A stretch of 64,000 bases of DNA. Source: Modestobacter excelsi (GTDB taxonomy: Bacteria; Actinomycetota; Actinomycetes; Mycobacteriales; Geodermatophilaceae). The notes beneath the pieces were generated by a model. It was not told the DNA's origin. It saw nothing but the letters and a program-made list of their open reading frames with translations, and made no database searches. Shown in pieces: positions 1 through 64,000 of this stretch. Numbering within the stretch: the first letter of the stretch is position 1; each line of letters opens with the position of its first letter. The stretch is taken from assembly GCF_005930495.1 (NCBI RefSeq), contig NZ_SJEX01000003.1:82454-146453 (forward strand), written 5' to 3'. The position numbers and the translations under genes were made by a program.

Positions 1-225
1 GGAGCTGGACGGCGGCGGCCCGGCCGGGCGCATCGTCGACCCGGCGCCGTTCCCGGACTCGAGTTCCCGCAGACGGGCACCGAGGGCCTGGTCGAACCGG
101 GTCCACCACCACCGTCGGCTGCCGGGGGTGCGGGCCGACGCGACGTAGGAGACGGGTTCGGAGTCGCCCGATCCCGGCGCCGGAGGCCGTTGTCCACGGG
201 GGTCATGGGGGCGATGCTGGTTCAT
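1..225 (-). CDS. Partial hypothetical protein running off the left edge
   Basis: The reverse strand is open from an ATG at 225 to the window edge without a stop. It reads a short basic and proline-rich start followed by a plausible segment (RRWWWTRFDQALGARLREL). No family is recognised. Its ATG overlaps that of the acyl-CoA dehydrogenase on the other strand (CATG at 223-226), an unusually tight divergent arrangement, so one of the two starts may be further inside its gene. At least 75 codons are present and the C-terminus is missing. Confidence 0.4.
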   Translation of the reverse strand, partial: MNQHRPHDPRGQRPPAPGSGDSEPVSYVASARTPGSRRWWWTRFDQALGARLRELESGNGAGSTMRPAGPPPSSS

Positions 226-2170
226 GGCGTCGAACCCGTCGTACGAACAGTCGAAGCAGGTCGCCGAAGCGAGCCGTGAGACCGACTGGACCAAGCCGTC
301 GTTCGGCAAGGAGCTCTTCCTCGGCAACTTCCGCCTCGACCTGATCCACCCCCAGCCCGAGCTGGATCCGGCGGCGGTGGAGAAGGGGGAGGCGTTCCTC
401 GACCGCCTCCGCACCTTCCTCACCGAGCGCGTGGACCCACGGCAGATCGAGCGCGAGGCGAAGATCCCCCAGGACGTCGTCCAGGGGCTCAAGGACCTGG
501 GTGCGCTGGGCATGAAGATCCCGGTCGAGCACGGCGGGCTCGGACTCAGCCAGGTCTACTACAACAAGGCGCTGGCCATGGCCGGCACCTGGCACTCGGC
601 GATCTCAGTGCTGCTGTCCGCGCACCAGTCGATCGGCTTGCCGGAACCGTTGCGCCTCTTCGGCTCCGAGGCGCAGAAGCGCGAGTGGCTGCCCAAGCTC
701 GCCACGGACTCCATCTCGGCGTTCCTGCTCACCGAGCCGGACGTCGGCTCCGACCCGGCGCGGATGAGCACGACTGCGGTGCCGACCGAGGACGGCACCG
801 GTTACCGGATCAACGGCAGGAAGCTGTGGGCGACCAACGGCGTGGTCGCCGACGTGGTCGTGGTCATGGCCGTCGTCCCGAGGTCCGAGGGCCACAAGGG
901 CGGCATCACCGCCTTCCTCTGCCCGTACGACCGCCCGGGCATCACGGTCGAGCACCGCAACCAGTTCATGGGGCTCAAGGGCATCGAGAACTCGGTGACG
1001 CGGTTCGACGACGTGTTCGTGCCCAACGAGGACGTCATCGGCGGTGAGGGGAAGGGGCTGCGGATCGCCCTCACCACGCTGAACACCGGCCGCCTGTCGC
1101 TGCCGGCGATCTGCCTGGCGATGGCCAAGTACTCGCTCAAGATCGCGCGCGAGTGGTCGACCGAGCGCCAGCAGTGGGGCCAGCCGATCGGCCGGCACGA
1201 CCCCATCGCGCAGAAGCTCGCCTGGCTGGCGGGCACGGCGTTCGGGCTCGAGGCGATGCTCGACGTGTCCAGCCGGCTGGCCGACGACAAGCGCAACGAC
1301 ATCCGCATCGAGGCCGCGCTCGCCAAGCTCTACGGCTCGGAACTCGGCTGGACCGCCGTCGACGAGATGGTCCAGGTCCGCGGCGGCCGCGGATTCGAGA
1401 CCGCAGAGTCGCTCGCCCAGCGCGGGGAGAAGCCCGTGCCTGCCGAGCAGATGCTGCGCGACATGCGCATCAACCGCATCTTCGAGGGCTCGACGGAGAT
1501 CATGCACCTGCTGATCGCCCGTGAAGCCGTCGACCAGCACCTGCAGGTCGCGGGGGACGTGCTGCTCGCCGGCACCGGCCTGGCCGGCAAGGCGAAGGCC
1601 GCCGCGAAGGCGGGGGCGTTCTACGCGCGGTGGTTCCCGACGCTGACGACAGGCGCCGGTCAACGTCCCGGCTCCTTCGCGGAGTTCGGCGACCTGGCCA
1701 GGCACCTGCGCTACGCCGAGCGCCACTCGCGCAAGCTCGCGCGCTCCACCTTCTACGCGATGGGCCGCTACCAGGCACGCCTCGAGCGGGAGGGCCGGCT
1801 GCTCGGCCGGATCGTCGACATCGGCGCAGAGCTCTACGGGATCGCGTGCGCGTGCGTCTACGCGCAGACCGTCGCCCGGGAAGACCCGGATCGCAGGCAG
1901 TCGGTGGTCGAACTGGCCGACCTGTTCTGCGGCCAGGCCCGCCGTCGCGCCGACCGGCTGTTCGCCGAGCTGTGGGCCAACGACGACGACGCCCAGTACC
2001 GGATCGCACAGGACGTGCTCGCCAGCCGCTACGACTGGTTCGAGCAGGACGTGCTCGACCCCGCGGGGAACGGCCCGATGATGCCGGCGCCCGCACCGCC
2101 GGCCGGCCCGCAGGTCGGGGACCCGGTGGCCGCGGCCGCGCCCAGGGAGGAGGCCACGGTCGCGCAGTAG
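224..2170 (+). CDS. Acyl-CoA dehydrogenase family protein (long, VLCAD-like)
   Basis: This is a 648-residue FAD enzyme that would oxidise acyl-CoA to trans-2-enoyl-CoA in beta-oxidation. The flavin/substrate motif LLTEPDVGSD lies at residues 168-177, and the C-terminal FEGSTEIM motif places the probable catalytic base at Glu421. The protein is about 250 residues longer than a short- or medium-chain enzyme, with a helical C-terminal extension after about residue 450 as in VLCAD/ACAD9 types, so long-chain substrates are inferred. A G-rich stretch at 206-211 may be its ribosome binding site. The gene ends in a normal TAG stop, 3 bp from a convergent small gene. The family is clear; the chain-length preference is not shown by the sequence. 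Confidence 0.9.
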   Translation: MASNPSYEQSKQVAEASRETDWTKPSFGKELFLGNFRLDLIHPQPELDPAAVEKGEAFLDRLRTFLTERVDPRQIEREAKIPQDVVQGLKDLGALGMKIPVEHGGLGLSQVYYNKALAMAGTWHSAISVLLSAHQSIGLPEPLRLFGSEAQKREWLPKLATDSISAFLLTEPDVGSDPARMSTTAVPTEDGTGYRINGRKLWATNGVVADVVVVMAVVPRSEGHKGGITAFLCPYDRPGITVEHRNQFMGLKGIENSVTRFDDVFVPNEDVIGGEGKGLRIALTTLNTGRLSLPAICLAMAKYSLKIAREWSTERQQWGQPIGRHDPIAQKLAWLAGTAFGLEAMLDVSSRLADDKRNDIRIEAALAKLYGSELGWTAVDEMVQVRGGRGFETAESLAQRGEKPVPAEQMLRDMRINRIFEGSTEIMHLLIAREAVDQHLQVAGDVLLAGTGLAGKAKAAAKAGAFYARWFPTLTTGAGQRPGSFAEFGDLARHLRYAERHSRKLARSTFYAMGRYQARLEREGRLLGRIVDIGAELYGIACACVYAQTVAREDPDRRQSVVELADLFCGQARRRADRLFAELWANDDDAQYRIAQDVLASRYDWFEQDVLDPAGNGPMMPAPAPPAGPQVGDPVAAAAPREEATVAQ

Positions 2171-2173
2171 GGG

Positions 2174-2521
2174 TCAGCCGGGGGCGTCCGCGGGACCGTG
2201 CGGGCCCCGCTCGTCGTCCTCGGGCCGCGCTGCCGGAGGCCGCGGGTCCGTGCGCTCCAGTCGCTGACGGATCGCCGCGACGTTGAGCGCCAGGTCCTCG
2301 AGGGCCTCGACGGCGCGCGTGCCGAGCGCGAACGTGAGGTTCTCGCGCTGCTGCTCGGCGCTGGGCTCGCGGTCGCCCTGCGACATCGCGGAGCGCTGGT
2401 GTGGACGACGCGTCGCCTCCGCCCACGGTTCGTCACCGCTGCCCGGACTGCTGAACAGCTCGCGCAGCATCCGCTGGGCCGCCTCGAGGAACTCGCCCGG
2501 GTCAGGTCGGTTGCTCGCCAT
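2174..2521 (-). CDS. Hypothetical protein, 115 aa
   Basis: This small, charged, soluble protein belongs to no family I recognise. It starts MASNRPDPGEFLEAAQRML and has a second predicted helix around residues 62-92 (LTFALGTRAVEALEDLALNV), flanked by disordered proline- and arginine-rich ends. Two amphipathic helices with a disordered tail would fit a small phasin-like or adaptor protein, but that is only a guess. It is convergent with the acyl-CoA dehydrogenase (3 bp gap). The 258 bp upstream of it hold no gene I can support. Confidence 0.55.
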   Translation of the reverse strand: MASNRPDPGEFLEAAQRMLRELFSSPGSGDEPWAEATRRPHQRSAMSQGDREPSAEQQRENLTFALGTRAVEALEDLALNVAAIRQRLERTDPRPPAARPEDDERGPHGPADAPG

Positions 2522-2779
2522 CCGTTCGCCTCCTCGTCCACGTCGAGCATGGCACTGGCACGAGCGTCGGGCGACCGATGGGACCGCGCCGCGAAACGGT
2601 CACCTGGCCGGCGACGGGTGCCGAGCACCGCGAGCGCGTGCAGCGCCTCCGAGGGCGTCCGTGACGGCGGCGGCCAACCGGATCGGGGACCGGTCGGCAT
2701 CGGTCGTCAGTGACGCTGCTCGCCCCGGTGCCGGCCGACGAGGCGGCGAGACCATCCGGCGGGCGCGCTCGGGCTACGC

Positions 2780-4042
2780 TCAGTTCGGCTTCGTCGGCGA
2801 CCCACGCAGCTCCCCGGGCGGAGACGCGGGTGGTTCCTCCCCGAGATCCCCCACCGGCGGAGCCTGGGGACCGGCTGCATCCTGCGCCACGCGGCGGGTG
2901 TCCGCAGCGTGGTCGTCCTCGCCCCCCGTCTGCGGCGAGCGGGTCGCCGTCGCCAGGTCGACCCGGGCCGCCACCAGCTCGGCCCGGACCGCCGCCGCCT
3001 CGGCCACTGCCCGGTCGCGGGCCTCCTCCGCCCGCAGGCGGTCGCGCCGGCTCTCCTCGGCCTGGCGCTCGGCACGCTCCGCGCGGGCCTCCTGCACCCG
3101 GGCCCGTTCCGTGGCGTCCTCGGCTCGGGCGTTCGCCGCCTGCACCCGGCCCGCCGCGGCCGTGGTCTCCAGCCGGACCGCCGCCTCGGCCTGCTCGGCA
3201 CGGCCGACCGCCCGCGCCGCGTCGGCCCGGGTGCTCTCGGCCTCTGCGCGGGCCGCGCGTTCGGCTTCCAGCGCCCGGTCCCGCGCCGCCTCGGCAGCCG
3301 TCGCCCGGTCCTGCGCCGAGCGGGCGTCGGCGAGCGCGTGGTCCCGTGCCTCCTCCGCCCGGGCTGTCTCGCTGCGGGCGGACCCGGCGTCGCGCACCGC
3401 CGCGGCCCGGCGTCGCTCGGCCTCCTGCCGCGCCTCCTCGGCCTGACGCGCGGCGGCTCCGGCAGCGTCGGCGGTGGCGCGCGCCTGCCGCGCCTCTTCC
3501 TCGGCGGCCTCAGCGGCCTCCCGCGCGCCGGCGGCCTGCTCCTGGGCGGCGGCCGCCTCCTCCCGGGCGCCGGCCGCGTCGGCGTCGGCCCGCGCCGCCG
3601 CCTCGAGCGCCTCACGCGTCGCGGTCTCGGCCACCGCCCGGATCCGGTCGGCGAGGGAGGCCCGCTGCTCGGCCTCGGCGATCTCACGGCGCGCGTCGGT
3701 GCGGATCGCCGCCCGCTCGACCTCCAGCAGCTCCGCGTCGGCGGCCCGGGTGAGCACCTCCCGGGCGCGGCCCACCTGCTCCTCGATCGCCGTCAGGGTC
3801 TGCCGGAACCGGTCGGCGGCCTCGGTCAGGGTCTCCGCGGTGGGTCCTCCCGGCCGCGGCGCAGCGGGCCGCTCCGACGCGGCGGAGGAGCGGACGGCGG
3901 CCTCCGCCCGGCGGGCGGCGAAGGCGGTCGTGCGGTTGTGGTCCGGGCGCGGGCAGTACGAGGACCGCCCTCCGGTGGGGGGCGGCGGAGCCACCGGCCG
4001 GTCACAGCTCGGATAGGCGCACGTCGCCGTGCCAGCGGTCAT
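2780..4042 (-). CDS. Alanine-rich coiled-coil protein with Cys/His head (KfrA-like architecture)
   Basis: The 420-residue protein has a short N-terminal head with four potential zinc ligands in the order C-x4-C-x14-C-x4-H (residues about 8-35), then roughly 290 residues of Ala/Arg/Glu heptad repeat predicted to be one long coiled coil, and an acidic, proline-rich tail. The layout resembles KfrA-type DNA-binding coiled-coil proteins of plasmids, with a putative zinc knuckle in place of the usual helix-turn-helix; no sequence homology is claimed. It is divergent from the tyrosine recombinase across a 117-bp region with two inverted repeats, which suggests shared control and perhaps a shared DNA target. 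A structural role in organising the recombinase site is possible. The function is unknown. Confidence 0.65.
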   Translation of the reverse strand: MTAGTATCAYPSCDRPVAPPPPTGGRSSYCPRPDHNRTTAFAARRAEAAVRSSAASERPAAPRPGGPTAETLTEAADRFRQTLTAIEEQVGRAREVLTRAADAELLEVERAAIRTDARREIAEAEQRASLADRIRAVAETATREALEAAARADADAAGAREEAAAAQEQAAGAREAAEAAEEEARQARATADAAGAAARQAEEARQEAERRRAAAVRDAGSARSETARAEEARDHALADARSAQDRATAAEAARDRALEAERAARAEAESTRADAARAVGRAEQAEAAVRLETTAAAGRVQAANARAEDATERARVQEARAERAERQAEESRRDRLRAEEARDRAVAEAAAVRAELVAARVDLATATRSPQTGGEDDHAADTRRVAQDAAGPQAPPVGDLGEEPPASPPGELRGSPTKPN

Positions 4043-4060
4043 GAGGTCCAGTCTGCGCTC

Positions 4061-4101
4061 GTTCGTGCGTTCAATCCGATCGACACGACGAACGAACGAA
4101 C
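4061..4101. promoter_or_regulatory. Inverted repeat in recombinase/coiled-coil divergent promoter
   Basis: Arms GTTCGTGCGTTC (4061-4072) and GAACGAACGAAC (4090-4101) are complementary with one mismatch across a 17-bp spacer. Both arms are built of GTTC/GAAC units. It lies directly upstream of the coiled-coil gene start at 4042, where an operator would sit. The binding protein is unknown; either flanking gene product is a candidate. Confidence 0.5.
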
Positions 4102-4141
4102 GTGGAACCCTGGGAGGGCGGACGGCATGAGCGGGCTGCGC

Positions 4142-4166
4142 ACTCCATAATCAACTGTTATGGAGT
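4142..4166. promoter_or_regulatory. Perfect palindrome over -10 box and start codon of tyrosine recombinase
   Basis: ACTCCATAA (4142-4150) and TTATGGAGT (4158-4166) are exact reverse complements around a 7-bp spacer, TCAACTG. The left arm contains CATAAT (4146-4151), a good -10 hexamer, and the right arm contains the recombinase ATG (4160-4162), so the transcript is probably leaderless. Two 9-bp arms and a 7-bp centre resemble the core site of a tyrosine recombinase as much as an operator. The AT-rich arms stand out in this GC-rich DNA. Confidence 0.65.
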
Positions 4167-5194
4167 CCTCCCGACCGCTCGTCCCGACGTCCGGTGCAGC
4201 CGCCGCCGAGGTGTCAGCGGGGGCCGCGGGCGGCGACGGGGGACTGGTGCTGCCCGGGGACGTCGAGTCGGTGGGGCGGTACCTCACCGCGGCCAAGGCC
4301 GAGTCGACGCGGAAGGCCTACGACGCGGACTTCCGTGCGTGGTCGACGTGGGCCCGGCAGCGCGGGTTCAGCCCGCTGCCGGCGGCCGACGCCGCGGTCG
4401 CGGCCTACCTCGCCGCGCTCAGCGACGCCGGCGCCAGCCCGCGCACCGTCGCCCGGCGGCTGTCCGGCATCGGGCACGCGCACCGGGAGGCCGGGCACCC
4501 CAGTCCCACCGAGCACCCCGGCACCCGGGAGGTCCTCCGCGGCATCCGCCGCACGGCCGCGCGCGGTGGCCGTCGTCCGAAGAAGGCCCGGGCGGTCGAC
4601 ACCCAGACGATCCGGGCGCTCGTCGAGGACCTCCCGGACGGGGTGGCCGGGACGCGCGACCGGGCCCTGATCCTGACCTCCTTCGCGCTGGGGCTGCGGG
4701 CCTCGGACGCCTGCGGGCTGGACGTGGCCGACCTGGCCCCGGCCGGGCACGGTGGCCTCGACGTCACCGTCCGCTGGTCGAAGACCGACCAGGAGGGCGC
4801 CGGGGAGGTGCTGGCGCTGGCGCCCGGCACGCGGGCGCAGACCTGCCCGGTGCGGGCGCTGCAGGCGTGGGTGGACGCGGCGGGTCTGGCGGCGATGCCC
4901 GGGCCGCTGTTCCGCAGCGTCGGGCGGGGAGCGCAGCCCCGGATCGGCCGGACGCGGATGGCCAGGTCGTCGGTCCGGCTGGTCCTGCGCCGGGCCGCCG
5001 CGAACGCCGGCGTCCCGCTGGACGGGCTCAGCCCGCACAGCCTGCGGCGGGCGTTCGCGACCGAGGGCTACAAGGCCGGGGTCAGCGAGCGCGAGCTGGC
5101 CCGGACGGGCCGGTGGGCGTCGGTGACCACCCTGCGGGGGTACGACGCCAGCAGCCGCTGGGCGGCTCCGGCGTCCGCCCGGCTCGGCCTCTGA
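4160..5194 (+). CDS. Tyrosine-type site-specific recombinase/integrase
   Basis: This is a 344-residue phage-integrase-family enzyme that would cut and rejoin DNA through a 3'-phosphotyrosine. An N-terminal SAM-like core-binding domain (about residues 30-140) precedes the catalytic domain. The active-site set is complete: Arg180 (LGLRASDACGL), Lys208 (WSKTDQ), His293 and Arg296 (HSLRR), Trp319 in the His/Trp position and nucleophile Tyr328 (GYD). I see no excisionase, tRNA-borne attachment site or phage genes nearby, so it looks like a stand-alone resident recombinase, not the integrase of an intact element. The ATG sits inside a palindrome that also holds the -10 box. It is divergent from the coiled-coil gene. 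Its substrate is unknown. Confidence 0.88.
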   Translation: MESSRPLVPTSGAAAAEVSAGAAGGDGGLVLPGDVESVGRYLTAAKAESTRKAYDADFRAWSTWARQRGFSPLPAADAAVAAYLAALSDAGASPRTVARRLSGIGHAHREAGHPSPTEHPGTREVLRGIRRTAARGGRRPKKARAVDTQTIRALVEDLPDGVAGTRDRALILTSFALGLRASDACGLDVADLAPAGHGGLDVTVRWSKTDQEGAGEVLALAPGTRAQTCPVRALQAWVDAAGLAAMPGPLFRSVGRGAQPRIGRTRMARSSVRLVLRRAAANAGVPLDGLSPHSLRRAFATEGYKAGVSERELARTGRWASVTTLRGYDASSRWAAPASARLGL

Positions 5195-5368
5195 GCGGCG
5201 CCGGGTCGAGCCGGGGCGGGTGTGCGGCGCACCAGGTCGCGAGCCGTGGCAGGGAGCCTTTACAGCCGCCTGGTGCGAGCGGAGCATCGACCGCCCGGTG
5301 CGGTCCGGTGACCGGCTGGGTGCCTCCGGCCCGAGGGGCGGGCCAGGCGAGCGCCACCGGAGGTCGTG

Positions 5369-6367
5369 ATGCGGAAGCCCTCGCACTCCCTCGTGCCTTC
5401 TCGTCGTTCGGTGCTGGTCCTCGTCGCTGCGGTGACCGGCGGCCTGGTGCTCGCACCGTCGCCTGCCGCGGCGGACCCGCCCGCAGCCGTCGAGCAGGAG
5501 CTCATCGTGTTCGGTGGGGAGACCGAGGCCGGTACGCAGCTGTGGACCGTGCGGCCCGACGGCACGCACGCGCAGCAGATCACGCACGTGGACGGAGATG
5601 CCGTCAACCCGGACTGGTCCCCGGACGGGCGCAGCCTCGTCTTCGAGTGGGCCCTGCCCGACGACGCGGGCGCACAACTCGCGGTCGTCGACGCAGACGG
5701 CGGGGACCTGCGCGTCCTGCCGGTCACCCGGCCGGACTGTGTCGACGCGAACCCGGCATTCACCGCAGACGGCCGGCGAGTGGTCTACCTCAACGACTGC
5801 CCGACGGAAGCCGCGCTGTACTCGCGTCCCGTCGACGGGAGTGGTGGACCGCAACGCATCACCGCACCCGGCCCCGACGGCTACGACGAACCGAACCCCT
5901 CTCCCGACGGTCGGCTGCTGTCCTACATCCGGGTCGAGAACCGCGTCGAGTACCAGCAGGCGCTGACGGTCAGCCGGATCGACGGCACGGGGCCACGCGA
6001 CCTGCTCCCGCCGTCCGAGGACGTGGCGGTCAAGACCGGCTGGTCCCCCGACAGCTCACATGTCGTGCTCACCACGGACGCCAACCAGATCGGTGATGCC
6101 CCGCTGGAGGCCAACGTCGCCACCATCGCGGTCGATGGCGGCGACCTGAGGTACCTGACCCACTACTCCGGAGGCGACCTGAGCGCCTTCGCGGGGTCGT
6201 ACTCCCCGGACGGGCGCTGGATCGCCTTCCGGCTGCAGGACAACGCCACCGGCGAGTCGGGGCTCTGGCGGATGCGGCCCGACGGGACACAGCGCAGCCT
6301 GGTCTTCAGCCGCGAGGGGCTGCGTCCGCGGTTCATCGACTGGGGAGGAACCCCATGCCCGTGGTGA
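5369..6367 (+). CDS. Secreted TolB-like beta-propeller protein
   Basis: The N-terminus is an export signal: basic residues, then a hydrophobic core (VLVLVAAVTGGLVLAPS) and an Ala-x-Ala-like cleavage region. The mature part carries repeated WD40-like/PD40 strands of the form NPDWSPDGRSLVF, NPAFTADGRRVVYL, NPSPDGRLLSYI, GWSPDSSHVVL and SYSPDGRWIAF, typical of the propeller of TolB and related proteins, and makes up nearly the whole chain. No enzymatic domain is attached, so a binding or scaffolding role outside the membrane is likely. The ATG at 5369 follows a GGAGG ribosome site; a GTG directly before it is less likely. The gene is convergent with the YihY gene (7 bp). Confidence 0.75.
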   Translation: MRKPSHSLVPSRRSVLVLVAAVTGGLVLAPSPAAADPPAAVEQELIVFGGETEAGTQLWTVRPDGTHAQQITHVDGDAVNPDWSPDGRSLVFEWALPDDAGAQLAVVDADGGDLRVLPVTRPDCVDANPAFTADGRRVVYLNDCPTEAALYSRPVDGSGGPQRITAPGPDGYDEPNPSPDGRLLSYIRVENRVEYQQALTVSRIDGTGPRDLLPPSEDVAVKTGWSPDSSHVVLTTDANQIGDAPLEANVATIAVDGGDLRYLTHYSGGDLSAFAGSYSPDGRWIAFRLQDNATGESGLWRMRPDGTQRSLVFSREGLRPRFIDWGGTPCPW

Positions 6368-6374
6368 GGGGAGG

Positions 6375-7364
6375 TCAGCCCTCGCCCGGGTAGGGCGGCG
6401 CGCTGTCCGCGACGACCGCCCCGCGCTCACCCAGCGGCTGCTCGGGCCCGACCGTCGAGTCGCGGGTGGTCTCCCGTTCGGCCTCGGCGTTGACCACCGC
6501 GCCCGCGATGACCAGGAACACGGTGGCCCACAGCCAGAACATGCTGATCGCGACGCCCGCGAGGCCTCCGTACGTCGACTGGTAGTTGCCCAGCCGCTCG
6601 ACGTAGGCGAAGAACCCGAGCGTGGTGGCCAGCCACAGCAGCGTCGCGACGGCCGAGCCGCCGGTGATCCACCGCCAGCGGGCCCCCTTGCGATCGGGGC
6701 CCCACCGGTACAGCACGGCGAGCACCGCGGTCATGACGCCGGCGAGGCACAGCCAGGCGAGCACGGGCGCGAGCGTGCGGACCACGCCGGGAGCCCCGGA
6801 CAGCGATCCCGAGAGGGCGCCGGCCGCGGTGACCAGGGCACCCAGGACCACGGCGCCACCGAGGACGAACAGGAGAGCGAGCCCGCTGCGACGGAGGAAG
6901 CCCCGGGTCTCCTTCTCGTGGTAGGCGAGGGTCAGCCCGTCGATCAGGTAGGTCATGGCGGTCGTCGCCGTGTAGAGCGCGACCACCAGCCCGGTGAGCC
7001 CGCTCCAGGTGTGCACCTGGGTGGATGCGGTCGTGATCGTCGTGAGCTGATCGGCCACCATCGGCCGGAGCTCGGTGGGCAGCATCCTGGTCACCCGGGA
7101 CAGCTGCTGGAGCGCCTGCTCGGGGGTGTTGACCGCGCCGTAGACCGAGATCGCCGTCACCAGCACCGGCGCGATGGACAGGATCGCGAAGAACGCGACA
7201 CCCGCGCTCTGCACCATGAGCCGGTCGCTGACCACGTGCACCAGCACCCGCCGGAGGACGCGGCGCCAGCCCGCGGCGGAGATCTTCTGCGGCGAGTCGG
7301 CGTCACTGGCCTGCGGACGTCGTCCTGTCCGCGTCGCGCGCTCGTCTCCGGGAGCCCACGTCAT
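6375..7364 (-). CDS. YihY/BrkB family integral membrane protein
   Basis: The 329-residue protein has about six membrane segments and the family pattern. A first hydrophobic stretch contains SAGVAFFAILSIAPVLV, and a conserved segment reads TAMTYLIDGLTLAYHEKETR, before further helices and a charged C-terminus. The YihY/BrkB family was once labelled ribonuclease BN; it is now treated as membrane proteins of uncertain, possibly transport, function. The start at 7364 precedes a basic leader of about 30 residues, and a later start is possible. No operon partner is visible. Confidence 0.85.
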   Translation of the reverse strand: MTWAPGDERATRTGRRPQASDADSPQKISAAGWRRVLRRVLVHVVSDRLMVQSAGVAFFAILSIAPVLVTAISVYGAVNTPEQALQQLSRVTRMLPTELRPMVADQLTTITTASTQVHTWSGLTGLVVALYTATTAMTYLIDGLTLAYHEKETRGFLRRSGLALLFVLGGAVVLGALVTAAGALSGSLSGAPGVVRTLAPVLAWLCLAGVMTAVLAVLYRWGPDRKGARWRWITGGSAVATLLWLATTLGFFAYVERLGNYQSTYGGLAGVAISMFWLWATVFLVIAGAVVNAEAERETTRDSTVGPEQPLGERGAVVADSAPPYPGEG

Positions 7365-7602
7365 GGCTCATCTCACCTGGGGCCGGTGGCGGTCGCAATA
7401 CGGCTCTCCGCGCACCGGTGGTGAGCCGCCCGCCGTCGTCGTCATGGCGCGTCAGGACGCGGATCCGGATCGGGATCCCGCGGCCGGGATCACCCGCCGG
7501 GTGCGATGAGCCCGGGAGGTCGCCGGCGTCCGATGACTCCAGGGTCGACCGCCGGTCAGACCTTGCACAGACGGCCGTGCCGGACCCGAGGTGAGGAAGC
7601 CG

Positions 7603-8592
7603 ATGAGCACACAGACCGCACTCGCGATCGACGCGCGCGGGCTCGGGAAGTCCTTCGGGGAGACCCGCGCCGTCGACGGGGTGGACCTCGCCGTGCCGGC
7701 CGGTGCCATCTACGGGGTGCTGGGCCCCAACGGTGCGGGCAAGACCACCACCATCCGGATGCTGGCCACGCTGATCCCGCCGGATGCGGGGAGCGCCCGT
7801 GTCCTGGGGCACGACGTCGTGTCCGAGGCCGCGACGGTCCGCGAGCTGGTCAGCCTGACCGGCCAGCTCGCCTCGGTCGACGAGGAGCTCACCGGCCGGG
7901 AGAACCTCCGGTTGCTCGGCCGTCTCCTCGGCTACCCGCGTGCCGCCGCCAAGGACCGTGCGGACGAGCTGCTCGACGCCTTCGACATCGCCGAGGCCGG
8001 CGGCAAGCTGGTCAAGCACTACTCGGGCGGCATGCGCCGCCGGCTCGACATCGCGGCGAGCATCGTGGTGACCCCCCGGCTGATGTTCCTCGACGAGCCG
8101 ACCACCGGGCTGGACCCGCGCTCCCGCAACCAGGTCTGGGAGATCGCCCGGGCGCTGGTGGCCGAGGGGACGACGATCCTGCTCTGCACCCAGTACCTGG
8201 AGGAGGCCGACCAGCTCGCCGACGGCATCGCCGTGATCGACCGGGGCCGGGTCATCGCCGAGGGCACTCCCGCGGACCTCAAGGCCTCGGTCGGCACCGG
8301 CTCCCTGTACCTGCGGCTGCTCCACCCCGGGCAGCGCGCCGAGGCCGCTCAGCTGCTGGAGCGGACGGTGGGCCCGGTGGTGCTGGAGCCGGAACCAGCG
8401 GCCCTGTCGGCCACCGGAGCGGACGCCGGACGGGCGGCGATCGCCGTCGCCGAGCTCTCCCGTGCGGGCTTCCCGCTGGTGCACTTCTCCCTGCAGCAAC
8501 CCAGCCTCGACGAGGTCTTCCTCGCGCTCACCGGCCACGCGGCGGAGGAGACGTCCCCGCTCTCCGACGACCTGCAGGAGCACCTGTCATGA
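7603..8592 (+). CDS. ABC transporter ATP-binding protein, DrrA family
   Basis: This is the ATPase subunit of a type ABC-2 exporter of the daunorubicin-resistance class. It has Walker [11 protein letters not shown], signature [10 protein letters not shown] and Walker [14 protein letters not shown], followed by the long DrrA-type C-terminal region ([13 protein letters not shown] onward, with a final [11 protein letters not shown] motif). ATG 7603 is preferred because GAGGAAG precedes it; a GTG 12 bp upstream is in frame. Its stop overlaps the permease start (ATGA at 8589-8592), so the two are translationally coupled. The substrate is unknown: DrrA relatives export drugs, lipids or antibiotics, and no biosynthetic cluster lies next to it. 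Confidence 0.92.
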
Positions 8593-9425
8593 CCGCCACC
8601 ACGACGGCGCCCGGCTCCGCAGACACCGCAGCGGTGCGCCGGGCCATCTCGTCCACCCCTCGGCCCACCCGGCCCGGGCCGCTGTCGGCCGCGCTGACCT
8701 TCGGCTGGCGGGGCATGCTGAAGGTCAAGCACGTGCCCGAGCAGCTGCTCGACGTCACCGTCACGCCGGTGATGTTCCTGCTGATGTTCACGTACCTGTT
8801 CGGCGGCGCGATCGCCGGCTCCACCAGCGCCTACCTGGACTACACGCTCCCGGGCCTGCTCGTGATGTCGGTGTTGTTCACGACCGTGTACTCCGGGGTC
8901 TCCCTGAACACCGATCTGACGAAGGGGGTCGTCGACCGCTTCCGCACCCTGCCGATCTGGCGGCCGGCGCCGCTGCTGGGCTCGCTGCTCGGCGACAGCG
9001 TCCGTTACGTGATCGCCGGCACGGTGATCATCGTCGTCGGCGTCGCACTGGGTTTCCGGCCCGACGGCGGCGTCCTCGGGGCGGTCGCGGCGCTGGGACT
9101 GGTCGTCGCCTTCTCGTTCGGCCTGTCCTGGGTCTTCTCGGTCCTCGGCCTGCTCATGCGGTCACCGAACGCGGTGATGAACGCCGGGTTCATGGCGATC
9201 TTCCCGCTGACGTTCCTGTCCAACGTCTTCGTCGACCCCGCCACGCTGCCGGGCCCGCTCGAGGCCTTCGTCGACGTCAACCCGATCTCCGTCCTGGCCA
9301 CCGCCTCGCGGTCGCTGATGGCCGGTGCGCCCGACGGCACGGCGATCGTCGTCTCCCTGGCGGTGGCGGCCGGGCTGGCCGCGGTGTTCCTGCCGCTCAC
9401 CACGCGGCTGTACCGCAGCCGCTGA
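8589..9425 (+). CDS. ABC-2 type transporter permease, DrrB family
   Basis: The 278-residue permease starts at ATG 8589, inside the ATPase stop codon. A soluble N-terminal stretch of about 40 residues is followed by six membrane helices. The family features are the first helix ([20 protein letters not shown]), the [15 protein letters not shown] loop and the conserved [13 protein letters not shown] segment near the last helices, as in DrrB. It would form the membrane channel of the exporter energised by the preceding ATPase. The stop at 9425 is followed by a hairpin shared with the convergent transglycosylase gene. Confidence 0.92.
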
Positions 9426-9434
9426 GTCCTGGTG

Positions 9435-9462
9435 CCACCCTGCTCGGCACGCAGCAGGGCGG
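9435..9462. terminator. Bidirectional hairpin between convergent genes
   Basis: CCACCCTGCT (9435-9444) pairs with AGCAGGGCGG (9453-9462) with one mismatch, leaving an 8-nt loop. It fills the gap between the permease stop and the transglycosylase stop on the opposite strand, where a terminator is expected. There is no T-tract. Confidence 0.55.
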
Positions 9463-10524
9463 TCAGCGGCTGCCCTCCTCGGCGATCAGCTCGGCGACCT
9501 CCGCGGGCATCTCCGAGCAGTCGTCGTCGGAGTCCGGCTGGTCCTCGGCGAGGCCCTCGACGCCGGCGTCCTCGACCGGCTGGAAGCCCTTCTCCGCGAT
9601 GTGCCGGGGCACGCGGGCCTGCGCGTTGAGGACGTGCGAGCGCGACAGCCAGCCGAGGCCGTCGTCCACCTCGAAGTCCAGCCCGCCGCCGGGTGCCCGC
9701 TGGACGTGACCGGGGGAGGGCAGCAGCCCGACCAGCTGGACGGCCTGGTCGACCGTCAGCGTGGACGGCGGTGTGTCGAAGTAGTACCAGCTGGCCGTGC
9801 AGATGCCGTAGACGCGCGGGCCGAGCTGCGCGTGGTCCACGTACAGCTCCAGCATGCGGCGGTCGTCGACCACCAGTGCCAGCTCCACCGACAGGCCGGC
9901 CTCGACCGCCTTGCGCCAGGCGCTCATCCCCTGGTTGAGGAAGAGGTTCTTCGCCACCTGCTGCGGGATGGTCGACCCGGACGGGTCCTCCTCGCCGCGG
10001 AGGTGCGCCTCGGCGCGGCCGTACAGCTCGTCCCAGGTGAACGCTCCCTCGCGGTAGGGAAGGGGCTGGTCCTCGTGCGCGATGACGGCGGCGAGGAAGT
10101 TGCGCGACACGTGCTCGACCGGCACCGACTGCTGGATGGCCCCCTGGCTGTTGGCCAGCATGAACGCCGTCGTCGGCGGGTCGATCCAGCGCAGCGACAG
10201 CAGCACCACGGCCTGCACGAGGAAGGTGACCGCCAGCAGCCGGAGCACCCGTCGGGGCAGCCGGCGGCGCTCCCGACGCCTCGGCTCGTCCGCGGGCGGG
10301 GCCTGGCCCCTGCGCCGCCAGGTGTCCCGGCGACCGCGCTCGCGCGCAGGCGTAGCCGACGGCTCGGCCCAGGGGTCGGCCGGCGGAGCGGGTGCGCCGC
10401 CGTGCCGGGGGAGCTCGTCGCCGGCAACCGGCCGCGCCATCCGCCGGGTGGACGTCCGATCCGTCCCCTGCTGCCCGGGCGGGTCGTCGTCGGGCGAGCG
10501 GCGGCGGTGCGACGCGAAGGGCAT
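9463..10524 (-). CDS. Monofunctional peptidoglycan glycosyltransferase (GT51)
   Basis: This is a membrane-anchored transglycosylase that would polymerise lipid II into glycan strands on the outer face of the membrane. A disordered, Arg/Pro-rich cytoplasmic tail (about 90 residues) precedes one membrane helix (LLAVTFLVQAVVLLSLRWI) and the GT51 domain. The latter shows AHEDQPLPYREGAFTWDEL (catalytic Glu region), GSTIPQQVAKNLFLNQ and RMLELYVDHAQLGPRVYGI. There is no transpeptidase domain, so it is of the MtgA type, not a bifunctional penicillin-binding protein. The C-terminus adds an acidic tail of about 45 residues. Monofunctional enzymes are less common in Actinobacteria than bifunctional PBPs. 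Confidence 0.85.
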   Translation of the reverse strand: MPFASHRRRSPDDDPPGQQGTDRTSTRRMARPVAGDELPRHGGAPAPPADPWAEPSATPARERGRRDTWRRRGQAPPADEPRRRERRRLPRRVLRLLAVTFLVQAVVLLSLRWIDPPTTAFMLANSQGAIQQSVPVEHVSRNFLAAVIAHEDQPLPYREGAFTWDELYGRAEAHLRGEEDPSGSTIPQQVAKNLFLNQGMSAWRKAVEAGLSVELALVVDDRRMLELYVDHAQLGPRVYGICTASWYYFDTPPSTLTVDQAVQLVGLLPSPGHVQRAPGGGLDFEVDDGLGWLSRSHVLNAQARVPRHIAEKGFQPVEDAGVEGLAEDQPDSDDDCSEMPAEVAELIAEEGSR

Positions 10525-10678
10525 GCGGTGCTGTCCTCCCGGGACCGACGGACCGGGTCCCAGGCTACGAGAGACCCGGCGGAGATCCGGTCACCGGGCC
10601 GGGTGCGTCGTGGACGGACCGGGTGCCTGCGCGCGCCGCCCCGACGAGCCGGCCCGGGGCGGCCCGCGCGCCCCGGTG

Positions 10679-12808
10679 TCACGAGCGGGCCGGTGCCCCC
10701 GACCCGCTCGTGACCGGAGCGGTGCCCTCGGCGGGTGCGCCGGGTCCGTCGGGCCGCTGCGCGAGTGCGCTGGGCCACCACATGTGCCGGCCGACGTCGA
10801 GGGTGAGGGAGGTGACGAGCACCGAGCGCACGACCACCGTGTCGAGCAGCACCCCCAGGGCGACGGCGATGCCCAGCTGCGTCAGGAAGGTCAGCGGCAG
10901 CGTGCCGAGCACCGCGAAGGTCGCTGCGAGCACCAGGCCGGCCGAGGTGATGACGCCGCCGGTGGCCGCCAGGCCGATCAGTGCGGCCCGACGGGTGCCG
11001 TGGTCGGCCGCCTCCTCCCGCACCCGGGTCATCAGGAAGATGTTGTAGTCGATGCCCAGGGCGACGAGGAACACGAAGACGAACAGCGGGAACGAGCTGT
11101 CCGTTGCGGTGACCCCGATCGTCCACTCGAACACCAGGGCGCTCAGCCCCAGCGCCGCGCCGTAGGACAGCACCACCGTGGCGATCAGGATCACCGGGGC
11201 CACCAGCGCCCGCAGCAGCAGGCCCAGCACCACCAGGACCACCAGCATGATCAGCGGGATGACCACGAGGTCGTCCCGCTGGGAGGCTTCCTGGACGTCG
11301 AGGTTCAGCGCGGTGTTCCCGCCGACGAGCGCCTCGCCGTCACCTGCGTCGTCCAGCGTCGTCCGCAGCCGCTCGATGGTGGCGTACGCGGCCGGGCTGT
11401 CGAAGGGGTCGGCCAGCGCGGCCTCGACCAGGGCCTGGCCGCCGGAGACCTGCGGCTCCCCGGTCTCGGCGATGCCGTCGGTCGCGGCCACCGTGTCGGA
11501 CACCTCTGCGGCCGAGCCGGCCGAGGTCACCACGTAGACGGAGTTGCCCGCGGCGGCCGGGAAGTGATCGGCGGCCACCGCTTCCCCCTGGATCGACTCC
11601 GGCGTGCCCCGGAAGCTCTCCGCCTGGGTCAGCCCGCTGGGGGAGAGGAGGAACACCCCGGCGCAGGCCACCAGGAGCAGCGCGCTGGTGACGACCCAGG
11701 TCGCGCGCGGTCGCGGGCGGATCCGGGCGCCCACCCGGGCCCAGATCCCGGTCGCGGTCGGCTCGGCGCTGCCGAAGGTCGGGCGCACCGGCCAGAAGAC
11801 CCAGCGGCCGCAGATGACCAGCAGCGCGGGGAGCAGCGTCATGAGCACCATGAGGGTGACCGCGACGCCGATCGCGGCGACCGGCCCCAGCCCGGCGGTC
11901 GAGTTCATCTCCGCGAAGACCAGGCACAGCATGCCGAGGGCGACGGTGCCGCCGCTGGCCAGCACCGCCGGCCCGGCCCGGTGCACGGCCTCGGTCATGG
12001 CCTCGTGCCGATCGGTGTGCAGCCGCAGCTCCTCCCGGTACCGCGCGATCAGGAGGAGGGCGTAGTCGGTGCCGGCGCCGACGACCAGCACGGTGAGGAT
12101 GCTCGCGCTCTGCGCGTTGACGGTCAGGTCGGCGTGGCGGGCCAGCAGGTAGATGACGGCCTGCGAGGTGACCAGGGCGATGACCGCCGAGAAGATCGGC
12201 AGCACCCAGAGCACCGGGCTGCGGTAGGTGAACAGCAGGATGACGATGACCACGCCCAGGGCCGCGAACAGCAGGGTGCCGTCGATCCCCTGGAAGGCCT
12301 CCGCCGAGTCGGCGGCGCTGCCCGCGGGGCCGGTCACGTAGGCAGCCAGGCCCTCCCGGCCGTCCGATGCCTCGGCCCGGATCCCGTCGACGACCGGGGC
12401 GATCCGCTCCCAGCCGTCGGCACCCACGTTGAGCGGCACGATCAGCTGGACGGCCTCGCCGTCCTCGGCGGGGACGGGGCCGACCACGGTGCCGTCGAGC
12501 TCCGCCAGCTCCCCGAAGAGCCGGACGTCCTCCTCGATGGCCGCGGTGTCGGCAGCGGTGAGGCCTCCGTCGCGCTCGTAGACCACGACGGCTGGGATGA
12601 TGTCGGGGTCCGAGCCGAGCTCGGTCTGCAGCTGCAGGGCACGGGTCGACTCCGCGTCCGCCGGCAGCCACGCCGCGATGTCGTTCACCTGCTCGTCGGT
12701 GAGCCTGCCCGCCAGCGGGGCCGCGAGGGCGGCCACCAGCAGCCAGAAGACGAGCACCACCCACTTGAGGCGTGGATGGCTGACGCGCGAGGCGAACGAC
12801 CTGCCCAT
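10679..12808 (-). CDS. MMPL family RND-type transporter
   Basis: The 709-residue protein has the duplicated MMPL layout: one helix (LKWVVLVFWLLVAALAAPL), a large outer loop, then five helices, repeated in the second half. Conserved pieces include GTDYALLLIARYREEL in the first half and its equivalent GIDYNIFLMTRVREEA in the second; both carry the Asp-Tyr pair linked to proton use in this family. MMPL proteins export lipids and glycolipids in mycobacteria; here the cargo is unknown. The C-terminus after the last helix is short, as in the smaller actinobacterial members. A TAGCGT-like -10 element lies about 55 bp upstream on the reverse strand. Confidence 0.9.
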   Translation of the reverse strand: MGRSFASRVSHPRLKWVVLVFWLLVAALAAPLAGRLTDEQVNDIAAWLPADAESTRALQLQTELGSDPDIIPAVVVYERDGGLTAADTAAIEEDVRLFGELAELDGTVVGPVPAEDGEAVQLIVPLNVGADGWERIAPVVDGIRAEASDGREGLAAYVTGPAGSAADSAEAFQGIDGTLLFAALGVVIVILLFTYRSPVLWVLPIFSAVIALVTSQAVIYLLARHADLTVNAQSASILTVLVVGAGTDYALLLIARYREELRLHTDRHEAMTEAVHRAGPAVLASGGTVALGMLCLVFAEMNSTAGLGPVAAIGVAVTLMVLMTLLPALLVICGRWVFWPVRPTFGSAEPTATGIWARVGARIRPRPRATWVVTSALLLVACAGVFLLSPSGLTQAESFRGTPESIQGEAVAADHFPAAAGNSVYVVTSAGSAAEVSDTVAATDGIAETGEPQVSGGQALVEAALADPFDSPAAYATIERLRTTLDDAGDGEALVGGNTALNLDVQEASQRDDLVVIPLIMLVVLVVLGLLLRALVAPVILIATVVLSYGAALGLSALVFEWTIGVTATDSSFPLFVFVFLVALGIDYNIFLMTRVREEAADHGTRRAALIGLAATGGVITSAGLVLAATFAVLGTLPLTFLTQLGIAVALGVLLDTVVVRSVLVTSLTLDVGRHMWWPSALAQRPDGPGAPAEGTAPVTSGSGAPARS

Positions 12809-13020
12809 GGTGCCCTCTCAGGATCCCCGGGCCGGCAGACCCGGACGGCGACGGGTGCGGCGGCGACGCTAGCGAGACCCGGCAGTCTCGTCACCGCCTT
12901 TTCCGCGGACGGGTGGAGCGCTCTCACGACCGTCCCGCGGACCGTTCGCGGGTGACCGTCCCCTCGCCGGGCGTGACCGGTCAGCGGGTGGCCGCTCGAG
13001 GAGCCTGCCGCACGGGCACG

Positions 13021-13041
13021 GCCCCGGGGTTCACCCGGGGC
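13021..13041. promoter_or_regulatory. Inverted repeat in the MMPL/oxidoreductase divergent region
   Basis: GCCCCGGG and CCCGGGGC flank a 5-nt centre, a perfect 8-bp dyad. It lies in the 410-bp gap (12809-13218) between the two divergent genes. That gap also carries CTAGCGT with a probable -10 hexamer TAGCGT at 13147-13152 for the oxidoreductase, and no gene I can support. Confidence 0.3.
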
Positions 13042-13218
13042 GGGTGGTTCCGCAGGCACTGCCGGCGCCGAGGCCGGCATCGCCGGACGAGGGGCTGAGC
13101 CGAGCGCAAGGGACCTTCGGCCGTGTCCGCTGGGCCGCCGCGCCCCTAGCGTCGGCCGCGCAGTCCGTGCGCTCCCGGACGGCGGGTGCGCGCCCACCGA
13201 GTGGACGAGGGAGCAGTC

Positions 13219-14619
13219 ATGACCCAGGCACTGTCGACCCTGGCCGATCGGGTCACCGGCACGGTCATCCGTCCGGGGCACCCCGAGTACGAGGAGGCGC
13301 GGCGGGTCTACAACGGGATGATCGACGCCCGGCCCGCGGCGATCGTCCGCTGCGCGACGGAGGAGGACGTGGTCGCCGTGGTGCGGCTGGCGGCCGAGCA
13401 GCGGATGGACCTCGCCGTCCGCGGCGGTGGGCACAGCGTGCCCGGGTTCGGCACCGCGGACGGGGCTGTCGTCGCGGACCTCTCGCCGATGCAGGCGGTG
13501 GAGGTCGACGACGCCCAGCGGACCGCGACCGCCGGCGGTGGCACCACGTGGGGCCGGTTCAACGACGTCACCGCTGCCCACGGGCTGGCCACCACCGGCG
13601 GCATCATCGCGAGCACCGGCATCGCCGGGCTGACCCTCGGGGGAGGCATCGGCTACCTCGGCCGGGCGTACGGGCTCTCCTGCGACAACCTGCTGTCGGC
13701 GCGGGTGGTCACCGCCGACGGCAGCCGGCTGACGGCCAACGCGGACGAGCACCCCGACCTGTTCTGGGCGCTGCGTGGCGGCGGCGGCAACTTCGGCGTC
13801 GTCACCGACTTCACCTACCGCCTGCACCCGGTCGGCGAGCTGCTGGTCGGGCTCATGTTCTTCGAGCTGACCGACGGCCCGGCCGTCTTCCGGTTCTTCG
13901 ACGAGATGCTGGACGAGGCGCCCCGGGAGTACGGCGGGTACCCGGCCATCCACCTGGCCCCGCCGCTGCCGTTCATCCCGGAGGAGCGCGTCGGTCAGCC
14001 GTTCGCGGTGGTCGTCTCCCCCTGGACCGGGGACCCGGCCGAGGGGCAGCGCTTCTACGACCGGTTCCGCCAGGTGGCCACACCGGCGGCCGAGATGGTG
14101 GCGCCCATGCCGTACCCGGCGCTGAACGCGCTGTTCGACCCCCTGCTGCCGCCCGGCCTGCAGCACTACTGGAAGAACGCCTGGGTCACCGAGCTCAGCG
14201 ACGACCTGATCGCGGCGCACATGGAGGTGGGTGGCCGGATGCCGGCGATCACCTGCGCCATGCACATGTACGCGATGGACGGCGCGGTGCAGGACGTGCC
14301 CTCGGATGCCACCGCGTTCGGGCACCGCGACGCCCGGTACGTCATCAACATCGCCGGCATGTGGCCCGACCCGGCGGAGAACGAGGCCAACACCGCCTGG
14401 GTGCGCGACTACTACGCGGCGATCGCGCCGCACACCCAGACGGGGGGCTACGTCAACTTCGCCTCGGCCGACGACCAGCAGAAGGCGCCGGACAACTACG
14501 GCGCCAACCACCAGCGGCTGACCGAGGTCAAGCGCCGCTACGACCCGACGAACCTCTTCCACCTCAACCAGAACATCGAGCCCTCGCCGGTGCCGCCGCC
14601 GAGGAGGACCCCGGGCTGA
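13219..14619 (+). CDS. FAD-linked oxidoreductase, berberine-bridge (BBE-like) type
   Basis: This is a 466-residue vanillyl-alcohol-oxidase-superfamily flavoenzyme with an N-terminal PCMH FAD domain and a C-terminal BBE segment (YDPTNLFHLNQNI). His72 in RGGGHS is the usual 8-alpha-histidyl FAD attachment residue. The place of the second, cysteinyl link found in BBE and glucooligosaccharide oxidase reads IIASTGIAG with no Cys, so a single covalent bond is expected. Such enzymes oxidise sugars, alcohols or secondary metabolites with oxygen; the substrate cannot be told here. ATG 13219 follows GAGGGAG at 13207-13213; an upstream in-frame start at 13186 lacks one. Confidence 0.88.
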   Translation: MTQALSTLADRVTGTVIRPGHPEYEEARRVYNGMIDARPAAIVRCATEEDVVAVVRLAAEQRMDLAVRGGGHSVPGFGTADGAVVADLSPMQAVEVDDAQRTATAGGGTTWGRFNDVTAAHGLATTGGIIASTGIAGLTLGGGIGYLGRAYGLSCDNLLSARVVTADGSRLTANADEHPDLFWALRGGGGNFGVVTDFTYRLHPVGELLVGLMFFELTDGPAVFRFFDEMLDEAPREYGGYPAIHLAPPLPFIPEERVGQPFAVVVSPWTGDPAEGQRFYDRFRQVATPAAEMVAPMPYPALNALFDPLLPPGLQHYWKNAWVTELSDDLIAAHMEVGGRMPAITCAMHMYAMDGAVQDVPSDATAFGHRDARYVINIAGMWPDPAENEANTAWVRDYYAAIAPHTQTGGYVNFASADDQQKAPDNYGANHQRLTEVKRRYDPTNLFHLNQNIEPSPVPPPRRTPG

Positions 14620-14669
14620 CCGGAGAGGGCGTCCGGCACCGCGGGACCGGGCGCCGTCGGAGGCCGCGC

Positions 14670-14780
14670 TCCCGCCGCCGGCAGCTGGACGGCGACCCGG
14701 AGGTCGCCGGCGGGGCGCGGGACGATGCTCAGGGACCCCGAGTGCACCCGGGTGATGCTGGCGACGATCGCAACGAGCCC
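14670..14780 (-). pseudogene. Fossil C-terminus of a sensor histidine kinase
   Basis: Reading the reverse strand from 14780 gives PGLVAIVASITRVHSG, then a segment ending in GDLRVAVQLPAAG. This is the end of the HATPase domain of a histidine kinase: the GLGLAIV box, an H-x-G turn and the final strand before LPA. Nothing upstream resembles the rest of the ATPase or the dimerisation domain, so only about 37 codons survive. The frame happens to stay open on both sides, but those parts look like noise. It lies between the oxidoreductase and the small gene at 14878. Confidence 0.45.
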
Positions 14781-14877
14781 TGGGACTACGAACTGCACCC
14801 CGACGCGGTCGAGCACGGCTGCCCGCCGCTGTACGCCGACCCCACCGAGGACCCGCGGATGCACCGCTGACCGGCGC

Positions 14878-15099
14878 TCACGGCCCGGGTGGACCCGGGT
14901 GCCGGAGGACCTCCTGGATGGCCTCGATCCAGTACTGGGTGATGCGCCCGCGGGCGCGGGCCAGGTAGCGGCCGGCCAGGTCCACCCGGCGGCCGGCCCG
15001 GACGTCGGCCAGGAAACGGCGGACGAGGTCCTCCTCGGCCCGGCTGCCCGAGGCCACCGGTTCGGGCGTCCCGGCGGCTCGGTCCGTCGTCCCGGTCAT
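14878..15099 (-). CDS. Small SnoaL/NTF2-like protein or fragment, 73 aa
   Basis: The open frame starts at ATG 15099 and lies 20 bp downstream of the azoreductase stop on the same strand, so the two are probably co-transcribed. The core, EEDLVRRFLADVRAGRR, resembles the first helix of SnoaL-like/NTF2 cyclase domains (compare ELVARAVAEVINGGD in the gene at 19547). At 73 residues it is about half the usual length, and the beta-sheet part of the fold is missing. It could be a truncated remnant or a small helical protein. Function unknown. Confidence 0.45.
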   Translation of the reverse strand: MTGTTDRAAGTPEPVASGSRAEEDLVRRFLADVRAGRRVDLAGRYLARARGRITQYWIEAIQEVLRHPGPPGP

Positions 15100-15119
15100 C
15101 CGTGCGGCGCTCGCGCGGG

Positions 15120-15746
15120 TCAGAACTTCGCGGCGGTCTCGCGCGCGACCTCGTGCGCCCGGACCCGGGCTGCATCGGCGTCGGCGGTCGCCAGGTCCGG
15201 GCGGAAGTGGACCTCGTCGACCTCGCGGACACCGGCCCAGTGCAGCCAGTCCCGCATGTACGTCGCCTGGAAGTCCGAGCCGAAGGACGCCGGCCGGCCC
15301 GGTCCGTACACGGCGCTGGTCAGGACCAGGGCGGCCTTCTTGCCGGTCAGCAACCCGGTGTAGCCCGAGGCAGGGTCGAACCCGAAGACCATGCCCGGTT
15401 GGCTGACCACGTCGATGAACTGCTTGAGGACGTACGGGATGCCGGCGTTCCACATCGGCACGCTGAACAGGTAGCGGTCGTAGGAGTCGAAGCGCTCGAA
15501 CGTGGCCCGGGCGCGCGCCCAGGCCTCCGCCTCGGCACCCGCAGGCGTGCCGCCACCGAAGATCGTCATCTTGGCGGCCGCCGCGGACGGACCGAACTCC
15601 GGCAGGGTGCCGTCCCACAGGTCGAAGGTGTCGACGGTGTCCCACGGGTGCAGCTCCCGGTAGGTGTCGAGGAAGGTCGTGGCCAGCGCGAGGGACTCGG
15701 ACCGAGCGCCACGCGGGGACGCGGAGACGTGCAGCAGACGGGGCAT
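15120..15746 (-). CDS. azoR: FMN-dependent NADH-azoreductase (AzoR-like flavodoxin-fold quinone reductase)
   Basis: This 208-residue flavoprotein would reduce quinones and azo compounds by two electrons from NAD(P)H. The N-terminus LLHVSASPRGARSES is the FMN-phosphate loop of the AzoR/NQO family. SVPMWNAGIPYVLKQFIDVV and the following PGMVFGF segment are the other flavin-contact regions, and length and domain order match AzoR. It is divergent from the AfsR-like regulator at 15892, with a dyad and direct repeats between them, so regulation by that protein is plausible. The small gene at 14878 follows it. Confidence 0.88.
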   Translation of the reverse strand: MPRLLHVSASPRGARSESLALATTFLDTYRELHPWDTVDTFDLWDGTLPEFGPSAAAAKMTIFGGGTPAGAEAEAWARARATFERFDSYDRYLFSVPMWNAGIPYVLKQFIDVVSQPGMVFGFDPASGYTGLLTGKKAALVLTSAVYGPGRPASFGSDFQATYMRDWLHWAGVREVDEVHFRPDLATADADAARVRAHEVARETAAKF

Positions 15747-15769
15747 GAGGACTCCAGGGCGACAGCTCC

Positions 15770-15790
15770 GACGTGGCCGGGTGCCACGTC
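15770..15790. promoter_or_regulatory. Dyad upstream of azoreductase
   Basis: GACGTGGC and GCCACGTC form a perfect 8-bp dyad around CGGGT. It lies 24 bp upstream of the azoreductase start, where a repressor or activator of that gene would bind. The cognate protein is unknown. Confidence 0.4.
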
Positions 15791-15813
15791 CGGGAGGACT
15801 GTCGCGGCGGGCT

Positions 15814-15849
15814 CTGTCATCCCGCTGTCACGCGGCTGGGCGGTAACCT
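15814..15849 (+). promoter_or_regulatory. SARP-like direct repeats and -10 box upstream of AfsR-like gene
   Basis: CTGTCA occurs at 15814-15819 and again at 15825-15830, exactly 11 bp apart, the one-helical-turn spacing typical of SARP binding sites. A TAACCT hexamer (15844-15849) follows and would serve as the -10 element for the gene starting at 15892. Autoregulation by the AfsR-like protein is inferred from the spacing alone. Confidence 0.4.
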
Positions 15850-15891
15850 GCGGCTGCCCGTCGCCCGTCCTGCCCACCAGGAGGCCGGTCC

Positions 15892-18888
15892 GTGAACCTC
15901 CTGGTGCTCGGCCCGCTCGAGGTCTGGCGCGACGGGGTGAGCCTGGCGGTGCGGCGGGGGCGGCCGCGCCGGCTGCTGCTGTCGCTGGTCCTGCGCCGCG
16001 GCGGAGCCGTTCCCCAGGACACGCTGATCGACCAGCTCTGGGGTGACGAGCCGCCGGTCAACGCGGAGAACGCGCTGCAGGTCCTGGTCTCCTACCTGCG
16101 CCGGGCCGTCGGCGGGGACGACCTCCGGATCGAGCGGGTGCTCGCGGGGTACCGGCTGGTGGTCGCGCCCGACTCGGTCGACATGGTCCGTGCCGAGGCA
16201 CTCGTCGCGACGGCGACGGCGACGGACGTCCCGCCGCTGGAGCGGCTGTCCTCGGCCTCCGCGGCGCTCGCGTTGTGGCGCGGGCCTGCGCTCAGCGAGG
16301 CCAGGGACGACTCGTTCGCCCAGGGCGACATCAGCCGGCTGGAGGAGCTGCGGCTGCTGGCCTGGGAGGCCCGCGCCGAGGCGCTCCTCGCGGTCGGCCG
16401 TCACGTCGAGGCCCTGCCCGAGCTCAGTCAACTGGTGCACGAGCACCCGTTCCGCGAGCGGCTCCACGGTTCCCTGGCGGTCGCCCTCTACCGGTCGGGC
16501 CGGCAGGCCGAGGCGCTCGCCGCACTGGAGGCAGCCCGGACCACGCTGGCCGACGAGCTGGGACTCGACCTCAGCCGCGACCTCCAGGAGCTCGAGCACC
16601 GCATCCTGCGCCAGGACCGCGCACTGGAGGTCGCCCCGCACGACCGGGCGGCGCCCACCGCCGAGCACCTGGACAGCGCGCCGGCGAGGCAGGCCCGGGT
16701 GGCGGCGGACCCGACCACGACCGTCGGGGCCGTCCCGCCGTCCCTGACCTCGCTGGTCGGGCGGGAGGAGCAGGTGGCCGCCGTGGCCGGCCTGCTCGAC
16801 CGGGCGAGGGTGGTGACGCTCACCGGCCCCGGTGGTGCCGGGAAGACCCGGCTCGCCGCGGAGTCCGCCCGGCGGCGCCGGGAGCAGGTCTGGTGGGTCG
16901 ACCTGTCCGCGGCCACCGACCGCACCGCCGTCGTCGACGGGGTGACGGCCGCGGCCGGTGCGGTCCTGACCTCCGACGAGGACCCGGTCGCCGCCCTCGC
17001 CCGGTGGGTGGGGGACCGGGACGCGCTGCTGGTGCTGGACACCTGCGAGCACGTGGTGGCCCCGGCGGAGGAGCTGGTCACCGCGCTCGTCATCGGCTGC
17101 CCCCGGCTGCGGGTCCTGGCCACGAGCCGCCGGCCGCTGGGCGTGGCCGGTGAGCTGACCTGGCCGGTCCCGCCGTTGTCCCTCCCGCCGCCGGACGAGG
17201 ACGGCCTGGGACCGGTCCGGGCGTCGCACGCGGTCCAGCTGTTCTGTGCACGTGCTGCCACCGCGCGACCGGGCTTCGTGCTCTCCGAGGGCAACGCCGC
17301 CGCGGTCGCCACGGTGTGCCGCCTGCTGGACGGCCTGCCGCTCGCGATCGAGCTGGCGGCCGGGCACGCGGCTGCCCTCAGCCCCGCCAAGACCGCCGAG
17401 CTGCTGGCCGACCGGCTCCGCCTGGACGGACCGGGTCAGGGACGGCACGCCGGACTGCGGGCCACCATCGACTGGAGCTACGGGCTGCTCTCGGCCGGTG
17501 AGGCCCTGTTCCTCGACCGGCTGTCGGTCTTCCGCGGGCCCTTCGTGATCGATGCCGCGGTCGAGGTCGCCGGCGCAGGACTGGAGGACGACGGGCTCAC
17601 GCTGCTGCTCAGCCTGGTCCGGCAGTCGCTGGTCGCCGTGGCGGAGGACGACCACTTCCGGCTGCTGGACACCATCCGGGCCCGCGCGTCGGCCCGGCTG
17701 GCCGCCCGCCCGCAGGAGGAGCTGACCACCCGGGACCGGCATGCACGGTGGTTCCGGCAGTTCGCCGAGGAGGCCGACCGCACCATCCGCGGGGCCGACC
17801 AGGCGGGCTGGCTCACCGAGCTGCGGAACGTGTCGGCCGACCTCCGGGCGGCCCTGGCCCACTGCCTGACCGGTGCGCGCCCCCTGGCGTCGCTGGGCGC
17901 CACGATGGTCTGCTCGCTGTCCTGGTTCTGGTCCTTCGAGGGCTCCTTCGCCGAGGCACGCCGGTGGATCGACGAGGCGACGGCGGCCGGGCCCCACGAC
18001 CCGCTGACCACGGCACGGCTGCAGCTGGCCGCCGGGATGCACGCGGAGTCCGTCGGCGACCTGGACACCGCCGAGCACGAGTGCACCCGTGCCGCAGCTG
18101 CCTTCGCCGAGCTGGGCGACGAGCCGGGCGAGGCGCGGAGCCTGCTGCACCTGGGCACCGTCCGGTGGGCGCGCGGGCGCCTGCCCGAGGCGGCCGCGGC
18201 GCAGGACCGCTCCATCGCGCTCTTCCGGTCGCAGCGGCACGACGCCGGCGCGGGCCTGGGGCTGGTGCTCCGCGCCCGGACCGCCCTGGACGCGGGGGAC
18301 CCGGCGCGGGCCCGCGACGTCCTGGCCGAGGCGCAGCACGTGGTGCAGCGGTCCGGCGACCAGCACCTGGTCGGCCTGCGACTCGAGCAGCACGCGCGGG
18401 TCGGCCTCGACGCAGGTGACCTGACCGGGGCGGAGTCGTCGGCCCGGGCGAGCCTGGAGGTCTTCGAGCAGGTCGGCTACCCCGAGGGCATCGGCGCCGC
18501 CCTGCAGACCCTCGGACGGGTGCACCTGGCCCAGGGCGACCCGCTGGCGGCGCAGTCCTGCTACCTCCAGGCGACCGAGCAGGCGCTGCGGATGGCGCAC
18601 CGGCCCGCGGTGGTCGAGGGCGTGGAACTGCTCGCCGAGGCGGCGGCGGTCCGGCACGAGGCCGCCCTCGCCGCCCGGTTGCTCGGCCACGCCCAGCAGC
18701 TGCGGCTGGACGCGCGGCTGGACCGGACGACCGGCCAGCAACGGCGCCTGGACGCCTGGCGCCACCTCCTCGGCCCGGCGCCCGGAGCGGAGCTGGGAAC
18801 GGCGGAGGCCGCCGGTCGGCACGCGACCACCGAGGAGCTGCTCGCCCAGCTGAGGGACGTCTGCGGGTACCAGGCCCGGGTCTCCTGA
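15892..18888 (+). CDS. AfsR/SARP-family regulator with NB-ARC ATPase and TPR domains
   Basis: The 998-residue regulator has the order OmpR-like winged helix (about 1-90), BTAD domain (about 95-245), NB-ARC/STAND ATPase (P-loop GPGGAGKTRLA near residue 312; DALLVLDTCEHV as Walker B) and helical TPR-like repeats to the end. This is the classical AfsR layout, in which nucleotide-dependent oligomerisation controls DNA binding and recruitment of RNA polymerase. The GTG start at 15892 is preceded by GGAGG. It is divergent from the azoreductase gene, and paired 11-bp-spaced repeats lie in front of it. The target genes are unknown; no antibiotic cluster is visible in the window. Confidence 0.9.
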   Translation: MNLLVLGPLEVWRDGVSLAVRRGRPRRLLLSLVLRRGGAVPQDTLIDQLWGDEPPVNAENALQVLVSYLRRAVGGDDLRIERVLAGYRLVVAPDSVDMVRAEALVATATATDVPPLERLSSASAALALWRGPALSEARDDSFAQGDISRLEELRLLAWEARAEALLAVGRHVEALPELSQLVHEHPFRERLHGSLAVALYRSGRQAEALAALEAARTTLADELGLDLSRDLQELEHRILRQDRALEVAPHDRAAPTAEHLDSAPARQARVAADPTTTVGAVPPSLTSLVGREEQVAAVAGLLDRARVVTLTGPGGAGKTRLAAESARRRREQVWWVDLSAATDRTAVVDGVTAAAGAVLTSDEDPVAALARWVGDRDALLVLDTCEHVVAPAEELVTALVIGCPRLRVLATSRRPLGVAGELTWPVPPLSLPPPDEDGLGPVRASHAVQLFCARAATARPGFVLSEGNAAAVATVCRLLDGLPLAIELAAGHAAALSPAKTAELLADRLRLDGPGQGRHAGLRATIDWSYGLLSAGEALFLDRLSVFRGPFVIDAAVEVAGAGLEDDGLTLLLSLVRQSLVAVAEDDHFRLLDTIRARASARLAARPQEELTTRDRHARWFRQFAEEADRTIRGADQAGWLTELRNVSADLRAALAHCLTGARPLASLGATMVCSLSWFWSFEGSFAEARRWIDEATAAGPHDPLTTARLQLAAGMHAESVGDLDTAEHECTRAAAAFAELGDEPGEARSLLHLGTVRWARGRLPEAAAAQDRSIALFRSQRHDAGAGLGLVLRARTALDAGDPARARDVLAEAQHVVQRSGDQHLVGLRLEQHARVGLDAGDLTGAESSARASLEVFEQVGYPEGIGAALQTLGRVHLAQGDPLAAQSCYLQATEQALRMAHRPAVVEGVELLAEAAAVRHEAALAARLLGHAQQLRLDARLDRTTGQQRRLDAWRHLLGPAPGAELGTAEAAGRHATTEELLAQLRDVCGYQARVS

Positions 18889-18943
18889 GGCGGGCGGCCC
18901 GCGGGCGCGACAGCGCTCCGACGGTCCCGCGACAGGCAGGCCG

Positions 18944-19525
18944 GACTACGCCCGCTACGTCACCACGGACCAGTTCCTCGTCAGCCACCTGGTCGCCAGC
19001 ATCGGCGGTGCGGCGCTGGCGGTCCTCGGGGTCGTCTCCGCCACGACCTTCCTGGTCCGCGGTCGCGCCCGGCGCGGGGCGCTGGCCGGGATGGTGCTCA
19101 CCGTGGTCGCGGCGGTCTCCCTGTCCGCGGCCTTCGGCAGTGCGGCGTTCGTGCAGCCCGGCGTCGGCCGGGCGTACCTGAGCGGGCTCCCGGGCGCCGA
19201 GGCGCTGAACGCGGACACGGCCTACCGGGACGCGCTGACGGCCACCAGCGGCGCATCGGTCCTCGTCTTGACCGTCGCCGCGATCACGTTCGGGACGGCG
19301 GTCGCCCGCACCGCGCCGGGCCTCCGTTGGGCCGGCATCGGCTACGCCGTCACGCTCCCGCTGTCCGCCGTCAGCGGCATGGCCGGGATCGGCGCCGGGA
19401 CGCAGCCGGCGGCCGGAGTCCTCGTCGCCGTCGCGACCGCCGTCCTGGCCCGCCGCCTCCCCGCCGTTCCGGGCGGATCCGGCCGGCCCCTCGGCGTCAC
19501 GGTCGGGTCCGCCCGCGCGAGCTGA
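18944..19525 (+). pseudogene. Membrane protein lacking a usable start (5'-truncated)
   Basis: From 18944 the frame reads DYARYVTTDQFLVSHLVASI and continues through about five hydrophobic segments to 19525. It looks like a genuine small membrane protein of unknown family. The first ATG is only at 19091, inside the sequence and after the first membrane helix. No ATG, GTG or TTG occurs in this frame between there and the end of the AfsR-like gene. Either the 5' end was deleted when the regulator was joined to it, or a shortened 144-residue protein is made from 19091. Confidence 0.5.
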
Positions 19526-19546
19526 CGACCACGGCTCCGGGGACGG

Positions 19547-19936
19547 TCAGCCGGTGGCGGCCCGCCCCCGGAGCTGGCGGCGGCGGTCGTCGTCGTCCTC
19601 CAGGCCCCACCAGTCGACGATGCGGCCGTCGCGGACGGTGAACCAGTAGACCTCCCGCACGTCCCGGAACGCGCGGCCGGTCGGCGGCCGGTCCCGCCAC
19701 GGCCCGGTCTGCGTGCCCGAGCAGCGGAAGTGCCCCACCACCGTGTCGCCCTCCCCGACGAGGGCGACGGTCTCCATCGCCACGTCGGGGAAGGCGGTCC
19801 GGAACGGCGCCACCCAGTCCTTCGCGGCCTGCGCGATCCCGGGCGCGTACAGCTGGTCGACCGCGTCGAGGTCACCGCCGTTGATCACCTCGGCGACGGC
19901 GCGGGCCACCAGCTCCTTGTTGTCGGCCACGCTCAT
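19547..19936 (-). CDS. SnoaL-like/ester cyclase family protein (NTF2 fold)
   Basis: This protein of about 129 residues has the SnoaL pattern: a first helix NKELVARAVAEVINGGD, then APGIAQAAKDWVAPFRTAFPD, a strand region VALVGEGDTVVGHFRCSGTQTG, and FTVRDGRIVDWWGLED at the end. Relatives include polyketide cyclases and many proteins of unknown reaction. The ATG at 19936 gives the natural family start; an in-frame start 21 bp upstream is possible. It is convergent with the truncated membrane-protein gene and divergent from the cyclase/ATPase gene. The substrate is unknown. Confidence 0.8.
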   Translation of the reverse strand: MSVADNKELVARAVAEVINGGDLDAVDQLYAPGIAQAAKDWVAPFRTAFPDVAMETVALVGEGDTVVGHFRCSGTQTGPWRDRPPTGRAFRDVREVYWFTVRDGRIVDWWGLEDDDDRRRQLRGRAATG

Positions 19937-20077
19937 CGCGGTCGTCCCCGCGTCCACGGCGGGCAGGCGGAGGTGTCAGGGGCGGTCAGGGGCACGTCCA
20001 TGCCGGAGACGATAAGCGGGTATCCCGGCACGGATCAGCGTCTCGTGCACGCGGTGCGGTGGTGGGAGCATCGGGTC

Positions 20078-22750
20078 GTGGGGGCGGACGTGGCCGACCA
20101 GCCCACCGGAGCCGGGCCCGACCCACCCGCAGCTCCGGCCCTCCCGTGCGGCACGGTGACGTTCCTCTTCACCGACATCGCGGGCTCGACGAGGCTGGTC
20201 CGGGAAGACCAGGCCGCCTACGCGATCGCGCTGGAGGAGCACCGGCGACTGCTGAGGGCCACGTTCACCGGGTTCGGTGGCCGGGAGGTCGACACCCAGG
20301 GCGACTCCTTCTTCGTGGTCTTCCCGACTGCTGCCCGGGCGGTGGCCGCGGGCGCACAGGCGCAGCGGGCGCTGGCGGCGTACCGGTGGCCGGACGGCAT
20401 CCGGCTGCTGGTGCGGATGGGCCTGCACACCGGGGAGGCAACCCCCGTCGGGGACAGCTTCGTGGGTCTCGCCGTCCACCAGGCGGCCCGGATCGCGGCG
20501 TCCGCGCACGGCGGCCAGGTGTTGCTCTCGGCGACGACAGCGGCCCTCGTCGGCGAGGAGCTCCCGGCCGGCACCGCCCTGCACCGCCTCGGCGGGCACC
20601 GGCTGAAGGACTTCCCGCGGCCCGTGACGCTGTACCAGCTGGACATCGACGGGCTCCCCACCGCCTTCCCGGCCCTGCGCAGCCTCGGCCGCTCGCCGAT
20701 GCTGTTGGACCCCACCGGGCAGCTGCTGGGCCGGGAGGGCGACATCGCTGCGCTGGCCTCACTGCTGTCGCAGGCGCAGACGCGGATGGTCACCGTCACG
20801 GGCCCGGGCGGGATCGGCAAGACGAGCCTCGCGCTGCAGACCGCCCGGACGATCGCTGCCGGGTTCCCCGGTGGGGTCGTGCTCGTACCGCTCACCGCGG
20901 TCGCGGATGCCGGGCTGGTGCTCGGCACGGTCGCCGAGGCGGTCGGGGCGCCACGCGAACTGGGGATCGACCTGGTGGACGCGATCAGCGCGACCCTGGC
21001 GCAGGACAGGACGTTGCTGGTCCTGGACAACTTCGAGCACGTGGTGGCGGCCGGCCCGGGGATCGCTGCGCTCCTGGCCGCGGCCCCGGCGGCGGTGGCA
21101 CTGGTGACGAGCCGTCGAGCGCTGCGGCTGCGGTCGGAGCGGCAGTACCCCTTGGCGCCGCTGGGCGAGCGCGCCGCGGTCGACCTGTTCGCCGCTCGGG
21201 CCGCCGCGGTGCGGCCCGGGTTCTCCGTCGACGCCACCAACGAGGCCGCCGTGACCGAGCTCTGCCGGCGCCTCGACGGGCTGCCGCTGGCGATCGAGCT
21301 GGCCGCGGCCCGGACGCGGCTGCTGCCGCCGGCGGCGCTGCTGGCCCGACTGGGTGAACGGCTGGACGTGCTCGGTGGCCCGGTCGACCTGCCGGAGCGG
21401 CAGCGCACGCTGCGGGCCACGATGGACTGGAGCTTTGGCCTGCTGGGACCGCACGAGCAGGCGGTCTTCGTCCGGCTCGCCGCGTTCTCGGGCGGGTGGA
21501 CACCGGACGCTGCCGACGCCGTGTGCGGCCGGCCCGGGGAGCCCGACGTGCTCGGCGCCCTGTCGGTCCTGCTGGACGCCAGCCTGCTGGTCGAACCCGA
21601 CGCTGCCGACAGCGAACCGCGGTTCGACATGCTCGAGACGGTCCGGACCTACGCGGTCGAGAAGCTGACCGCCTCCGCCGACCGACCGGAGACCGAACGC
21701 CGCCACACCGACTGGGTGCTGTCGATGACCGAGCCGTTGCCGCGCGTCGGCCGCCGCGAGTTCGCGGACCTGCTCGCCCGGCTGGACGCCGACCGGGCCA
21801 ACCTCCGCGCGGCGCTGCAGCGCGCCGTCGACGCCCTCGACGTGGACACGTTCGCGCGGCTCCTGCGGAGTGCCTCGCCCTACCTCTCGAGACGGGACGG
21901 CGAGCGGGAGACCGCTGGGTGGTTGGACCAGATGCTGTCCCGGGCGACCGGCGCTCCTGAGGACCTGCGTGGTCGGCTGCTGGTCCTCCGCGCGCTCCTC
22001 GCGGGCCTCCTCGGCCACGAGACCGAGGTGCGCCCGTTCCTGGACGAGGGCCGGCGGTTCCTCCCGGACGATCCCGAGCACGCCTACGACCAGGGAATCG
22101 CGGCCTATGCGGGGGTCTTCGCCGCCATGGCCGACGGCTGCGTGGACGAGGCCTCCCGTTCCGTGGAGGAGGCCGCGCGGCGCTGGGCCGCGATCGGCCG
22201 GGAGAGCGGGGTCGGTTTCACGGTGCTGCTGCGGGCGCACCTCGCGGTGCTCCGAGGCGACCTCGCCGCCGCGGAGCAGCACTACGGGGAGGCGGTCGAG
22301 ATCGCCGGCCGCCTGGGCGACGAGGCGCTGCTCGGCCAGGCGCTGAGCCTGTGGGGCCTCGTGCTGCTGACCCGGGGCGACCTCACCGGGGGGCGACGGG
22401 CGGTCCTCGACGCCGCGGCGGCCAACCGCGGCAGCGGCCAGCCGTCCCGCGTCGCCGCCTCGCTCGAGGGGCTGGCGGCGCTGGCCCTGGCCGATGGCCG
22501 GCCGGCCGTGGCGGCACGGGCGCTGGCCGCGGCGGATCAGGCTCGCCGCCGCGTCGCCACGATGCTCTTCCCCGCGGTTGCGCCGCTCGTGGAGGACCTC
22601 GGTGCGCGGGCGCGCGAGCAGCTGGGCGAGCCGGCCCACGCGGCTGCGTCGGAGGAGGGGCGGCGGTGGCCGCTGCTGGAGGCACTGGACCGGACGCTGG
22701 CGGAGGCTGGCCGGCCACCGGAGACCCAGTCGAGGCAGGAGACTCGATGA
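20078..22750 (+). CDS. Class III nucleotide-cyclase-domain/ATPase regulator
   Basis: A class III adenylate/guanylate cyclase homology domain (VTFLFTDIAGSTRL, with TQGDSFF as the second metal region) is followed by an AfsR/MalT-like ATPase (P-loop GPGGIGKTSLA; LLVLDNFEHV) and TPR-like helices. In the cyclase domain the usual Asn-x3-Arg catalytic pair reads HQAAR, so the Asn is replaced and activity may be lost or altered. There is no DNA-binding domain, unlike LuxR-type relatives. GTG 20078 is a reasonable start; an ATG at 20000 is also in frame. The gene overlaps the methyltransferase (ATGA at 22747-22750), so the two are coupled. Such proteins are abundant in Actinobacteria, with unknown signals. 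Confidence 0.8.
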   Translation: MGADVADQPTGAGPDPPAAPALPCGTVTFLFTDIAGSTRLVREDQAAYAIALEEHRRLLRATFTGFGGREVDTQGDSFFVVFPTAARAVAAGAQAQRALAAYRWPDGIRLLVRMGLHTGEATPVGDSFVGLAVHQAARIAASAHGGQVLLSATTAALVGEELPAGTALHRLGGHRLKDFPRPVTLYQLDIDGLPTAFPALRSLGRSPMLLDPTGQLLGREGDIAALASLLSQAQTRMVTVTGPGGIGKTSLALQTARTIAAGFPGGVVLVPLTAVADAGLVLGTVAEAVGAPRELGIDLVDAISATLAQDRTLLVLDNFEHVVAAGPGIAALLAAAPAAVALVTSRRALRLRSERQYPLAPLGERAAVDLFAARAAAVRPGFSVDATNEAAVTELCRRLDGLPLAIELAAARTRLLPPAALLARLGERLDVLGGPVDLPERQRTLRATMDWSFGLLGPHEQAVFVRLAAFSGGWTPDAADAVCGRPGEPDVLGALSVLLDASLLVEPDAADSEPRFDMLETVRTYAVEKLTASADRPETERRHTDWVLSMTEPLPRVGRREFADLLARLDADRANLRAALQRAVDALDVDTFARLLRSASPYLSRRDGERETAGWLDQMLSRATGAPEDLRGRLLVLRALLAGLLGHETEVRPFLDEGRRFLPDDPEHAYDQGIAAYAGVFAAMADGCVDEASRSVEEAARRWAAIGRESGVGFTVLLRAHLAVLRGDLAAAEQHYGEAVEIAGRLGDEALLGQALSLWGLVLLTRGDLTGGRRAVLDAAAANRGSGQPSRVAASLEGLAALALADGRPAVAARALAAADQARRRVATMLFPAVAPLVEDLGARAREQLGEPAHAAASEEGRRWPLLEALDRTLAEAGRPPETQSRQETR

Positions 22751-23562
22751 CCGGGGAAGAGCGCGCGCACGGGGTCACGCCCGGCCTGTGCCGGGACTAC
22801 GCCACGCGGACCGCCGACCACCAGGCCGCCTTCCTGCAGCCGTACCTGCGGCCAGGAGTGCGGCTGCTGGACATCGGCTCCGGGCCGGGCAGCATCACGG
22901 TGGGTCTCGCCCGGGCCGTGGCGCCCGGGCCGGTCACCGGGGTGGACCACGACCGGCGCAGCGTGGAGGAGGCGCGGGAGCGGGCCGCGGTCGCAGGGCT
23001 CCCCGATGTGACCTTCCACGAGGCCGACGTCCGTGCACTGCCCCTCCCCGACGCGAGCTTCGACGTCGCGTTCGAGAACAACGTCTTCCTGCACCTGGCC
23101 GATGACGCGCTGACCGCCGCGCGCGAGGCGCACCGGGTCCTCGTCCCCGGCGGCCTGCTCGCTGCTCGCGACGTCGACGCCGGATCGGTGGTGTGGGGGC
23201 AGGCGAGCGCTGCACTCCAGGAGTTCGACCGGCTCTTCGCGCGCTGGCACCAGAGCCGGGGGACCGACCTCAGGCTGGGACGGCGGCTCCCGGCGATCCT
23301 CCGGAGCGCCGGTTTCACGGTCATCGGGGTGAGCGTGTCGGCGGACACGAAGTGGCGTCCGGAGGACGTGCGGCTCCACGGGGAGGCGATGGTCCAGTTG
23401 ATCGACGGCCCGTTCGGCGCGGACGTCGTCGAGCGGCAGTGGGCCGACGTCCCGGCGACGGCGCGGCTGCGCGACGGTGTGGCGGAGTGGATGCGCCACC
23501 CCGATGCCTTCTTCGCCAACGTGCACGTCGAGGTCGTCGGGCGGCGTCCGGCCACCGCATGA
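22747..23562 (+). CDS. Class I SAM-dependent methyltransferase
   Basis: This 271-residue Rossmann-fold methyltransferase has SAM motif I LLDIGSGPGSITVGLA, an acidic motif II at VTGVDHD, motif III FHEADVRALPLPDASFDVAF and the post-motif RVLVPGGLLAARD, typical of the UbiE/Methyltransf_11 group. It could methylate a small molecule; the substrate is not evident. Its ATG overlaps the stop of the cyclase/ATPase gene, so the regulator and enzyme are probably made together. It ends 3 bp from the convergent kinase/flippase gene. Confidence 0.85.
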   Translation: MTGEERAHGVTPGLCRDYATRTADHQAAFLQPYLRPGVRLLDIGSGPGSITVGLARAVAPGPVTGVDHDRRSVEEARERAAVAGLPDVTFHEADVRALPLPDASFDVAFENNVFLHLADDALTAAREAHRVLVPGGLLAARDVDAGSVVWGQASAALQEFDRLFARWHQSRGTDLRLGRRLPAILRSAGFTVIGVSVSADTKWRPEDVRLHGEAMVQLIDGPFGADVVERQWADVPATARLRDGVAEWMRHPDAFFANVHVEVVGRRPATA

Positions 23563-23565
23563 CAC

Positions 23566-26067
23566 CTAGACGTACTGCGACCTGCGCAGCCAGCTGAAGG
23601 CGACCCAGCCGGGCAGTGTCGGCAGCCAGAACGTCGCGATGCGGTAGAGGAAGACGGCCGGGACGGCGATGGTGTGGTCCATCCCCCCGGCGACCAGCCC
23701 CGCGATGACGGCGGCCTCCAGCGCGCCGAGGCCACCGGGGGTGGGCGCTGCGGCCGCGACGGCCGCGCCGACGAGGTAGACGGCGCCCACGGTGGCGAAG
23801 CTGAGCTCCCCGCCGAAGGCCCGGGTCGACAGGTAGACGCACGTGATGTAGCTGAGCGTCACCACGGCCGAGCCGCCGAGCAGCAGCGCGAGCTTGCCGG
23901 GGCTGCGCAGGGCGTGCCCGGACCCGTGGACCGAACGGCGCAGCAGGGGGAGCAGCCGGACCGCGACGAGCCGGCGGACGGCCGGGACGGCGAACATGAC
24001 GGCGGCCAGGACGACCACCGCCGAGGCGCCCCACACGAGGACCTCGGGGTTCGGCAGCCGGATGGCGCCGACGACGGACCGGCCGGCCCAGAGCGCGAAG
24101 GTGAGCAGCAGGAACACGTGCACGACGACCCCGGCCACGGTGTCCAGGCCGACCCCCGAGGTGGCCACCGCCACGTCGACGCCGCTCTTCTGCAGGTAGC
24201 GCACGTTCAGTGCCATCCCGCCGAGGCCGGCCGGTGCCAGTTTGCTCGCGAACGAGGAGGCGAGCTGGGTGACCAGGGTCGGTGCCAGACGCAGCCGGTC
24301 CGGGACCGCCCCGAGGATGCTCACCGCGGCGCCTCCGTAGCTCAGCGCGGACATCCCCAGGATGAGCGGTGCCCAGGACCAGTCCGCCCCGCGCACCCGG
24401 TCGACGATGCCCGGCACGTCGCCCAGCTGGGGGACGAGGACGTACGTGACGGCGGCCAGCACCGCGATCGTCACGACGGTCCGGGGGCCGATCCTGTCCA
24501 GGTGCTCGAGCTCCGGCTCCGGGACCCCGGACCGGGCCGACACCGCTGCGCGGACCTGCCCGACCAGGTCCCCCCGGTGCTTGAGCGCCTCCCTCGTCGC
24601 GCCGCTGAACGTGTCCGGTTGCAGCCGTGGCAGCGAGGCGGCCACCGCCCCGGTCCCGAGCTCGGCGACCGCGGCGTCGACGACGGGGTCGACACCGACG
24701 TCCAACGCCAGCGCGACGAGGAGCTGGGCGACGTCGGCGTCGAGGAGCGCCTGACCCGCAGCGACCTCGCTGAAGCCGAAGTCGATGAGCCAGGGGTCCC
24801 CCGCCGCGTCGAGGAGGACGTTGGCCCGCCGCAGGTCGCGGTGGGCGATGCGGTGCCGGCGCAGGAGGGCCACCTGGTGCCAGATCCCCCGCAGGACCGG
24901 CACCGTGACCGCCTCGTCCGGCACCCGGTCCAGGGTCGTGCCGTCGATGCGGTCGTAGGACAGCACGATGGAGTCGCGTCCCACCGCGGCGACGGCCCGC
25001 AGCCGCGGAGTCCGGGCACCGACGTCGCGGGCCATCAGCGAGACCAGCGCCTCGTGCTCCACGGTGCGGCGCAGCGAGGAGAACGGCCGCTCGTCCCCGA
25101 CGTTCTTCAGCCGGATGAACCGGTACGCGCGGAACAGCAGGTCCGCGGCCCGCTGCTCGGCGTCGAGGACCTTGGCGAACACCCGGCTCCCGTCGTCCAG
25201 GGTCGCGAAGTAGGGAACGGAGCCGCGGGCGTCGACCGCGGCTGGTTCCAGCTCGACCAGCGGCAGCCCACTGCTGGTCAGGGCCGCGGCGATGGCGGCC
25301 CGTGTCGGCCGGGAGCTGGGACGACCGAACAGCAGCAGGGTCGCCGAGCCCACCGCTCCGCCCAGGACGAGTGCGACGGCCAGGGTGGCCGGGAGGGCCA
25401 CCGGTACCGCCAGCCGCAGCAGCGTGAGCACGGCGAGCACCACGACCCCTGCCCGGCGCCACCGCCGGCACACGAACGGGGCGAGCACCACGAACGACGC
25501 GGCGGTCACCGCCAGGCCGGCCACGGTCAGCGTGCCGTCGGCGCCGCCCCAGGCGCCGTCGCGGGGCAGCACGTCGGCGGTCCCGCGGTCGAGCAACCAG
25601 TCGACCCCCCGCACGGCCGACGCCGCGAGGATCCCGCTCACGGCCAGGTAGCCGAACAGCCGGTAGCGGCGGAGCACGAGCGGGGTGACCCATGCCGCGG
25701 TCAGGGACGCGAACAACAGCAGGAGCAGTGCCCCGACCAGGACGCGTTCCACCGTCGACGTCCTGGACCGCTGGGCGAGGTCGTCCTCGAGCGACAGCAG
25801 CCCGTCGCGCGACCAGGTGGCCAGGGCGACGACGAGCAGGGTGGTGAGGAGGAGCACGACGGTGCGCAGCACGTCGCTGGGGGAGCGGTCGTAGCCGGTG
25901 ACCTCCTCCTGGAAGCGGGCCCCGGGATCGGCCACGACGACGGGCCGGGCCGCGACGAGGCTCGGGTCGTCCACCGGTGGGCCGTCAGGCGCGTCGCGCG
26001 GGGGACCCGATGGCGCGGGTCCGCGGGCCGGAGCGCTCGGACGTGGCGACTCACGCGGTCGTCCCAT
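23566..26067 (-). CDS. Kinase-like domain fused to LPG-synthase/flippase-like membrane domain
   Basis: The protein of about 833 residues has three parts. The N-terminal third holds about seven membrane helices. A soluble kinase-like domain follows, with catalytic loop HRDLRRANVL and metal motif IDFGF, of the Rio/ABC1/aminoglycoside-kinase type. The C-terminal third is a UPF0104/LPG_synthase_TM domain with about eight helices (PTPGGLGALEAAVIAGL). The last domain is related to the flippase part of MprF. A role in phospholipid or polyprenyl-lipid translocation linked to phosphorylation is inferred. ATG 26067 is chosen over a start 66 bp upstream because the extra residues look non-coding. It is divergent from the 26258 gene and ends in TAG. 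Confidence 0.82.
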   Translation of the reverse strand: MGRPRESPRPSAPARGPAPSGPPRDAPDGPPVDDPSLVAARPVVVADPGARFQEEVTGYDRSPSDVLRTVVLLLTTLLVVALATWSRDGLLSLEDDLAQRSRTSTVERVLVGALLLLLFASLTAAWVTPLVLRRYRLFGYLAVSGILAASAVRGVDWLLDRGTADVLPRDGAWGGADGTLTVAGLAVTAASFVVLAPFVCRRWRRAGVVVLAVLTLLRLAVPVALPATLAVALVLGGAVGSATLLLFGRPSSRPTRAAIAAALTSSGLPLVELEPAAVDARGSVPYFATLDDGSRVFAKVLDAEQRAADLLFRAYRFIRLKNVGDERPFSSLRRTVEHEALVSLMARDVGARTPRLRAVAAVGRDSIVLSYDRIDGTTLDRVPDEAVTVPVLRGIWHQVALLRRHRIAHRDLRRANVLLDAAGDPWLIDFGFSEVAAGQALLDADVAQLLVALALDVGVDPVVDAAVAELGTGAVAASLPRLQPDTFSGATREALKHRGDLVGQVRAAVSARSGVPEPELEHLDRIGPRTVVTIAVLAAVTYVLVPQLGDVPGIVDRVRGADWSWAPLILGMSALSYGGAAVSILGAVPDRLRLAPTLVTQLASSFASKLAPAGLGGMALNVRYLQKSGVDVAVATSGVGLDTVAGVVVHVFLLLTFALWAGRSVVGAIRLPNPEVLVWGASAVVVLAAVMFAVPAVRRLVAVRLLPLLRRSVHGSGHALRSPGKLALLLGGSAVVTLSYITCVYLSTRAFGGELSFATVGAVYLVGAAVAAAAPTPGGLGALEAAVIAGLVAGGMDHTIAVPAVFLYRIATFWLPTLPGWVAFSWLRRSQYV

Positions 26068-26242
26068 GGGTCCGACTCCCTCCACGGACACATCGGTCCT
26101 CGGGCCATCCGGCGTCGACGCCCGGACGCCCATCGAAGCAGGTCCCGGGCCGGTCCAGAGCCGTCCGAGGCCTGCGGGTCACCGGCCGCCGGACCACGAG
26201 AGGGCGCCACCGGAAGGGTTCCGGCCGGTCCGGATGCGGTGC

Positions 26243-26248
26243 TAGCGT
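26243..26248 (+). promoter_or_regulatory. -10 element for the 26258 operon
   Basis: TAGCGT (in GTGCTAGCGT) lies 9 bp before the GTG start at 26258. The short distance suggests a leaderless or nearly leaderless transcript, common in Actinobacteria. No clear -35 element is seen. Confidence 0.45.
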
Positions 26249-26257
26249 CCCGGCGCA

Positions 26258-27172
26258 GTGGACGGGGACCGCGGCGCGACGACGACGAACGGCGCCCCCA
26301 CGGCCGAGCACCTGAGCGGCTACCGCGCGGCGGTCGACGCGGTCGTGCAGCACCTCGGGGGTCTGCCGGCCGGCCAGGCGCCCCCGGCGGGTGCGGTGCT
26401 GGCGGTCGCCGCCGACCTACCGGCGGTGCGCGTCCTCCTGGACCGCCTGCCGGAGGGCGCGGAGGGCGCACTCGCGCGGATCGAACGCGACGTGCTCGCC
26501 TTCCGGTCCAGCGCCCGCTCCAACGCCTCGACACCGGCGACCCTGCTCAAGATCCTCCTGCTGCACCAGGTGGACGTCGTCTGGTGGTCCTCGGTCGCGC
26601 CCTTCCCCGATGACCGTGCCGTCCTGGGCTCTCCGGAGCTGACCTCCCTGCGCCTGCTCCAGCAGCAGCACCGCCTGCCCTTCTCCTTCCGGGTCGGTGC
26701 GACGGGGCTGGCCGGTCGCGCCCGGAACTACGCGGTCCGCCGGTGCGCGCCCGGCCGTGAGCCGCAGTCCTCCGGCTTGAGCTTCCCGCTGGCGCGACCG
26801 GCGATGATCGGTCTGCTGACCGAGATCGCGACGTCCTTCGCCCAGGCCGCTGGAGGATGGAGCCGGGGCCTGTGGGTGAACTGCATCGTGCGCAGCAACC
26901 AGGGCCAGCAGCGGCTCAGGGACCTCGGCTACTCCGCCTTCCTCCCCAGCGCGCACTGCGTCGGGTACGCCGCGGACCTCGAGATGACCTGGCTCCGCCG
27001 CAACGGGGTCGCCGCACCGCTGCAGCAGGTCCTGACCGGCTACCGGGACGCGGGGGTGCTCAACGTGATCGACGAGGGCCAGGCCTGGCACCTGTGCCTC
27101 AACCCGGCATGGGTGGGCCGGTACGAGGCCGCGGCCCAGCCCCTGCTGACCGCGGTCGGTCAGGCGCGCTGA
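26258..27172 (+). CDS. M15-peptidase-like protein (DUF5715-type)
   Basis: This 304-residue protein is not firmly assigned. The C-terminal part holds SAHCVGYAADLEM and, further on, DEGQAWHLCLNP. This reproduces the S-x-H-x-x-G-x-A-x-D and E-x(n)-W-H zinc/base pattern of M15 D-Ala-D-Ala carboxypeptidases, in a DUF5715-like context (VRSNQGQQRLRDLGY before it). The N-terminal 100 residues are unrelated and there is no signal peptide, so the protein should be cytoplasmic, unlike most M15 enzymes. Its stop overlaps the ATG of the asparagine-synthetase homologue by one base (TGATG), so the two products probably act together. Peptidase or ligase-partner activity is inference. Confidence 0.6.
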   Translation: MDGDRGATTTNGAPTAEHLSGYRAAVDAVVQHLGGLPAGQAPPAGAVLAVAADLPAVRVLLDRLPEGAEGALARIERDVLAFRSSARSNASTPATLLKILLLHQVDVVWWSSVAPFPDDRAVLGSPELTSLRLLQQQHRLPFSFRVGATGLAGRARNYAVRRCAPGREPQSSGLSFPLARPAMIGLLTEIATSFAQAAGGWSRGLWVNCIVRSNQGQQRLRDLGYSAFLPSAHCVGYAADLEMTWLRRNGVAAPLQQVLTGYRDAGVLNVIDEGQAWHLCLNPAWVGRYEAAAQPLLTAVGQAR

Positions 27173-28785
27173 TGTGCGGGATCGCCGTGCTCCTCGGCCC
27201 GGGCGCCGCGAGCCGGCGTGCGGTGTTCGACACGATGCTGGCCGCCGTGTCCGCCCGCGGTGAGGTCGACGAGGTCCTGTGCGACGAGGAGGCCCTGCTC
27301 GGCACCGCCCGGCTGCGCATCGTGGACCGGGACCGGGCCGTCCAGCCGTGGACGTCCGGTGACGGCAGGTGGGCGCTGACCTTCAACGGTGAGGTGTTCA
27401 ACCACGCCGAGCTGCGTGCCCGGCTGCACGCGGACGGCCGCCGCACCCGGTCGACCAGTGACACGGAGGTCGTCCTGGAGGCCGTCCTCGCCTGGGGGGA
27501 GGACGCGCTGAGGCACATGCGCGGCGAGTTCGCCTTCGCCGTCGTCGAGCGCGGCACCCGCCGGGTGTTCCTGGCCCGCGACCCGGCCGGGGTCAAACCC
27601 CTGTACTGGGCGAGCGCGGCCGGACGCCTGCACATCGCCTCGGAGATCAAGGCCCTGGTGCCGCTCGGCACCGAGGTCCACGAGGTCCCGCCCGGGCACT
27701 GCGGCTGGGCCGATCCGGACACGGCCCCGGACCTGCACCCCTACGTCGACCTGTACCGCCTGGGCGAGGGGCGGCCGGTCCTCGCCGACGTGGAGGAAGC
27801 CGCAGCCGCGCTCCGGGAGACCTTCACCGACGCCGTCCGGATCCGGGTGGACACCGACCTGCGCGTCGGTGTCGTGCTCTCCGGCGGGCTGGACAGCTCC
27901 CTCACCCTGGTGGAGGTCCGCGCGCTGCACCCGGACTGCGTCGCCTTCACCGTGGGGGTCGAGGGCAGTGCGGACCTGGCGTACGCCCGACGGCTCACCG
28001 CCGATCTCGGGGTGGAGCACGTCGTGGTCCCCGTCCGACCCCGCGAGCTGCGGCGTCGCGACGTCCGTGAGGCGATGAGGGTCTCGGAGCTCACCGAGTA
28101 CGGGGACATCATCAACGCCGTCGTCTCCCAGCGCCTCTTCGCCGCCGTGCACGAGGCCGGCGTCAAGGTGGTGCTGACCGGGGACGGGTCGGACGAGCTG
28201 TTCGGGGGCTACGAGATGTACCGCCGGATCGCCCCGGAGGACGCCCGCCGGCTCTTCCTGCACAAGATCCGCTACCTGAGCCACACCGAGCTCCAGCGGG
28301 TGGACCGGACCTCGATGAGCCACCGGGTCGAGGCCCGGGTGCCGTTCCTCGACCTGGCGATGCTCGACCTCGCGATGCGCATACCGCAGGAGCTCAAGCA
28401 GCGGGACGGCTACGAGAAGTGGATCCTGCGGCACGCCTTCTCCGATGTCCTCCCCGGCTACGTGACGGCGCGGCACAAGGACCCGATGTCGCACTCCAGC
28501 GGGCTCCACGAACGGATCCGCCTGTTCCGGCCGCTGTTCCCGGCCATGTACCGCAGCCACGGGTACCAGTGCTTCGCACCGCTGCAGCGCGACTTCTCCG
28601 AGGTCCTCAAGGACCACGGCTACGACCTGGACGCCGCCGTGGCAGCAGCCCGGCCCGCCCGGGACCTCACGCTCGCCGAACATGGCCGGGACTTCGCCGG
28701 GGCCGTCCGCTGGAACCTCACCGACCTGGTCCGCCGCCGCGGAGCGGCTCTTCCTCCGGGCCTTCCCGAGGCGGCACCGGGCTAG
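27172..28785 (+). CDS. Asparagine synthetase-like glutamine-dependent amidotransferase
   Basis: The 537-residue, two-domain protein starts MCGIAVLLGPG with the nucleophile Cys2 of a class II (Ntn) glutaminase domain, and has FNGEVFNHAELR in the same domain. The synthetase domain carries the PPi-loop SGGLDSS (Ser237 onward) and TGDGSDELFGGYEMY. It could make asparagine, or, like other AsnB homologues in secondary metabolism, form another amide or lactam. One-base overlap with the upstream M15-like gene argues for a dedicated role. The acyltransferase gene follows within about 70 bp. Ends in TAG. Confidence 0.87.
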   Translation: MCGIAVLLGPGAASRRAVFDTMLAAVSARGEVDEVLCDEEALLGTARLRIVDRDRAVQPWTSGDGRWALTFNGEVFNHAELRARLHADGRRTRSTSDTEVVLEAVLAWGEDALRHMRGEFAFAVVERGTRRVFLARDPAGVKPLYWASAAGRLHIASEIKALVPLGTEVHEVPPGHCGWADPDTAPDLHPYVDLYRLGEGRPVLADVEEAAAALRETFTDAVRIRVDTDLRVGVVLSGGLDSSLTLVEVRALHPDCVAFTVGVEGSADLAYARRLTADLGVEHVVVPVRPRELRRRDVREAMRVSELTEYGDIINAVVSQRLFAAVHEAGVKVVLTGDGSDELFGGYEMYRRIAPEDARRLFLHKIRYLSHTELQRVDRTSMSHRVEARVPFLDLAMLDLAMRIPQELKQRDGYEKWILRHAFSDVLPGYVTARHKDPMSHSSGLHERIRLFRPLFPAMYRSHGYQCFAPLQRDFSEVLKDHGYDLDAAVAAARPARDLTLAEHGRDFAGAVRWNLTDLVRRRGAALPPGLPEAAPG

Positions 28786-28855
28786 CAGGCCGGGCTCCCG
28801 GCGAGCACGGGTCGGCGTGCTTGCCTCGACGGCACCGGAGCGGGACGCTGCTGCC

Positions 28856-30127
28856 GTGCAGGTCCCGCTGACCGCCGAGGACCGGACGATCCTCGCCCTG
28901 GAAGGGCCGCACCTCGTTGGGCACACGGCCACGGTGGTCCACCTGCCGGACGGCGCGCCCGGTCTCGAGGAGCTCCGCGAGGCGGTCAGCCACCGGCTGC
29001 CCGGGGCTCCGCGGCTGACCTGGCGGCTGGGCGGCACGGCCGGGGAGCCGGCGTGGTGCCCGGACGGGACGCTGGACGTGGCGGCGCACGTCCGGTCGGC
29101 CACCCCGGCCGCCCCGCTGGACCCGGCCGGGCTGCGCAAGGAGCTGGCCCGGCTGTTCGGTGAGCACCTCGACCGGACCCGGCCGCTGTGGCGGATGGAC
29201 CTCGTCGGCCCGTTGGCAGCTGGTGGAGCGGTCCTGGTGTGGCGGGTCCACCACGCGCTGGCCGACGGCGGCACGGTGATGCGGCTGGCCGACGGCGTGC
29301 TGTGGGACCCGGCGCCGGAGACCGGCGGGCGCAGCACCGGGGCCGCCCGGCCGGGGACGTCCGCGGCCGACCTCCACCGGCCCTCGCTGGCCGGCGTGCT
29401 GACCGGGGAGCTCGTCCCCGGCCTGCGGCGCTCCCCGTTCGACGCGGCCATCGGCCGCGAGCGGGACGTCGCCCTCGCCACCGCACCGGTGTCCGCCCTG
29501 CGCGAGGCCGCCCGCGGGGTCGCCGGCGCGACGGTGAACGACGCCGTGCTCGCGGTGGTGGCCGGTGCGCTGCGCCGGTGGCTGGAGCACCGGCACGGAC
29601 CGCTGTCCGGGCTGCGGGTCAAGGTGCCGGTGACCCTGCACCACGACGGCGACCAGGCCGGGAACCGCGATTCCTGGTTCCGGGTCGACCTGCCGGTGGA
29701 CGAGCCGGACCCTCTGGCACGGCTGGCGGCCGTCCGCCGGGAGACGGCCCAGCGCAAGGCCCGCCACGACGCCGAGCAGCTCGACGAGCTGATGGCCCGG
29801 ATGGCCCGCCACTCGCCGCGGCTGGCGGAGTGGTCGCAGCGACTGCAGCGCAGTGGGCGGTCCTTCGCACTCAACGTGTCCAACGTGCGCGGTCCCGACC
29901 GGCCGGTCACCGTGCTGGGCGCGCCCGTCGCCGCCGTCCAGCCCCTGGTGGAGGTCGCCGAGCACCACGCGCTGCGGGTGGCGGTGCTGTCCGTCGGCGA
30001 CCGGCTGGGTTTCGGACTGGTCGCGGACCCCTCGGTCGTCGGGGAGCTCGACGTGCTGGCCGGCGCCGTGGAGGAGGCGGCCACCGAACTGCAGCTCGCC
30101 GGACAGGAGGACGCGCTTCCGGGCTGA
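28856..30127 (+). CDS. Wax ester synthase/diacylglycerol acyltransferase (WS/DGAT) family protein
   Basis: This protein of about 423 residues has the family catalytic motif HHALADG (in WRVHHALADGGTVMRL), a N-terminal segment MDLVGPLAAGGAVL before it, and the C-terminal SNVRGPDRPVTVLG block (the conserved N-V-R/PGP region). WS/DGAT enzymes esterify acyl-CoA to fatty alcohols or diacylglycerol and make storage lipid in mycobacteria and related genera. GTG 28856 is a sensible start; GTG 28817 is in frame and would add 13 residues. It follows the asparagine-synthetase homologue closely on the same strand and ends near the convergent MerB-like gene. Substrates are unknown. Confidence 0.78.
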   Translation: MQVPLTAEDRTILALEGPHLVGHTATVVHLPDGAPGLEELREAVSHRLPGAPRLTWRLGGTAGEPAWCPDGTLDVAAHVRSATPAAPLDPAGLRKELARLFGEHLDRTRPLWRMDLVGPLAAGGAVLVWRVHHALADGGTVMRLADGVLWDPAPETGGRSTGAARPGTSAADLHRPSLAGVLTGELVPGLRRSPFDAAIGRERDVALATAPVSALREAARGVAGATVNDAVLAVVAGALRRWLEHRHGPLSGLRVKVPVTLHHDGDQAGNRDSWFRVDLPVDEPDPLARLAAVRRETAQRKARHDAEQLDELMARMARHSPRLAEWSQRLQRSGRSFALNVSNVRGPDRPVTVLGAPVAAVQPLVEVAEHHALRVAVLSVGDRLGFGLVADPSVVGELDVLAGAVEEAATELQLAGQEDALPG

Positions 30128-30148
30128 GTCCTGGAGGCGGTGACCGCG

Positions 30149-30808
30149 TCAGCCGAGCTGCCAGAACCCACCGACCAACCCCAGGCCCTCCAGGACGGCC
30201 TGGTTCTGCTCGCGGGAGTGGGGCGTCCACCCAGGGTCGAGGCGGTCGCCCCACCAGCCCCGCGCAAGGGCGTTCAGCGTGGTCACGGGCAGCATCGCCC
30301 CGGGGGACCGGGAGCCCAGCCAGCGGTCGACGTGCTCCTCCGACCGGAAGAGGTTCATCGTGCTCTAGGTGAAGGCGATGTCGTCCCACCACCGCTGCGC
30401 AGGGACCAGGCAGTGGAAGACGAGGGACGGCTGGTCCAGGTGCTGGCCCTGGACGGTGATCGCAAGTGGCTCACCGCAATCGGGGCAGGACGCCCGGACC
30501 TGCCCGTCGGTGTCCAGCGCAGCGCAGATCCCGAAGGCGTCCCAGGCGCAGTTCGCGTACCACCAGCGGCCGTGGGCCAGCACCCGGTACGCCGTGGGGA
30601 CGGCGGAGAAGGGGTTGGCCATGCGGATCTCCGTCCCCTCGGCGTCGAGGACGAGGGCGTGGCCGTCGTGCAGACGGCGCCATCCCGCCAGCACGTCGAC
30701 GGCCGTCGAGCCCGTCGAGGCGGCGACCTCCTCCGCCGACGGCGCCCGACCGAGGGCGACGAACATGCCGTAGGTCGTGTTGCGCAGGGAGACGTCGGCG
30801 GGGTCCAT
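30149..30808 (-). CDS. MerB-like alkylmercury lyase homologue with in-frame UAG, candidate selenoprotein
   Basis: Two reading frames (30365-30808, 147 codons; and the codons after 30365 to 30149) join in frame through one TAG at 30365-30367. Together they encode one protein of about 219 residues, close to MerB (about 212). The first part has a winged-helix N-terminus and NCAWDAF, matching MerB catalytic Cys96 and Asp99 (here Cys87 and Asp90). The UAG is codon 148, 61 residues after Cys87; in MerB the second catalytic Cys159 lies 63 after Cys96. After the UAG, STMNLFRSEEHVDRW and GDRLDPGW continue the family. A hairpin with a GGUC loop follows at the right distance. I infer selenocysteine at residue 148. 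A plain nonsense mutation, giving two fragments, is the alternative. CPDCGEP (108-114) adds a CxxC. Confidence 0.78.
30335..30367 (-). promoter_or_regulatory. SECIS-like hairpin following the UAG codon
   Basis: On the mRNA, counting the U of UAG (30367) as 1, CUCUUCC (16-22) pairs fully with GGAGGAG (27-33), one pair being G-U, closing a GGUC tetraloop at 23-26. The E. coli fdhF SECIS presents GGUC at 22-25 after its UGA, so position and loop sequence nearly coincide. A weak lower helix (CGA 8-10 with UCG 38-40) is also possible. It lies inside the coding region, as bacterial SECIS elements do. Confidence 0.72.
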
Positions 30809-31021
30809 GCGCGGAGTGTGGCCCCGCTGCCGGCCCACCGGGAACGGGTCGGGAGCCCCTCGGGTCCGTGGCCCGATGCCGGCTCGGTGCCACCCCTGCC
30901 CGTTCCCGGCCCCTCACTGTCCGCAGTCACCCGGCCGGGCGGGTGCACCGGCTCGCCCGGCACGGCGGGCGCGCCGCTCCACCTCCGCACGGGGAGCGGG
31001 GCCGGTGGGACGCTCGGGTCA

Positions 31022-31041
31022 GGACGGGAACCGTTCCGTCC
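31022..31041. promoter_or_regulatory. Imperfect palindrome upstream of lipoprotein gene
   Basis: GGACGGGAAC is followed by C and GTTCCGTCC, complementary except for one extra G. It lies 28 bp before the first ATG of the lipoprotein gene, an operator-like position. The rest of the 230-bp gap (30839-31068) shows no gene. Confidence 0.3.
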
Positions 31042-31068
31042 GGTCCGGAGAGGGCGCGGTGGTCGCCG

Positions 31069-31686
31069 ATGTCCATGTCGTGGAGCGACCCTGGGAGAGC
31101 GGTGTCCCGGGGCCGCACGGTGGTCGCCCTGGCCTGCCTCCTGCTGCCCGGGTGCGCCGCTGCGCAGCAGACCGGTGCGGCGCCTCCTCCGACGGCCGCA
31201 GCAGTCGACTGGCTGAACACGACCTACCAGGTGACCTGTGACGGCATCGTCCCCGGTGGCTTCCCCGCGACCGTGGTCGACGGCAGCGCGCGGGTCCCCG
31301 CCGACGACACCCGCCCGCCGCACTACGACCACTACGACGTCCGGGTCACGGCCACGGCGAGCGGTGACGTGGACGGCGATGGTGCGCCCGACTCCGTCGT
31401 CGCGCTGGACTGCTCGCCGCAGCCGTCCAACGGCATCGTGCAGGAGGTGCAGGTCTTCTCCTCGACCGGTCGCCCGCTGGGCACCCTGCCCAGCCCGCGC
31501 ACGATGGCGGAGGCCATGCAACTGCCACCGGTGTACGACCGGGCGGGGCTGTCGGTCCAGGACGGCGAGATCGTCGCGGCGATGACGGCCTACGGGCCGG
31601 ACGACTACCACGCCAGCGGCCCCTCCGTGCCCCTCACCGTGCGCTGGCGCCTCGACCGACAGGAGTTCGTGCGGGTCTCGCCGTGA
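31069..31686 (+). CDS. Putative lipoprotein, 205 aa
   Basis: A basic start leads into a hydrophobic core (TVVALACLLLPGCAAA) with a cysteine in a lipobox-like position (LPGC), so lipid anchoring on the outer membrane face is predicted. The mature domain contains YDVRVTATASGDVDGDGAPD, where DVDGDGAPD resembles the calcium-binding FG-GAP/dockerin-type Asp loop, and ends in a beta-rich segment (VPLTVRWRLDRQEFVRVSP). No enzyme family is recognised. ATG 31069 and ATG 31075 are both possible. The proline at -2 in the lipobox is unusual. Confidence 0.6.
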   Translation: MSMSWSDPGRAVSRGRTVVALACLLLPGCAAAQQTGAAPPPTAAAVDWLNTTYQVTCDGIVPGGFPATVVDGSARVPADDTRPPHYDHYDVRVTATASGDVDGDGAPDSVVALDCSPQPSNGIVQEVQVFSSTGRPLGTLPSPRTMAEAMQLPPVYDRAGLSVQDGEIVAAMTAYGPDDYHASGPSVPLTVRWRLDRQEFVRVSP

Positions 31687-31975
31687 CCATGGCCGTGCCC
31701 GCGGTCCGCTGAGGTGGCTCCCGCCGTGTCTCACGGGGAGTCGGGACGCTTGCGCCGTGAGCGACGCCTCGCCACCGCCGGATGCCGGGGCGGGATGGGC
31801 TCCGGTCGGGGCAGCAGGACCGCTTCTCCGGGGAGCGTGGCCGGACCATCCTGATCCGGTACCCGGGACGTCGTCGGTCACCGGGTACCCGGGACGGCCT
31901 TCCGGACCGCGCGCACCGCCGGAGCGGCTGGTGTCGTCGACGCCGCTCGGGTCTGCCCCGGAGCGAGGCACTGAC

Positions 31976-32497
31976 ATGTCGGTCCGTGGCGGGCACCGGC
32001 AACCGGGGCCCGCCGTCGAGGGGGTGCAGGTCATGCTGGGCGACAAACTGGGTGAGTCCTCGGGCAGGTTCACCGCGATCCGGGTCCTGCCGACCGAGGG
32101 GGCGCAGGTCTGGCTGGAGGTGTCCTTCCAGGGCCGGGGACAGCTGCTGGGCCAGGAGATCAACGACACCGGCACGTACCGGCAGACGATCCGGCCCGAA
32201 GGAGTGCTGTACGGCGAGGGGCACGTGCTGATGATGTCGCCGACGGGCGACGTCGCCGACTGGGTGGGCGGTGGGGTCGGTCGTCCGACCGGCCCCGGCT
32301 ACCAGGCCAGCTTCGGCGTCACCGGCTCGTTCCTCTCGGCCACCGGCATGCTGGCCGCGGTGACCGAGGTCGCCGACGTCATCGAGTACGAGGTCGAGGA
32401 GGACGGCAGCTACCACTGGACCATGTGGGCGTGGACCGGTTCCGGGGTCCCCGCCGCCCAGCGCTCCACGCAGGGCGCCATGGCCTCCGGCGGGTAG
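31976..32497 (+). CDS. Conserved hypothetical protein, 173 aa
   Basis: The protein starts at ATG 31976 after GAGCGAGG. It is rich in beta strands and has distinctive segments (VQVMLGDKLGESSGRFTAIR, LGQEINDTGTYRQTIRPEG and YEVEEDGSYHWTMWAWTGSG). I recognise no named domain; it looks like a compact beta-barrel of about 160 residues and has no signal peptide. An in-frame start 219 bp upstream adds only a proline-rich, low-quality stretch. The 289 bp between the lipoprotein stop and this start hold nothing else I can support. Confidence 0.6.
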   Translation: MSVRGGHRQPGPAVEGVQVMLGDKLGESSGRFTAIRVLPTEGAQVWLEVSFQGRGQLLGQEINDTGTYRQTIRPEGVLYGEGHVLMMSPTGDVADWVGGGVGRPTGPGYQASFGVTGSFLSATGMLAAVTEVADVIEYEVEEDGSYHWTMWAWTGSGVPAAQRSTQGAMASGG

Positions 32498-32674
32498 CCG
32501 TCGTCAGCCCGATCGGCGGCCCGGTGCGGGATGCACGCACGTCGTCGTGCGCAGCCGGGCCCCGGTCGGTGCCCTGCGACGCCGAGGGCAACGCCGCCCC
32601 GGACGACGCACGCTCAGCTCCGGGCGGGCGGCGACGGGACCTGCGCCCGCCGGGCCGGCTCGGTCTGCACCGCC

Positions 32675-32755
32675 CGAGCCGCCGTCCGGTCCGACGAGGT
32701 GACCGTCGAGCGAGATGCCCATGGCACAGGGCACGCTGCGCACCGAGGTCCTCCG
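32675..32755 (-). pseudogene. Possible remnant of a dihydrofolate-reductase-like (RibD C-terminal) gene
   Basis: The reverse strand reads RSVPCAMGISLDGHLVGPDG. This is the typical N-terminus of RibD-C/dihydrofolate-reductase-family proteins (SLDG followed by GPDG). Immediately after it the frame turns to arginine-rich noise, so only about 25 codons are recognisable. It sits in the 380-bp stretch 32498-32877, which holds no intact gene. Confidence 0.3.
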
Positions 32756-32877
32756 CGGTGACGGGGGTCCTCCCGCCTGTGCCGGCCGCGAGCGTGCCTC
32801 GTCAGTGCGGAGCTGGTCGGCCGTCGGGGTCGGTGCCCGGCGGGTCCGTGTGCCGCTGCCGGTCGTGGGAGAGGTAC

Positions 32878-34374
32878 TCACCGACCAACTGCTCGGCGGC
32901 CGAGGAGGTGGGTGGACGAGCCCGTGATCGCCGAGAGGAAGTGGGGCCCGCTCAGGGTGGCGAGCTCGGTGTCCTCGACGGCACGCACGGTCGCCGTCCG
33001 CGGCACCGCCCGGAGCAGCGCGATCTCGCCGAAGGCCTCGCCGGGACCCATCCGGCGGATCTCTCGGTCGTCGTCGAGGACGGCCACCCGGCCGGACTGG
33101 ATGACGTAGAACCCGTCGCCGGGGTCACCCTGCCGGAACACGTCGGTCTGCGCCGGGACACGTGACCTGTCCAGCCGCTGCGCCAGGCTCTCGATGACCG
33201 GGACGGGCAGGAGCCGGAACATGCCGACCCGGCGCAGCAGCACGATCCGGTCCTTCCGCACGCCGATGTCCGCATCGATCGCCCGGAGGCCGGCCCAGCG
33301 CGCCATGACCACCACCGGGAGGATGCCGCCGGTGACGACGAGCGCAGCGGTGTCGCCCAGCACAGCGAGGAGGAACGGGATCGCCAGCGAGCCGAGCGCC
33401 ACCGCGAGCGAGAAGACCGCCTCGGTCAGGGCGAGCACGCGAGCCAGCGTCTGATCGGGGACGAGCCGCTGCAGCAGCGTGAACCCGGTGACGTCGACGA
33501 GCGCGTTGGCGGCGCCGATGACCACGAAGGCGCCGACTGCCACGGGGCTGCCCGTCAGCAGGCCGATGAGGACGATCGGCACACCCCACAGCGCGATCCC
33601 GGCACCGAAGAGCGTGCCGAGCCGGGCGCTCCCCGCGGCGCCGATCGACGCCATCGCCGCCGCGAACCCGCCGACCCCGAACGCCGCCCAGAGGACCCCG
33701 ACCCCCGGGCGGCCCAGGTCGGTGACCTGCACGGCCACCACCACGGCCAGCACGGTGAGCGCGCCGCGGACCAGGCACTGCGCGCCGCCCAGCACGATGA
33801 CCTCGAGCGCCCGGCGGCGTCGGCGCAGCTCGCGCAGGCCCTCGACCACGTCGGCGACCACCCCGACCCGGCCGGCCGGCCCGTCGGACGCGGTGCGGCG
33901 GGGCGACTCGTACCGCAGCCCGGCAGCGAGCACGCCGGCGGCACCGGCGAGCAGGGCCACCGCGGCGAACGCGGCCGCCGGGTCGTACGCCGCAAGCAGC
34001 GCGGCGGCGGCGAGGGGGCCGGCCAGCCCCGCCGCCCCGTCGAGGATGGCCCGGACCGCGTTCACCCCGGTCAGCTCGTCGGGGGTGGTGCACAGGGTGG
34101 GGAACAGGGCGGCGAGGACCGGCCGGTAGGCGGCATGGCAGACCGTCGACAGGGTCAGCAACGTGTAGACCACGGCCGGCTGTGCGGCGGCCACCGCCGC
34201 TCCCGCTGCGGTGGCCGCACGGAGCGTGCACGCGATGACGAGCAGTCGGCGGCGCGAGACGCGGTCGGCCAGCGCGCCCAGCCAGGGGAGCGCCACCGTC
34301 GCCGGCAGCACTCGCAGGAACCCGACCAGGCCCACGCCGGCCGCGCCGTTCTCGTCGAAGGCGTACACCGTCAT
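32878..34374 (-). CDS. MFS transporter with C-terminal cyclic-nucleotide-binding domain
   Basis: Most of the protein is a major facilitator fold with about 11-12 helices and the loop signature LGALADRVSRRRLL. The last 120 residues form a cNMP-binding domain (VFRQGDPGDGFYVIQSGRVAV and GEAFGEIALLRAVPRTATVRA, including the phosphate-binding cassette). Binding of cAMP or a similar ligand may gate transport. The first ATG is at 34374, yet the frame upstream to 34464 still encodes family sequence (RNRNLRLAQLSSLLAWTGEF), and no ATG, GTG or TTG lies between the TGA at 34465-34467 and 34374. The true N-terminus is therefore in another frame, and a one-base frameshift is likely near 34450-34465. Confidence 0.75.
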   Translation of the reverse strand: MTVYAFDENGAAGVGLVGFLRVLPATVALPWLGALADRVSRRRLLVIACTLRAATAAGAAVAAAQPAVVYTLLTLSTVCHAAYRPVLAALFPTLCTTPDELTGVNAVRAILDGAAGLAGPLAAAALLAAYDPAAAFAAVALLAGAAGVLAAGLRYESPRRTASDGPAGRVGVVADVVEGLRELRRRRRALEVIVLGGAQCLVRGALTVLAVVVAVQVTDLGRPGVGVLWAAFGVGGFAAAMASIGAAGSARLGTLFGAGIALWGVPIVLIGLLTGSPVAVGAFVVIGAANALVDVTGFTLLQRLVPDQTLARVLALTEAVFSLAVALGSLAIPFLLAVLGDTAALVVTGGILPVVVMARWAGLRAIDADIGVRKDRIVLLRRVGMFRLLPVPVIESLAQRLDRSRVPAQTDVFRQGDPGDGFYVIQSGRVAVLDDDREIRRMGPGEAFGEIALLRAVPRTATVRAVEDTELATLSGPHFLSAITGSSTHLLGRRAVGR

Positions 34375-34456
34375 CGCGGAGAGGAAGAGGAACTCGCCGG
34401 TCCAGGCCAGCAGCGACGACAGCTGCGCGAGCCGGAGGTTGCGGTTGCGGGTGACC

Positions 34457-35065
34457 GATCGGCGTCAGCGGCGTGGACATGTCCTGGACGTCGACGTAGA
34501 AGGTCTGCACCCGGCCGATGTCCTCGAGGTCCTGGGCGATCTCGTGGACGACCAGCTCGGTGGAGGTGGTGCCACCGTTCCGGAAGAGGTCGTCGGAGAC
34601 CAGGAGGTACTCCGGCACCGTGACGGCGTTCTTGAGCAGCCGGTGGACGTAGATCACGTCCAGGCCGACGAGCTTCTTCCGGTGCCGGATCGTCTGAGTC
34701 GCGACGTCCCCGACGTGCGCGACGAACTTCAGCTTCAGGGCGCTGGTCTTCGTGCAGCTCTGGCAGGGGCACATGTTGAGCTCGACGAGCCGGCGCTGCG
34801 TGTGGAAGGCACGGTGCATCTCGACGGCTGCCCGGGTGACGGCGGCGAGCGTCGCGGCTCCGTCCAGCCCGTCGGCGTCCCGGGAGAGGAAGGCCGCATC
34901 GCCCTCGATCTCGATGAGGTCGAAGTCGCGCGCGGCACCGACGATCTTGTCCAGCAGGCGTCTCGTGACCGCCTCCGCGTGCCCGAGCATGCTGCGGTGG
35001 AACTGCATGTACTCCGTGTAGCCGCCGATGTCGGCGATGAGGAGCAGGGCACGCCGGGTCGCCAT
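34457..35065 (-). CDS. DUF2652 family protein (class III cyclase-like), frameshifted at its 3' end
   Basis: The first 200 codons match the DUF2652 family: LLLIADIGGYTEYMQFH, IEIEGDAAFLS, CPCQSCTKTSALKLKFVAHVGD and LDVIYVHRLLKNAV. The IADIGGYT and EGDAAFL segments correspond to the metal-binding strands of class III nucleotide cyclases, though catalysis by this family is not established. After about 34457 the frame stays open to 33125 but only as an out-of-frame copy of the transporter gene, so the natural end is near YVDVQDMSTPLTPI. A +1 shift there would join it to the MFS/cNMP protein. Either the two were once separate overlapping genes or one fusion. Confidence 0.65.
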
Positions 35066-35198
35066 GGGCGGACATCAACGGGATGCGGGGGCTGCGGAGT
35101 CGTCTGCGTGAGCGCGGGCTGGAGCCGTGATCGGATCCGTGCAGGTCGACGGCGTATCGGTGGAGTTCGGTCGACGGCGGTGCTGCCGTGGCCCACGT

Positions 35199-35233
35199 CA
35201 CTGCTAGCAAAACGCTTGCTTCCGCTAGCAGTG
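35199..35233. promoter_or_regulatory. Perfect 10-bp dyad upstream of the collagen-like gene
   Basis: CACTGCTAGC (35199-35208) and GCTAGCAGTG (35224-35233) flank a 15-bp AT-richer spacer. TTGCTT within the spacer and a TACAGA-like hexamer 16 bp downstream could be a promoter, so the dyad would overlap the -35 region. The 319-bp gap (35066-35384) separates the divergent DUF2652 and collagen-like genes and holds no other gene I can support. Confidence 0.5.
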
Positions 35234-35384
35234 GGCATACAGACTGATGTGGGTCTCCGGACCGACGCACGCTCGATACCGGCACTGCGATGTCGATCGG
35301 TCCAGCGAGAGGCCGAGACGATCCACACCCCCCAGGCAGCCGATCCAGCGACGCTGCCCGCCGTCCATGAGAGGCCAGGTCCAC

Positions 35385-36371
35385 ATGGCACAGTCGAAGA
35401 CCACCACGAACACCGAGACCGTCGACGTCCCCGTCGACGTTGCCGTCGCGGAGGGCGACCGCGGCCCCAAGGGCCCGACCGGTCCCGTCGGCGCTCCGGG
35501 CGAGCCCGGTGACAAGGGGCCCCGCGGCCCGGTCGGCGCGGCGGGCGAGCCCGGCGAGAAGGGGCCCCGCGGCCCGGTCGGTGCCGTCGGCAAGCCGGGC
35601 GACACCGGCCCGACCGGTCCTGTCGGCCCGGTGGGCAAGCAGGGCGACACCGGCCCGACCGGTCCGGTCGGCCCGGTCGGTGAGCGCGGCCCCAAGGGTC
35701 CGATCGGTCTGCCGGGCGAGCAGGGGCCGCAGGGCGACAAGGGCCTGCAGGGCCCCGAGGGCGCGACCGGCCCGCAGGGTGAGCAGGGCCTCCCCGGCTC
35801 GACCGGTCGGCCCGGCGAGGCCGGTCCGCAGGGCCAGCCCGGGTTGCGCGGCGAGCAGGGTCAGCAGGGTCCCGCCGGCGAGCGGGGCCTGCCCGGCGAG
35901 CAGGGGCCGGTGGGCGAGCAGGGCCTTCGGGGCGCCCAGGGTCAGCGTGGCGTGATCGGGGAGACCGGCGAGCAGGGCCTGCGCGGTCTGCAGGGCCTGC
36001 AGGGCGTGCTCGGTGAGCAGGGCGAGTCCGGCGTCCGCGGCCTCCAGGGGCCGCAGGGCGTCCAGGGCCAGCCCGGCCCGGCCGGCCCGGTCGGTCTGCC
36101 CGGCGTGCAGGGTCCGCAGGGGGCCTCCGGTCCCGCCTGGCTCCACCAGCCCAGCACCGCCGAGCTCGCGGCCAAGGTCAAGCACGCGGCGCTGGACCTC
36201 TCGCCGCGCACCCTGCTCGACCCGCGGGTCGGGGTCCGGTACCTGACGACGCTGACATCGCGGCTGGTCAAGCTGCAGGGCGGGCTGTTCCTGCGCGCCA
36301 TCGTCGACACCGAGGCCGGGGGCGACGAGCAGACGGTCGCCGACCGGTCCAACGTGCGCTCCATCGCCTGA
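35385..36371 (+). CDS. Collagen-like protein with Gly-X-Y repeats
   Basis: The 328-residue protein begins with a short non-repetitive head ([20 protein letters not shown]) and then carries about 75 consecutive Gly-X-Y triplets, rich in GPQ, GEQ, GPV and GLQ, from about residue 24 to 250. A globular C-terminal part of about 75 residues ([20 protein letters not shown]) follows. It should fold as a triple helix without hydroxyproline, as bacterial collagens do, with charged E/K/R/Q residues supplying stability. There is no signal peptide or anchor, so localisation is unclear; it may be a spore, filament or exported non-classical protein. A very strong terminator follows and a dyad precedes it, suggesting tightly defined expression. 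Confidence 0.85.
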
Positions 36372-36386
36372 CAGCACTGAAGGCAT

Positions 36387-36428
36387 GAAGGGCGCCTCGT
36401 ACCGCTGAGTCGGTACGGGGCGCCCTTC
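36387..36428. terminator. Strong hairpin after the collagen-like gene
   Basis: An 18-bp stem (36387-36404 with 36411-36428, one mismatch) encloses a 6-nt loop, CTGAGT. It begins 16 bp after the collagen-like stop codon. No poly-T follows, as is usual for GC-rich actinobacterial terminators. Confidence 0.8.
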
Positions 36429-36456
36429 GCCGTCCGGGCAGGTCTACCCTTCGTCG

Positions 36457-37692
36457 GTGCGCTCTGCCGGGGTCCGCATGGCGGGGCGGAACAGGTCCCC
36501 GGCTGGACCACGGGTGCTCATCCCGATCCTGGTGCTGGCAGCAGGGGTGGCCCAGGGCTTCGGGCGCTTCGGGTACGCGCTGCTCCTGCCGGCCGTCAAC
36601 GCCGACCTCGTGCACTCCTACACCCTCGCTGGGCTGCTCGGCACGCTGAACCTGACCGCGTACCTCGGTGGAGCCCTGCTCGTCAGCCTCACCGCCGGCC
36701 GCACGGCACCGGCGACGTCGGTACGACTGGGCCTGTTGTCCACCACGACCGGGGTGTCGGTCCTCGCGCTGGCGCCGTCCGTGCCGGTCCTGGTGGCGGG
36801 GATGGTGCTGGCCGGGTTCGGCGGGGCGCTGATCTGGGTGCCGGCCCCCGGCATCGCCGGCTCCGCCGTCCCCGTCGCCCGGCGCGGCCTCGCCATCGGG
36901 CTGACCGGCAGCGGCGTCGGCCTCGGGGTGGTCGCCAGCAGCGGCCTGACCGCCGTCGTCCACGCCGTCGCCGGCCCCGACGCCTGGCGCCCGGTGTGGG
37001 GGATCGAGGCGGTGGTCTCCGCGCTCGTCGCCGTGGCAGCGGCGCGCTGGCTGCGCCCGGCGGTCTTCCCGGTCTCCGGCCCGGTGCGCGTGTCCGCGCT
37101 GCGGGCGGTGCCCGGCTGGATCGGCTCGACGCTCTCCTACGGCGGCTACGGACTGGCGATCGCGATCTACATGACCTTCCTGGTCGCCGCGTACGAGGAC
37201 GACGCCGGCTTCAGCTCCGGGCACGCCTCGGCGGTGTTCGCCCTCACCGGGGTGTGCATCACGGCCGGCGGGATCCTGCTCGGACGCTGGTCGGACGCCG
37301 TGGGGAGGCGGGCGGCCATGATGTGGGCCTACGCGGGCATGACCGTGGCGATCCTGCTCGTCCCGGTCGGCGCCGAGCCGTGGGCGGCGTTCTCCGCCCT
37401 GCTGTTCGGTCTGGCGATGTCCGGGGCACCGGCGGTGCTCGCCGCCCACCTCGCCGACACGCTCGACCCCCGCCGGTTCGCCGCGGCGTTCGGGGCGGTC
37501 ACCCTCGTCTTCGGGCTGGCCCAGCTGGTGGGTCCCCAGCTCGGCGGGTGGATCGCCGACCGCACGGGCAGCTTCTCGACCGCGTTCCTGGTCGCTGCTG
37601 CCGCCGCGCTCGGGGCGGCTGTCGCGTCCGCCACGCTGCCCCGGAGGGGCACCGCCGCCCCCTCCCTCGGGACGGCGCCCGAGGCGTCCTGA
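36457..37692 (+). CDS. MFS transporter (YbfB/YjiJ-like)
   Basis: This is a 12-helix major facilitator protein of 411 residues. AGVAQGFGRFGYALLLPAVN at the start is the family hallmark of YbfB/YjiJ-type carriers, and GGILLGRWSDAVGRRAAM is the mid-protein MFS loop motif. The substrate is unknown. The GTG at 36457 is supported by a TACCCT -10 hexamer (36445-36450) placed 6 bp before it, which predicts a leaderless transcript; ATG 36478 is an alternative start. It stands alone between the collagen terminator and the PHA cluster. Confidence 0.82.
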   Translation: MRSAGVRMAGRNRSPAGPRVLIPILVLAAGVAQGFGRFGYALLLPAVNADLVHSYTLAGLLGTLNLTAYLGGALLVSLTAGRTAPATSVRLGLLSTTTGVSVLALAPSVPVLVAGMVLAGFGGALIWVPAPGIAGSAVPVARRGLAIGLTGSGVGLGVVASSGLTAVVHAVAGPDAWRPVWGIEAVVSALVAVAAARWLRPAVFPVSGPVRVSALRAVPGWIGSTLSYGGYGLAIAIYMTFLVAAYEDDAGFSSGHASAVFALTGVCITAGGILLGRWSDAVGRRAAMMWAYAGMTVAILLVPVGAEPWAAFSALLFGLAMSGAPAVLAAHLADTLDPRRFAAAFGAVTLVFGLAQLVGPQLGGWIADRTGSFSTAFLVAAAAALGAAVASATLPRRGTAAPSLGTAPEAS

Positions 37693-37856
37693 CCGTCGTC
37701 GTGCCGCGCAACCCGGTCCCGCACCGTCCGCGTTTGCCAGCGCGCCGGATCCGCAGGATGCTTCCCCGCACCCGATACCGGAGCAGGCGGCGCCGAGAGG
37801 AACGCCGGCTCCGGTCCCGGACCGAGGCGTGCGCGCCCTCTCCAGAGGAGGACCCC

Positions 37857-38672
37857 GTGACAGACACCCAGGAGCAGACGGCCAGGACCGGCGACAAGCT
37901 GCTCGGCCGGGTGGCCTTCGTGACCGGGGGGACCCGGGGGATCGGTGCCGCCATCTGCCGCAGTCTCGCCGCGCAGGGCGCCGAGATCGCGGCCGGCTAC
38001 AGCGGGAACCAGGAGGCGGCCGAGAAGTTCGCCCAGGACACCACCGTCACCCACCCCGACAGCAAGGTGTCGCTCCACCGTGGTGACATCGGTTCGGCGG
38101 ACGACTGCCGGCGGTGTGTCGCCGAGGTCATCGACCAGCACGGCCGGTTGGACATCCTGGTCAACAACGCCGGGATCACCGTCGACCGGACGGTGGCCAA
38201 GATGGGCGACACCGACTGGAGCCGGGTGATCGACGTCAACCTGTCCGGCGCCTTCTACCTGTCGCAGGCCGCGCTGGCGCACATGCTGGAGCGGGGCAGC
38301 GGGCGGATCGTGATGATCTCGTCGGTGATCGGCGAGACGGGTGGGATCGGGCAGGTCAACTACGCCTCGGCCAAGTCGGGGCTGTTCGGGCTGACCAAGA
38401 CCCTCGCCCGGGAAGCCGCCATGCAGCTGCAGCGCGCGGGCGCCACCGACGGCATCGGCATCACCGTCAACGCCGTGACCCCGGGCTACACCGCCACCGA
38501 GATGCTGGACGCCGTACCGGACAAGGTGCTCGCCGGGTTGCGGGCGAAGATCCCGCTCGGCCGGCTCGGGCAGCCGGAAGAGGTCGCCCGGGTCGTGCAC
38601 TTCCTCGCCGCCGACGCCTCGTCCTACATCACCGGCCAGGTGTGGGGGGTCAACGGCGGCCTGGACATGTAG
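37857..38672 (+). CDS. phaB: 3-ketoacyl-CoA/acetoacetyl-CoA reductase (PhaB/FabG-like SDR)
   Basis: The 271-residue short-chain dehydrogenase has the cofactor motif FVTGGTRGIGAAI, LVNNAGIT, and the catalytic set Ser156 (ISSVIGE), Tyr169 and Lys173 (YASAK). It would reduce acetoacetyl-CoA, or a 3-ketoacyl-ACP, to the (R)-3-hydroxy product with NADPH. Its GTG start follows AGAGGAGG. It opens a same-strand block with an acetyl-CoA carboxylase, a KAS III enzyme and a hydrolase, with a PHA synthase convergent to the end. That context favours PhaB over FabG, which cannot be told from sequence alone. Ends in TAG. Confidence 0.85.
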   Translation: MTDTQEQTARTGDKLLGRVAFVTGGTRGIGAAICRSLAAQGAEIAAGYSGNQEAAEKFAQDTTVTHPDSKVSLHRGDIGSADDCRRCVAEVIDQHGRLDILVNNAGITVDRTVAKMGDTDWSRVIDVNLSGAFYLSQAALAHMLERGSGRIVMISSVIGETGGIGQVNYASAKSGLFGLTKTLAREAAMQLQRAGATDGIGITVNAVTPGYTATEMLDAVPDKVLAGLRAKIPLGRLGQPEEVARVVHFLAADASSYITGQVWGVNGGLDM

Positions 38673-38727
38673 AGCCCGGCCGCACGCCCGTCGACGACGG
38701 AAGACCACCGAGAGGGAGAGGTGCCGG

Positions 38728-41700
38728 GTGTTCGACCGCATCGCCGTGATCAACCGGGGCGAGCCGGCCATGCGGCTGACCCGTGCCGTCCGCGAGCTCA
38801 ACGCCGAGCACGGATCGCGCACCCGGGTCATCGCCCTGCACACCGAGGCCGAGCGCCGGGCGACGTTCGTCCGCGCCGCCGACGAGGGCGTGCTGCTGCG
38901 CGAGACGGGGGCCGGCAACCCCTACCTCGACCACGACGAGCTCGCCCGGGCGCTGCGGGCCAGCCGCGCCGACGCCGCCTGGGTGGGCTGGGGTTTCGTC
39001 GCCGAGGACCCGGCGTTCGCCGAGCTGTGCGCCTCGCTGGGGGTCGCCTTCATCGGGCCGCCACCCGAGGCCATGCGGCTCCTCGGCGCGAAGATCGAGG
39101 CCAAGGTGCTCGCGGAGCAGGCCGGCGTGCCGGTCGCGCCGTGGAGCGGCGGCCCGGTGGAGGGCGTTGAGGACGGCCGCCGGCACGCGGCGGTCATCGG
39201 CTACCCGCTCATCGTCAAGTCCCGGAGCGGCGGCGGCGGCCGGGGCATCCGGATCGTCCGGTCCGAGGCCGAGCTGGAGGAGGCGCTCACCCGCACGCAG
39301 GCGGAGGCGGGGCGCACCTTCGGCGACCCGACCGTCTTCATGGAGCGCCTGGTGGAGGGTGGTCGGCACGTCGAGGTGCAGGTCATCGCCGATCAGCACG
39401 GCACGGCGTGGGCGCTCGGGGTCCGCGACTGCTCGGTGCAGCGGCGCAACCAGAAGGTCCTGGAGGAGTCCAGCTCGCCGGCCCTCAGCCCGGAGCAGGA
39501 CCGGTCGCTGCGGGAGTCCTCCATCGAGCTGGTGAAGGCGGCCGGCTACGTCGGCGCGGGCACCGTCGAGTTCCTGTACCAGCCGCAGGAGGAGCTGTTC
39601 ACCTTCCTCGAGGTGAACACGCGGCTGCAGGTGGAGCACCCCGTCACCGAGGAGACCACCGGCCTGGACATCGTGAAGCTGCAGCTGCACGTCGCCGCCG
39701 GCGGCCGGCTCGAGGGCGACCCACCTGCACCGTCCGGCCACGCGATCGAGGCCCGGCTCAACGCGGAGGACGCCGAACAGGGCTTCGCGCCCGCCCCCGG
39801 CCGGGTCGTGCTCATGCGGCTGCCGACCGGCCCAGGCGTCCGGGTGGACACCGGGATCGGCGTCGGTGACGTCATCCCGCCGCTCTACGACTCCATGATC
39901 GCCAAGGTCATCGCCTGGGGCCGGGACCGGCCCGAGGCGCTCGCCCGCCTCCGCTGCGCCCTGCGGGAGACCACCGTCGTGCTGCGCGGGGGCACCACCA
40001 CGAAGTCCTTCCTGCTCGACCTGCTGGACCGGCCCGAGGTGGCGGAGGGGACCGCCGACACCGGCTGGCTGGACCGCACGGGCGCCGGGAGCCGCGTCGA
40101 GACCGCCGGCGACGCCTGGCTGGCCCTGGTCCGGGTGGCCATCGACGTCGCGGACGCGGAGGAGGCCCGCGAGCTGACCGCCTTCCTCGCCTCCGCGCGG
40201 GGCGGCCGGCCGCGGGCCCCGCACGAGGTGGGCCGGGTCGTGGAGCTGGGGTACCGGGGCCAGGCGTACCGGCTGAGCGTGGCGAGGGTGGGGCCCGACC
40301 GCTACCGGGTCGAGCTCGACGACCGGTCCGTGGACGTGGACGTGGACCGGCTGAGCGAGCTGGAGAGCCGGCTGACGGTGGGGGAAGACCGGTTCTCGGT
40401 CGTCGCGGTCCAGGGCACCGGTTCCCACCTCGTCGAGGTCGACGGCGTCACCCACCGGATCTCCACCGACGTGGGCGGGGTGGTGCGCGCCCCGGCACCC
40501 GCGGTCGTCGTGGCCGTGCGGGTGTCCGCCGGCCAGGAGGTCGAGGCAGGCCAGACGCTCCTCGTGCTGGAGAGCATGAAGATGGAGACGGCGGTCCGGG
40601 CACCGTTCGCCGGCCGGGTCCGGGAGGTCCGCGCCGCCGCCAACGCCCAGGTCGACGCCGGCGCCCCGCTGCTCGTCGTCGAGCAGGCCGGCGGCGACGT
40701 CGAGGAGGCGTCCGGCGAGCGGATCGCCCTGCCGGAGAGCTCGGGCACGGCCGCCGGCGGTCCCCGGGACCGGGCGCTGTCGCTGCTGGCGGCGCTCCGG
40801 TCGCTGATCACCGGGTACGACATCGGTGCGGGCCACGGCAAGGACCTCGTGGCGGCATACCGCAGTGCCCGGACCGAGCTCCCGCCGGACGATCCGGAGC
40901 TGCTGCACGCCGAGCTGGCAGGTCTCACCACGTTCGCGGACCTGTGCGACCTGTCCCGCAACCGCCCGGCCAGCGAGGAGGAGGAGGCCGACCAGCAGGT
41001 CCACAGCCCCCGCGAGCACTTCCACGCCTACCTGCACTCCCTCGACGTGGAGCGGGAGGCGCTGCCGGAGAGCTTCCGCGGACGGCTGCGCCGGGCGCTC
41101 GCCCACTACGGCGTCGGCGAGGACCTCGAGCCGGGTCCGGCCCTCCAGGCCGCGGTGTACCGGGTCTTCCTGGCCCAGCAGCGCATCGGCGACCAGCTGC
41201 CCGCCGTCCTCGCGCTCCTCGACCGCTGGCTGACGGTCGGCCTCCCGCCGTCGGATGCCGCACGGTCGGAGATCGCCGAGGTGCTCGACCGGCTCATCGG
41301 CGCGACGCAGCTGCGCTACCCGTCGGTGGGTGACCTCGCCCGGGCGGTGCGGTACCGCTACTTCGAGGAGCCGGTGGTCCAGCGGGCCCGCCAGGAGGTG
41401 CTGGACGAGGCGGAGCGGCTGCTGACCGAGCTCGACGACGCCGACGCGCGCGGGGGCACCAGCGACGACGTGGCCCGGATCGAGGCGCTGGTCGCCAGCC
41501 CCGAGCCGTTGATCCGGCTGCTGGCCCAGCGCTTCGTCCGCCCGACGAGCAAGCCGGACCCCATCGTGGAGGTCCTCACCCGCCGCTACTACCGCAGCCG
41601 CAGCCTGCAGGACGTCCGGTCGTCCCTGCTCGACGGGCACTCAGCGGTGACCGCGGACTACGACCTGCGCGGCACGCGGCTGCACCTGCTCGCCCTGATG

Positions 41701-44226
41701 GCGAAGGCGGCGGACCTCCCCACCGCGCTGTCCGGGGTCCGGCGGCTGGCGGCCGACGTGACCGACCCGCAGACCCTCCTCGTGGACCTCTACCTGTCCT
41801 GGCCGGACCGCCCGGCCGACCCGGACGAGATGGCCGCGGAGCTGCAGCGGCTGCTCGCCGACGTGGCGTCGATGCCGTCGATCCGCCGGGTGACGGTCAC
41901 CGTGACCACGCCGGACGGCGACGTCGACGCGGTCACCTTCCGTCCGTCCCCGGACGGTCTCGCCGAGGAGCGGATCATCCGCGGGATGCACCCGCTGACC
42001 GCCCAGCGACTCGACCTCTGGCGGCTGAAGGACTTCGAGGGGCAGCGTCTGCCCTCCGCCGAGGACACCTACCTGCTGCACGTCGTCGCCAAGGACAACC
42101 CGAACGACGAGCGCCTGATCGCCATGGCCGAAGTGCGGGACCTGACGCCGCTCCGCGACGAGGCGGGGGAGATCGTCGGCTTCCCGACCATCGAGCGGCT
42201 GCTGACCTCTTGCCTCGACGGGCTCCGGCAGGGGCAGTCGCAGCGCCGGGCGAGACGGCCGCTGGCGAACAACCGGATCCACCTGTACGCGTGGCCGTCG
42301 ATCGAGGTGCCGCTGTCCGAGGTGGCCACCTTCGCCCGGCTGTCCGCGCCGCTCACGGTCGGCTCCGGTGTCGACCAGATCGTGCTGCTGGCGCGGCTGC
42401 AGGACGAGGCGGGCGGTCTGCCGCGCGAGGTGGCCCTGCGCTTCTCCTACCGGCCGGGCACCGGCGTCCAGATGCAGGTCACCGACCGGCCGACCGAGCC
42501 CCTGCGCGTCCTGGACGACTACACCGAGAAGGTGCTGAGCTCGCGCGCCCGGGGTGCGGTCTACCCGTACGAGCTCGCCCCGCTGCTGGCCGGTCCCGAC
42601 GGCACGTTCGTGGAGCACGACCTCGACGAGCAGGGCCGCCTGGCGCCCGTCGACCGGCCGGCCGGGCGCAACACGGCCGGGATCATCGCCGGCGTCGTCA
42701 GCACGCCCACCAAGCGCTACCCGGAGGGCATGACCCGGGTGATCCTCTTCGGCGACCCCACCAAGGCGCTGGGCACCGTGGCCGAGCCGGAGTGCGCGCG
42801 CGTCGTCGCCGCCCTCGACCTCGCCGAGGAGCGCGGCATCCCGGTCGAGTGGTTCGCGCTGTCCTCCGGGGCGCGCATCTCGATGGACAGCGGCACCGAG
42901 AACATGGACTGGGTCTCCCGGGCCCTGCGCCGCATCATCACGTTCACCCAGGCCGGCGGTGAGATCAACGTCGTCGTCGCCGGGATCAACGTGGGGGCGC
43001 AGCCGTACTGGAACGCCGAGGCCACGATGCTCATGCACACCAAGGGCATCCTGGTCATGACGCCGGACAGCGCGATGGTGCTCACCGGCAAGCACTCGCT
43101 GGACTACTCCGGCGGGGTGTCGGCCGAGGACAACTTCGGGATCGGCGGCTACGACCGGGTGATGGGCCCGAACGGGCAGGCCCAGTACTGGGCACCGAAC
43201 CTGACGGCGGCCTGCGAGCTGCTGTTCCAGCACTACGAGCACGCCTACGTGGCACCGGGCGAACGCTGGGCGCGGCCGGCGGAGACCGACGACCCGCGCG
43301 AGCGCGACGTGCGGTCCTTCCCGCACCAGCACCCGTCCAGCGACTTCACCACGGTCGGTGACATCTTCTCGGCCACCGCGAACCCCGAACGGAAGAAGCC
43401 CTTCGACATCCGCACCCTCATGCACGCCGTCAGCGACCAGGACCACCCCGTCCTGGAGCGGTGGGCCGGCATGGCCGAGGCCGACACGTCGGTCGTCCTC
43501 GACGCGCACCTGGGGGGACACCCGGTCGAGCTGATCGGGATCGAGTCCCGGCCGATCCCGCGCCGTGGCAGCTATCCGGCCGACGGCCCGGACCAGTGGA
43601 CGGCCGGCACGCTGTTCCCGCGCTCGTCGAAGAAGACCGCGCGGGCGATCAACGCCGCCAGCGGCAACCGGCCGCTGGTCGTGCTGGCCAACCTCTCCGG
43701 CTTCGACGGGTCACCGGAGTCACTGCGCATGCTGCAGCTGGAGTACGGCGCCGAGATCGGCCGGGCGATCACCAACTTCGACGGCCCGATCGTGTTCTGC
43801 GTCGTGTCCCGGTACCACGGCGGTGCCTTCGTCGTGTTCTCCGGCGTGCTCAACGAGGGCATGGAGGTCCTCGCCGTCGAGGGTTCCTACGCCTCGGTGC
43901 TGGGCGGCGCGCCCGCCGCCGCGGTGGTCTTCACCCGCGAGGTCGACAAGCGGACCTCCGCCGATGCGCGGGTGCGTGAGCTGGAGGCGGCGGTCAGCGC
44001 CGCCGGGGGGGTGGAGCAGGCCCACCTGCGGGCCGAGCTCGCCACCCTCCGAGCCGGCGTGCGGTCGGAGAAGCTGGGCGAGGTGGCGGCGGAGTTCGAG
44101 GCCGTCCACGACATCGACCGGGCCCGCCGGATGGGCTCGGTGCACGACATCGTCCCCGCCGCCGAGCTGCGCCCGCGGCTCATCGCGGCCGTCGAGCGAG
44201 GAATGCAGCGCGCAGACCTGCCCTAG
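38728..44226 (+). CDS. Single-chain multidomain acetyl-/acyl-CoA carboxylase, 1832 aa
   Basis: The giant enzyme joins every carboxylase part in one chain. Biotin carboxylase (about 1-450) has SRSGGGGRGIRIV as its glycine loop and FTFLEVNTRLQVEHPVTE. A biotin carrier domain follows with LESMKME and biotinyl-Lys618. A central region of about 650 residues leads to a carboxyltransferase (about 1315-1832: SSGARISMDSGTENM, GINVGAQPYWNAEA, RSSKKTARAINAA). It would make malonyl-CoA from acetyl-CoA, bicarbonate and ATP. The order and the large central region recall eukaryotic ACC (about 2200 aa) rather than the split AccA/AccD systems usual in Actinobacteria. GTG 38728 follows GAGAGGGAGAGG. The KAS III gene starts 38 bp after its TAG stop. 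Confidence 0.85.
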   Translation: MFDRIAVINRGEPAMRLTRAVRELNAEHGSRTRVIALHTEAERRATFVRAADEGVLLRETGAGNPYLDHDELARALRASRADAAWVGWGFVAEDPAFAELCASLGVAFIGPPPEAMRLLGAKIEAKVLAEQAGVPVAPWSGGPVEGVEDGRRHAAVIGYPLIVKSRSGGGGRGIRIVRSEAELEEALTRTQAEAGRTFGDPTVFMERLVEGGRHVEVQVIADQHGTAWALGVRDCSVQRRNQKVLEESSSPALSPEQDRSLRESSIELVKAAGYVGAGTVEFLYQPQEELFTFLEVNTRLQVEHPVTEETTGLDIVKLQLHVAAGGRLEGDPPAPSGHAIEARLNAEDAEQGFAPAPGRVVLMRLPTGPGVRVDTGIGVGDVIPPLYDSMIAKVIAWGRDRPEALARLRCALRETTVVLRGGTTTKSFLLDLLDRPEVAEGTADTGWLDRTGAGSRVETAGDAWLALVRVAIDVADAEEARELTAFLASARGGRPRAPHEVGRVVELGYRGQAYRLSVARVGPDRYRVELDDRSVDVDVDRLSELESRLTVGEDRFSVVAVQGTGSHLVEVDGVTHRISTDVGGVVRAPAPAVVVAVRVSAGQEVEAGQTLLVLESMKMETAVRAPFAGRVREVRAAANAQVDAGAPLLVVEQAGGDVEEASGERIALPESSGTAAGGPRDRALSLLAALRSLITGYDIGAGHGKDLVAAYRSARTELPPDDPELLHAELAGLTTFADLCDLSRNRPASEEEEADQQVHSPREHFHAYLHSLDVEREALPESFRGRLRRALAHYGVGEDLEPGPALQAAVYRVFLAQQRIGDQLPAVLALLDRWLTVGLPPSDAARSEIAEVLDRLIGATQLRYPSVGDLARAVRYRYFEEPVVQRARQEVLDEAERLLTELDDADARGGTSDDVARIEALVASPEPLIRLLAQRFVRPTSKPDPIVEVLTRRYYRSRSLQDVRSSLLDGHSAVTADYDLRGTRLHLLALMAKAADLPTALSGVRRLAADVTDPQTLLVDLYLSWPDRPADPDEMAAELQRLLADVASMPSIRRVTVTVTTPDGDVDAVTFRPSPDGLAEERIIRGMHPLTAQRLDLWRLKDFEGQRLPSAEDTYLLHVVAKDNPNDERLIAMAEVRDLTPLRDEAGEIVGFPTIERLLTSCLDGLRQGQSQRRARRPLANNRIHLYAWPSIEVPLSEVATFARLSAPLTVGSGVDQIVLLARLQDEAGGLPREVALRFSYRPGTGVQMQVTDRPTEPLRVLDDYTEKVLSSRARGAVYPYELAPLLAGPDGTFVEHDLDEQGRLAPVDRPAGRNTAGIIAGVVSTPTKRYPEGMTRVILFGDPTKALGTVAEPECARVVAALDLAEERGIPVEWFALSSGARISMDSGTENMDWVSRALRRIITFTQAGGEINVVVAGINVGAQPYWNAEATMLMHTKGILVMTPDSAMVLTGKHSLDYSGGVSAEDNFGIGGYDRVMGPNGQAQYWAPNLTAACELLFQHYEHAYVAPGERWARPAETDDPRERDVRSFPHQHPSSDFTTVGDIFSATANPERKKPFDIRTLMHAVSDQDHPVLERWAGMAEADTSVVLDAHLGGHPVELIGIESRPIPRRGSYPADGPDQWTAGTLFPRSSKKTARAINAASGNRPLVVLANLSGFDGSPESLRMLQLEYGAEIGRAITNFDGPIVFCVVSRYHGGAFVVFSGVLNEGMEVLAVEGSYASVLGGAPAAAVVFTREVDKRTSADARVRELEAAVSAAGGVEQAHLRAELATLRAGVRSEKLGEVAAEFEAVHDIDRARRMGSVHDIVPAAELRPRLIAAVERGMQRADLP

Positions 44227-44263
44227 GTCTGCGGCGACGTCAGGACCATCGGAGAGGAACCCC

Positions 44264-46219
44264 GTGAACGCCTTCGTGCTGAACCGACACGGTCGGCTGG
44301 TCTTCCCCTCGAGCATCATGCCGCAGCTGGACTTCTCGACCATGGAGTCCCTGGACCAGCTCGACACCGTCATCCGCCGCGACTTCGAGACCAAGGCGCC
44401 GAGCGGGACCGACATCCTGGAGAAGATCCGCACCGGGGACTACGACGACCGGTACGCCCTGATGCGGGACATCGCCCTCAACCTGTTCTGGGCCAACCGC
44501 TTCTCGATCACCATGTACGACAAGCGGCCTACCCGGTGGGCGGACCTGCCGCGGACCCGCTCCGACGTGTTCCTGCCCGTGCTCGAGCCGTGGGAGGACG
44601 GCGAGACCAAGGTCGCCGCCGTCGAGTCGGCCTACCCGACGCTGCCGGCCCGGTGGGACGCCGACGTCGAGGACCGGGTCTTCGCCGTCCTGTTCGACGT
44701 GTTCGGCAACCGCAAGAACCACGCGACGACGCTGCCGGCGGTCAAGCCGACGGTGGAGGAGTTCCTCGCCGACGCCGGCAACCTGACCTTCCGGCTGCCG
44801 GACTACGACCCGGACTACCCGGTCTACGAGTACGACGACATCCTCGACTGCCGGGAGGACGTGCCCGAGCTCGAGGCGTTGCACCGTTGGGCGATGGTCC
44901 TGCACAACCAGTACCCGTGGGACCGGGCGGCGGTGGAGCTGGCCCGGGCCGACCAGCTCTCCGACGACGACTACGTGGTCGCCTTCCACCCCCGCGACCG
45001 CGAGGTGCGGGACTTCCTGCGCCGCCTGCGCGCCGGCGTCGCGCCCCGGCAGGCGCCGCGCCCGCGCGAGTCGAGGCAGCCGGTCCGGCCGTTCCCGGCG
45101 GTGGACGTGCGCCGCGCGTTCACCGTGATGCCGCGCCTGGAGTGCCTGGTGGCCGTGCACGGCGACCAGGTGTGCACGAACGACGACGTCGTCCGCAACT
45201 CCGCCTACAACTGGTCACCGATGAGCGCGGACGAGATCCAGGAGAAGACCGGTGTGGAGGAACGCCGGTACACCTCGCTGAGCCTGGAGGAGCTGGCGCT
45301 GCAGGCGGCGGAGGCGGCGCTGGAGAAGGCCGGGCGTGGTCCGGAGGAGATCGGTGGTGTGATCGTGTGCACCTGCACCAGCTCCCGGTTGATCCCGTCG
45401 CTGGCCACCTACCTCTGCGGGCAGCTCGGCATCTACCAGACCCACGCCGCCTACGACCTCATCGCCGCCTGCGCCGGCATGCCCTACGGGCTGGCCGAGG
45501 CCGTGCGCATCCTGCAGGAGGTGGAGCGGCCGATCCTGGTGGTCTGCGCCGAGAAGTTCTCGGACAAGATCGGCAATGTCCGCCCCTCGCGCATGCTGTT
45601 CGCCGACGGCGCGGCCGCCATGATCGTGGGGGTGGCCGCCGAGGGGGAGGCCCCTGACTTCGACTACCTGCAGACCTACGCCAGCGGCCCGGCGAGCGAG
45701 GTGAACTCGATCATCTGGCCCAACCCCGAGTTCGACAACAACATCACCGTGTTCGGCCCGCAGGTGAAGGCGCTCGCCGGGCGCTACCTCGCGCAGATGA
45801 TCGAGGAGATCGGCGCGCTGCCCGCCCCGGACGGCGGGGCCGGCTCCGTGCTGGACAGCATCGACCTGATCGTGCCGCACCAGGCCAACAAGACGATGGT
45901 GCTGCAGCTCGCGGACCGGGCCGGCCTCACCGCCGACCAGCTGTACTTCAACATCGAGACGACCGGGAACGCGTCGTCGGCGAGCATCCCGCTGGCCATC
46001 CACGACGCGGTCCGGGACGGCGTGATCACCGCACCGGTCCGGGTCTTCGCGCCGGGCTTCGGTGCCGGAGCCGTCGCCGGCTACGCCGTGATGCGGGTCG
46101 ACCCCGCGGTCGTCGACATCCAGGACGCCCACCCGTCGGCCGTCGCAGAGGAGCCGCCGGCCCCGGCTGCGCAGGAACCCCAGCCGGCGTCGGAGCAGCT
46201 GCGCGAGGCGTTCACCTGA
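44264..46219 (+). CDS. KAS III-type ketoacyl synthase with about 285-residue N-terminal extension
   Basis: The C-terminal half is a 3-oxoacyl-ACP synthase III-type thiolase-fold enzyme with a full catalytic triad: Cys403 (LIAACAGM), His539 (VPHQANK) and Asn569 (TTGNASSAS). The N-terminal 285 residues (from MNAFVLNRHGRLVFPSSIMP) form a separate domain I do not recognise; it is not a ketosynthase and has no clear motif. KAS III relatives such as NphT7 condense acetyl-CoA with malonyl-CoA to acetoacetyl-CoA, which is the substrate PhaB needs, and the carboxylase just upstream supplies malonyl-CoA. GTG 44264 follows GGAGAGG. A Pro/Ala-rich tail ends the protein. Confidence 0.82.
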   Translation: MNAFVLNRHGRLVFPSSIMPQLDFSTMESLDQLDTVIRRDFETKAPSGTDILEKIRTGDYDDRYALMRDIALNLFWANRFSITMYDKRPTRWADLPRTRSDVFLPVLEPWEDGETKVAAVESAYPTLPARWDADVEDRVFAVLFDVFGNRKNHATTLPAVKPTVEEFLADAGNLTFRLPDYDPDYPVYEYDDILDCREDVPELEALHRWAMVLHNQYPWDRAAVELARADQLSDDDYVVAFHPRDREVRDFLRRLRAGVAPRQAPRPRESRQPVRPFPAVDVRRAFTVMPRLECLVAVHGDQVCTNDDVVRNSAYNWSPMSADEIQEKTGVEERRYTSLSLEELALQAAEAALEKAGRGPEEIGGVIVCTCTSSRLIPSLATYLCGQLGIYQTHAAYDLIAACAGMPYGLAEAVRILQEVERPILVVCAEKFSDKIGNVRPSRMLFADGAAAMIVGVAAEGEAPDFDYLQTYASGPASEVNSIIWPNPEFDNNITVFGPQVKALAGRYLAQMIEEIGALPAPDGGAGSVLDSIDLIVPHQANKTMVLQLADRAGLTADQLYFNIETTGNASSASIPLAIHDAVRDGVITAPVRVFAPGFGAGAVAGYAVMRVDPAVVDIQDAHPSAVAEEPPAPAAQEPQPASEQLREAFT

Positions 46220-46230
46220 GCACCCGGACG

Positions 46231-47076
46231 GTGCGCGGCGCGGACGGCACCGCCCTGCGCGCCTGGTGCAACGACGGCGCCGGGCCGCCGGTGCTGCTGT
46301 GCAACGGGCTGGGCGCGCCGGAGGCGGCGTGGCCGGGGCTGGTGGGCCGGTCCAGCGGCTACCGGGTGCTCAGCTGGTCCTACCGCGGCCTGACCGGGTC
46401 GGCGCGGCCGGTGGACCCGGCGCGGGTCCGCGTGGAGGACCACGCCGACGACGCCCGGGCGGTGCTCGACGCCTTCGACGTCCCGGCCGCGACCGTGATC
46501 GGCTGGTCGCTGGGGGTCAACGTGGCCTTCGAGCTGGCGTTGGAGGACCCGCAGCGGGTGCTGGGCGTGCTGGCGGTCGCGGGCGTGCCGGGCGGCTCGT
46601 TCTCCTCGCTGTTCGCCCCCTACGGGGTGCCCCGCCGACTGCGCGCCCCGGTCGGCCGGTGGGGCAGCGCCCTGCTGCTCGCCGTCGGCCCGATGCTGCC
46701 GCCGATCGCGGCGAGCCTGCCGCCGTGGCCCGAGCTGCTGTCGCCCGGCGCCCTGCGCGGGCCCGCGAGCGAGATGGCGCACCCGGGCGCGCTGCGTGCG
46801 GTGCTGCAGGAGTTCTCCCGCCACGACTGGCGCTGGTTCCGCCACCTGGCCCTCGCCATCGCCGAGCACGCCCCGCTGGACATCTCACCGGTGCGCGGCC
46901 CGGTCACCTTCGTGGCGGGCCGCTACGACTCGCTCGTCGACGTCGCCGACGTCCGCCGCGCGGCGGGCAGCCTGCCGGGGGCGCGGCTGCGCGAGCTGCC
47001 GGGCACCCACTTCCTGCCGCTGCAGCACCCCGGGGTGCTGCTCGAGGAGCTGCGGCGGATGCTGCCCGCCTCGTGA
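46231..47076 (+). CDS. Alpha/beta hydrolase fold protein
   Basis: The 281-residue hydrolase begins 11 bp after the KAS III stop, so it is in the same operon. The nucleophile elbow is GWSLGV, the acid is probably the Asp of GRYDSLVD, and the histidine is in GTHFLPLQHP, in the right order. It could be a thioesterase, a PHA depolymerase-like enzyme or an esterase acting on hydroxyacyl esters; the sequence does not decide. It is convergent with the PHA synthase (4 bp between stops). GTG 46231 is the only sensible start. Confidence 0.8.
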   Translation: MRGADGTALRAWCNDGAGPPVLLCNGLGAPEAAWPGLVGRSSGYRVLSWSYRGLTGSARPVDPARVRVEDHADDARAVLDAFDVPAATVIGWSLGVNVAFELALEDPQRVLGVLAVAGVPGGSFSSLFAPYGVPRRLRAPVGRWGSALLLAVGPMLPPIAASLPPWPELLSPGALRGPASEMAHPGALRAVLQEFSRHDWRWFRHLALAIAEHAPLDISPVRGPVTFVAGRYDSLVDVADVRRAAGSLPGARLRELPGTHFLPLQHPGVLLEELRRMLPAS

Positions 47077-47080
47077 CGGG

Positions 47081-48823
47081 TCAGGCCGGCCGGCGGTCGC
47101 GGACGTAGGAGCCGGGGGCCGGCTCCAGCGGCGGGTGGTCGGCGCTGCCCTGGGCCGCCGGCGCCGGGACCTCGTCGCCGGACCGCTCGAGCATCCACTC
47201 CGCCCACGGCTCCCACCAGCTGCCGGTGTGCCGCTCGGCCGACGCGCGCCACGCGTGGGGGTCCGGCCCCGGCTCGCCACCGGTCCAGTAGTGGGCCTTC
47301 GGGTTGCCCGGCGGGTTGACCAGGCTCTGGATGTGGCCGCTGTAGCTGAGCACGAAGGTGCTCGGCCCGGACAGCAGCTGGGTCGTCCGGTAGCAGCCGT
47401 CCCACGGGGTGAGGTGGTCGGTCAGGGCCCCGGTCACGAACGTGGGGACGGTGATCCGGCTCAGGTGCACCGGGCTGCCGAGGACGCGCATCGCTCCCGC
47501 CCGGACCAGCGCGTTGTCCCCGAAGATCTCCAGGAACTGCTCGTGCAGCCGCGCCGGCAGGTTCGTGCCGTCGGCGTTCCAGGCCAGGATGTCGAACGCC
47601 GGCGGGTCCTCGCCCATCAGCCACTGGTTGACCAGGTAGTTGAAGATCAGGTCGTCGGGGCGCATCCAGCTGAACACCGAGCCCATCTCGCGGGCGCTGA
47701 TGACCCCGCGCCGGCGCGAGTTGCGGCGGGCGATCTCCAGCAGGCGGGGGCCGGAGAAGGCGCCGAGCGGCGCCCGGTTGGCGAAGTCCAGCAGCGTCAC
47801 CGCGTAGCCGGCGGCGTGCACCCGGTCGTCGCCGGTCGCGGCCATGTGGTTCAGCGCCGTCGTCATGACCTGCCCGCCGGCGCACAGGCCGAGGGTCGTC
47901 ACGTCGGGGGAGCCGGTGATCTCCGACGCCACGCCGATCGCGTCGACGACGCGTTGCGCGTAGGTGTCCAGGCCCCAGCCGGCCTGCTCCTTGGTGGGGT
48001 TGCGCCAGCTGATCATGAACACCTGCAGGCCCCGGCTCACCGCGTACTCCACGAGGCTGCGCCCCGGGCGCAGGTCGAGGAAGTAGAAGCGGCCGATCGG
48101 GGGCGGCACGATCAGCACCGGCCGCTGCCGGACCTGCGCCGTGGTCGGTGTGTACTGGATCAGCTCGATGACCTCGTCACGGTGGACGACCGCGCCGGGG
48201 GAGATGCCCAGGTCCTTGCCGACGGTGAAGGCGCTGCGGTCGGTCTGGGTGGGCAGCCCGCCGTTGTGCCGGAGGTCGGAGAGCAGGTTGCGCATGCCGC
48301 GCAGGACGCTGCGCCCGCCGGTGTCGAAGGCGCGTTTCACGGCGGCCGGGTTGCCGAGCAGGGTGTTGGTCGGCGCCAGCGCACTGGTGAACGCGTTGAG
48401 GACGAACCGCGCCTGCTCCACCTCGCGCCAGTCGGCGCCCCGTGCCTCGTAGGCGTCGACCAGGCTGTTCAGCGACCCGGTCGTCGCGAGGTAGGACTGG
48501 GCCAGCCGCCGGTAGGCGGGGTTCGTCGACCAGGCCGGATCGGCGAAGCGCTTGTCCCGGGGGGAGGGCGCGATCTCGTCGGTGCCGCGGAGGATGCGCA
48601 CCGCGTCCCGCCCCAGGCGGCCGGCCTCCCGCGCGAGGGGTCCCGGCTGGGCGAGGGTGGAGAGGACCGCTCGGGCCATGCCGCGCGGGGAGGGGACACC
48701 GACCGGTTCGGCGCTCTCGACCGAGGCCAGCGCCTGGGACTCGTCCGCGGGCACCGGCGGTTGGGCACCGGGACGTGGCGTCCCCGACCGGGTGGTGCGC
48801 GGTGTCGACGTCGTGGTCGTCAC
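47081..48823 (-). CDS. phaC: Polyhydroxyalkanoate synthase (class I type)
   Basis: The 580-residue enzyme polymerises (R)-3-hydroxyacyl-CoA into storage polyester at the granule surface. The lipase-like box LGLCAGGQ places the nucleophile at Cys314; Asp469 (LTDHLTPWDG) and His497 (SYSGHIQSLVNPPGNPK) complete the triad. The N-terminal PHA-synthase domain (DPAWSTNPAYRRLAQSYL and PTNTLLGNPAAVKRAFDTGG) is typical. GTG 48823 is chosen because AAAGGAGG precedes it; earlier in-frame starts have none. No PhaE or PhaR subunit lies nearby. It faces the PhaB/carboxylase/KAS III/hydrolase block, which could supply its monomer. Confidence 0.93.
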   Translation of the reverse strand: MTTTTSTPRTTRSGTPRPGAQPPVPADESQALASVESAEPVGVPSPRGMARAVLSTLAQPGPLAREAGRLGRDAVRILRGTDEIAPSPRDKRFADPAWSTNPAYRRLAQSYLATTGSLNSLVDAYEARGADWREVEQARFVLNAFTSALAPTNTLLGNPAAVKRAFDTGGRSVLRGMRNLLSDLRHNGGLPTQTDRSAFTVGKDLGISPGAVVHRDEVIELIQYTPTTAQVRQRPVLIVPPPIGRFYFLDLRPGRSLVEYAVSRGLQVFMISWRNPTKEQAGWGLDTYAQRVVDAIGVASEITGSPDVTTLGLCAGGQVMTTALNHMAATGDDRVHAAGYAVTLLDFANRAPLGAFSGPRLLEIARRNSRRRGVISAREMGSVFSWMRPDDLIFNYLVNQWLMGEDPPAFDILAWNADGTNLPARLHEQFLEIFGDNALVRAGAMRVLGSPVHLSRITVPTFVTGALTDHLTPWDGCYRTTQLLSGPSTFVLSYSGHIQSLVNPPGNPKAHYWTGGEPGPDPHAWRASAERHTGSWWEPWAEWMLERSGDEVPAPAAQGSADHPPLEPAPGSYVRDRRPA

Positions 48824-48926
48824 GGAGGCCTCCTTTGTGACGTGCATCACTCGGAGGCCCGACGGTAGCCGCTCGGGTGGCCGACGTCACGGCCTCGTTC
48901 CCGCCGTCCGTGGGTATCCCTGGACG

Positions 48927-49757
48927 GTGACCGCACCGCTGTTCCTCACCCGTTCGGGCTCCGGTGAGCCGCTCCTGCTCCTGCACGGCATGGGGAGCTC
49001 CAGCCGCGACTTCTCCGCCGTCCTCCCCGAGCTGCGCGCGCGCTTCGACGTGCTCAACGTCGACCTGCCCGGCGTCGGCAGGTCGGCGCACCTGGAGCGG
49101 CGCCCCACCGTCGCTGCGCTCACCGACGCGGTCGAGCACACGCTCGATGCGGAGGGGGTTGGTGGGGTGCACGTGCTGGGCAACTCCCTGGGCGCCCGGA
49201 TCGCGCTGGAGCTGGCCCGCCGCGGCCGCGCCCTCTCGGTGGTCGCGATCTCGCCGTCCGGGCTGAACGTGCCGCCGGAGCGGGTCGTCCAGGGGCTGGG
49301 CATGGCCGCGGCTCGGCTGGTCACGCGGACGGCGCAGCCACTGTTCGCGCCGCTGTCCCGGTCGGCGGTCGGCCGGGCCGCGCTGCTGGGGCCGCTGAAG
49401 GCCCGTCCGTGGAGCACCTCGCCGGAGGAGGCCATCGGAGCGCGTGAGGGCTTCGCCGACTCCCGTGACTTCTGGCGGACCCTGGTGTGGGGGCTGATGC
49501 TCGACGTCCCGCGCGGCCTGGACCGCATCGACTGCCCCGTCACGCTGGTCCAGGGTGTGGCGGACTGGATCTCCTCCGGCCAGACCGTGCGCTACCTGCC
49601 GCTGGTCCCGGCGTCCCGGTTCACCCCGCTGCTGTGGGCCGGCCACGCTCCCCAGTCCGACCGGCCCGAGACCATCGTGCGGCTGGTCGAGGAGGCGGCA
49701 GCAGGCACGGCCCGCGACGAGGCTGCACCGGCGGAGCCCCTGACCCTCGCCGCCTAG
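48927..49757 (+). CDS. Alpha/beta hydrolase fold protein
   Basis: The 276-residue enzyme starts at GTG 48927 and shows LLLLHGMGSSSRDF (oxyanion region), the nucleophile elbow GNSLGA, and WAGHAPQSDRPE carrying the catalytic histidine. It is divergent from the PHA synthase across a gap of about 100 bp and so may share regulation with it. Intracellular PHA depolymerase or another esterase is possible; no feature decides. The gene ends in TAG and is followed at once by a hairpin. Confidence 0.8.
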   Translation: MTAPLFLTRSGSGEPLLLLHGMGSSSRDFSAVLPELRARFDVLNVDLPGVGRSAHLERRPTVAALTDAVEHTLDAEGVGGVHVLGNSLGARIALELARRGRALSVVAISPSGLNVPPERVVQGLGMAAARLVTRTAQPLFAPLSRSAVGRAALLGPLKARPWSTSPEEAIGAREGFADSRDFWRTLVWGLMLDVPRGLDRIDCPVTLVQGVADWISSGQTVRYLPLVPASRFTPLLWAGHAPQSDRPETIVRLVEEAAAGTARDEAAPAEPLTLAA

Positions 49758-49758
49758 T

Positions 49759-49782
49759 CCGTCGACGCCTCGGCGTCGACGG
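49759..49782. terminator. Hairpin after the 48927 hydrolase
   Basis: CCGTCGACGC (49759-49768) and GCGTCGACGG (49773-49782) are perfectly complementary around a CTCG loop, starting 2 bp after the TAG stop. The remaining 245 bp before the next start hold no gene I can support. Confidence 0.7.
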
Positions 49783-50027
49783 GCACAGCGGAACCGGCTT
49801 CCCGGCCCTGCCCCGCGTCGGCGGCGAGCCGGTCTCGCGACCGTGCGGCGCGGAACCTGCGCTCGGCGCTGTGGCGACTCCGCCGGTGTCAGCACGACCG
49901 CCCCCGTACGACCGGGGCAGCGCCGCGCTGACGGCGCCGCACCCCGCGGTATCAACCGGGGTCGTGTGGTCCTCCGGTAGCCAGGGAGGTGCTGCGCACA
50001 GCACCGGGGCACCGAGGGAGACGAGCC

Positions 50028-50804
50028 GTGGACGTCGGACCTGCGCGTGTGGCCCTGCTCGGGGGGTTCGGGCTGGGACTGCGAGATGAGACGGTGGTGG
50101 ACCTGCCGCGCGGGGTGCAGCGGCTGGTCGCCTACCTCGGCCTGGCGCACCGCCCGGCGCGCGCCGCGGTCGCCGGTCAGCTGTGGCCGGACGTGCCCGA
50201 GGACCAGGCCCACGGCAGCCTGCGCTCGGCCCTGTGGCGGCTGCAGAAGGCAGCACCCGGCATGGTCGACATGACCGGGGGCGCCCTCTGCCTGGCGCGG
50301 GGCGTGCGGGTGGACGTCCGGGAGACAGCCCGCTGGGCGCAGCGCGTGCTCGACCGCCGGCAAGACCTCCCCGATGGCATGCCGGGGGACGTCGAACTGC
50401 GGGGGGAGCTCCTCCCGGGCTGGTACGACGACTGGGTGGTCCCAGAGCGGGAGCGACTCCGGCAGCTGCGCCTCTACGCACTGGAGGCCCTGGCCGACGG
50501 GTTGGCCCGTCGCGGGCGCTACGGAGAGGCGGTCGAAGCCGCCCACAACGCCGTCCAGGTCGAGCCGCTGAGGGAGACCGCGCACCGGACGTTGGTCCGC
50601 ATCCACCTGGCGGAGGGCAACCTGGTCGAGGCCGTCCGCGCGTACGAGTCGTTCCGGGTGGTCCTCGCCGCAGAGCTGGGCGTGTCCCCCTCTCCGCGGA
50701 TGGAGGCGTTGCTCGCCGGGGCCGGTCGTCGGCTGGTGGGCCCCACCGTGGTCCCGATCCACCGTGACCGACTGGTTCCCGTCGGCGCCGCAGGGATCCG
50801 GTGA
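50028..50804 (+). CDS. Short SARP-type regulator with BTAD domain
   Basis: The 258-residue regulator starts at GTG 50028. It has only the two SARP parts: an OmpR-like winged helix (VALLGGFGLGLRDETVV to about residue 100) and a BTAD domain (DVELRGELLPGWYDDWVVPERE through the last helices, with YESFRVVLAAELGVSPSPRM). This is the layout of pathway-specific activators such as ActII-ORF4 and DnrI, not of AfsR. The gene overlaps the next small frame by GTGA. Its target is unknown; the P450/DyP operon is the nearest candidate. Confidence 0.85.
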   Translation: MDVGPARVALLGGFGLGLRDETVVDLPRGVQRLVAYLGLAHRPARAAVAGQLWPDVPEDQAHGSLRSALWRLQKAAPGMVDMTGGALCLARGVRVDVRETARWAQRVLDRRQDLPDGMPGDVELRGELLPGWYDDWVVPERERLRQLRLYALEALADGLARRGRYGEAVEAAHNAVQVEPLRETAHRTLVRIHLAEGNLVEAVRAYESFRVVLAAELGVSPSPRMEALLAGAGRRLVGPTVVPIHRDRLVPVGAAGIR

Positions 50805-51205
50805 GCGAGGTCGGTGGGGACAGCCTCCGTGCCTGCGGAGGCAGTCCGGAGGCGTCGCACGACGAGGCGACCGCGCTGGCGACGGACCGTGCCGACGGCT
50901 CGATCGACGCCTGGATCGCGCTGCTCGACCAGCTGGCACGGGGTCCAGCGACGGAGACCCGTACGCCTGTGACGGTCTGTACCGATCAGTCCGGTGGGAT
51001 CGGATCACGAGGCCTACGGCTCGACCTGCGGGGGCCGGTTCGAGCCCGTGGACGGCCGGTGCAACGAGCGGTGATCGCGGACGCGTCGGGAGCCGAGGCG
51101 GGCGCGCCGCTTGCCGGCGCGCTCACGGCAGAGCCGTCGACAGCCCGGTCTTCCGGTGGAGCGCCTCCGTCGTGTTCCTCGTCCACGCGGCCTGACGGCC
51201 GGTGA
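50801..51205 (+). CDS. Hypothetical protein coupled to the SARP gene, 134 aa
   Basis: The frame starts in the stop codon of the SARP gene (GTGA at 50801-50804), which supports translational coupling. The first half (DEATALATDRADGSIDAWIALLDQLARGPATETR) looks like a real helical segment; the second half is Ala/Gly/Ser-rich and may be spurious. No family is recognised. In the remaining stretch up to 51372 I see no other convincing gene; a short hydrophobic reading (LPQILTALWAFVAGATAS, about 51228-51281) is noted but unsupported. Confidence 0.35.
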   Translation: MSEVGGDSLRACGGSPEASHDEATALATDRADGSIDAWIALLDQLARGPATETRTPVTVCTDQSGGIGSRGLRLDLRGPVRARGRPVQRAVIADASGAEAGAPLAGALTAEPSTARSSGGAPPSCSSSTRPDGR

Positions 51206-51372
51206 GGACCGGTGGCTGATCGCGTTGCCGCAGATCCTGACCGCCCTGTGGGCCTTCGTCGCGGGCGCGACCGCGAGCGAGCAGCGGACGTCCGGCCGGG
51301 ACCGCACGGAGTGAGCCGGGCGCGTGACGGGCACCGGGTCGGGGCGTCTCGGTTCCCCGTCCTCGTGCACCA

Positions 51373-52767
51373 CTAGCCGAAGGCGCCCTCCGCCAGTCCC
51401 CGGAGCGCGCGCATCCCGGGCGCGAACAGGTACTCGGTGCCCCGGGTGACGACCAGGTCGGGGTGGACCTCGACGAACCTCGGGCGGCCGTCGCGGGTCG
51501 GGATGGTCATCTTCCCGCTGCCTCCGGCGCCACCGATGAACCAGTCGCGGTCGTCCCCGAGCCCGAAGGTGTCGCCGTCGTTGCACCAGTGCGCCTGGAT
51601 GGTCTCGAACTGGCGGGCGATGTCGGCGTTGTAGCAGACGAACAGCAACCCCCGGCGCGCGTCGCCGTCCGGGCCGGGCGGGTCCTCGTAGGGCATGCCC
51701 CGGCGGATGATCCGGTGCCGCGCCGTCAGCCGGCCGCTGGAGCGGACCGCACCGCCGAAGTCGAGCGCGTCCCGGGGGTTGACCCGGCGGACGTGGGCGC
51801 CCAGCGGACAGCGGTGGCCCTCGCGGTCGTCCGGCAGGTACCGGAAGTCGTTGCCCGGCTGGTCGGTCGCGACGTCGTCGAGCTGGCCCGGGTCGCTCCG
51901 GGCGGGCTGGGTGGCCAGCGGGGTCCCGTCCCGCCAGCGGCCCATGACCTTCGCGGCGACGAGCTCCTCCGGCAGGCCCGTCCGGCGCGCGGCCTCGGCG
52001 AGGACGTCCCGGAAGAGACGCACGTCCTGCTCGAGCTTGCGGTAGACGACGTAGGTGCCGTTGCCGACGAGGTCCGGGTCGGGCTCGGAGTCGACCCGGC
52101 CGTCCTCGTCCAGATGGCCGAGCAGGAACTCCCCGAGCCTGACGGGCCGCCACCCGCCGTCCGGGAGAGGGACGCCGACCCCGCTGTCCTCCGGAGCCCG
52201 GTGGCTGCTGGGCCGGTCGACGCCCTCGACGTCGGGCTGGGAGAACCCGTCGGCGTAGCCGAAGTGCTCCCGCCGGTGCGGCAGGGCGTGGGTCTCCTGC
52301 TCGGCGACGACCCCCAGGCCGGGGATCGCCCCGATCTCCTCGCGCAGCTGCCGCCGCGCCTCCGCCAGGTCGTCCCGCTCCCGCGCAGAGGCGCTGAGCA
52401 CCAGGTGCACGGCGCCGCTGCCGAGGTGCTCGTCCCAGTACTCGGGGCCACTGGGCCCGACGTCGCCGAGGTCGGGGGCCCGTTCGCGGGTCCTGACGCG
52501 GAACGCCTCGGGGAAGCGGTCCAGCAGAGGTCGCCGGAGCCCCATCCGCTCGAAGCCGTGGTAGCTGATCGCGACGTTGAGGGTGGCGCGCGGGCATTCG
52601 CCCTCGGGCCAGCGGGCCGCCGTCGTCACGCGTCCCCCGAGCTCTCCGAGGCACTGCTGGACGGCCGCCGGGGTCTCCCCGTGGAGCAGCAGGTGGACGG
52701 CGTGGCCGAAGCCGTAACCGTTGAGGATGTTCCCCTGGACGTCGTTCAGCTCGAGGCCTGTCCCCAT
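51373..52767 (-). CDS. DyP-type heme peroxidase
   Basis: The 464-residue dye-decolourising peroxidase has the GxxDG motif as GYADGFSQP (distal Asp), the proximal heme ligand His in [11 protein letters not shown] and the nearby [10 protein letters not shown] segment. It would oxidise organic substrates with hydrogen peroxide. It is longer than B-type DyPs, nearer to C/D types, and has no Tat signal or encapsulin-targeting tail that I can see. It is the last gene of a reverse-strand operon with the P450 and two related unknown proteins (3 bp after the previous stop). Sharing peroxide chemistry with the atypical P450 is a reasonable inference. Ends in TAG. Confidence 0.9.
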
Positions 52768-52770
52768 CGC

Positions 52771-53409
52771 TCAGGTCCCGTCATCCAGGAGCTCGGTATC
52801 CAGGAGCTCGGCATCCGGGAGCTCGGCATCCGGGAGCTCGGCATCCGGGAGCTCGGCATCCGGGAGCTCGGCATCCCCGAACTCGCTGAGGAAGGCCTTC
52901 TGCAGGCCCAGGTCGTCGACCTCCTGCATGCGCACGGCGAACCGGGTGTGCCGGCGTCGGAGGTCGAGGGCGTCGCCGACCTCCTGCACCGTGGCGTCGT
53001 ACGCGGCGAACCACCGGTGGGTCGGGAGCCGGTTGTGCAGCAGGTAGCGTCGGAAGCCGGCGGGCTGCTGGTACCCCGGATAGCCGACGCAGTGACCCCA
53101 AGCCGCGTCGGCGTCCCCCCGGAGTCCGGTTCGGAGGTCTTCCACGTGCTGCTCGGGTGGGCGGTTGGCGGTGCTGGTGAAGAGCAGGTACTGCATGCGC
53201 AGCGGCCGGGTCCGGCGAGGGAGACCCCGGTACCGCCAGGGCGCCCCGGACACCACGACCCACCGGGCGAAGTGGGTCTCGGCCACCCGGCCGAAGGGCG
53301 GCGCCCCGAGTCCCGAGAGCCGTTCCAGGGACTCCCGGAGCGCCTGCTCCCGACCGGGGACCACCGGTGTCAGCACGGTCATCGGGGTGGCCGGCCAGGT
53401 GACGTTCAC
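52771..53409 (-). CDS. Unknown DyP-neighbour protein B with C-terminal PDAEL repeats
   Basis: The 212-residue protein of unknown family resembles its upstream neighbour: both contain an H-F-x-R-W segment ([12 protein letters not shown] here) followed by a beta strand ([11 protein letters not shown]) and a glycine-rich turn ([11 protein letters not shown]). This suggests a ferredoxin-like fold related to the dimeric alpha/beta barrels that include DyP and chlorite dismutase. The C-terminus consists of six tandem 5-residue units based on PDAEL, encoded by a 15-bp repeat. The GTG start at 53409 overlaps the stop of the gene before it (GTGA), so the two are coupled. A role as partner of the P450 or DyP is inferred from position. 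Confidence 0.55.
52788..52877. repeat. 15-bp tandem repeat (six units)
   Basis: Six consecutive units of GGAGCTCGGCATCCG, the first and last with changes, read on the + strand; on the coding strand each unit encodes PDAEL. Four units are identical. A degenerate seventh copy may follow. Repeats this uniform can change copy number by slippage without shifting the frame. Confidence 0.85.
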
Positions 53410-54071
53410 AGGTCCCCCTGGCGTCGGTCGAGGAAGCCGCGGTAGATCACCGCGAACTCGGTGGGGCTGGTGTTCCGGGCGGCCCGGACGAGGTACTGGT
53501 GCTCCTTCGCCACGTCGAGCGCCGAGAGGGTCGTGCGGACCGTGGCTCCGGGGTGCGCGGACCAGCAGTGGGCGCCCGTGATGCTCAGCTCGCCGATGTA
53601 GCCCGCCAGCCCGGTGACCGACCGGGTGCCGGGGAATCCGTGGGACGTCGACCAGATGTTCCGGACCTTGTCGCCGACCCCGTGCACGAAGGTCTCGACG
53701 TAGGGCTCCGTCGGCGCGCTGTAGACGGTCTCCCAGAGCAGGAGCCGGTGCGGCAGCCGCTCGCGGACCTGCGGTGGGCCGTTGTAGGGCAGCGAGGCGA
53801 GGACGGTCCAGCGGATGAAGTGGACCGACTTGAGCGGGCCGAGCCCGGTGAGCCCGGGTACGTGTCGGGTCAGGGCGAACAGGGCCCGCAGCCACGGCCC
53901 ACCGAGGGGCTTCAGCGCGGTCAGGACGGTGATCATCCCCGCACGCCCGGCGGTGTCGGGCCGCAGGACCGCAGTCGGTGGTGTCCCCGCCCCGGCCTCC
54001 CGGGACGGCGCCTGCTGCCCCCGGACCGTGACAGCGGCCCGGCCCGGGGTCGGGAACGACCGGTACCTCAC
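53406..54071 (-). CDS. Unknown DyP-neighbour protein A
   Basis: The 221-residue protein begins at GTG 54071, 4 bp after the P450 stop. A disordered N-terminus of about 45 residues is followed by LKSVHFIRWTVLASLPYNG, RLLLWETVYSAPTEPYVE and HGFPGTRSVTGLAGYIGEL. It shares the H-F-x-R-W block and overall order with the gene at 52771, so the two are tandem paralogues. No heme, metal or nucleotide motif is clear. Its product may share the beta-alpha-beta barrel fold of DyP-like proteins. The family is unrecognised. Confidence 0.5.
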   Translation of the reverse strand: MRYRSFPTPGRAAVTVRGQQAPSREAGAGTPPTAVLRPDTAGRAGMITVLTALKPLGGPWLRALFALTRHVPGLTGLGPLKSVHFIRWTVLASLPYNGPPQVRERLPHRLLLWETVYSAPTEPYVETFVHGVGDKVRNIWSTSHGFPGTRSVTGLAGYIGELSITGAHCWSAHPGATVRTTLSALDVAKEHQYLVRAARNTSPTEFAVIYRGFLDRRQGDL

Positions 54072-54075
54072 GGCG

Positions 54076-55365
54076 CTACCTCCCCTCGCCGAGGTCGACG
54101 GCGAGGTGCCGGGGGTACAGGCCGTCCCAGCGGGTGCATCCGGCGGACCCGGGCACCCGTCGCAACCCGTCCGAGCGGAGGAGCGGCGCCAGGAGCGCCG
54201 GCAGTTGGACGCCCATGACGTCCTCCCCGGGGCACCGGTGCGGACCGCCCCCGAAGACCCGGTACTGCGTCCGGTCCCGGGTGGCGTCGAAGTCCTCCGG
54301 ATCGGGGACGGCGGTCTCGTCCCACATCGCCGAGTGGGTGCCCACGAAGACCGCGGCGCCGGTGCGCACCCGCAGGGCCCGCGGGGTGCCCTCGGCCAGC
54401 ATCGTCTCGGCCGTGCACCGGCGTGGCAGCCGCGGCTGGACGGGCCGGAACCGGAAGACCTCCCACAGCAGGCGGCGCAGCTGCTCCAGGTCGCCGTCCC
54501 GCGCGGCCTCCCGTGCCAGCTCCAGGGCGCGAGGACGGGTGAGCAGCCCGTCGAGACCGAGCACGGCCGCTCGCGCGCCGTGCCACAGCCAGCCGATGGC
54601 CATCCCGATGACGTTGCCGCGGATCTCGGCGTCGTCCAGGGCGCAGTCGTGGCCGGACCCCTCCCGCTCGACCAGGCGCCGCAGCAGGGTGTCCGGTCCA
54701 CCGGGGTCCTTCCGGATCTCGACCATGAGCGAGGCGAGGTGCGCGTCCATCTGCCGCCCCGCCACCTCGGCCCGCTGCGCCACCAGCGGGATCTCCCCGC
54801 GGTTGAGGAAGATGTGCTCGAAGAGATCCCGGGCCCACTGCCGGCGGATCTCGGGGTCCGGACCGGGTGTGCCGACGTAGTCGTCGAGGACGACGTCGAG
54901 GACCGGCTGTACCAACCCGCTGACGACGTCCATGCGCCCGGCGCGGTGCGCGCGCTCGACCTGCGTCTCCGCCTCGTCCGCGGCCATCCGCCGCAGGCGG
55001 TCGGCGTCCTCGCAGCGCAGCACCGCGTCGAGCTCGGCGCGTTGCCGCCGGTGCTCGACCGGCCCGGACCCGAGGAGGAACTCGCCCGGGAGGTGGTGTG
55101 CGTAGGGGAAGGCGAAGACCTCGGTGCGGTCGAGCACCTCGTCGACGTCGTCCTGCCGGGTGACCACCACCAGGGACCGACCGACACCCGTCAGGGGCCG
55201 GCGCCGACGCACGGCTCCGAGGCCGGCCACCCGGTTCCAGCTCAGCACTCCCGCCAACCGGACGGCGACGTGCCGCCGGATCTCGTCGACGAGGAGCGGG
55301 GGCGGAGCGTCGGGCCCTTCCCGGGACACCTGCACAGAGGTCACCGCCCGTCGGTCGCCGTCCAT
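54076..55365 (-). CDS. Cytochrome P450 with atypical I-helix
   Basis: The 429-residue P450 has the heme loop FGGGPHRCPGEDV with the thiolate ligand at Cys378 and the ExxR motif as WEVFR. The I-helix reads GMAIGWLWHGARA, so the usual acid-Thr pair for oxygen activation is missing. P450s lacking this pair often use peroxide (peroxygenases) or rearrange hydroperoxides, which fits the co-transcribed DyP peroxidase. ATG 55365 gives a normal length; an in-frame GTG 24 bp downstream is possible. It is the first firm gene of the operon P450, unknown A, unknown B, DyP. No ferredoxin gene is adjacent. Confidence 0.85.
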   Translation of the reverse strand: MDGDRRAVTSVQVSREGPDAPPPLLVDEIRRHVAVRLAGVLSWNRVAGLGAVRRRRPLTGVGRSLVVVTRQDDVDEVLDRTEVFAFPYAHHLPGEFLLGSGPVEHRRQRAELDAVLRCEDADRLRRMAADEAETQVERAHRAGRMDVVSGLVQPVLDVVLDDYVGTPGPDPEIRRQWARDLFEHIFLNRGEIPLVAQRAEVAGRQMDAHLASLMVEIRKDPGGPDTLLRRLVEREGSGHDCALDDAEIRGNVIGMAIGWLWHGARAAVLGLDGLLTRPRALELAREAARDGDLEQLRRLLWEVFRFRPVQPRLPRRCTAETMLAEGTPRALRVRTGAAVFVGTHSAMWDETAVPDPEDFDATRDRTQYRVFGGGPHRCPGEDVMGVQLPALLAPLLRSDGLRRVPGSAGCTRWDGLYPRHLAVDLGEGR

Positions 55366-55385
55366 CCGGTTGCGGAGGGGCCAAG

Positions 55386-55733
55386 CTAGTGGCCGGGCTC
55401 GGCACAGGTCGAGGCTCCGCTCACCGGTCCGTGGTGTCGGGTGACGGATCGTAGCGAGACGATGACGTCGAGCCAGCAGTAGGCGGCCCGCCCGGCCGCG
55501 ACGACGTCCGCCAGGGGGAGCTCGGCCGGGCTGCCACCCGGCGCCGCAGAGGTCGTGGACCGTCCACGGCGCGCCCCGTCGCCGTCGAGCACCTCGACGG
55601 CGAGCCCGATCAGCCGCCCGTCGTCCCACTGCGGTCGACCGTCGCGTTCCACGACCGCCTCCCTCCTGGCATCGGCTCGCACGCCTGGAGGCCGGGGACG
55701 GAGATCCGGGCCCGGCGACGCCGGTGTGGTCAA
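55386..55733 (-). CDS. Hypothetical protein upstream of the P450, about 115 aa
   Basis: The frame ends 20 bp before the P450 start on the same strand. The part with real protein character is WDDGRLIGLAVEVLDGDG and ADVVAAGRAAYCWLDVIVSL; the N-terminal 25 codons are Arg/Pro-rich and begin with TTG, so a GTG at VERDGRPQWDD is the more likely start. No family is recognised. It may be the leader gene of the P450/DyP operon. Confidence 0.4.
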   Translation of the reverse strand: MTTPASPGPDLRPRPPGVRADARREAVVERDGRPQWDDGRLIGLAVEVLDGDGARRGRSTTSAAPGGSPAELPLADVVAAGRAAYCWLDVIVSLRSVTRHHGPVSGASTCAEPGH

Positions 55734-55845
55734 GAGGAGCGGAGGACCGCTGCTGATACGCCGGGGCGCGGGGGATCGGCCGGAGAACGCCGCAGACGGT
55801 TCGTCAGCGGGACGAATTCGGGTGTACCGACGGTCGCGTGGTCCC

Positions 55846-55851
55846 TACAGT
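55846..55851 (+). promoter_or_regulatory. -10 element placed for leaderless transcription
   Basis: TACAGT ends 6 bp before ATG 55858, so transcription would start at or beside the start codon. ACCGAC (55826-55831) and GTCGGT (55850-55855) form a loose dyad around it that could be an operator. Confidence 0.45.
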
Positions 55852-55857
55852 CGGTCC

Positions 55858-58800
55858 ATGAGCCGGGCGCTCAGGTACACGCCGCCCCTCGCCGACCGTG
55901 ACCTGATCACGCGGCCGCGGCTGCTGGACGTCCTGCGCAGCCGTTTCGAGCGCCCCCTCACCGCGGTGGTGGCACCCGCCGGCTTCGGCAAGACCACGCT
56001 GCTGGGACAGGCCGTGAGCGAGAATGCGCTGTCCCCATGGGGGGAGGACCGCTGGCTGACCTGTCAGCGGGACGACACGAGCCTGTCGTTCCTGGTCTCC
56101 GGCGTCTCCGCCGCGGTCGGGCTCTCCGCCCCGGTGCCGGAGGACCCCCGGCAGGCCGCGGTCGCGGTGGCCGAAGCGCTCTGGAACGCGGCCCCACGCC
56201 AGGTCGCCCTGATCCTGGACGACGTGCACCTGGTGACCCCGGGGTCACCGGCCGGCCGGTTCCTCGGCCACCTCGTCGAGGAGCTGCCCGGGAACGGGCA
56301 CCTCGTCCTGGCCTCCCGGCCGCCGCTGCCGCTCTCCGTCGCCCGGCTCGTGGCCGGAGGCGGCGCGGTGGTGCTGGGGGAGGAGGACCTGCAGTTCCGT
56401 GACGGTGAGGTCGCCGCCTTCGCCGAGTCCCGCGGTGTGTCGCCGGAGCTGCTCAGCGACGTCGGCGGCTGGCCGGCCCTGGCGGAGTTGACGGCCACGG
56501 CGGGTCCCTTCGCCGTCAACGGGTACGTCTGGGAGGAACTGCTCGCGCAGGTGTCACCGGAGCGTCGTCATGCCCTGGCGCTGCTCGTCGCGGTGGGCGG
56601 CGCGGACGAGGAGATCGCCGCCGCGCTTCTCGGCCGGGACGTGGACCTCCCGTCCCTGCTGGAGGGCCTGCCCCTCCTCGTGCGCTCGCGCTCGGGGTGG
56701 TGGTCGCTGCACGGCTTGTGGGCAGCGGCGCTCCAGCACCACCTCGACTCCGGGCAGGTGGCCGAGGCGCGGCGGACCGCGGCCGGCATCCTGCGCGGCC
56801 GCGGCCAGTACCACGAGGCGATGGGCCTGCTGCTCGACGCCCGGGCCTGGGACGACGTCCGCCGGCTCGTCGTCGAGGTGTGCGAGTGCTGTACCGCGCT
56901 GGTGCCGACGGACGTCCTCGAGGCGTGGCTGCACCGACTGCCGCGCGACGTGCAGCAGACCCCCGAGGGCCTGCTGCTGGCCGCCATGGTGGCGGAGCCG
57001 ACGAGCCCGGACGCGGCCGAGGGGCTCCTGGTCCAGGCGCTCGCAGCGGCCCCAGGGGCCCTCGGCGTGCGGTACGCCTGCCTCAACGCACTGGTCCAGC
57101 TTGCGTTCTGGCGCAACGACCGGCGTCGGATGGAGGACCTGCTGCAGGAGCTGGAGGACCTGGCGCGCGCCGGTCACCAGGGAGCACCGGCGTTCGTGGC
57201 ACTCGTCCGCGGTGTCCTGGCGCGCTCCACCGATGACCTCCGATCGGCGCTCGCGGTCCCGGGTCTGGTCTCGGGGGCGTCGCTCAACCCGGTGCAGGAC
57301 TGGCTGCACGCCCAGCTGGTCCTGCTCCGGCTGGGCGACGCCGCGACCGGCGAGGTGCTCGCCCGGCGGTCGCTGTCCCACGCGGCGACGACGATGCACG
57401 GGGTCGCGCGCTGCCTCCTGCTGGAGTCCTTCCGGCTGAGGGGGCGCGTGGAGGAGGCGGAGCGGCTGCTGCCGTACCTGCTCACCGACATGGCACCGGC
57501 CAAGGTGCTGACCTCTCCCGAGCTGGTGGTCTGCGCGGTCTCCCTGCTCGACGTCCTCGGTCGTCAGGATGAGGCGGACGCCGTCCTCCGGGCGTCGCGG
57601 TCGGTCCTCGGCGCCTCCCCGGTCGCGTGGGCGCCGCTGGCGTGGGCGCTGGCGGAGGCCTTCCACGCCCTGTCGGCGAGGGACGAGGAACGGGCGGCGG
57701 CCGCGCTGCGGTCGATCGTCGCGCGCAACGGTGGGCGCGGCTCGGCCGCGGTCCGGGTGTCCCCGGTCGCGCTGCCCCTGTTCTACGTGCTCGTGCCCGA
57801 GGTGCGGGACCGCTGGGACGCCGACCCGCCTCCCGGCTCCCTGGCCGACGTGTACGCGGGGGCGCGTGCACTCGTCGAGCTGCGCGAGCGCGGGTCGACG
57901 AGGGCGGCGGGCGCCATCCCGGCCACCACCTGGCCGGTGCTCCGCGCCCTCCTCCCCGTGCCGTGGGTCAGCGAGCTGGCCCTGGGGATGGCGGCGGCAG
58001 GCCGGGCCGGTGCCCGAGCGCTGGTCGAGGACCTCGGTCCCGCCGCCAGGGCGACCCTGCGCACCCTGGCGACCACGGCACCGCCTGCCCTCGCGGTCAC
58101 GGCTCGCTCGCTGCTGCGGGCGATCCCGGCGGTGCCGACCGCCCGGCTGCACCTGCGTGTCCTCGGCCCGCTCGAACTGCGCCGTGACGGGGTGGTCGTC
58201 ACCGCTCCGGAGCTGCGCAGGGAGCGGGTGCGCCAGCTCCTCGGCTACCTGGTCGTGCACGACCGGCCGACCCGGAGCGCCATCACCTCGGAGCTGTGGC
58301 CCGACCTCGACGACGCCGCGGCGGGCCGGAACCTGCGCGTCACCCTCGCCTACCTGCAGAACGTCCTCGAGCCCGACCGCGGCGAGCTGGACCCGCCGTA
58401 CTTCGTGCGGAGTGCCGGCCCGGTGCTGCACCTGGTGGCGGACGGAGCGCTCGAGATCGACGTGCTGCAGTTCGAGCACGCCCTGGACGAGGCCGCCCGG
58501 CTGGAGCGCCAGGGTGCGCCCTCGGCTGCGCTGTCGGCGCACCGGCGGGCCGCGGCTCTGTGGGGTGGGGACCTCCTCGCCGACGTGGCAGGCGGGAGCT
58601 GGCTGGACTGGGAGCGGGACCGCCTGCGGAGCAGGTTCGTCGCGAGCGCCGTCCGTGCCGGCGATCTGCTGCTGGCGCGGGGGGACGCCGAGGCGGCTCG
58701 GAGCCTCGCCGAGCGGGCCCTGCGTGTCGACGACTGCTCGGAGACCGCCCACCAGCTCCTGGTCGCCGTCCACCTGGCCGACGACGACCTGGTCGACGCC

Positions 58801-58902
58801 CATCGTGCCCTCCGTCGCTGCCAGCACATGCTGTCCGAGCTGGGGGTGCCGCCCCAGCCGCGGACGCGCTCGCTCGCCCAGCAGCTGGCCGCCCGTCGCT
58901 GA
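55858..58902 (+). CDS. MalT-like STAND ATPase with C-terminal SARP (winged helix-BTAD) module
   Basis: The 1014-residue regulator is arranged opposite to AfsR. The N-terminus is a MalT/LuxR-type ATPase (TRPRLLDVLRSRF, P-loop VVAPAGFGKTTLLGQ, Walker B LILDDVHLV), the middle is about 450 residues of helical repeats, and the DNA-binding part comes last: a winged helix (LRVLGPLELRRDGVVV) and BTAD (LSELGVPPQPRTRSLAQQL). Normal MalT-type proteins end in a LuxR helix-turn-helix; here a SARP module replaces it. The inducing ligand is unknown. ATG 55858 is supported by a -10 element 6 bp before it. It is divergent from the P450/DyP operon, a likely target. Confidence 0.88.
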   Translation: MSRALRYTPPLADRDLITRPRLLDVLRSRFERPLTAVVAPAGFGKTTLLGQAVSENALSPWGEDRWLTCQRDDTSLSFLVSGVSAAVGLSAPVPEDPRQAAVAVAEALWNAAPRQVALILDDVHLVTPGSPAGRFLGHLVEELPGNGHLVLASRPPLPLSVARLVAGGGAVVLGEEDLQFRDGEVAAFAESRGVSPELLSDVGGWPALAELTATAGPFAVNGYVWEELLAQVSPERRHALALLVAVGGADEEIAAALLGRDVDLPSLLEGLPLLVRSRSGWWSLHGLWAAALQHHLDSGQVAEARRTAAGILRGRGQYHEAMGLLLDARAWDDVRRLVVEVCECCTALVPTDVLEAWLHRLPRDVQQTPEGLLLAAMVAEPTSPDAAEGLLVQALAAAPGALGVRYACLNALVQLAFWRNDRRRMEDLLQELEDLARAGHQGAPAFVALVRGVLARSTDDLRSALAVPGLVSGASLNPVQDWLHAQLVLLRLGDAATGEVLARRSLSHAATTMHGVARCLLLESFRLRGRVEEAERLLPYLLTDMAPAKVLTSPELVVCAVSLLDVLGRQDEADAVLRASRSVLGASPVAWAPLAWALAEAFHALSARDEERAAAALRSIVARNGGRGSAAVRVSPVALPLFYVLVPEVRDRWDADPPPGSLADVYAGARALVELRERGSTRAAGAIPATTWPVLRALLPVPWVSELALGMAAAGRAGARALVEDLGPAARATLRTLATTAPPALAVTARSLLRAIPAVPTARLHLRVLGPLELRRDGVVVTAPELRRERVRQLLGYLVVHDRPTRSAITSELWPDLDDAAAGRNLRVTLAYLQNVLEPDRGELDPPYFVRSAGPVLHLVADGALEIDVLQFEHALDEAARLERQGAPSAALSAHRRAAALWGGDLLADVAGGSWLDWERDRLRSRFVASAVRAGDLLLARGDAEAARSLAERALRVDDCSETAHQLLVAVHLADDDLVDAHRALRRCQHMLSELGVPPQPRTRSLAQQLAARR

Positions 58903-59049
58903 GCGCCTGCACCCTGCGTCCGTGCGGGCTCGCCCCGCCTCCGACCTGCGGCGTCGTCCGCCCGTCGTCCGGCTGACGCTCTGCTAGCGCGGCCTCCCGA
59001 GCCTCTCCCGTGCCGGTGCGGTGCACCGAGCGGACGAGGGGAGTCGGAC

Positions 59050-59640
59050 GTGGAGCCTGCAGAGGTCGCCATGCTGGTCCGGAGGGCCACCGAGGGGGAC
59101 CCGACGGCCTGGGACGCGATCGTCGACGAGTACGCCGGTCTGCTGCGGTCCGTGGTCCGCGGGTTCCGGCTGAACGAGGGGCAGGCCGCGGACGCGGTGC
59201 AGACGACGTGGCTCCGGCTGGTCGAGCACGTCGCAGACCTCAGGGAGCCCGAGCACCTGGCGGGGTGGCTGAAGACGACCGCCCGGCGGGCCTGTCTCGA
59301 GATCATCCGGCACAGCGGCCGCGAGCAGCTCGTCGACTGCGAGGACGACCGCGGTGAGGTCGGCAGCGCCCGGTACCAGGACCCCGACCAGGACGGCCCC
59401 GAGGTGTCCGCGCTGCGAGGGGAGCAGCGGAGGCTGCTCCGTCGGGCGCTGGCGGACCTCCCGGAGCGGCACCGCCAGCTGCTGGAGCTGCTGCTGGCGT
59501 CCCCTCCGGTGAGCTACCGGGACATCAGCTCCCGCCTGGGCATGCCGATCGGCAGCATCGGTCCCACCCGGGCCCGGGTCCTCGCGCACCTGCGGGAGGA
59601 GCTGGCACCGGTCGGGCTGCACGACCTCGTCCTGAGCTGA
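59050..59640 (+). CDS. ECF-type RNA polymerase sigma factor
   Basis: The 196-residue sigma factor has region 2 (GDPTAWDAIVDEYAGLLRSV and QAADAVQTTWLRLVEHV) and region 4 (LADLPERHRQLLELLLASPP and SYRDISSRLGMPIGSIGPTR) joined by an acidic linker. GTG 59050 is the start. No anti-sigma factor gene is adjacent, so its control is unclear; it stands between the MalT-SARP regulator and the homogentisate region. In the 258 bp after it I see only a low-quality reverse frame (REDASCAIGWSRSGDQC). Confidence 0.88.
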   Translation: MEPAEVAMLVRRATEGDPTAWDAIVDEYAGLLRSVVRGFRLNEGQAADAVQTTWLRLVEHVADLREPEHLAGWLKTTARRACLEIIRHSGREQLVDCEDDRGEVGSARYQDPDQDGPEVSALRGEQRRLLRRALADLPERHRQLLELLLASPPVSYRDISSRLGMPIGSIGPTRARVLAHLREELAPVGLHDLVLS

Positions 59641-59898
59641 GTGCCCGCTGGGCCGGGACCTGCGCTGACTCCCGGTGGGGCGTCGCCCCGGCTCGCGGAC
59701 CCGGCCACACCGGGCACGGGACCCGACCAGGCAGAGGCGCTGTCAGCTGTCGCGACCGGTTCGTCGTCGACGAACGTCGCGACGCACTGGTCACCGGACC
59801 GGGACCAGCCGATGGCGCAGCTCGCGTCCTCGCGGACGTCGATGGTCGACCTCTCTGGTCTGTTCGAGGGGGTGGGCACCCTGACGTGGGCGCGCCGG

Positions 59899-60591
59899 TC
59901 ACTGCATGGCGGCGGCGACCTTCTCGGCGGCTGCGGTCACGGCGTGCCCGATGTGGTCGACGTCGGCGTGCTGGTCGACGAAGACCACGGCGAGAGCGGC
60001 GCGGGCGACGCCCCCCGGACCGAGCACGGGCGCGGCGATCGACCGGATCCCCGGGATGACCTCGCCGTGCGAGCTGGCCCAGCCGGTCCGCCGGGCCTCC
60101 CGGAGGGCGTCGCGGTCCTCGGCGGTGGGGGTCTCGGGCATGAGCAGCGCCAGTCCCGGTGCGCCCCGGTCGACCGGGTGCCGGGTGCCCGGCCGATAGG
60201 TGACGTGCGCCGGGGTGTCCTGCGGCTCGATGCTGGTGATCGTCACGGCCTCGTCCCCGGCGCGGACCACGAGGAAGGCCGTCATGCCGAGCTCGGTCGC
60301 CAGCCCGGTCAGCCGCGGGAGGGCCGCGGCGTTGAGGTCGGTGCGCACGCCGCGGGACAGCGCGGCGATGCCGAGCCCCAGGCCGTAGTGGCCCAGCGGG
60401 TCCCGCTCGACCAGCTGGTGGTCCTCCAGGGTGCGCAGCAGGCGGTAGGTGATGGAGCGGTGCAGTCCGAGGGCCCGGCCGATCTCGGCCACCGGTTGCG
60501 GCACGCTCGCGGACGCCAGGTGCTCGAGGATCCGGACGCCGCGGTCCAACGTCTGCGACTGCGGAGCCCCCGCGCCGTCCTCCACCGCCAT
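59899..60591 (-). CDS. IclR family transcriptional regulator
   Basis: The 230-residue protein has an N-terminal winged helix (TLDRGVRILEHLASASVPQP, RSITYRLLRTLEDHQLV) and a C-terminal GAF-like effector domain typical of IclR. It lies 102 bp downstream of fumarylacetoacetase on the same strand as the homogentisate genes and is the probable local repressor or activator of that operon, sensing a tyrosine-catabolism intermediate; this is inferred from position. Confidence 0.87.
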   Translation of the reverse strand: MAVEDGAGAPQSQTLDRGVRILEHLASASVPQPVAEIGRALGLHRSITYRLLRTLEDHQLVERDPLGHYGLGLGIAALSRGVRTDLNAAALPRLTGLATELGMTAFLVVRAGDEAVTITSIEPQDTPAHVTYRPGTRHPVDRGAPGLALLMPETPTAEDRDALREARRTGWASSHGEVIPGIRSIAAPVLGPGGVARAALAVVFVDQHADVDHIGHAVTAAAEKVAAAMQ

Positions 60592-60693
60592 GGCGGTCCC
60601 TCCCCGTGTCCGGTCGGCGCCCAGCCTAGGGTCGGCCTCCGCGGCGACCCGGCACCGCCCGGGGCGCTGCCGGGTCCCGGGCGTCCGCAGCCG

Positions 60694-61881
60694 TCATCGC
60701 GCGGGCTCGATGCGGCCGGTGACCTCGCCGAAGGCGATGACGGTGCCGTCGGGACCGGGCGCGCTGGCGGTGAGGGTGACGACGTCGCCGTCCTCCAGGA
60801 AGGTGCGGGTCGTGCCGTCCTGCAGGCCGATCGGCTCGGTACCGCCCCAGGACAGCTCGATGAACGAGCCGCGCTCGTCCCGGCCGCGGCCGGACACGGT
60901 GCCGGAGGCGAACAGGTCGCCGGTGCGCAGCGATGCCCCGTTGACCGTCATGTGCGCCAGCTGCTGGGCCGGGGTCCAGTACATCTCCCGGAACGGCGGC
61001 CGGCTGAGCAGCTCGCCGTTCAGCCGGACCTGGAGCTCGATGTCCAGCCCCCACGGGTGGTCGTCGTCGCGGAGGTAGGGCAGCGGCTGCGGGTCCCGCA
61101 CCGGGGGCGGGACCCGCGCGTGCTCGAGGGCCGCGAGCGGCACCACCCACGGTGCCACCGACGTGAGGAACGACTTGCCGAGGAACGGGCCGAGCGGCAC
61201 GTACTCCCAGGACTGCAGGTCCCGGGCGGACCAGTCGTTGACCAGGCACACGCCGAACACGTGCTGCTCGAAGTCCGCCAGCGGCACCGGGGTGCCCAAC
61301 GGCGACCCGACCCCGACCAGGAAGCCGACCTCCGCCTCGATGTCCAGCCGTTGCGAGGCGCCGAGCACTGGGTCGCCGTCGACCGGCTTGCGCTGCCCCC
61401 ACGGCCGCACCACCGGCGTGCCCGAGACGGCGACCGTCCCGGACCGGCCGTGGTAGCCGATGGGCAGGTGCTTCCAGTTGGGGGTGAGCGGCGGCGAGTC
61501 CGGTCGGAACATCCGGCCGAGGTTCTCCGCGTGGTGCTGGGAGCTGTAGAAGTCCACGTAGTCGGCGACCTCCACCGGCAGGTGCATCGTCACCTCGCTG
61601 CGCGGGACCAGGTGCGGCTCGACCGCGTCCCGGTGCGCCGGGTCGGTGAGCCACTCCAGGAGCCGCTGCCGGAGCGCCGCCCAGGCCCCGGGACCCTGGG
61701 CCATGAACCCGTTGAGGGACCCGGTGGCGTGCACCGGGTCCCCGGTCGCGGCGGCCAGGTCGAGCACGGAGTCGCCGACCGCGACGCCGGTGCGGCGGGC
61801 CGTCCCGGACGTGGAGAAGACGCCGTAGGGCAGGTTGGTCAGCCCGAAGCCGGTGCCGGCGGGGAGGTCGAGCCAGCTCAC
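60694..61881 (-). CDS. fahA: Fumarylacetoacetase
   Basis: The 395-residue hydrolase would cleave fumarylacetoacetate to fumarate and acetoacetate, the last step of tyrosine degradation. It shows PNWKHLPIGYHGRSGTVAVS, the metal/active-site region DIEAEVGFLVG, and VCLVNDWSARDLQSWEYVPL with LGPFLGKSFLTSVAPWVV. GTG 61881 overlaps the stop of the upstream gene (GTGA at 61878-61881). It is third in the operon hmgA, unknown, fahA. Confidence 0.93.
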   Translation of the reverse strand: MSWLDLPAGTGFGLTNLPYGVFSTSGTARRTGVAVGDSVLDLAAATGDPVHATGSLNGFMAQGPGAWAALRQRLLEWLTDPAHRDAVEPHLVPRSEVTMHLPVEVADYVDFYSSQHHAENLGRMFRPDSPPLTPNWKHLPIGYHGRSGTVAVSGTPVVRPWGQRKPVDGDPVLGASQRLDIEAEVGFLVGVGSPLGTPVPLADFEQHVFGVCLVNDWSARDLQSWEYVPLGPFLGKSFLTSVAPWVVPLAALEHARVPPPVRDPQPLPYLRDDDHPWGLDIELQVRLNGELLSRPPFREMYWTPAQQLAHMTVNGASLRTGDLFASGTVSGRGRDERGSFIELSWGGTEPIGLQDGTTRTFLEDGDVVTLTASAPGPDGTVIAFGEVTGRIEPAR

Positions 61882-62708
61882 GCCGGAGTCCGTTCTCGTG
61901 CGGGGAGCAGGCCGAGCGCGACCAGGTCGTCGACCGGCTCGAGGACGCTGCAGGTGCCGAAGGAGGTGAAGACGGCGCGGGCCCGGGCGGCGCGGCCGGG
62001 GGTCCAGCTGCGCAGCGCGGCGGCCAGCGCGTCGCCGTCCTGCTGTTCCAGCCACGCCACCGCCGGCGTGCCCTCGACGAGGGCGTCCACCGCGGCCAGC
62101 ACGTTGAGGAACCCGTGGTGCGGGAACCCGGTGGCCGGGTCGGTGTGCCGGACGGCGGAGTGCAGCCCGGCCGTGCACTTGACCGCGACCTCGCGGCTCA
62201 GGCAGGCCGACAGCGTGCCGGCCAACTCCACGGGGGACGGGAACAGCCCGGCCTGCAGACCGCCGGTGCGCAGCTTGGCGCGGTACCGGGTGCCGGCCAG
62301 GACGTCGAGCACCTCGTCCCGGACAGCGGTGCGGGGCAGCTCCACGGCGGCCGGCACGTGGTCCGGCAGCACCCCGTCGAGCACCGCGACGACCTGTTCC
62401 GCGGCGGCGGCGTCGGCCACGACCGGCATCTCGGCCGCCGTGAGCAGCAGCCGCGGGTCGGTGCTGGCCCGGTCCACCGCGGCCGGCAGGGCGCCGGCCG
62501 CGGCGATCACCGAGACGTCGAACGGGTCGCCGTCCCCGAGGTGGGCGACCAGCTCGTCGAGCCGGGCGGCCGGGACGACGAAGGGGCCGACCAGCCCGCC
62601 GAGCCGGGCGCGCAGCTCCCGGTGCGCGGGTACTGCCGCGGCCATCGGCGCGTCGCCGGGTGGGAAGAGCGCCGCGTCGTCGAACAACCCCTCGAACAGC
62701 GCGGTCAC
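61878..62708 (-). CDS. Unknown protein between hmgA and fahA
   Basis: The 276-residue protein starts at GTG 62708 inside the hmgA stop (GTGA) and ends overlapping fahA, so it is locked into the operon. Motifs are FDDAALFPPGDAPM, RAKLRTGGLQAGLFPSP, VAVKCTAGLHSAVRH and GFPHHGFLNVLAAVDA; alternating hydrophobic strands and helices suggest a TIM barrel. It resembles no glutathione transferase-type maleylacetoacetate isomerase, which is the step missing between the two enzymes. A role in that isomerisation is only a positional inference; a regulatory or accessory function is equally open. Confidence 0.6.
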   Translation of the reverse strand: MTALFEGLFDDAALFPPGDAPMAAAVPAHRELRARLGGLVGPFVVPAARLDELVAHLGDGDPFDVSVIAAAGALPAAVDRASTDPRLLLTAAEMPVVADAAAAEQVVAVLDGVLPDHVPAAVELPRTAVRDEVLDVLAGTRYRAKLRTGGLQAGLFPSPVELAGTLSACLSREVAVKCTAGLHSAVRHTDPATGFPHHGFLNVLAAVDALVEGTPAVAWLEQQDGDALAAALRSWTPGRAARARAVFTSFGTCSVLEPVDDLVALGLLPARERTPA

Positions 62709-63925
62709 GCGGACGGTCCCCGACCCGACCAGGACCAGGCGTACCTGCCGTCGTCGGTGGCGAGGCCGCCCTCGCCGAGGTCGAGCGGACGGAAGGTGTC
62801 GACCATGACCGCGAGCTCGTCGAAGGACTCCGCCCCCAGGGACCGTTCGACGGCGCCCGGCTGCGGGCCGTGGGAGTGCCCGCCCGGGTGCACGGAGATC
62901 GAGCCCTTGCCGATGCCGGAGCCCTTGCGGGCCTCGTAGTCGCCGTCGACGTAGAACATGATCTCGTCGGAGTCGACGTTGGAGTGGTAGTAGGGCACCG
63001 GCACGGCCAGCGGGTGGTAGTCGACCTTGCGGGGCACGAAGTTGCAGATGACGAAGTTGGTGCCCTCGAAGACCTGGTGCACCGGCGGGGGCTGGTGGAC
63101 CCGGCCGGTGATCGGCTCGTAGTCGGCGACGTTGAAGGCGTAGGGGTAGAGGCAGCCGTCCCAGCCGACCACGTCGAAGGGGTGCTCGGGGACGACGTGG
63201 ACGGTGCCGGTGAGCCCGCCCGGGCCGGTGCCCCGGTGCTTGACGTGGACCTCCACGTCGGTGCCCTCGACGACCAGCGGCTCGGCCGGCGCGCGCAGGT
63301 CCCGCTCGCAGTAGGGCGCGTGCTCCAGGAACTGGCCGTACCTGGACAGGTACCTCTTCGGCGGGGCGATGTGCGAGTTGGCCTCGATGACGTAGGTGCG
63401 CAGCGGTTCTGTGCCGGACGCCGAGTTGCCGGTGGGCACCCAGCGGTGGGTGGTGGCCCGCGGGATGACCACGTAGTCGCCCTGGCCCACCTCCAGGGCA
63501 CCGAAGACCGTCTCCACCGTTGCGCTGCCGCGCTCGACGAAGACGCACTCGTCGCCGGTGGCGTTCCGGTAGTACGGGCTGGTCAGCGACGAGACCGCGT
63601 AGGAGATGCGCACATCGGCGTTGCCCAGCACCAGCCGGCGCCCGGTCACCGCGTCGACGGCCTTGTGCTCCTCAGCCGGGAACAGGTCGTGCAGCTTCAG
63701 GTGCCGCGGCATCAGCGGCGCGTTGGGGGTGAGCGTCTGGTCGGGGAGCTCCCACGGCCGGGCGTCGACCAGCGCGGAGGGGATGCCGGAGTGGTAGAGC
63801 AGCGAGGAGTCGGAGGAGAAGCCCTCCTCGCCCATCAGCTCCTCGGCGTACAGCCCGCCGTCGGGACGGCGGTGCTGGGTGTGCCGCTTGGGCGGGACGC
63901 TGCCCACCTGCCGGTAGAACGCCAT
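62705..63925 (-). CDS. hmgA: Homogentisate 1,2-dioxygenase
   Basis: The 406-residue Fe(II) enzyme would open the homogentisate ring to maleylacetoacetate. It has the cupin-like core GQGDYVVIPRATTHRW, PFDVVGWDGCLYPYAFN and the metal-site region SVHPGGHSHGPQPG in the C-terminal part. The start at ATG 63925 follows GGAGGAA. It heads the operon with the unknown gene and fahA. No HPD (4-hydroxyphenylpyruvate dioxygenase) gene is in the window; it may lie beyond the right edge. The 75 bp to the edge hold only its promoter region. Confidence 0.93.
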   Translation of the reverse strand: MAFYRQVGSVPPKRHTQHRRPDGGLYAEELMGEEGFSSDSSLLYHSGIPSALVDARPWELPDQTLTPNAPLMPRHLKLHDLFPAEEHKAVDAVTGRRLVLGNADVRISYAVSSLTSPYYRNATGDECVFVERGSATVETVFGALEVGQGDYVVIPRATTHRWVPTGNSASGTEPLRTYVIEANSHIAPPKRYLSRYGQFLEHAPYCERDLRAPAEPLVVEGTDVEVHVKHRGTGPGGLTGTVHVVPEHPFDVVGWDGCLYPYAFNVADYEPITGRVHQPPPVHQVFEGTNFVICNFVPRKVDYHPLAVPVPYYHSNVDSDEIMFYVDGDYEARKGSGIGKGSISVHPGGHSHGPQPGAVERSLGAESFDELAVMVDTFRPLDLGEGGLATDDGRYAWSWSGRGPSA

Positions 63926-64000
63926 GAGAGTTCCTCCTCGGGTGGTTCTCCACCTTCGGCGCCGGGAGCGAGGAAGGGGGTCGTGGGGCTAGGCGGGGAC

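Follow-up and report, generated by a model that had tools for sequence, protein, structure and literature searches.

Within the 64,000-nucleotide stretch of the Modestobacter excelsi genome analysed here (hereafter, the window), a minus-strand frame at positions 30149 to 30808 raises a simple question: does the single in-frame TAG that interrupts it end the protein, or does it encode one more amino acid? Counted from the ATG at 30808, which agrees with the starts of the orthologues, the frame otherwise reads as a MerB-family protein and runs to a TGA stop (30151-30149), giving a predicted MerB-like selenoprotein of 219 residues if the UAG is read through. The reading that we favour, with a probability of about 0.86, is that the codon of the second catalytic Cys of a MerB-family protein is here a UAG, decoded as selenocysteine (Sec) by a tRNASec with a CUA anticodon, and that the protein would carry out a Cys-Asp-Sec organometal chemistry.

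The TAG (positions 30365 to 30367, minus strand) is codon 148, and the Pfam MerB profile (PF03243) extends across it, from residue 67 to residue 186, scoring 96.7 bits where the gathering threshold is 27 (E 1.3e-27). This bears out the preliminary description, in which one amber codon was held to join two frames into a full-length MerB-like protein; the spacing given there is also exact, since Cys87, within the motif NCAWD, lies 61 codons upstream of the TAG. In the alignment codon 148 faces MerB Cys159, while the partners of Cys96 and Asp99 are kept as Cys87 (minus strand, 30548 to 30550) and Asp90 (minus strand, 30539 to 30541). The same profile is matched by 49/49 members, all of which retain the three catalytic positions provided that Sec is counted as Cys, and the predicted fold is that of MerB. 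As for its surroundings, the genes next to it in the window encode, on the opposite strand, a WS/DGAT acyltransferase and then an asparagine synthase, and none of its neighbours is a mer gene. These two belong to three consecutive plus-strand genes with overlapping frames (26258-30127; a sub-cut-off DUF5715 match, the asparagine synthase and the WS/DGAT-type acyltransferase), possibly a small biosynthetic cluster, and a single frame at 32878-34374 fuses a major facilitator domain with a cyclic-nucleotide-binding domain.

Is the TAG an accident of this one genome? Protein matches were found in 11 of 112 Geodermatophilaceae genomes. In six of these, counting that of the window, the match is near full length and codon 148 is invariably TAG. 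Chance can be ruled out for the TAG, given that the five other close orthologues, at 69-73% identity to the protein of the window, have it at the same codon; one of them (in G004) has an extra TAG upstream of its likely start. Among the remaining five matches, L012 (36% identity) has a Cys and four are weak or partial; L013-L015, which match the front half only, were left out of the codon reading. The portion 3' of the UAG (30149 to 30364, minus strand; 71 codons plus the stop) is conserved in the orthologues and missing from the database copies of the protein. Across the 15 orthologue pairs, dN/dS is 0.08-0.49 behind the TAG and 0.14-0.61 before it, so that the segment behind is constrained much as the segment before, the slightly lower dS behind the codon being attributable to the hairpin discussed below.

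Beyond the family, the identity of the codon varies in a restricted manner. A collection of named genomes yielded 67 matching loci, of which 65 reach codon 148 (L121 and L123 stop short of it and were dropped): 61 have TGA and four TAG, the latter being the four from Geodermatophilus and Blastococcus. The TGA loci come from Actinomycetota, Chloroflexota, Acidobacteriota and Thermomicrobiota records, mostly metagenome-assembled genomes, and some of them share a genome (L060/L085 and L067/L086); the second of these pairs represents two UGA-form copies on different scaffolds of Nocardioides sp. zg-1230, which are protein-identical in the tree. The residue preceding the Sec codon is Thr in 65/65 loci. 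Many Chloroflexota loci (L100-L122) place the gene, by eye, between frames resembling HMG-CoA reductase and HMG-CoA synthase/thiolase. When 394 genomes of the class were scanned, 17 proved to contain matches: that of the window, one that has two TGA copies, and others with more distant homologues. The site is occupied by a Cys codon, TGC or TGT, in 12 distant homologues that align clearly (11 from the class scan plus L012), and no clearly aligned homologue has anything other than TAG, TGA or a Cys codon there, which is the pattern that the preliminary description had proposed to look for. L138, L139, L140, L143 and L016, which were inspected by eye alone, show a Cys near the site; L137 is misaligned and was not counted, and the TGA codons of L137 and L140 are ordinary gene ends.

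Protein databases give a rather different picture of the same family. At least 7978 relatives are found at 1e-10, and among the best 120 of these hits 116 stop precisely at the Sec position, the other four continuing with a Cys there; the databases thus store these proteins in truncated form. Several of the 116 (among hits P0002-P0121) are named organomercurial lyase or similar. In the tree, three long Cys proteins fall within the Sec clade, and the UAG rows fall into two groups separated by three UGA rows; a single UAG clade is not rejected (AU test, p 0.305), for which reason two separate codon switches are not claimed.

If codon 148 is decoded as Sec, the host must have the means to do it. 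The genome of the window (178 contigs totalling 5.26 Mb, completeness 100) has, on a contig other than that of the window, a tRNASec with anticodon CTA scoring 66.9 bits with the Rfam tRNA-Sec model. On one side of this tRNA gene lies selD, encoded on the opposite strand, and on the other side come selA and then selB. The SelA, SelB and SelD proteins score 421.1, 280.2 and 374.5 bits and pass their NCBIfam cut-offs (267.9, 242.25 and 125, respectively), so that the complete set for which a genome search had been suggested is present, with the sel proteins above curated cut-offs. The window itself contains neither a tRNA detected by ARAGORN nor an RNA family of Rfam. A formate dehydrogenase-like gene in the same genome also carries a UAG, in the context NQARI-UAG-HSSTVPGLG (a pieced match below the family cut-off), a stretch known as the Sec site of formate dehydrogenase; in it 18 bases separate the UAG from a GGTC, compared with 19 in the MerB-like gene.

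At the family level, tRNASec was detected in 108 of 112 Geodermatophilaceae genomes. The Rfam model also picks up tRNA-Ser and tRNA-Leu (L002-L005, L189), hence the anticodons were inspected individually, in a non-random sample made up of the 30 top-scoring loci together with those of the window's genome and the five other UAG hosts. The 30 best loci comprise 22 with CTA and eight with TCA, and seven of the latter (L018-L023, L026) come from the genera g6, g7 and g8; the loci of the other genera have CTA (n=22). The anticodon therefore splits by genus within one family, which makes the switch placeable on the family tree. The remaining TCA locus is a second tRNASec copy (L017, G059:C17, 1173-1263) in a genome, G059, that also has a CTA tRNASec. 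A carboxymuconolactone decarboxylase-like gene (1579-2157; Pfam CMD, 28.2 bits versus 23), some 300 bases away, contains an in-frame TGA in the context C-F-Y-TGA, and the two may constitute a portable module for UGA-Sec within a host that otherwise uses UAG.

Does the codon follow the anticodon? The UAG gene occurs in five further hosts of the family, and each of these, read separately, has a CTA tRNASec. A wider search at E<=1e-9 covered the genomes of 44 of the 67 named loci plus nine loci of the class search (G219 and G507 being one record); it found tRNASec in 4/4 TAG genomes and in 31 of 40 TGA genomes, all 31 with anticodon TCA, and none in the other nine TGA genomes at that threshold. 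Codon and anticodon hence agree in 6/6 UAG hosts and in 31/31 UGA hosts with a readable tRNASec. In the same search a tRNASec was present in four of eight hosts of Cys homologues and absent from the rest.

These observations bear on three other ways of understanding the TAG. That a nonsense mutation has turned the gene into a pseudogene, or that the TAG is a sequencing error, can scarcely be maintained: a lone in-frame stop interrupting an apparently sound gene is typical of a recent pseudogene, although the same stop in 6/6 species at about 70% identity, the constraint behind it and the occurrence of TGA at this codon in other phyla already contradict this idea, which was rejected. Somewhat less far-fetched, and still very unlikely, is the reading of UAG as another residue, such as pyrrolysine or the amino acid of a suppressor tRNA. 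ARAGORN does label the CTA tRNA as Pyl; however, this same tRNA is the one that reaches 66.9 bits as tRNA-Sec beside selD and selA-selB, PylS is absent from the genome (no TIGR02367 match), and the homologues have TGA or Cys at the position. A more subtle proposal is that UAG acts mainly as a stop, with a functional product of 147 residues and a read-through that is minor or selenium-dependent. UAG is normally a stop and Sec insertion is usually incomplete, and the database entries do end at the codon, though solely through annotation. Nevertheless, the 71 residues behind the codon are conserved with a dN/dS well below 1, homologues have a Cys codon in place of the stop, and the 147-residue form would be devoid of the Cys159 equivalent, all of which makes this proposal improbable.

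In the mRNA, a bacterial SECIS hairpin is predicted 12 bases behind the UAG (30335 to 30352, minus strand), with seven pairs and a four-base GGUC loop (30342 to 30345, minus strand). In a recoding test on 63 loci (L097 was skipped and one duplicate merged), the loop is GGTC or AGTC in 62/63, versus 14.7 expected by synonymous recoding, and at least six hairpin pairs form in 60/63, versus 24.8 expected when codons are redrawn with the protein unchanged. Over 66 distinct sequences, 92.2% of the hairpin cells are paired, compared with 49-65% when one side is slid. Codon choice is over-uniform (p<0.001) at five of 90 conserved amino-acid columns (31 rows), three of which, Leu153, Arg155 and Ser156, lie in the hairpin with 97-100% of a single codon, the other two being at 23 and 164. 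The Cys homologues (12/12 read) form at most five of the seven pairs and have neither a GGTC nor an AGTC loop. Covariation in the hairpin is weak relative to shuffles (of 500, 38 reach the score, 152 the pair changes on both sides, and 18 the cells paired), a clear double exchange being confined to one clade (L095, L097, L099, L101), and the folding of the 71 bases of the window taken alone is ordinary (z -0.67). Taken together, the hairpin behind the codon is predicted to be a SECIS under selection beyond that on the protein, with strong synonymous constraint.

On this basis, the following course of events may be envisaged. The tRNASec would be charged with Ser, which SelA would convert into Sec on the tRNA using the selenophosphate made by SelD; SelB, on binding the GGUC-loop hairpin behind the UAG, would deliver the Sec-tRNA to the ribosome, and after the insertion of Sec translation would continue for 71 residues. 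The resulting product would have the site Cys87-Asp90-Sec148 in place of the Cys96-Asp99-Cys159 of MerB, in which a thiolate and a selenolate might coordinate the metal of an organometallic compound, with the Asp giving the proton that breaks the carbon-metal bond.

How far does the resemblance to MerB reach in terms of function? The protein likely works like MerB, and an organomercurial-lyase reaction is plausible. The preliminary description had placed Sec148 in a reaction of that type or a related one, and its two parts fared differently: the Sec is supported by the CTA tRNASec, the sel genes, the exchange among TAG, TGA and Cys and the alignment with Cys159, whereas the gene context lends no support to mercury. 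MerA matches at E<=1e-100 occur in two of the six UAG hosts (G004 and G008, both over the cut-off) and the genome of the window has none at that threshold; MerA is over its cut-off in 22 of 112 Geodermatophilaceae genomes. As four of the six UAG hosts have no strong MerA match, mercury is possibly not the substrate. Clustering of the neighbours, in which many clusters are shadow frames or come from close relatives, revealed none common to at least five actinobacterial loci. In two genomes of the family, MerB-like frames without internal stops are found directly beside merA (L013 in G029:C14 and L015 in G006:C3), which indicates that the family has mer-type loci separate from the Sec gene.

The main competitor of our reading accepts that Sec is inserted and holds that the protein is no organometal lyase in the cell and that, as a selenoprotein of MerB fold, it binds metal, takes part in redox chemistry or serves some other purpose. 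The low identity to solved MerB structures (18-23%), scores under the curated MerB cut-offs, the absence of shared neighbours in the actinobacterial loci and the presence of MerA in just two of the six hosts speak in its favour; the retention of the three MerB catalytic positions in every member, with Sec taken as Cys, and the predicted MerB fold speak against it. It is a serious contender, whose chances we would nonetheless set clearly below even. Returning to the Cys-Asp-Sec reading, a broader version of it would encompass a whole clade of MerB-fold organometal lyases in Actinomycetota, Chloroflexota and Acidobacteriota, for the most part entered in databases in a truncated form of some 147 residues, that would run on a Cys-Asp-Sec triad, with a Sec codon switching between UGA and UAG following the anticodon of the host tRNASec; the substrate would be an organometal or organometalloid distinct from the mercury of mer operons. 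This extension is tentative, and we consider it to fall a little short of an even chance.

Should the reading be right, a metal-handling enzyme would join the few proteins known with UAG-encoded Sec. A single gene family whose Sec codon matches the host anticodon (in six UAG and 31 UGA hosts) would further provide a natural test of Sec codon reassignment, and the coexistence of Sec and Cys forms would open to direct test what selenium contributes to the breaking of carbon-metal bonds. Moreover, annotation cuts many such proteins at the Sec codon, so that the environmental MerB-type potential is perhaps undercounted.

Neither of the two ingredients of this system is new as such. The claim that UAG-directed Sec with a CUA tRNASec had been reported for this bacterial family proved to be in print: such decoding in Geodermatophilaceae (Mukai et al. 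2016, as recounted in PMC5330540) shares with the present case the family, the CUA tRNASec, the UAG codon and a formate dehydrogenase-like UAG gene. The UAG-Sec proteins named in section 17 of PMC5330540 are formate dehydrogenase, a UGSC-motif protein and AhpC; that section mentions no MerB-like protein. On the other side, a MerB-like organometallic lyase selenoprotein, SaoL (NCBIfam NF040728), appears in PMC13188914, and PMC9312934 lists an alkylmercury lyase MerB-like selenoprotein, citing earlier work for it. The terms MerB and alkylmercury do not occur in the main text of PMC2398784, PMC12013277 or PMC5029168. In the literature that was searched no description of the present lineage appears, and an earlier one is possible.

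Compared with SaoL, the lineage is likewise bacterial and of the MerB family with a (predicted) Sec, and it differs in several respects. All 11 members scanned score 30-53 bits with NF040728 (45.4 for the protein of the window), versus a cut-off of 140, and the match to that profile ends at position 131-138 of 159. The CU (Cys-Sec) motif given for SaoL in PMC13188914 is absent from the lineage, in which the invariant Thr precedes the Sec codon. The distance to MerB is of a similar kind: what is shared with MerB and MerB2 (PDB 1s6l, 3f0o and 5c17) is the predicted fold, along with counterparts of Cys96, Asp99 and Cys159, MerB2 itself having a Ser aligned at the Asp position, whereas the Sec codon replaces Cys159, the lineage residues past about 195 fall outside most structural alignments, and the gene is not part of a mer locus in the window. 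The MerB equivalog cut-offs are missed by the protein of the window (PRK13239, 44.6 versus 193; NF033555, 40.8 versus 200), and likewise by 10/10 other members. The lineage thus scores below the curated cut-offs of both SaoL and MerB, in a field where UAG-encoded Sec and MerB-like selenoproteins have each been published already.
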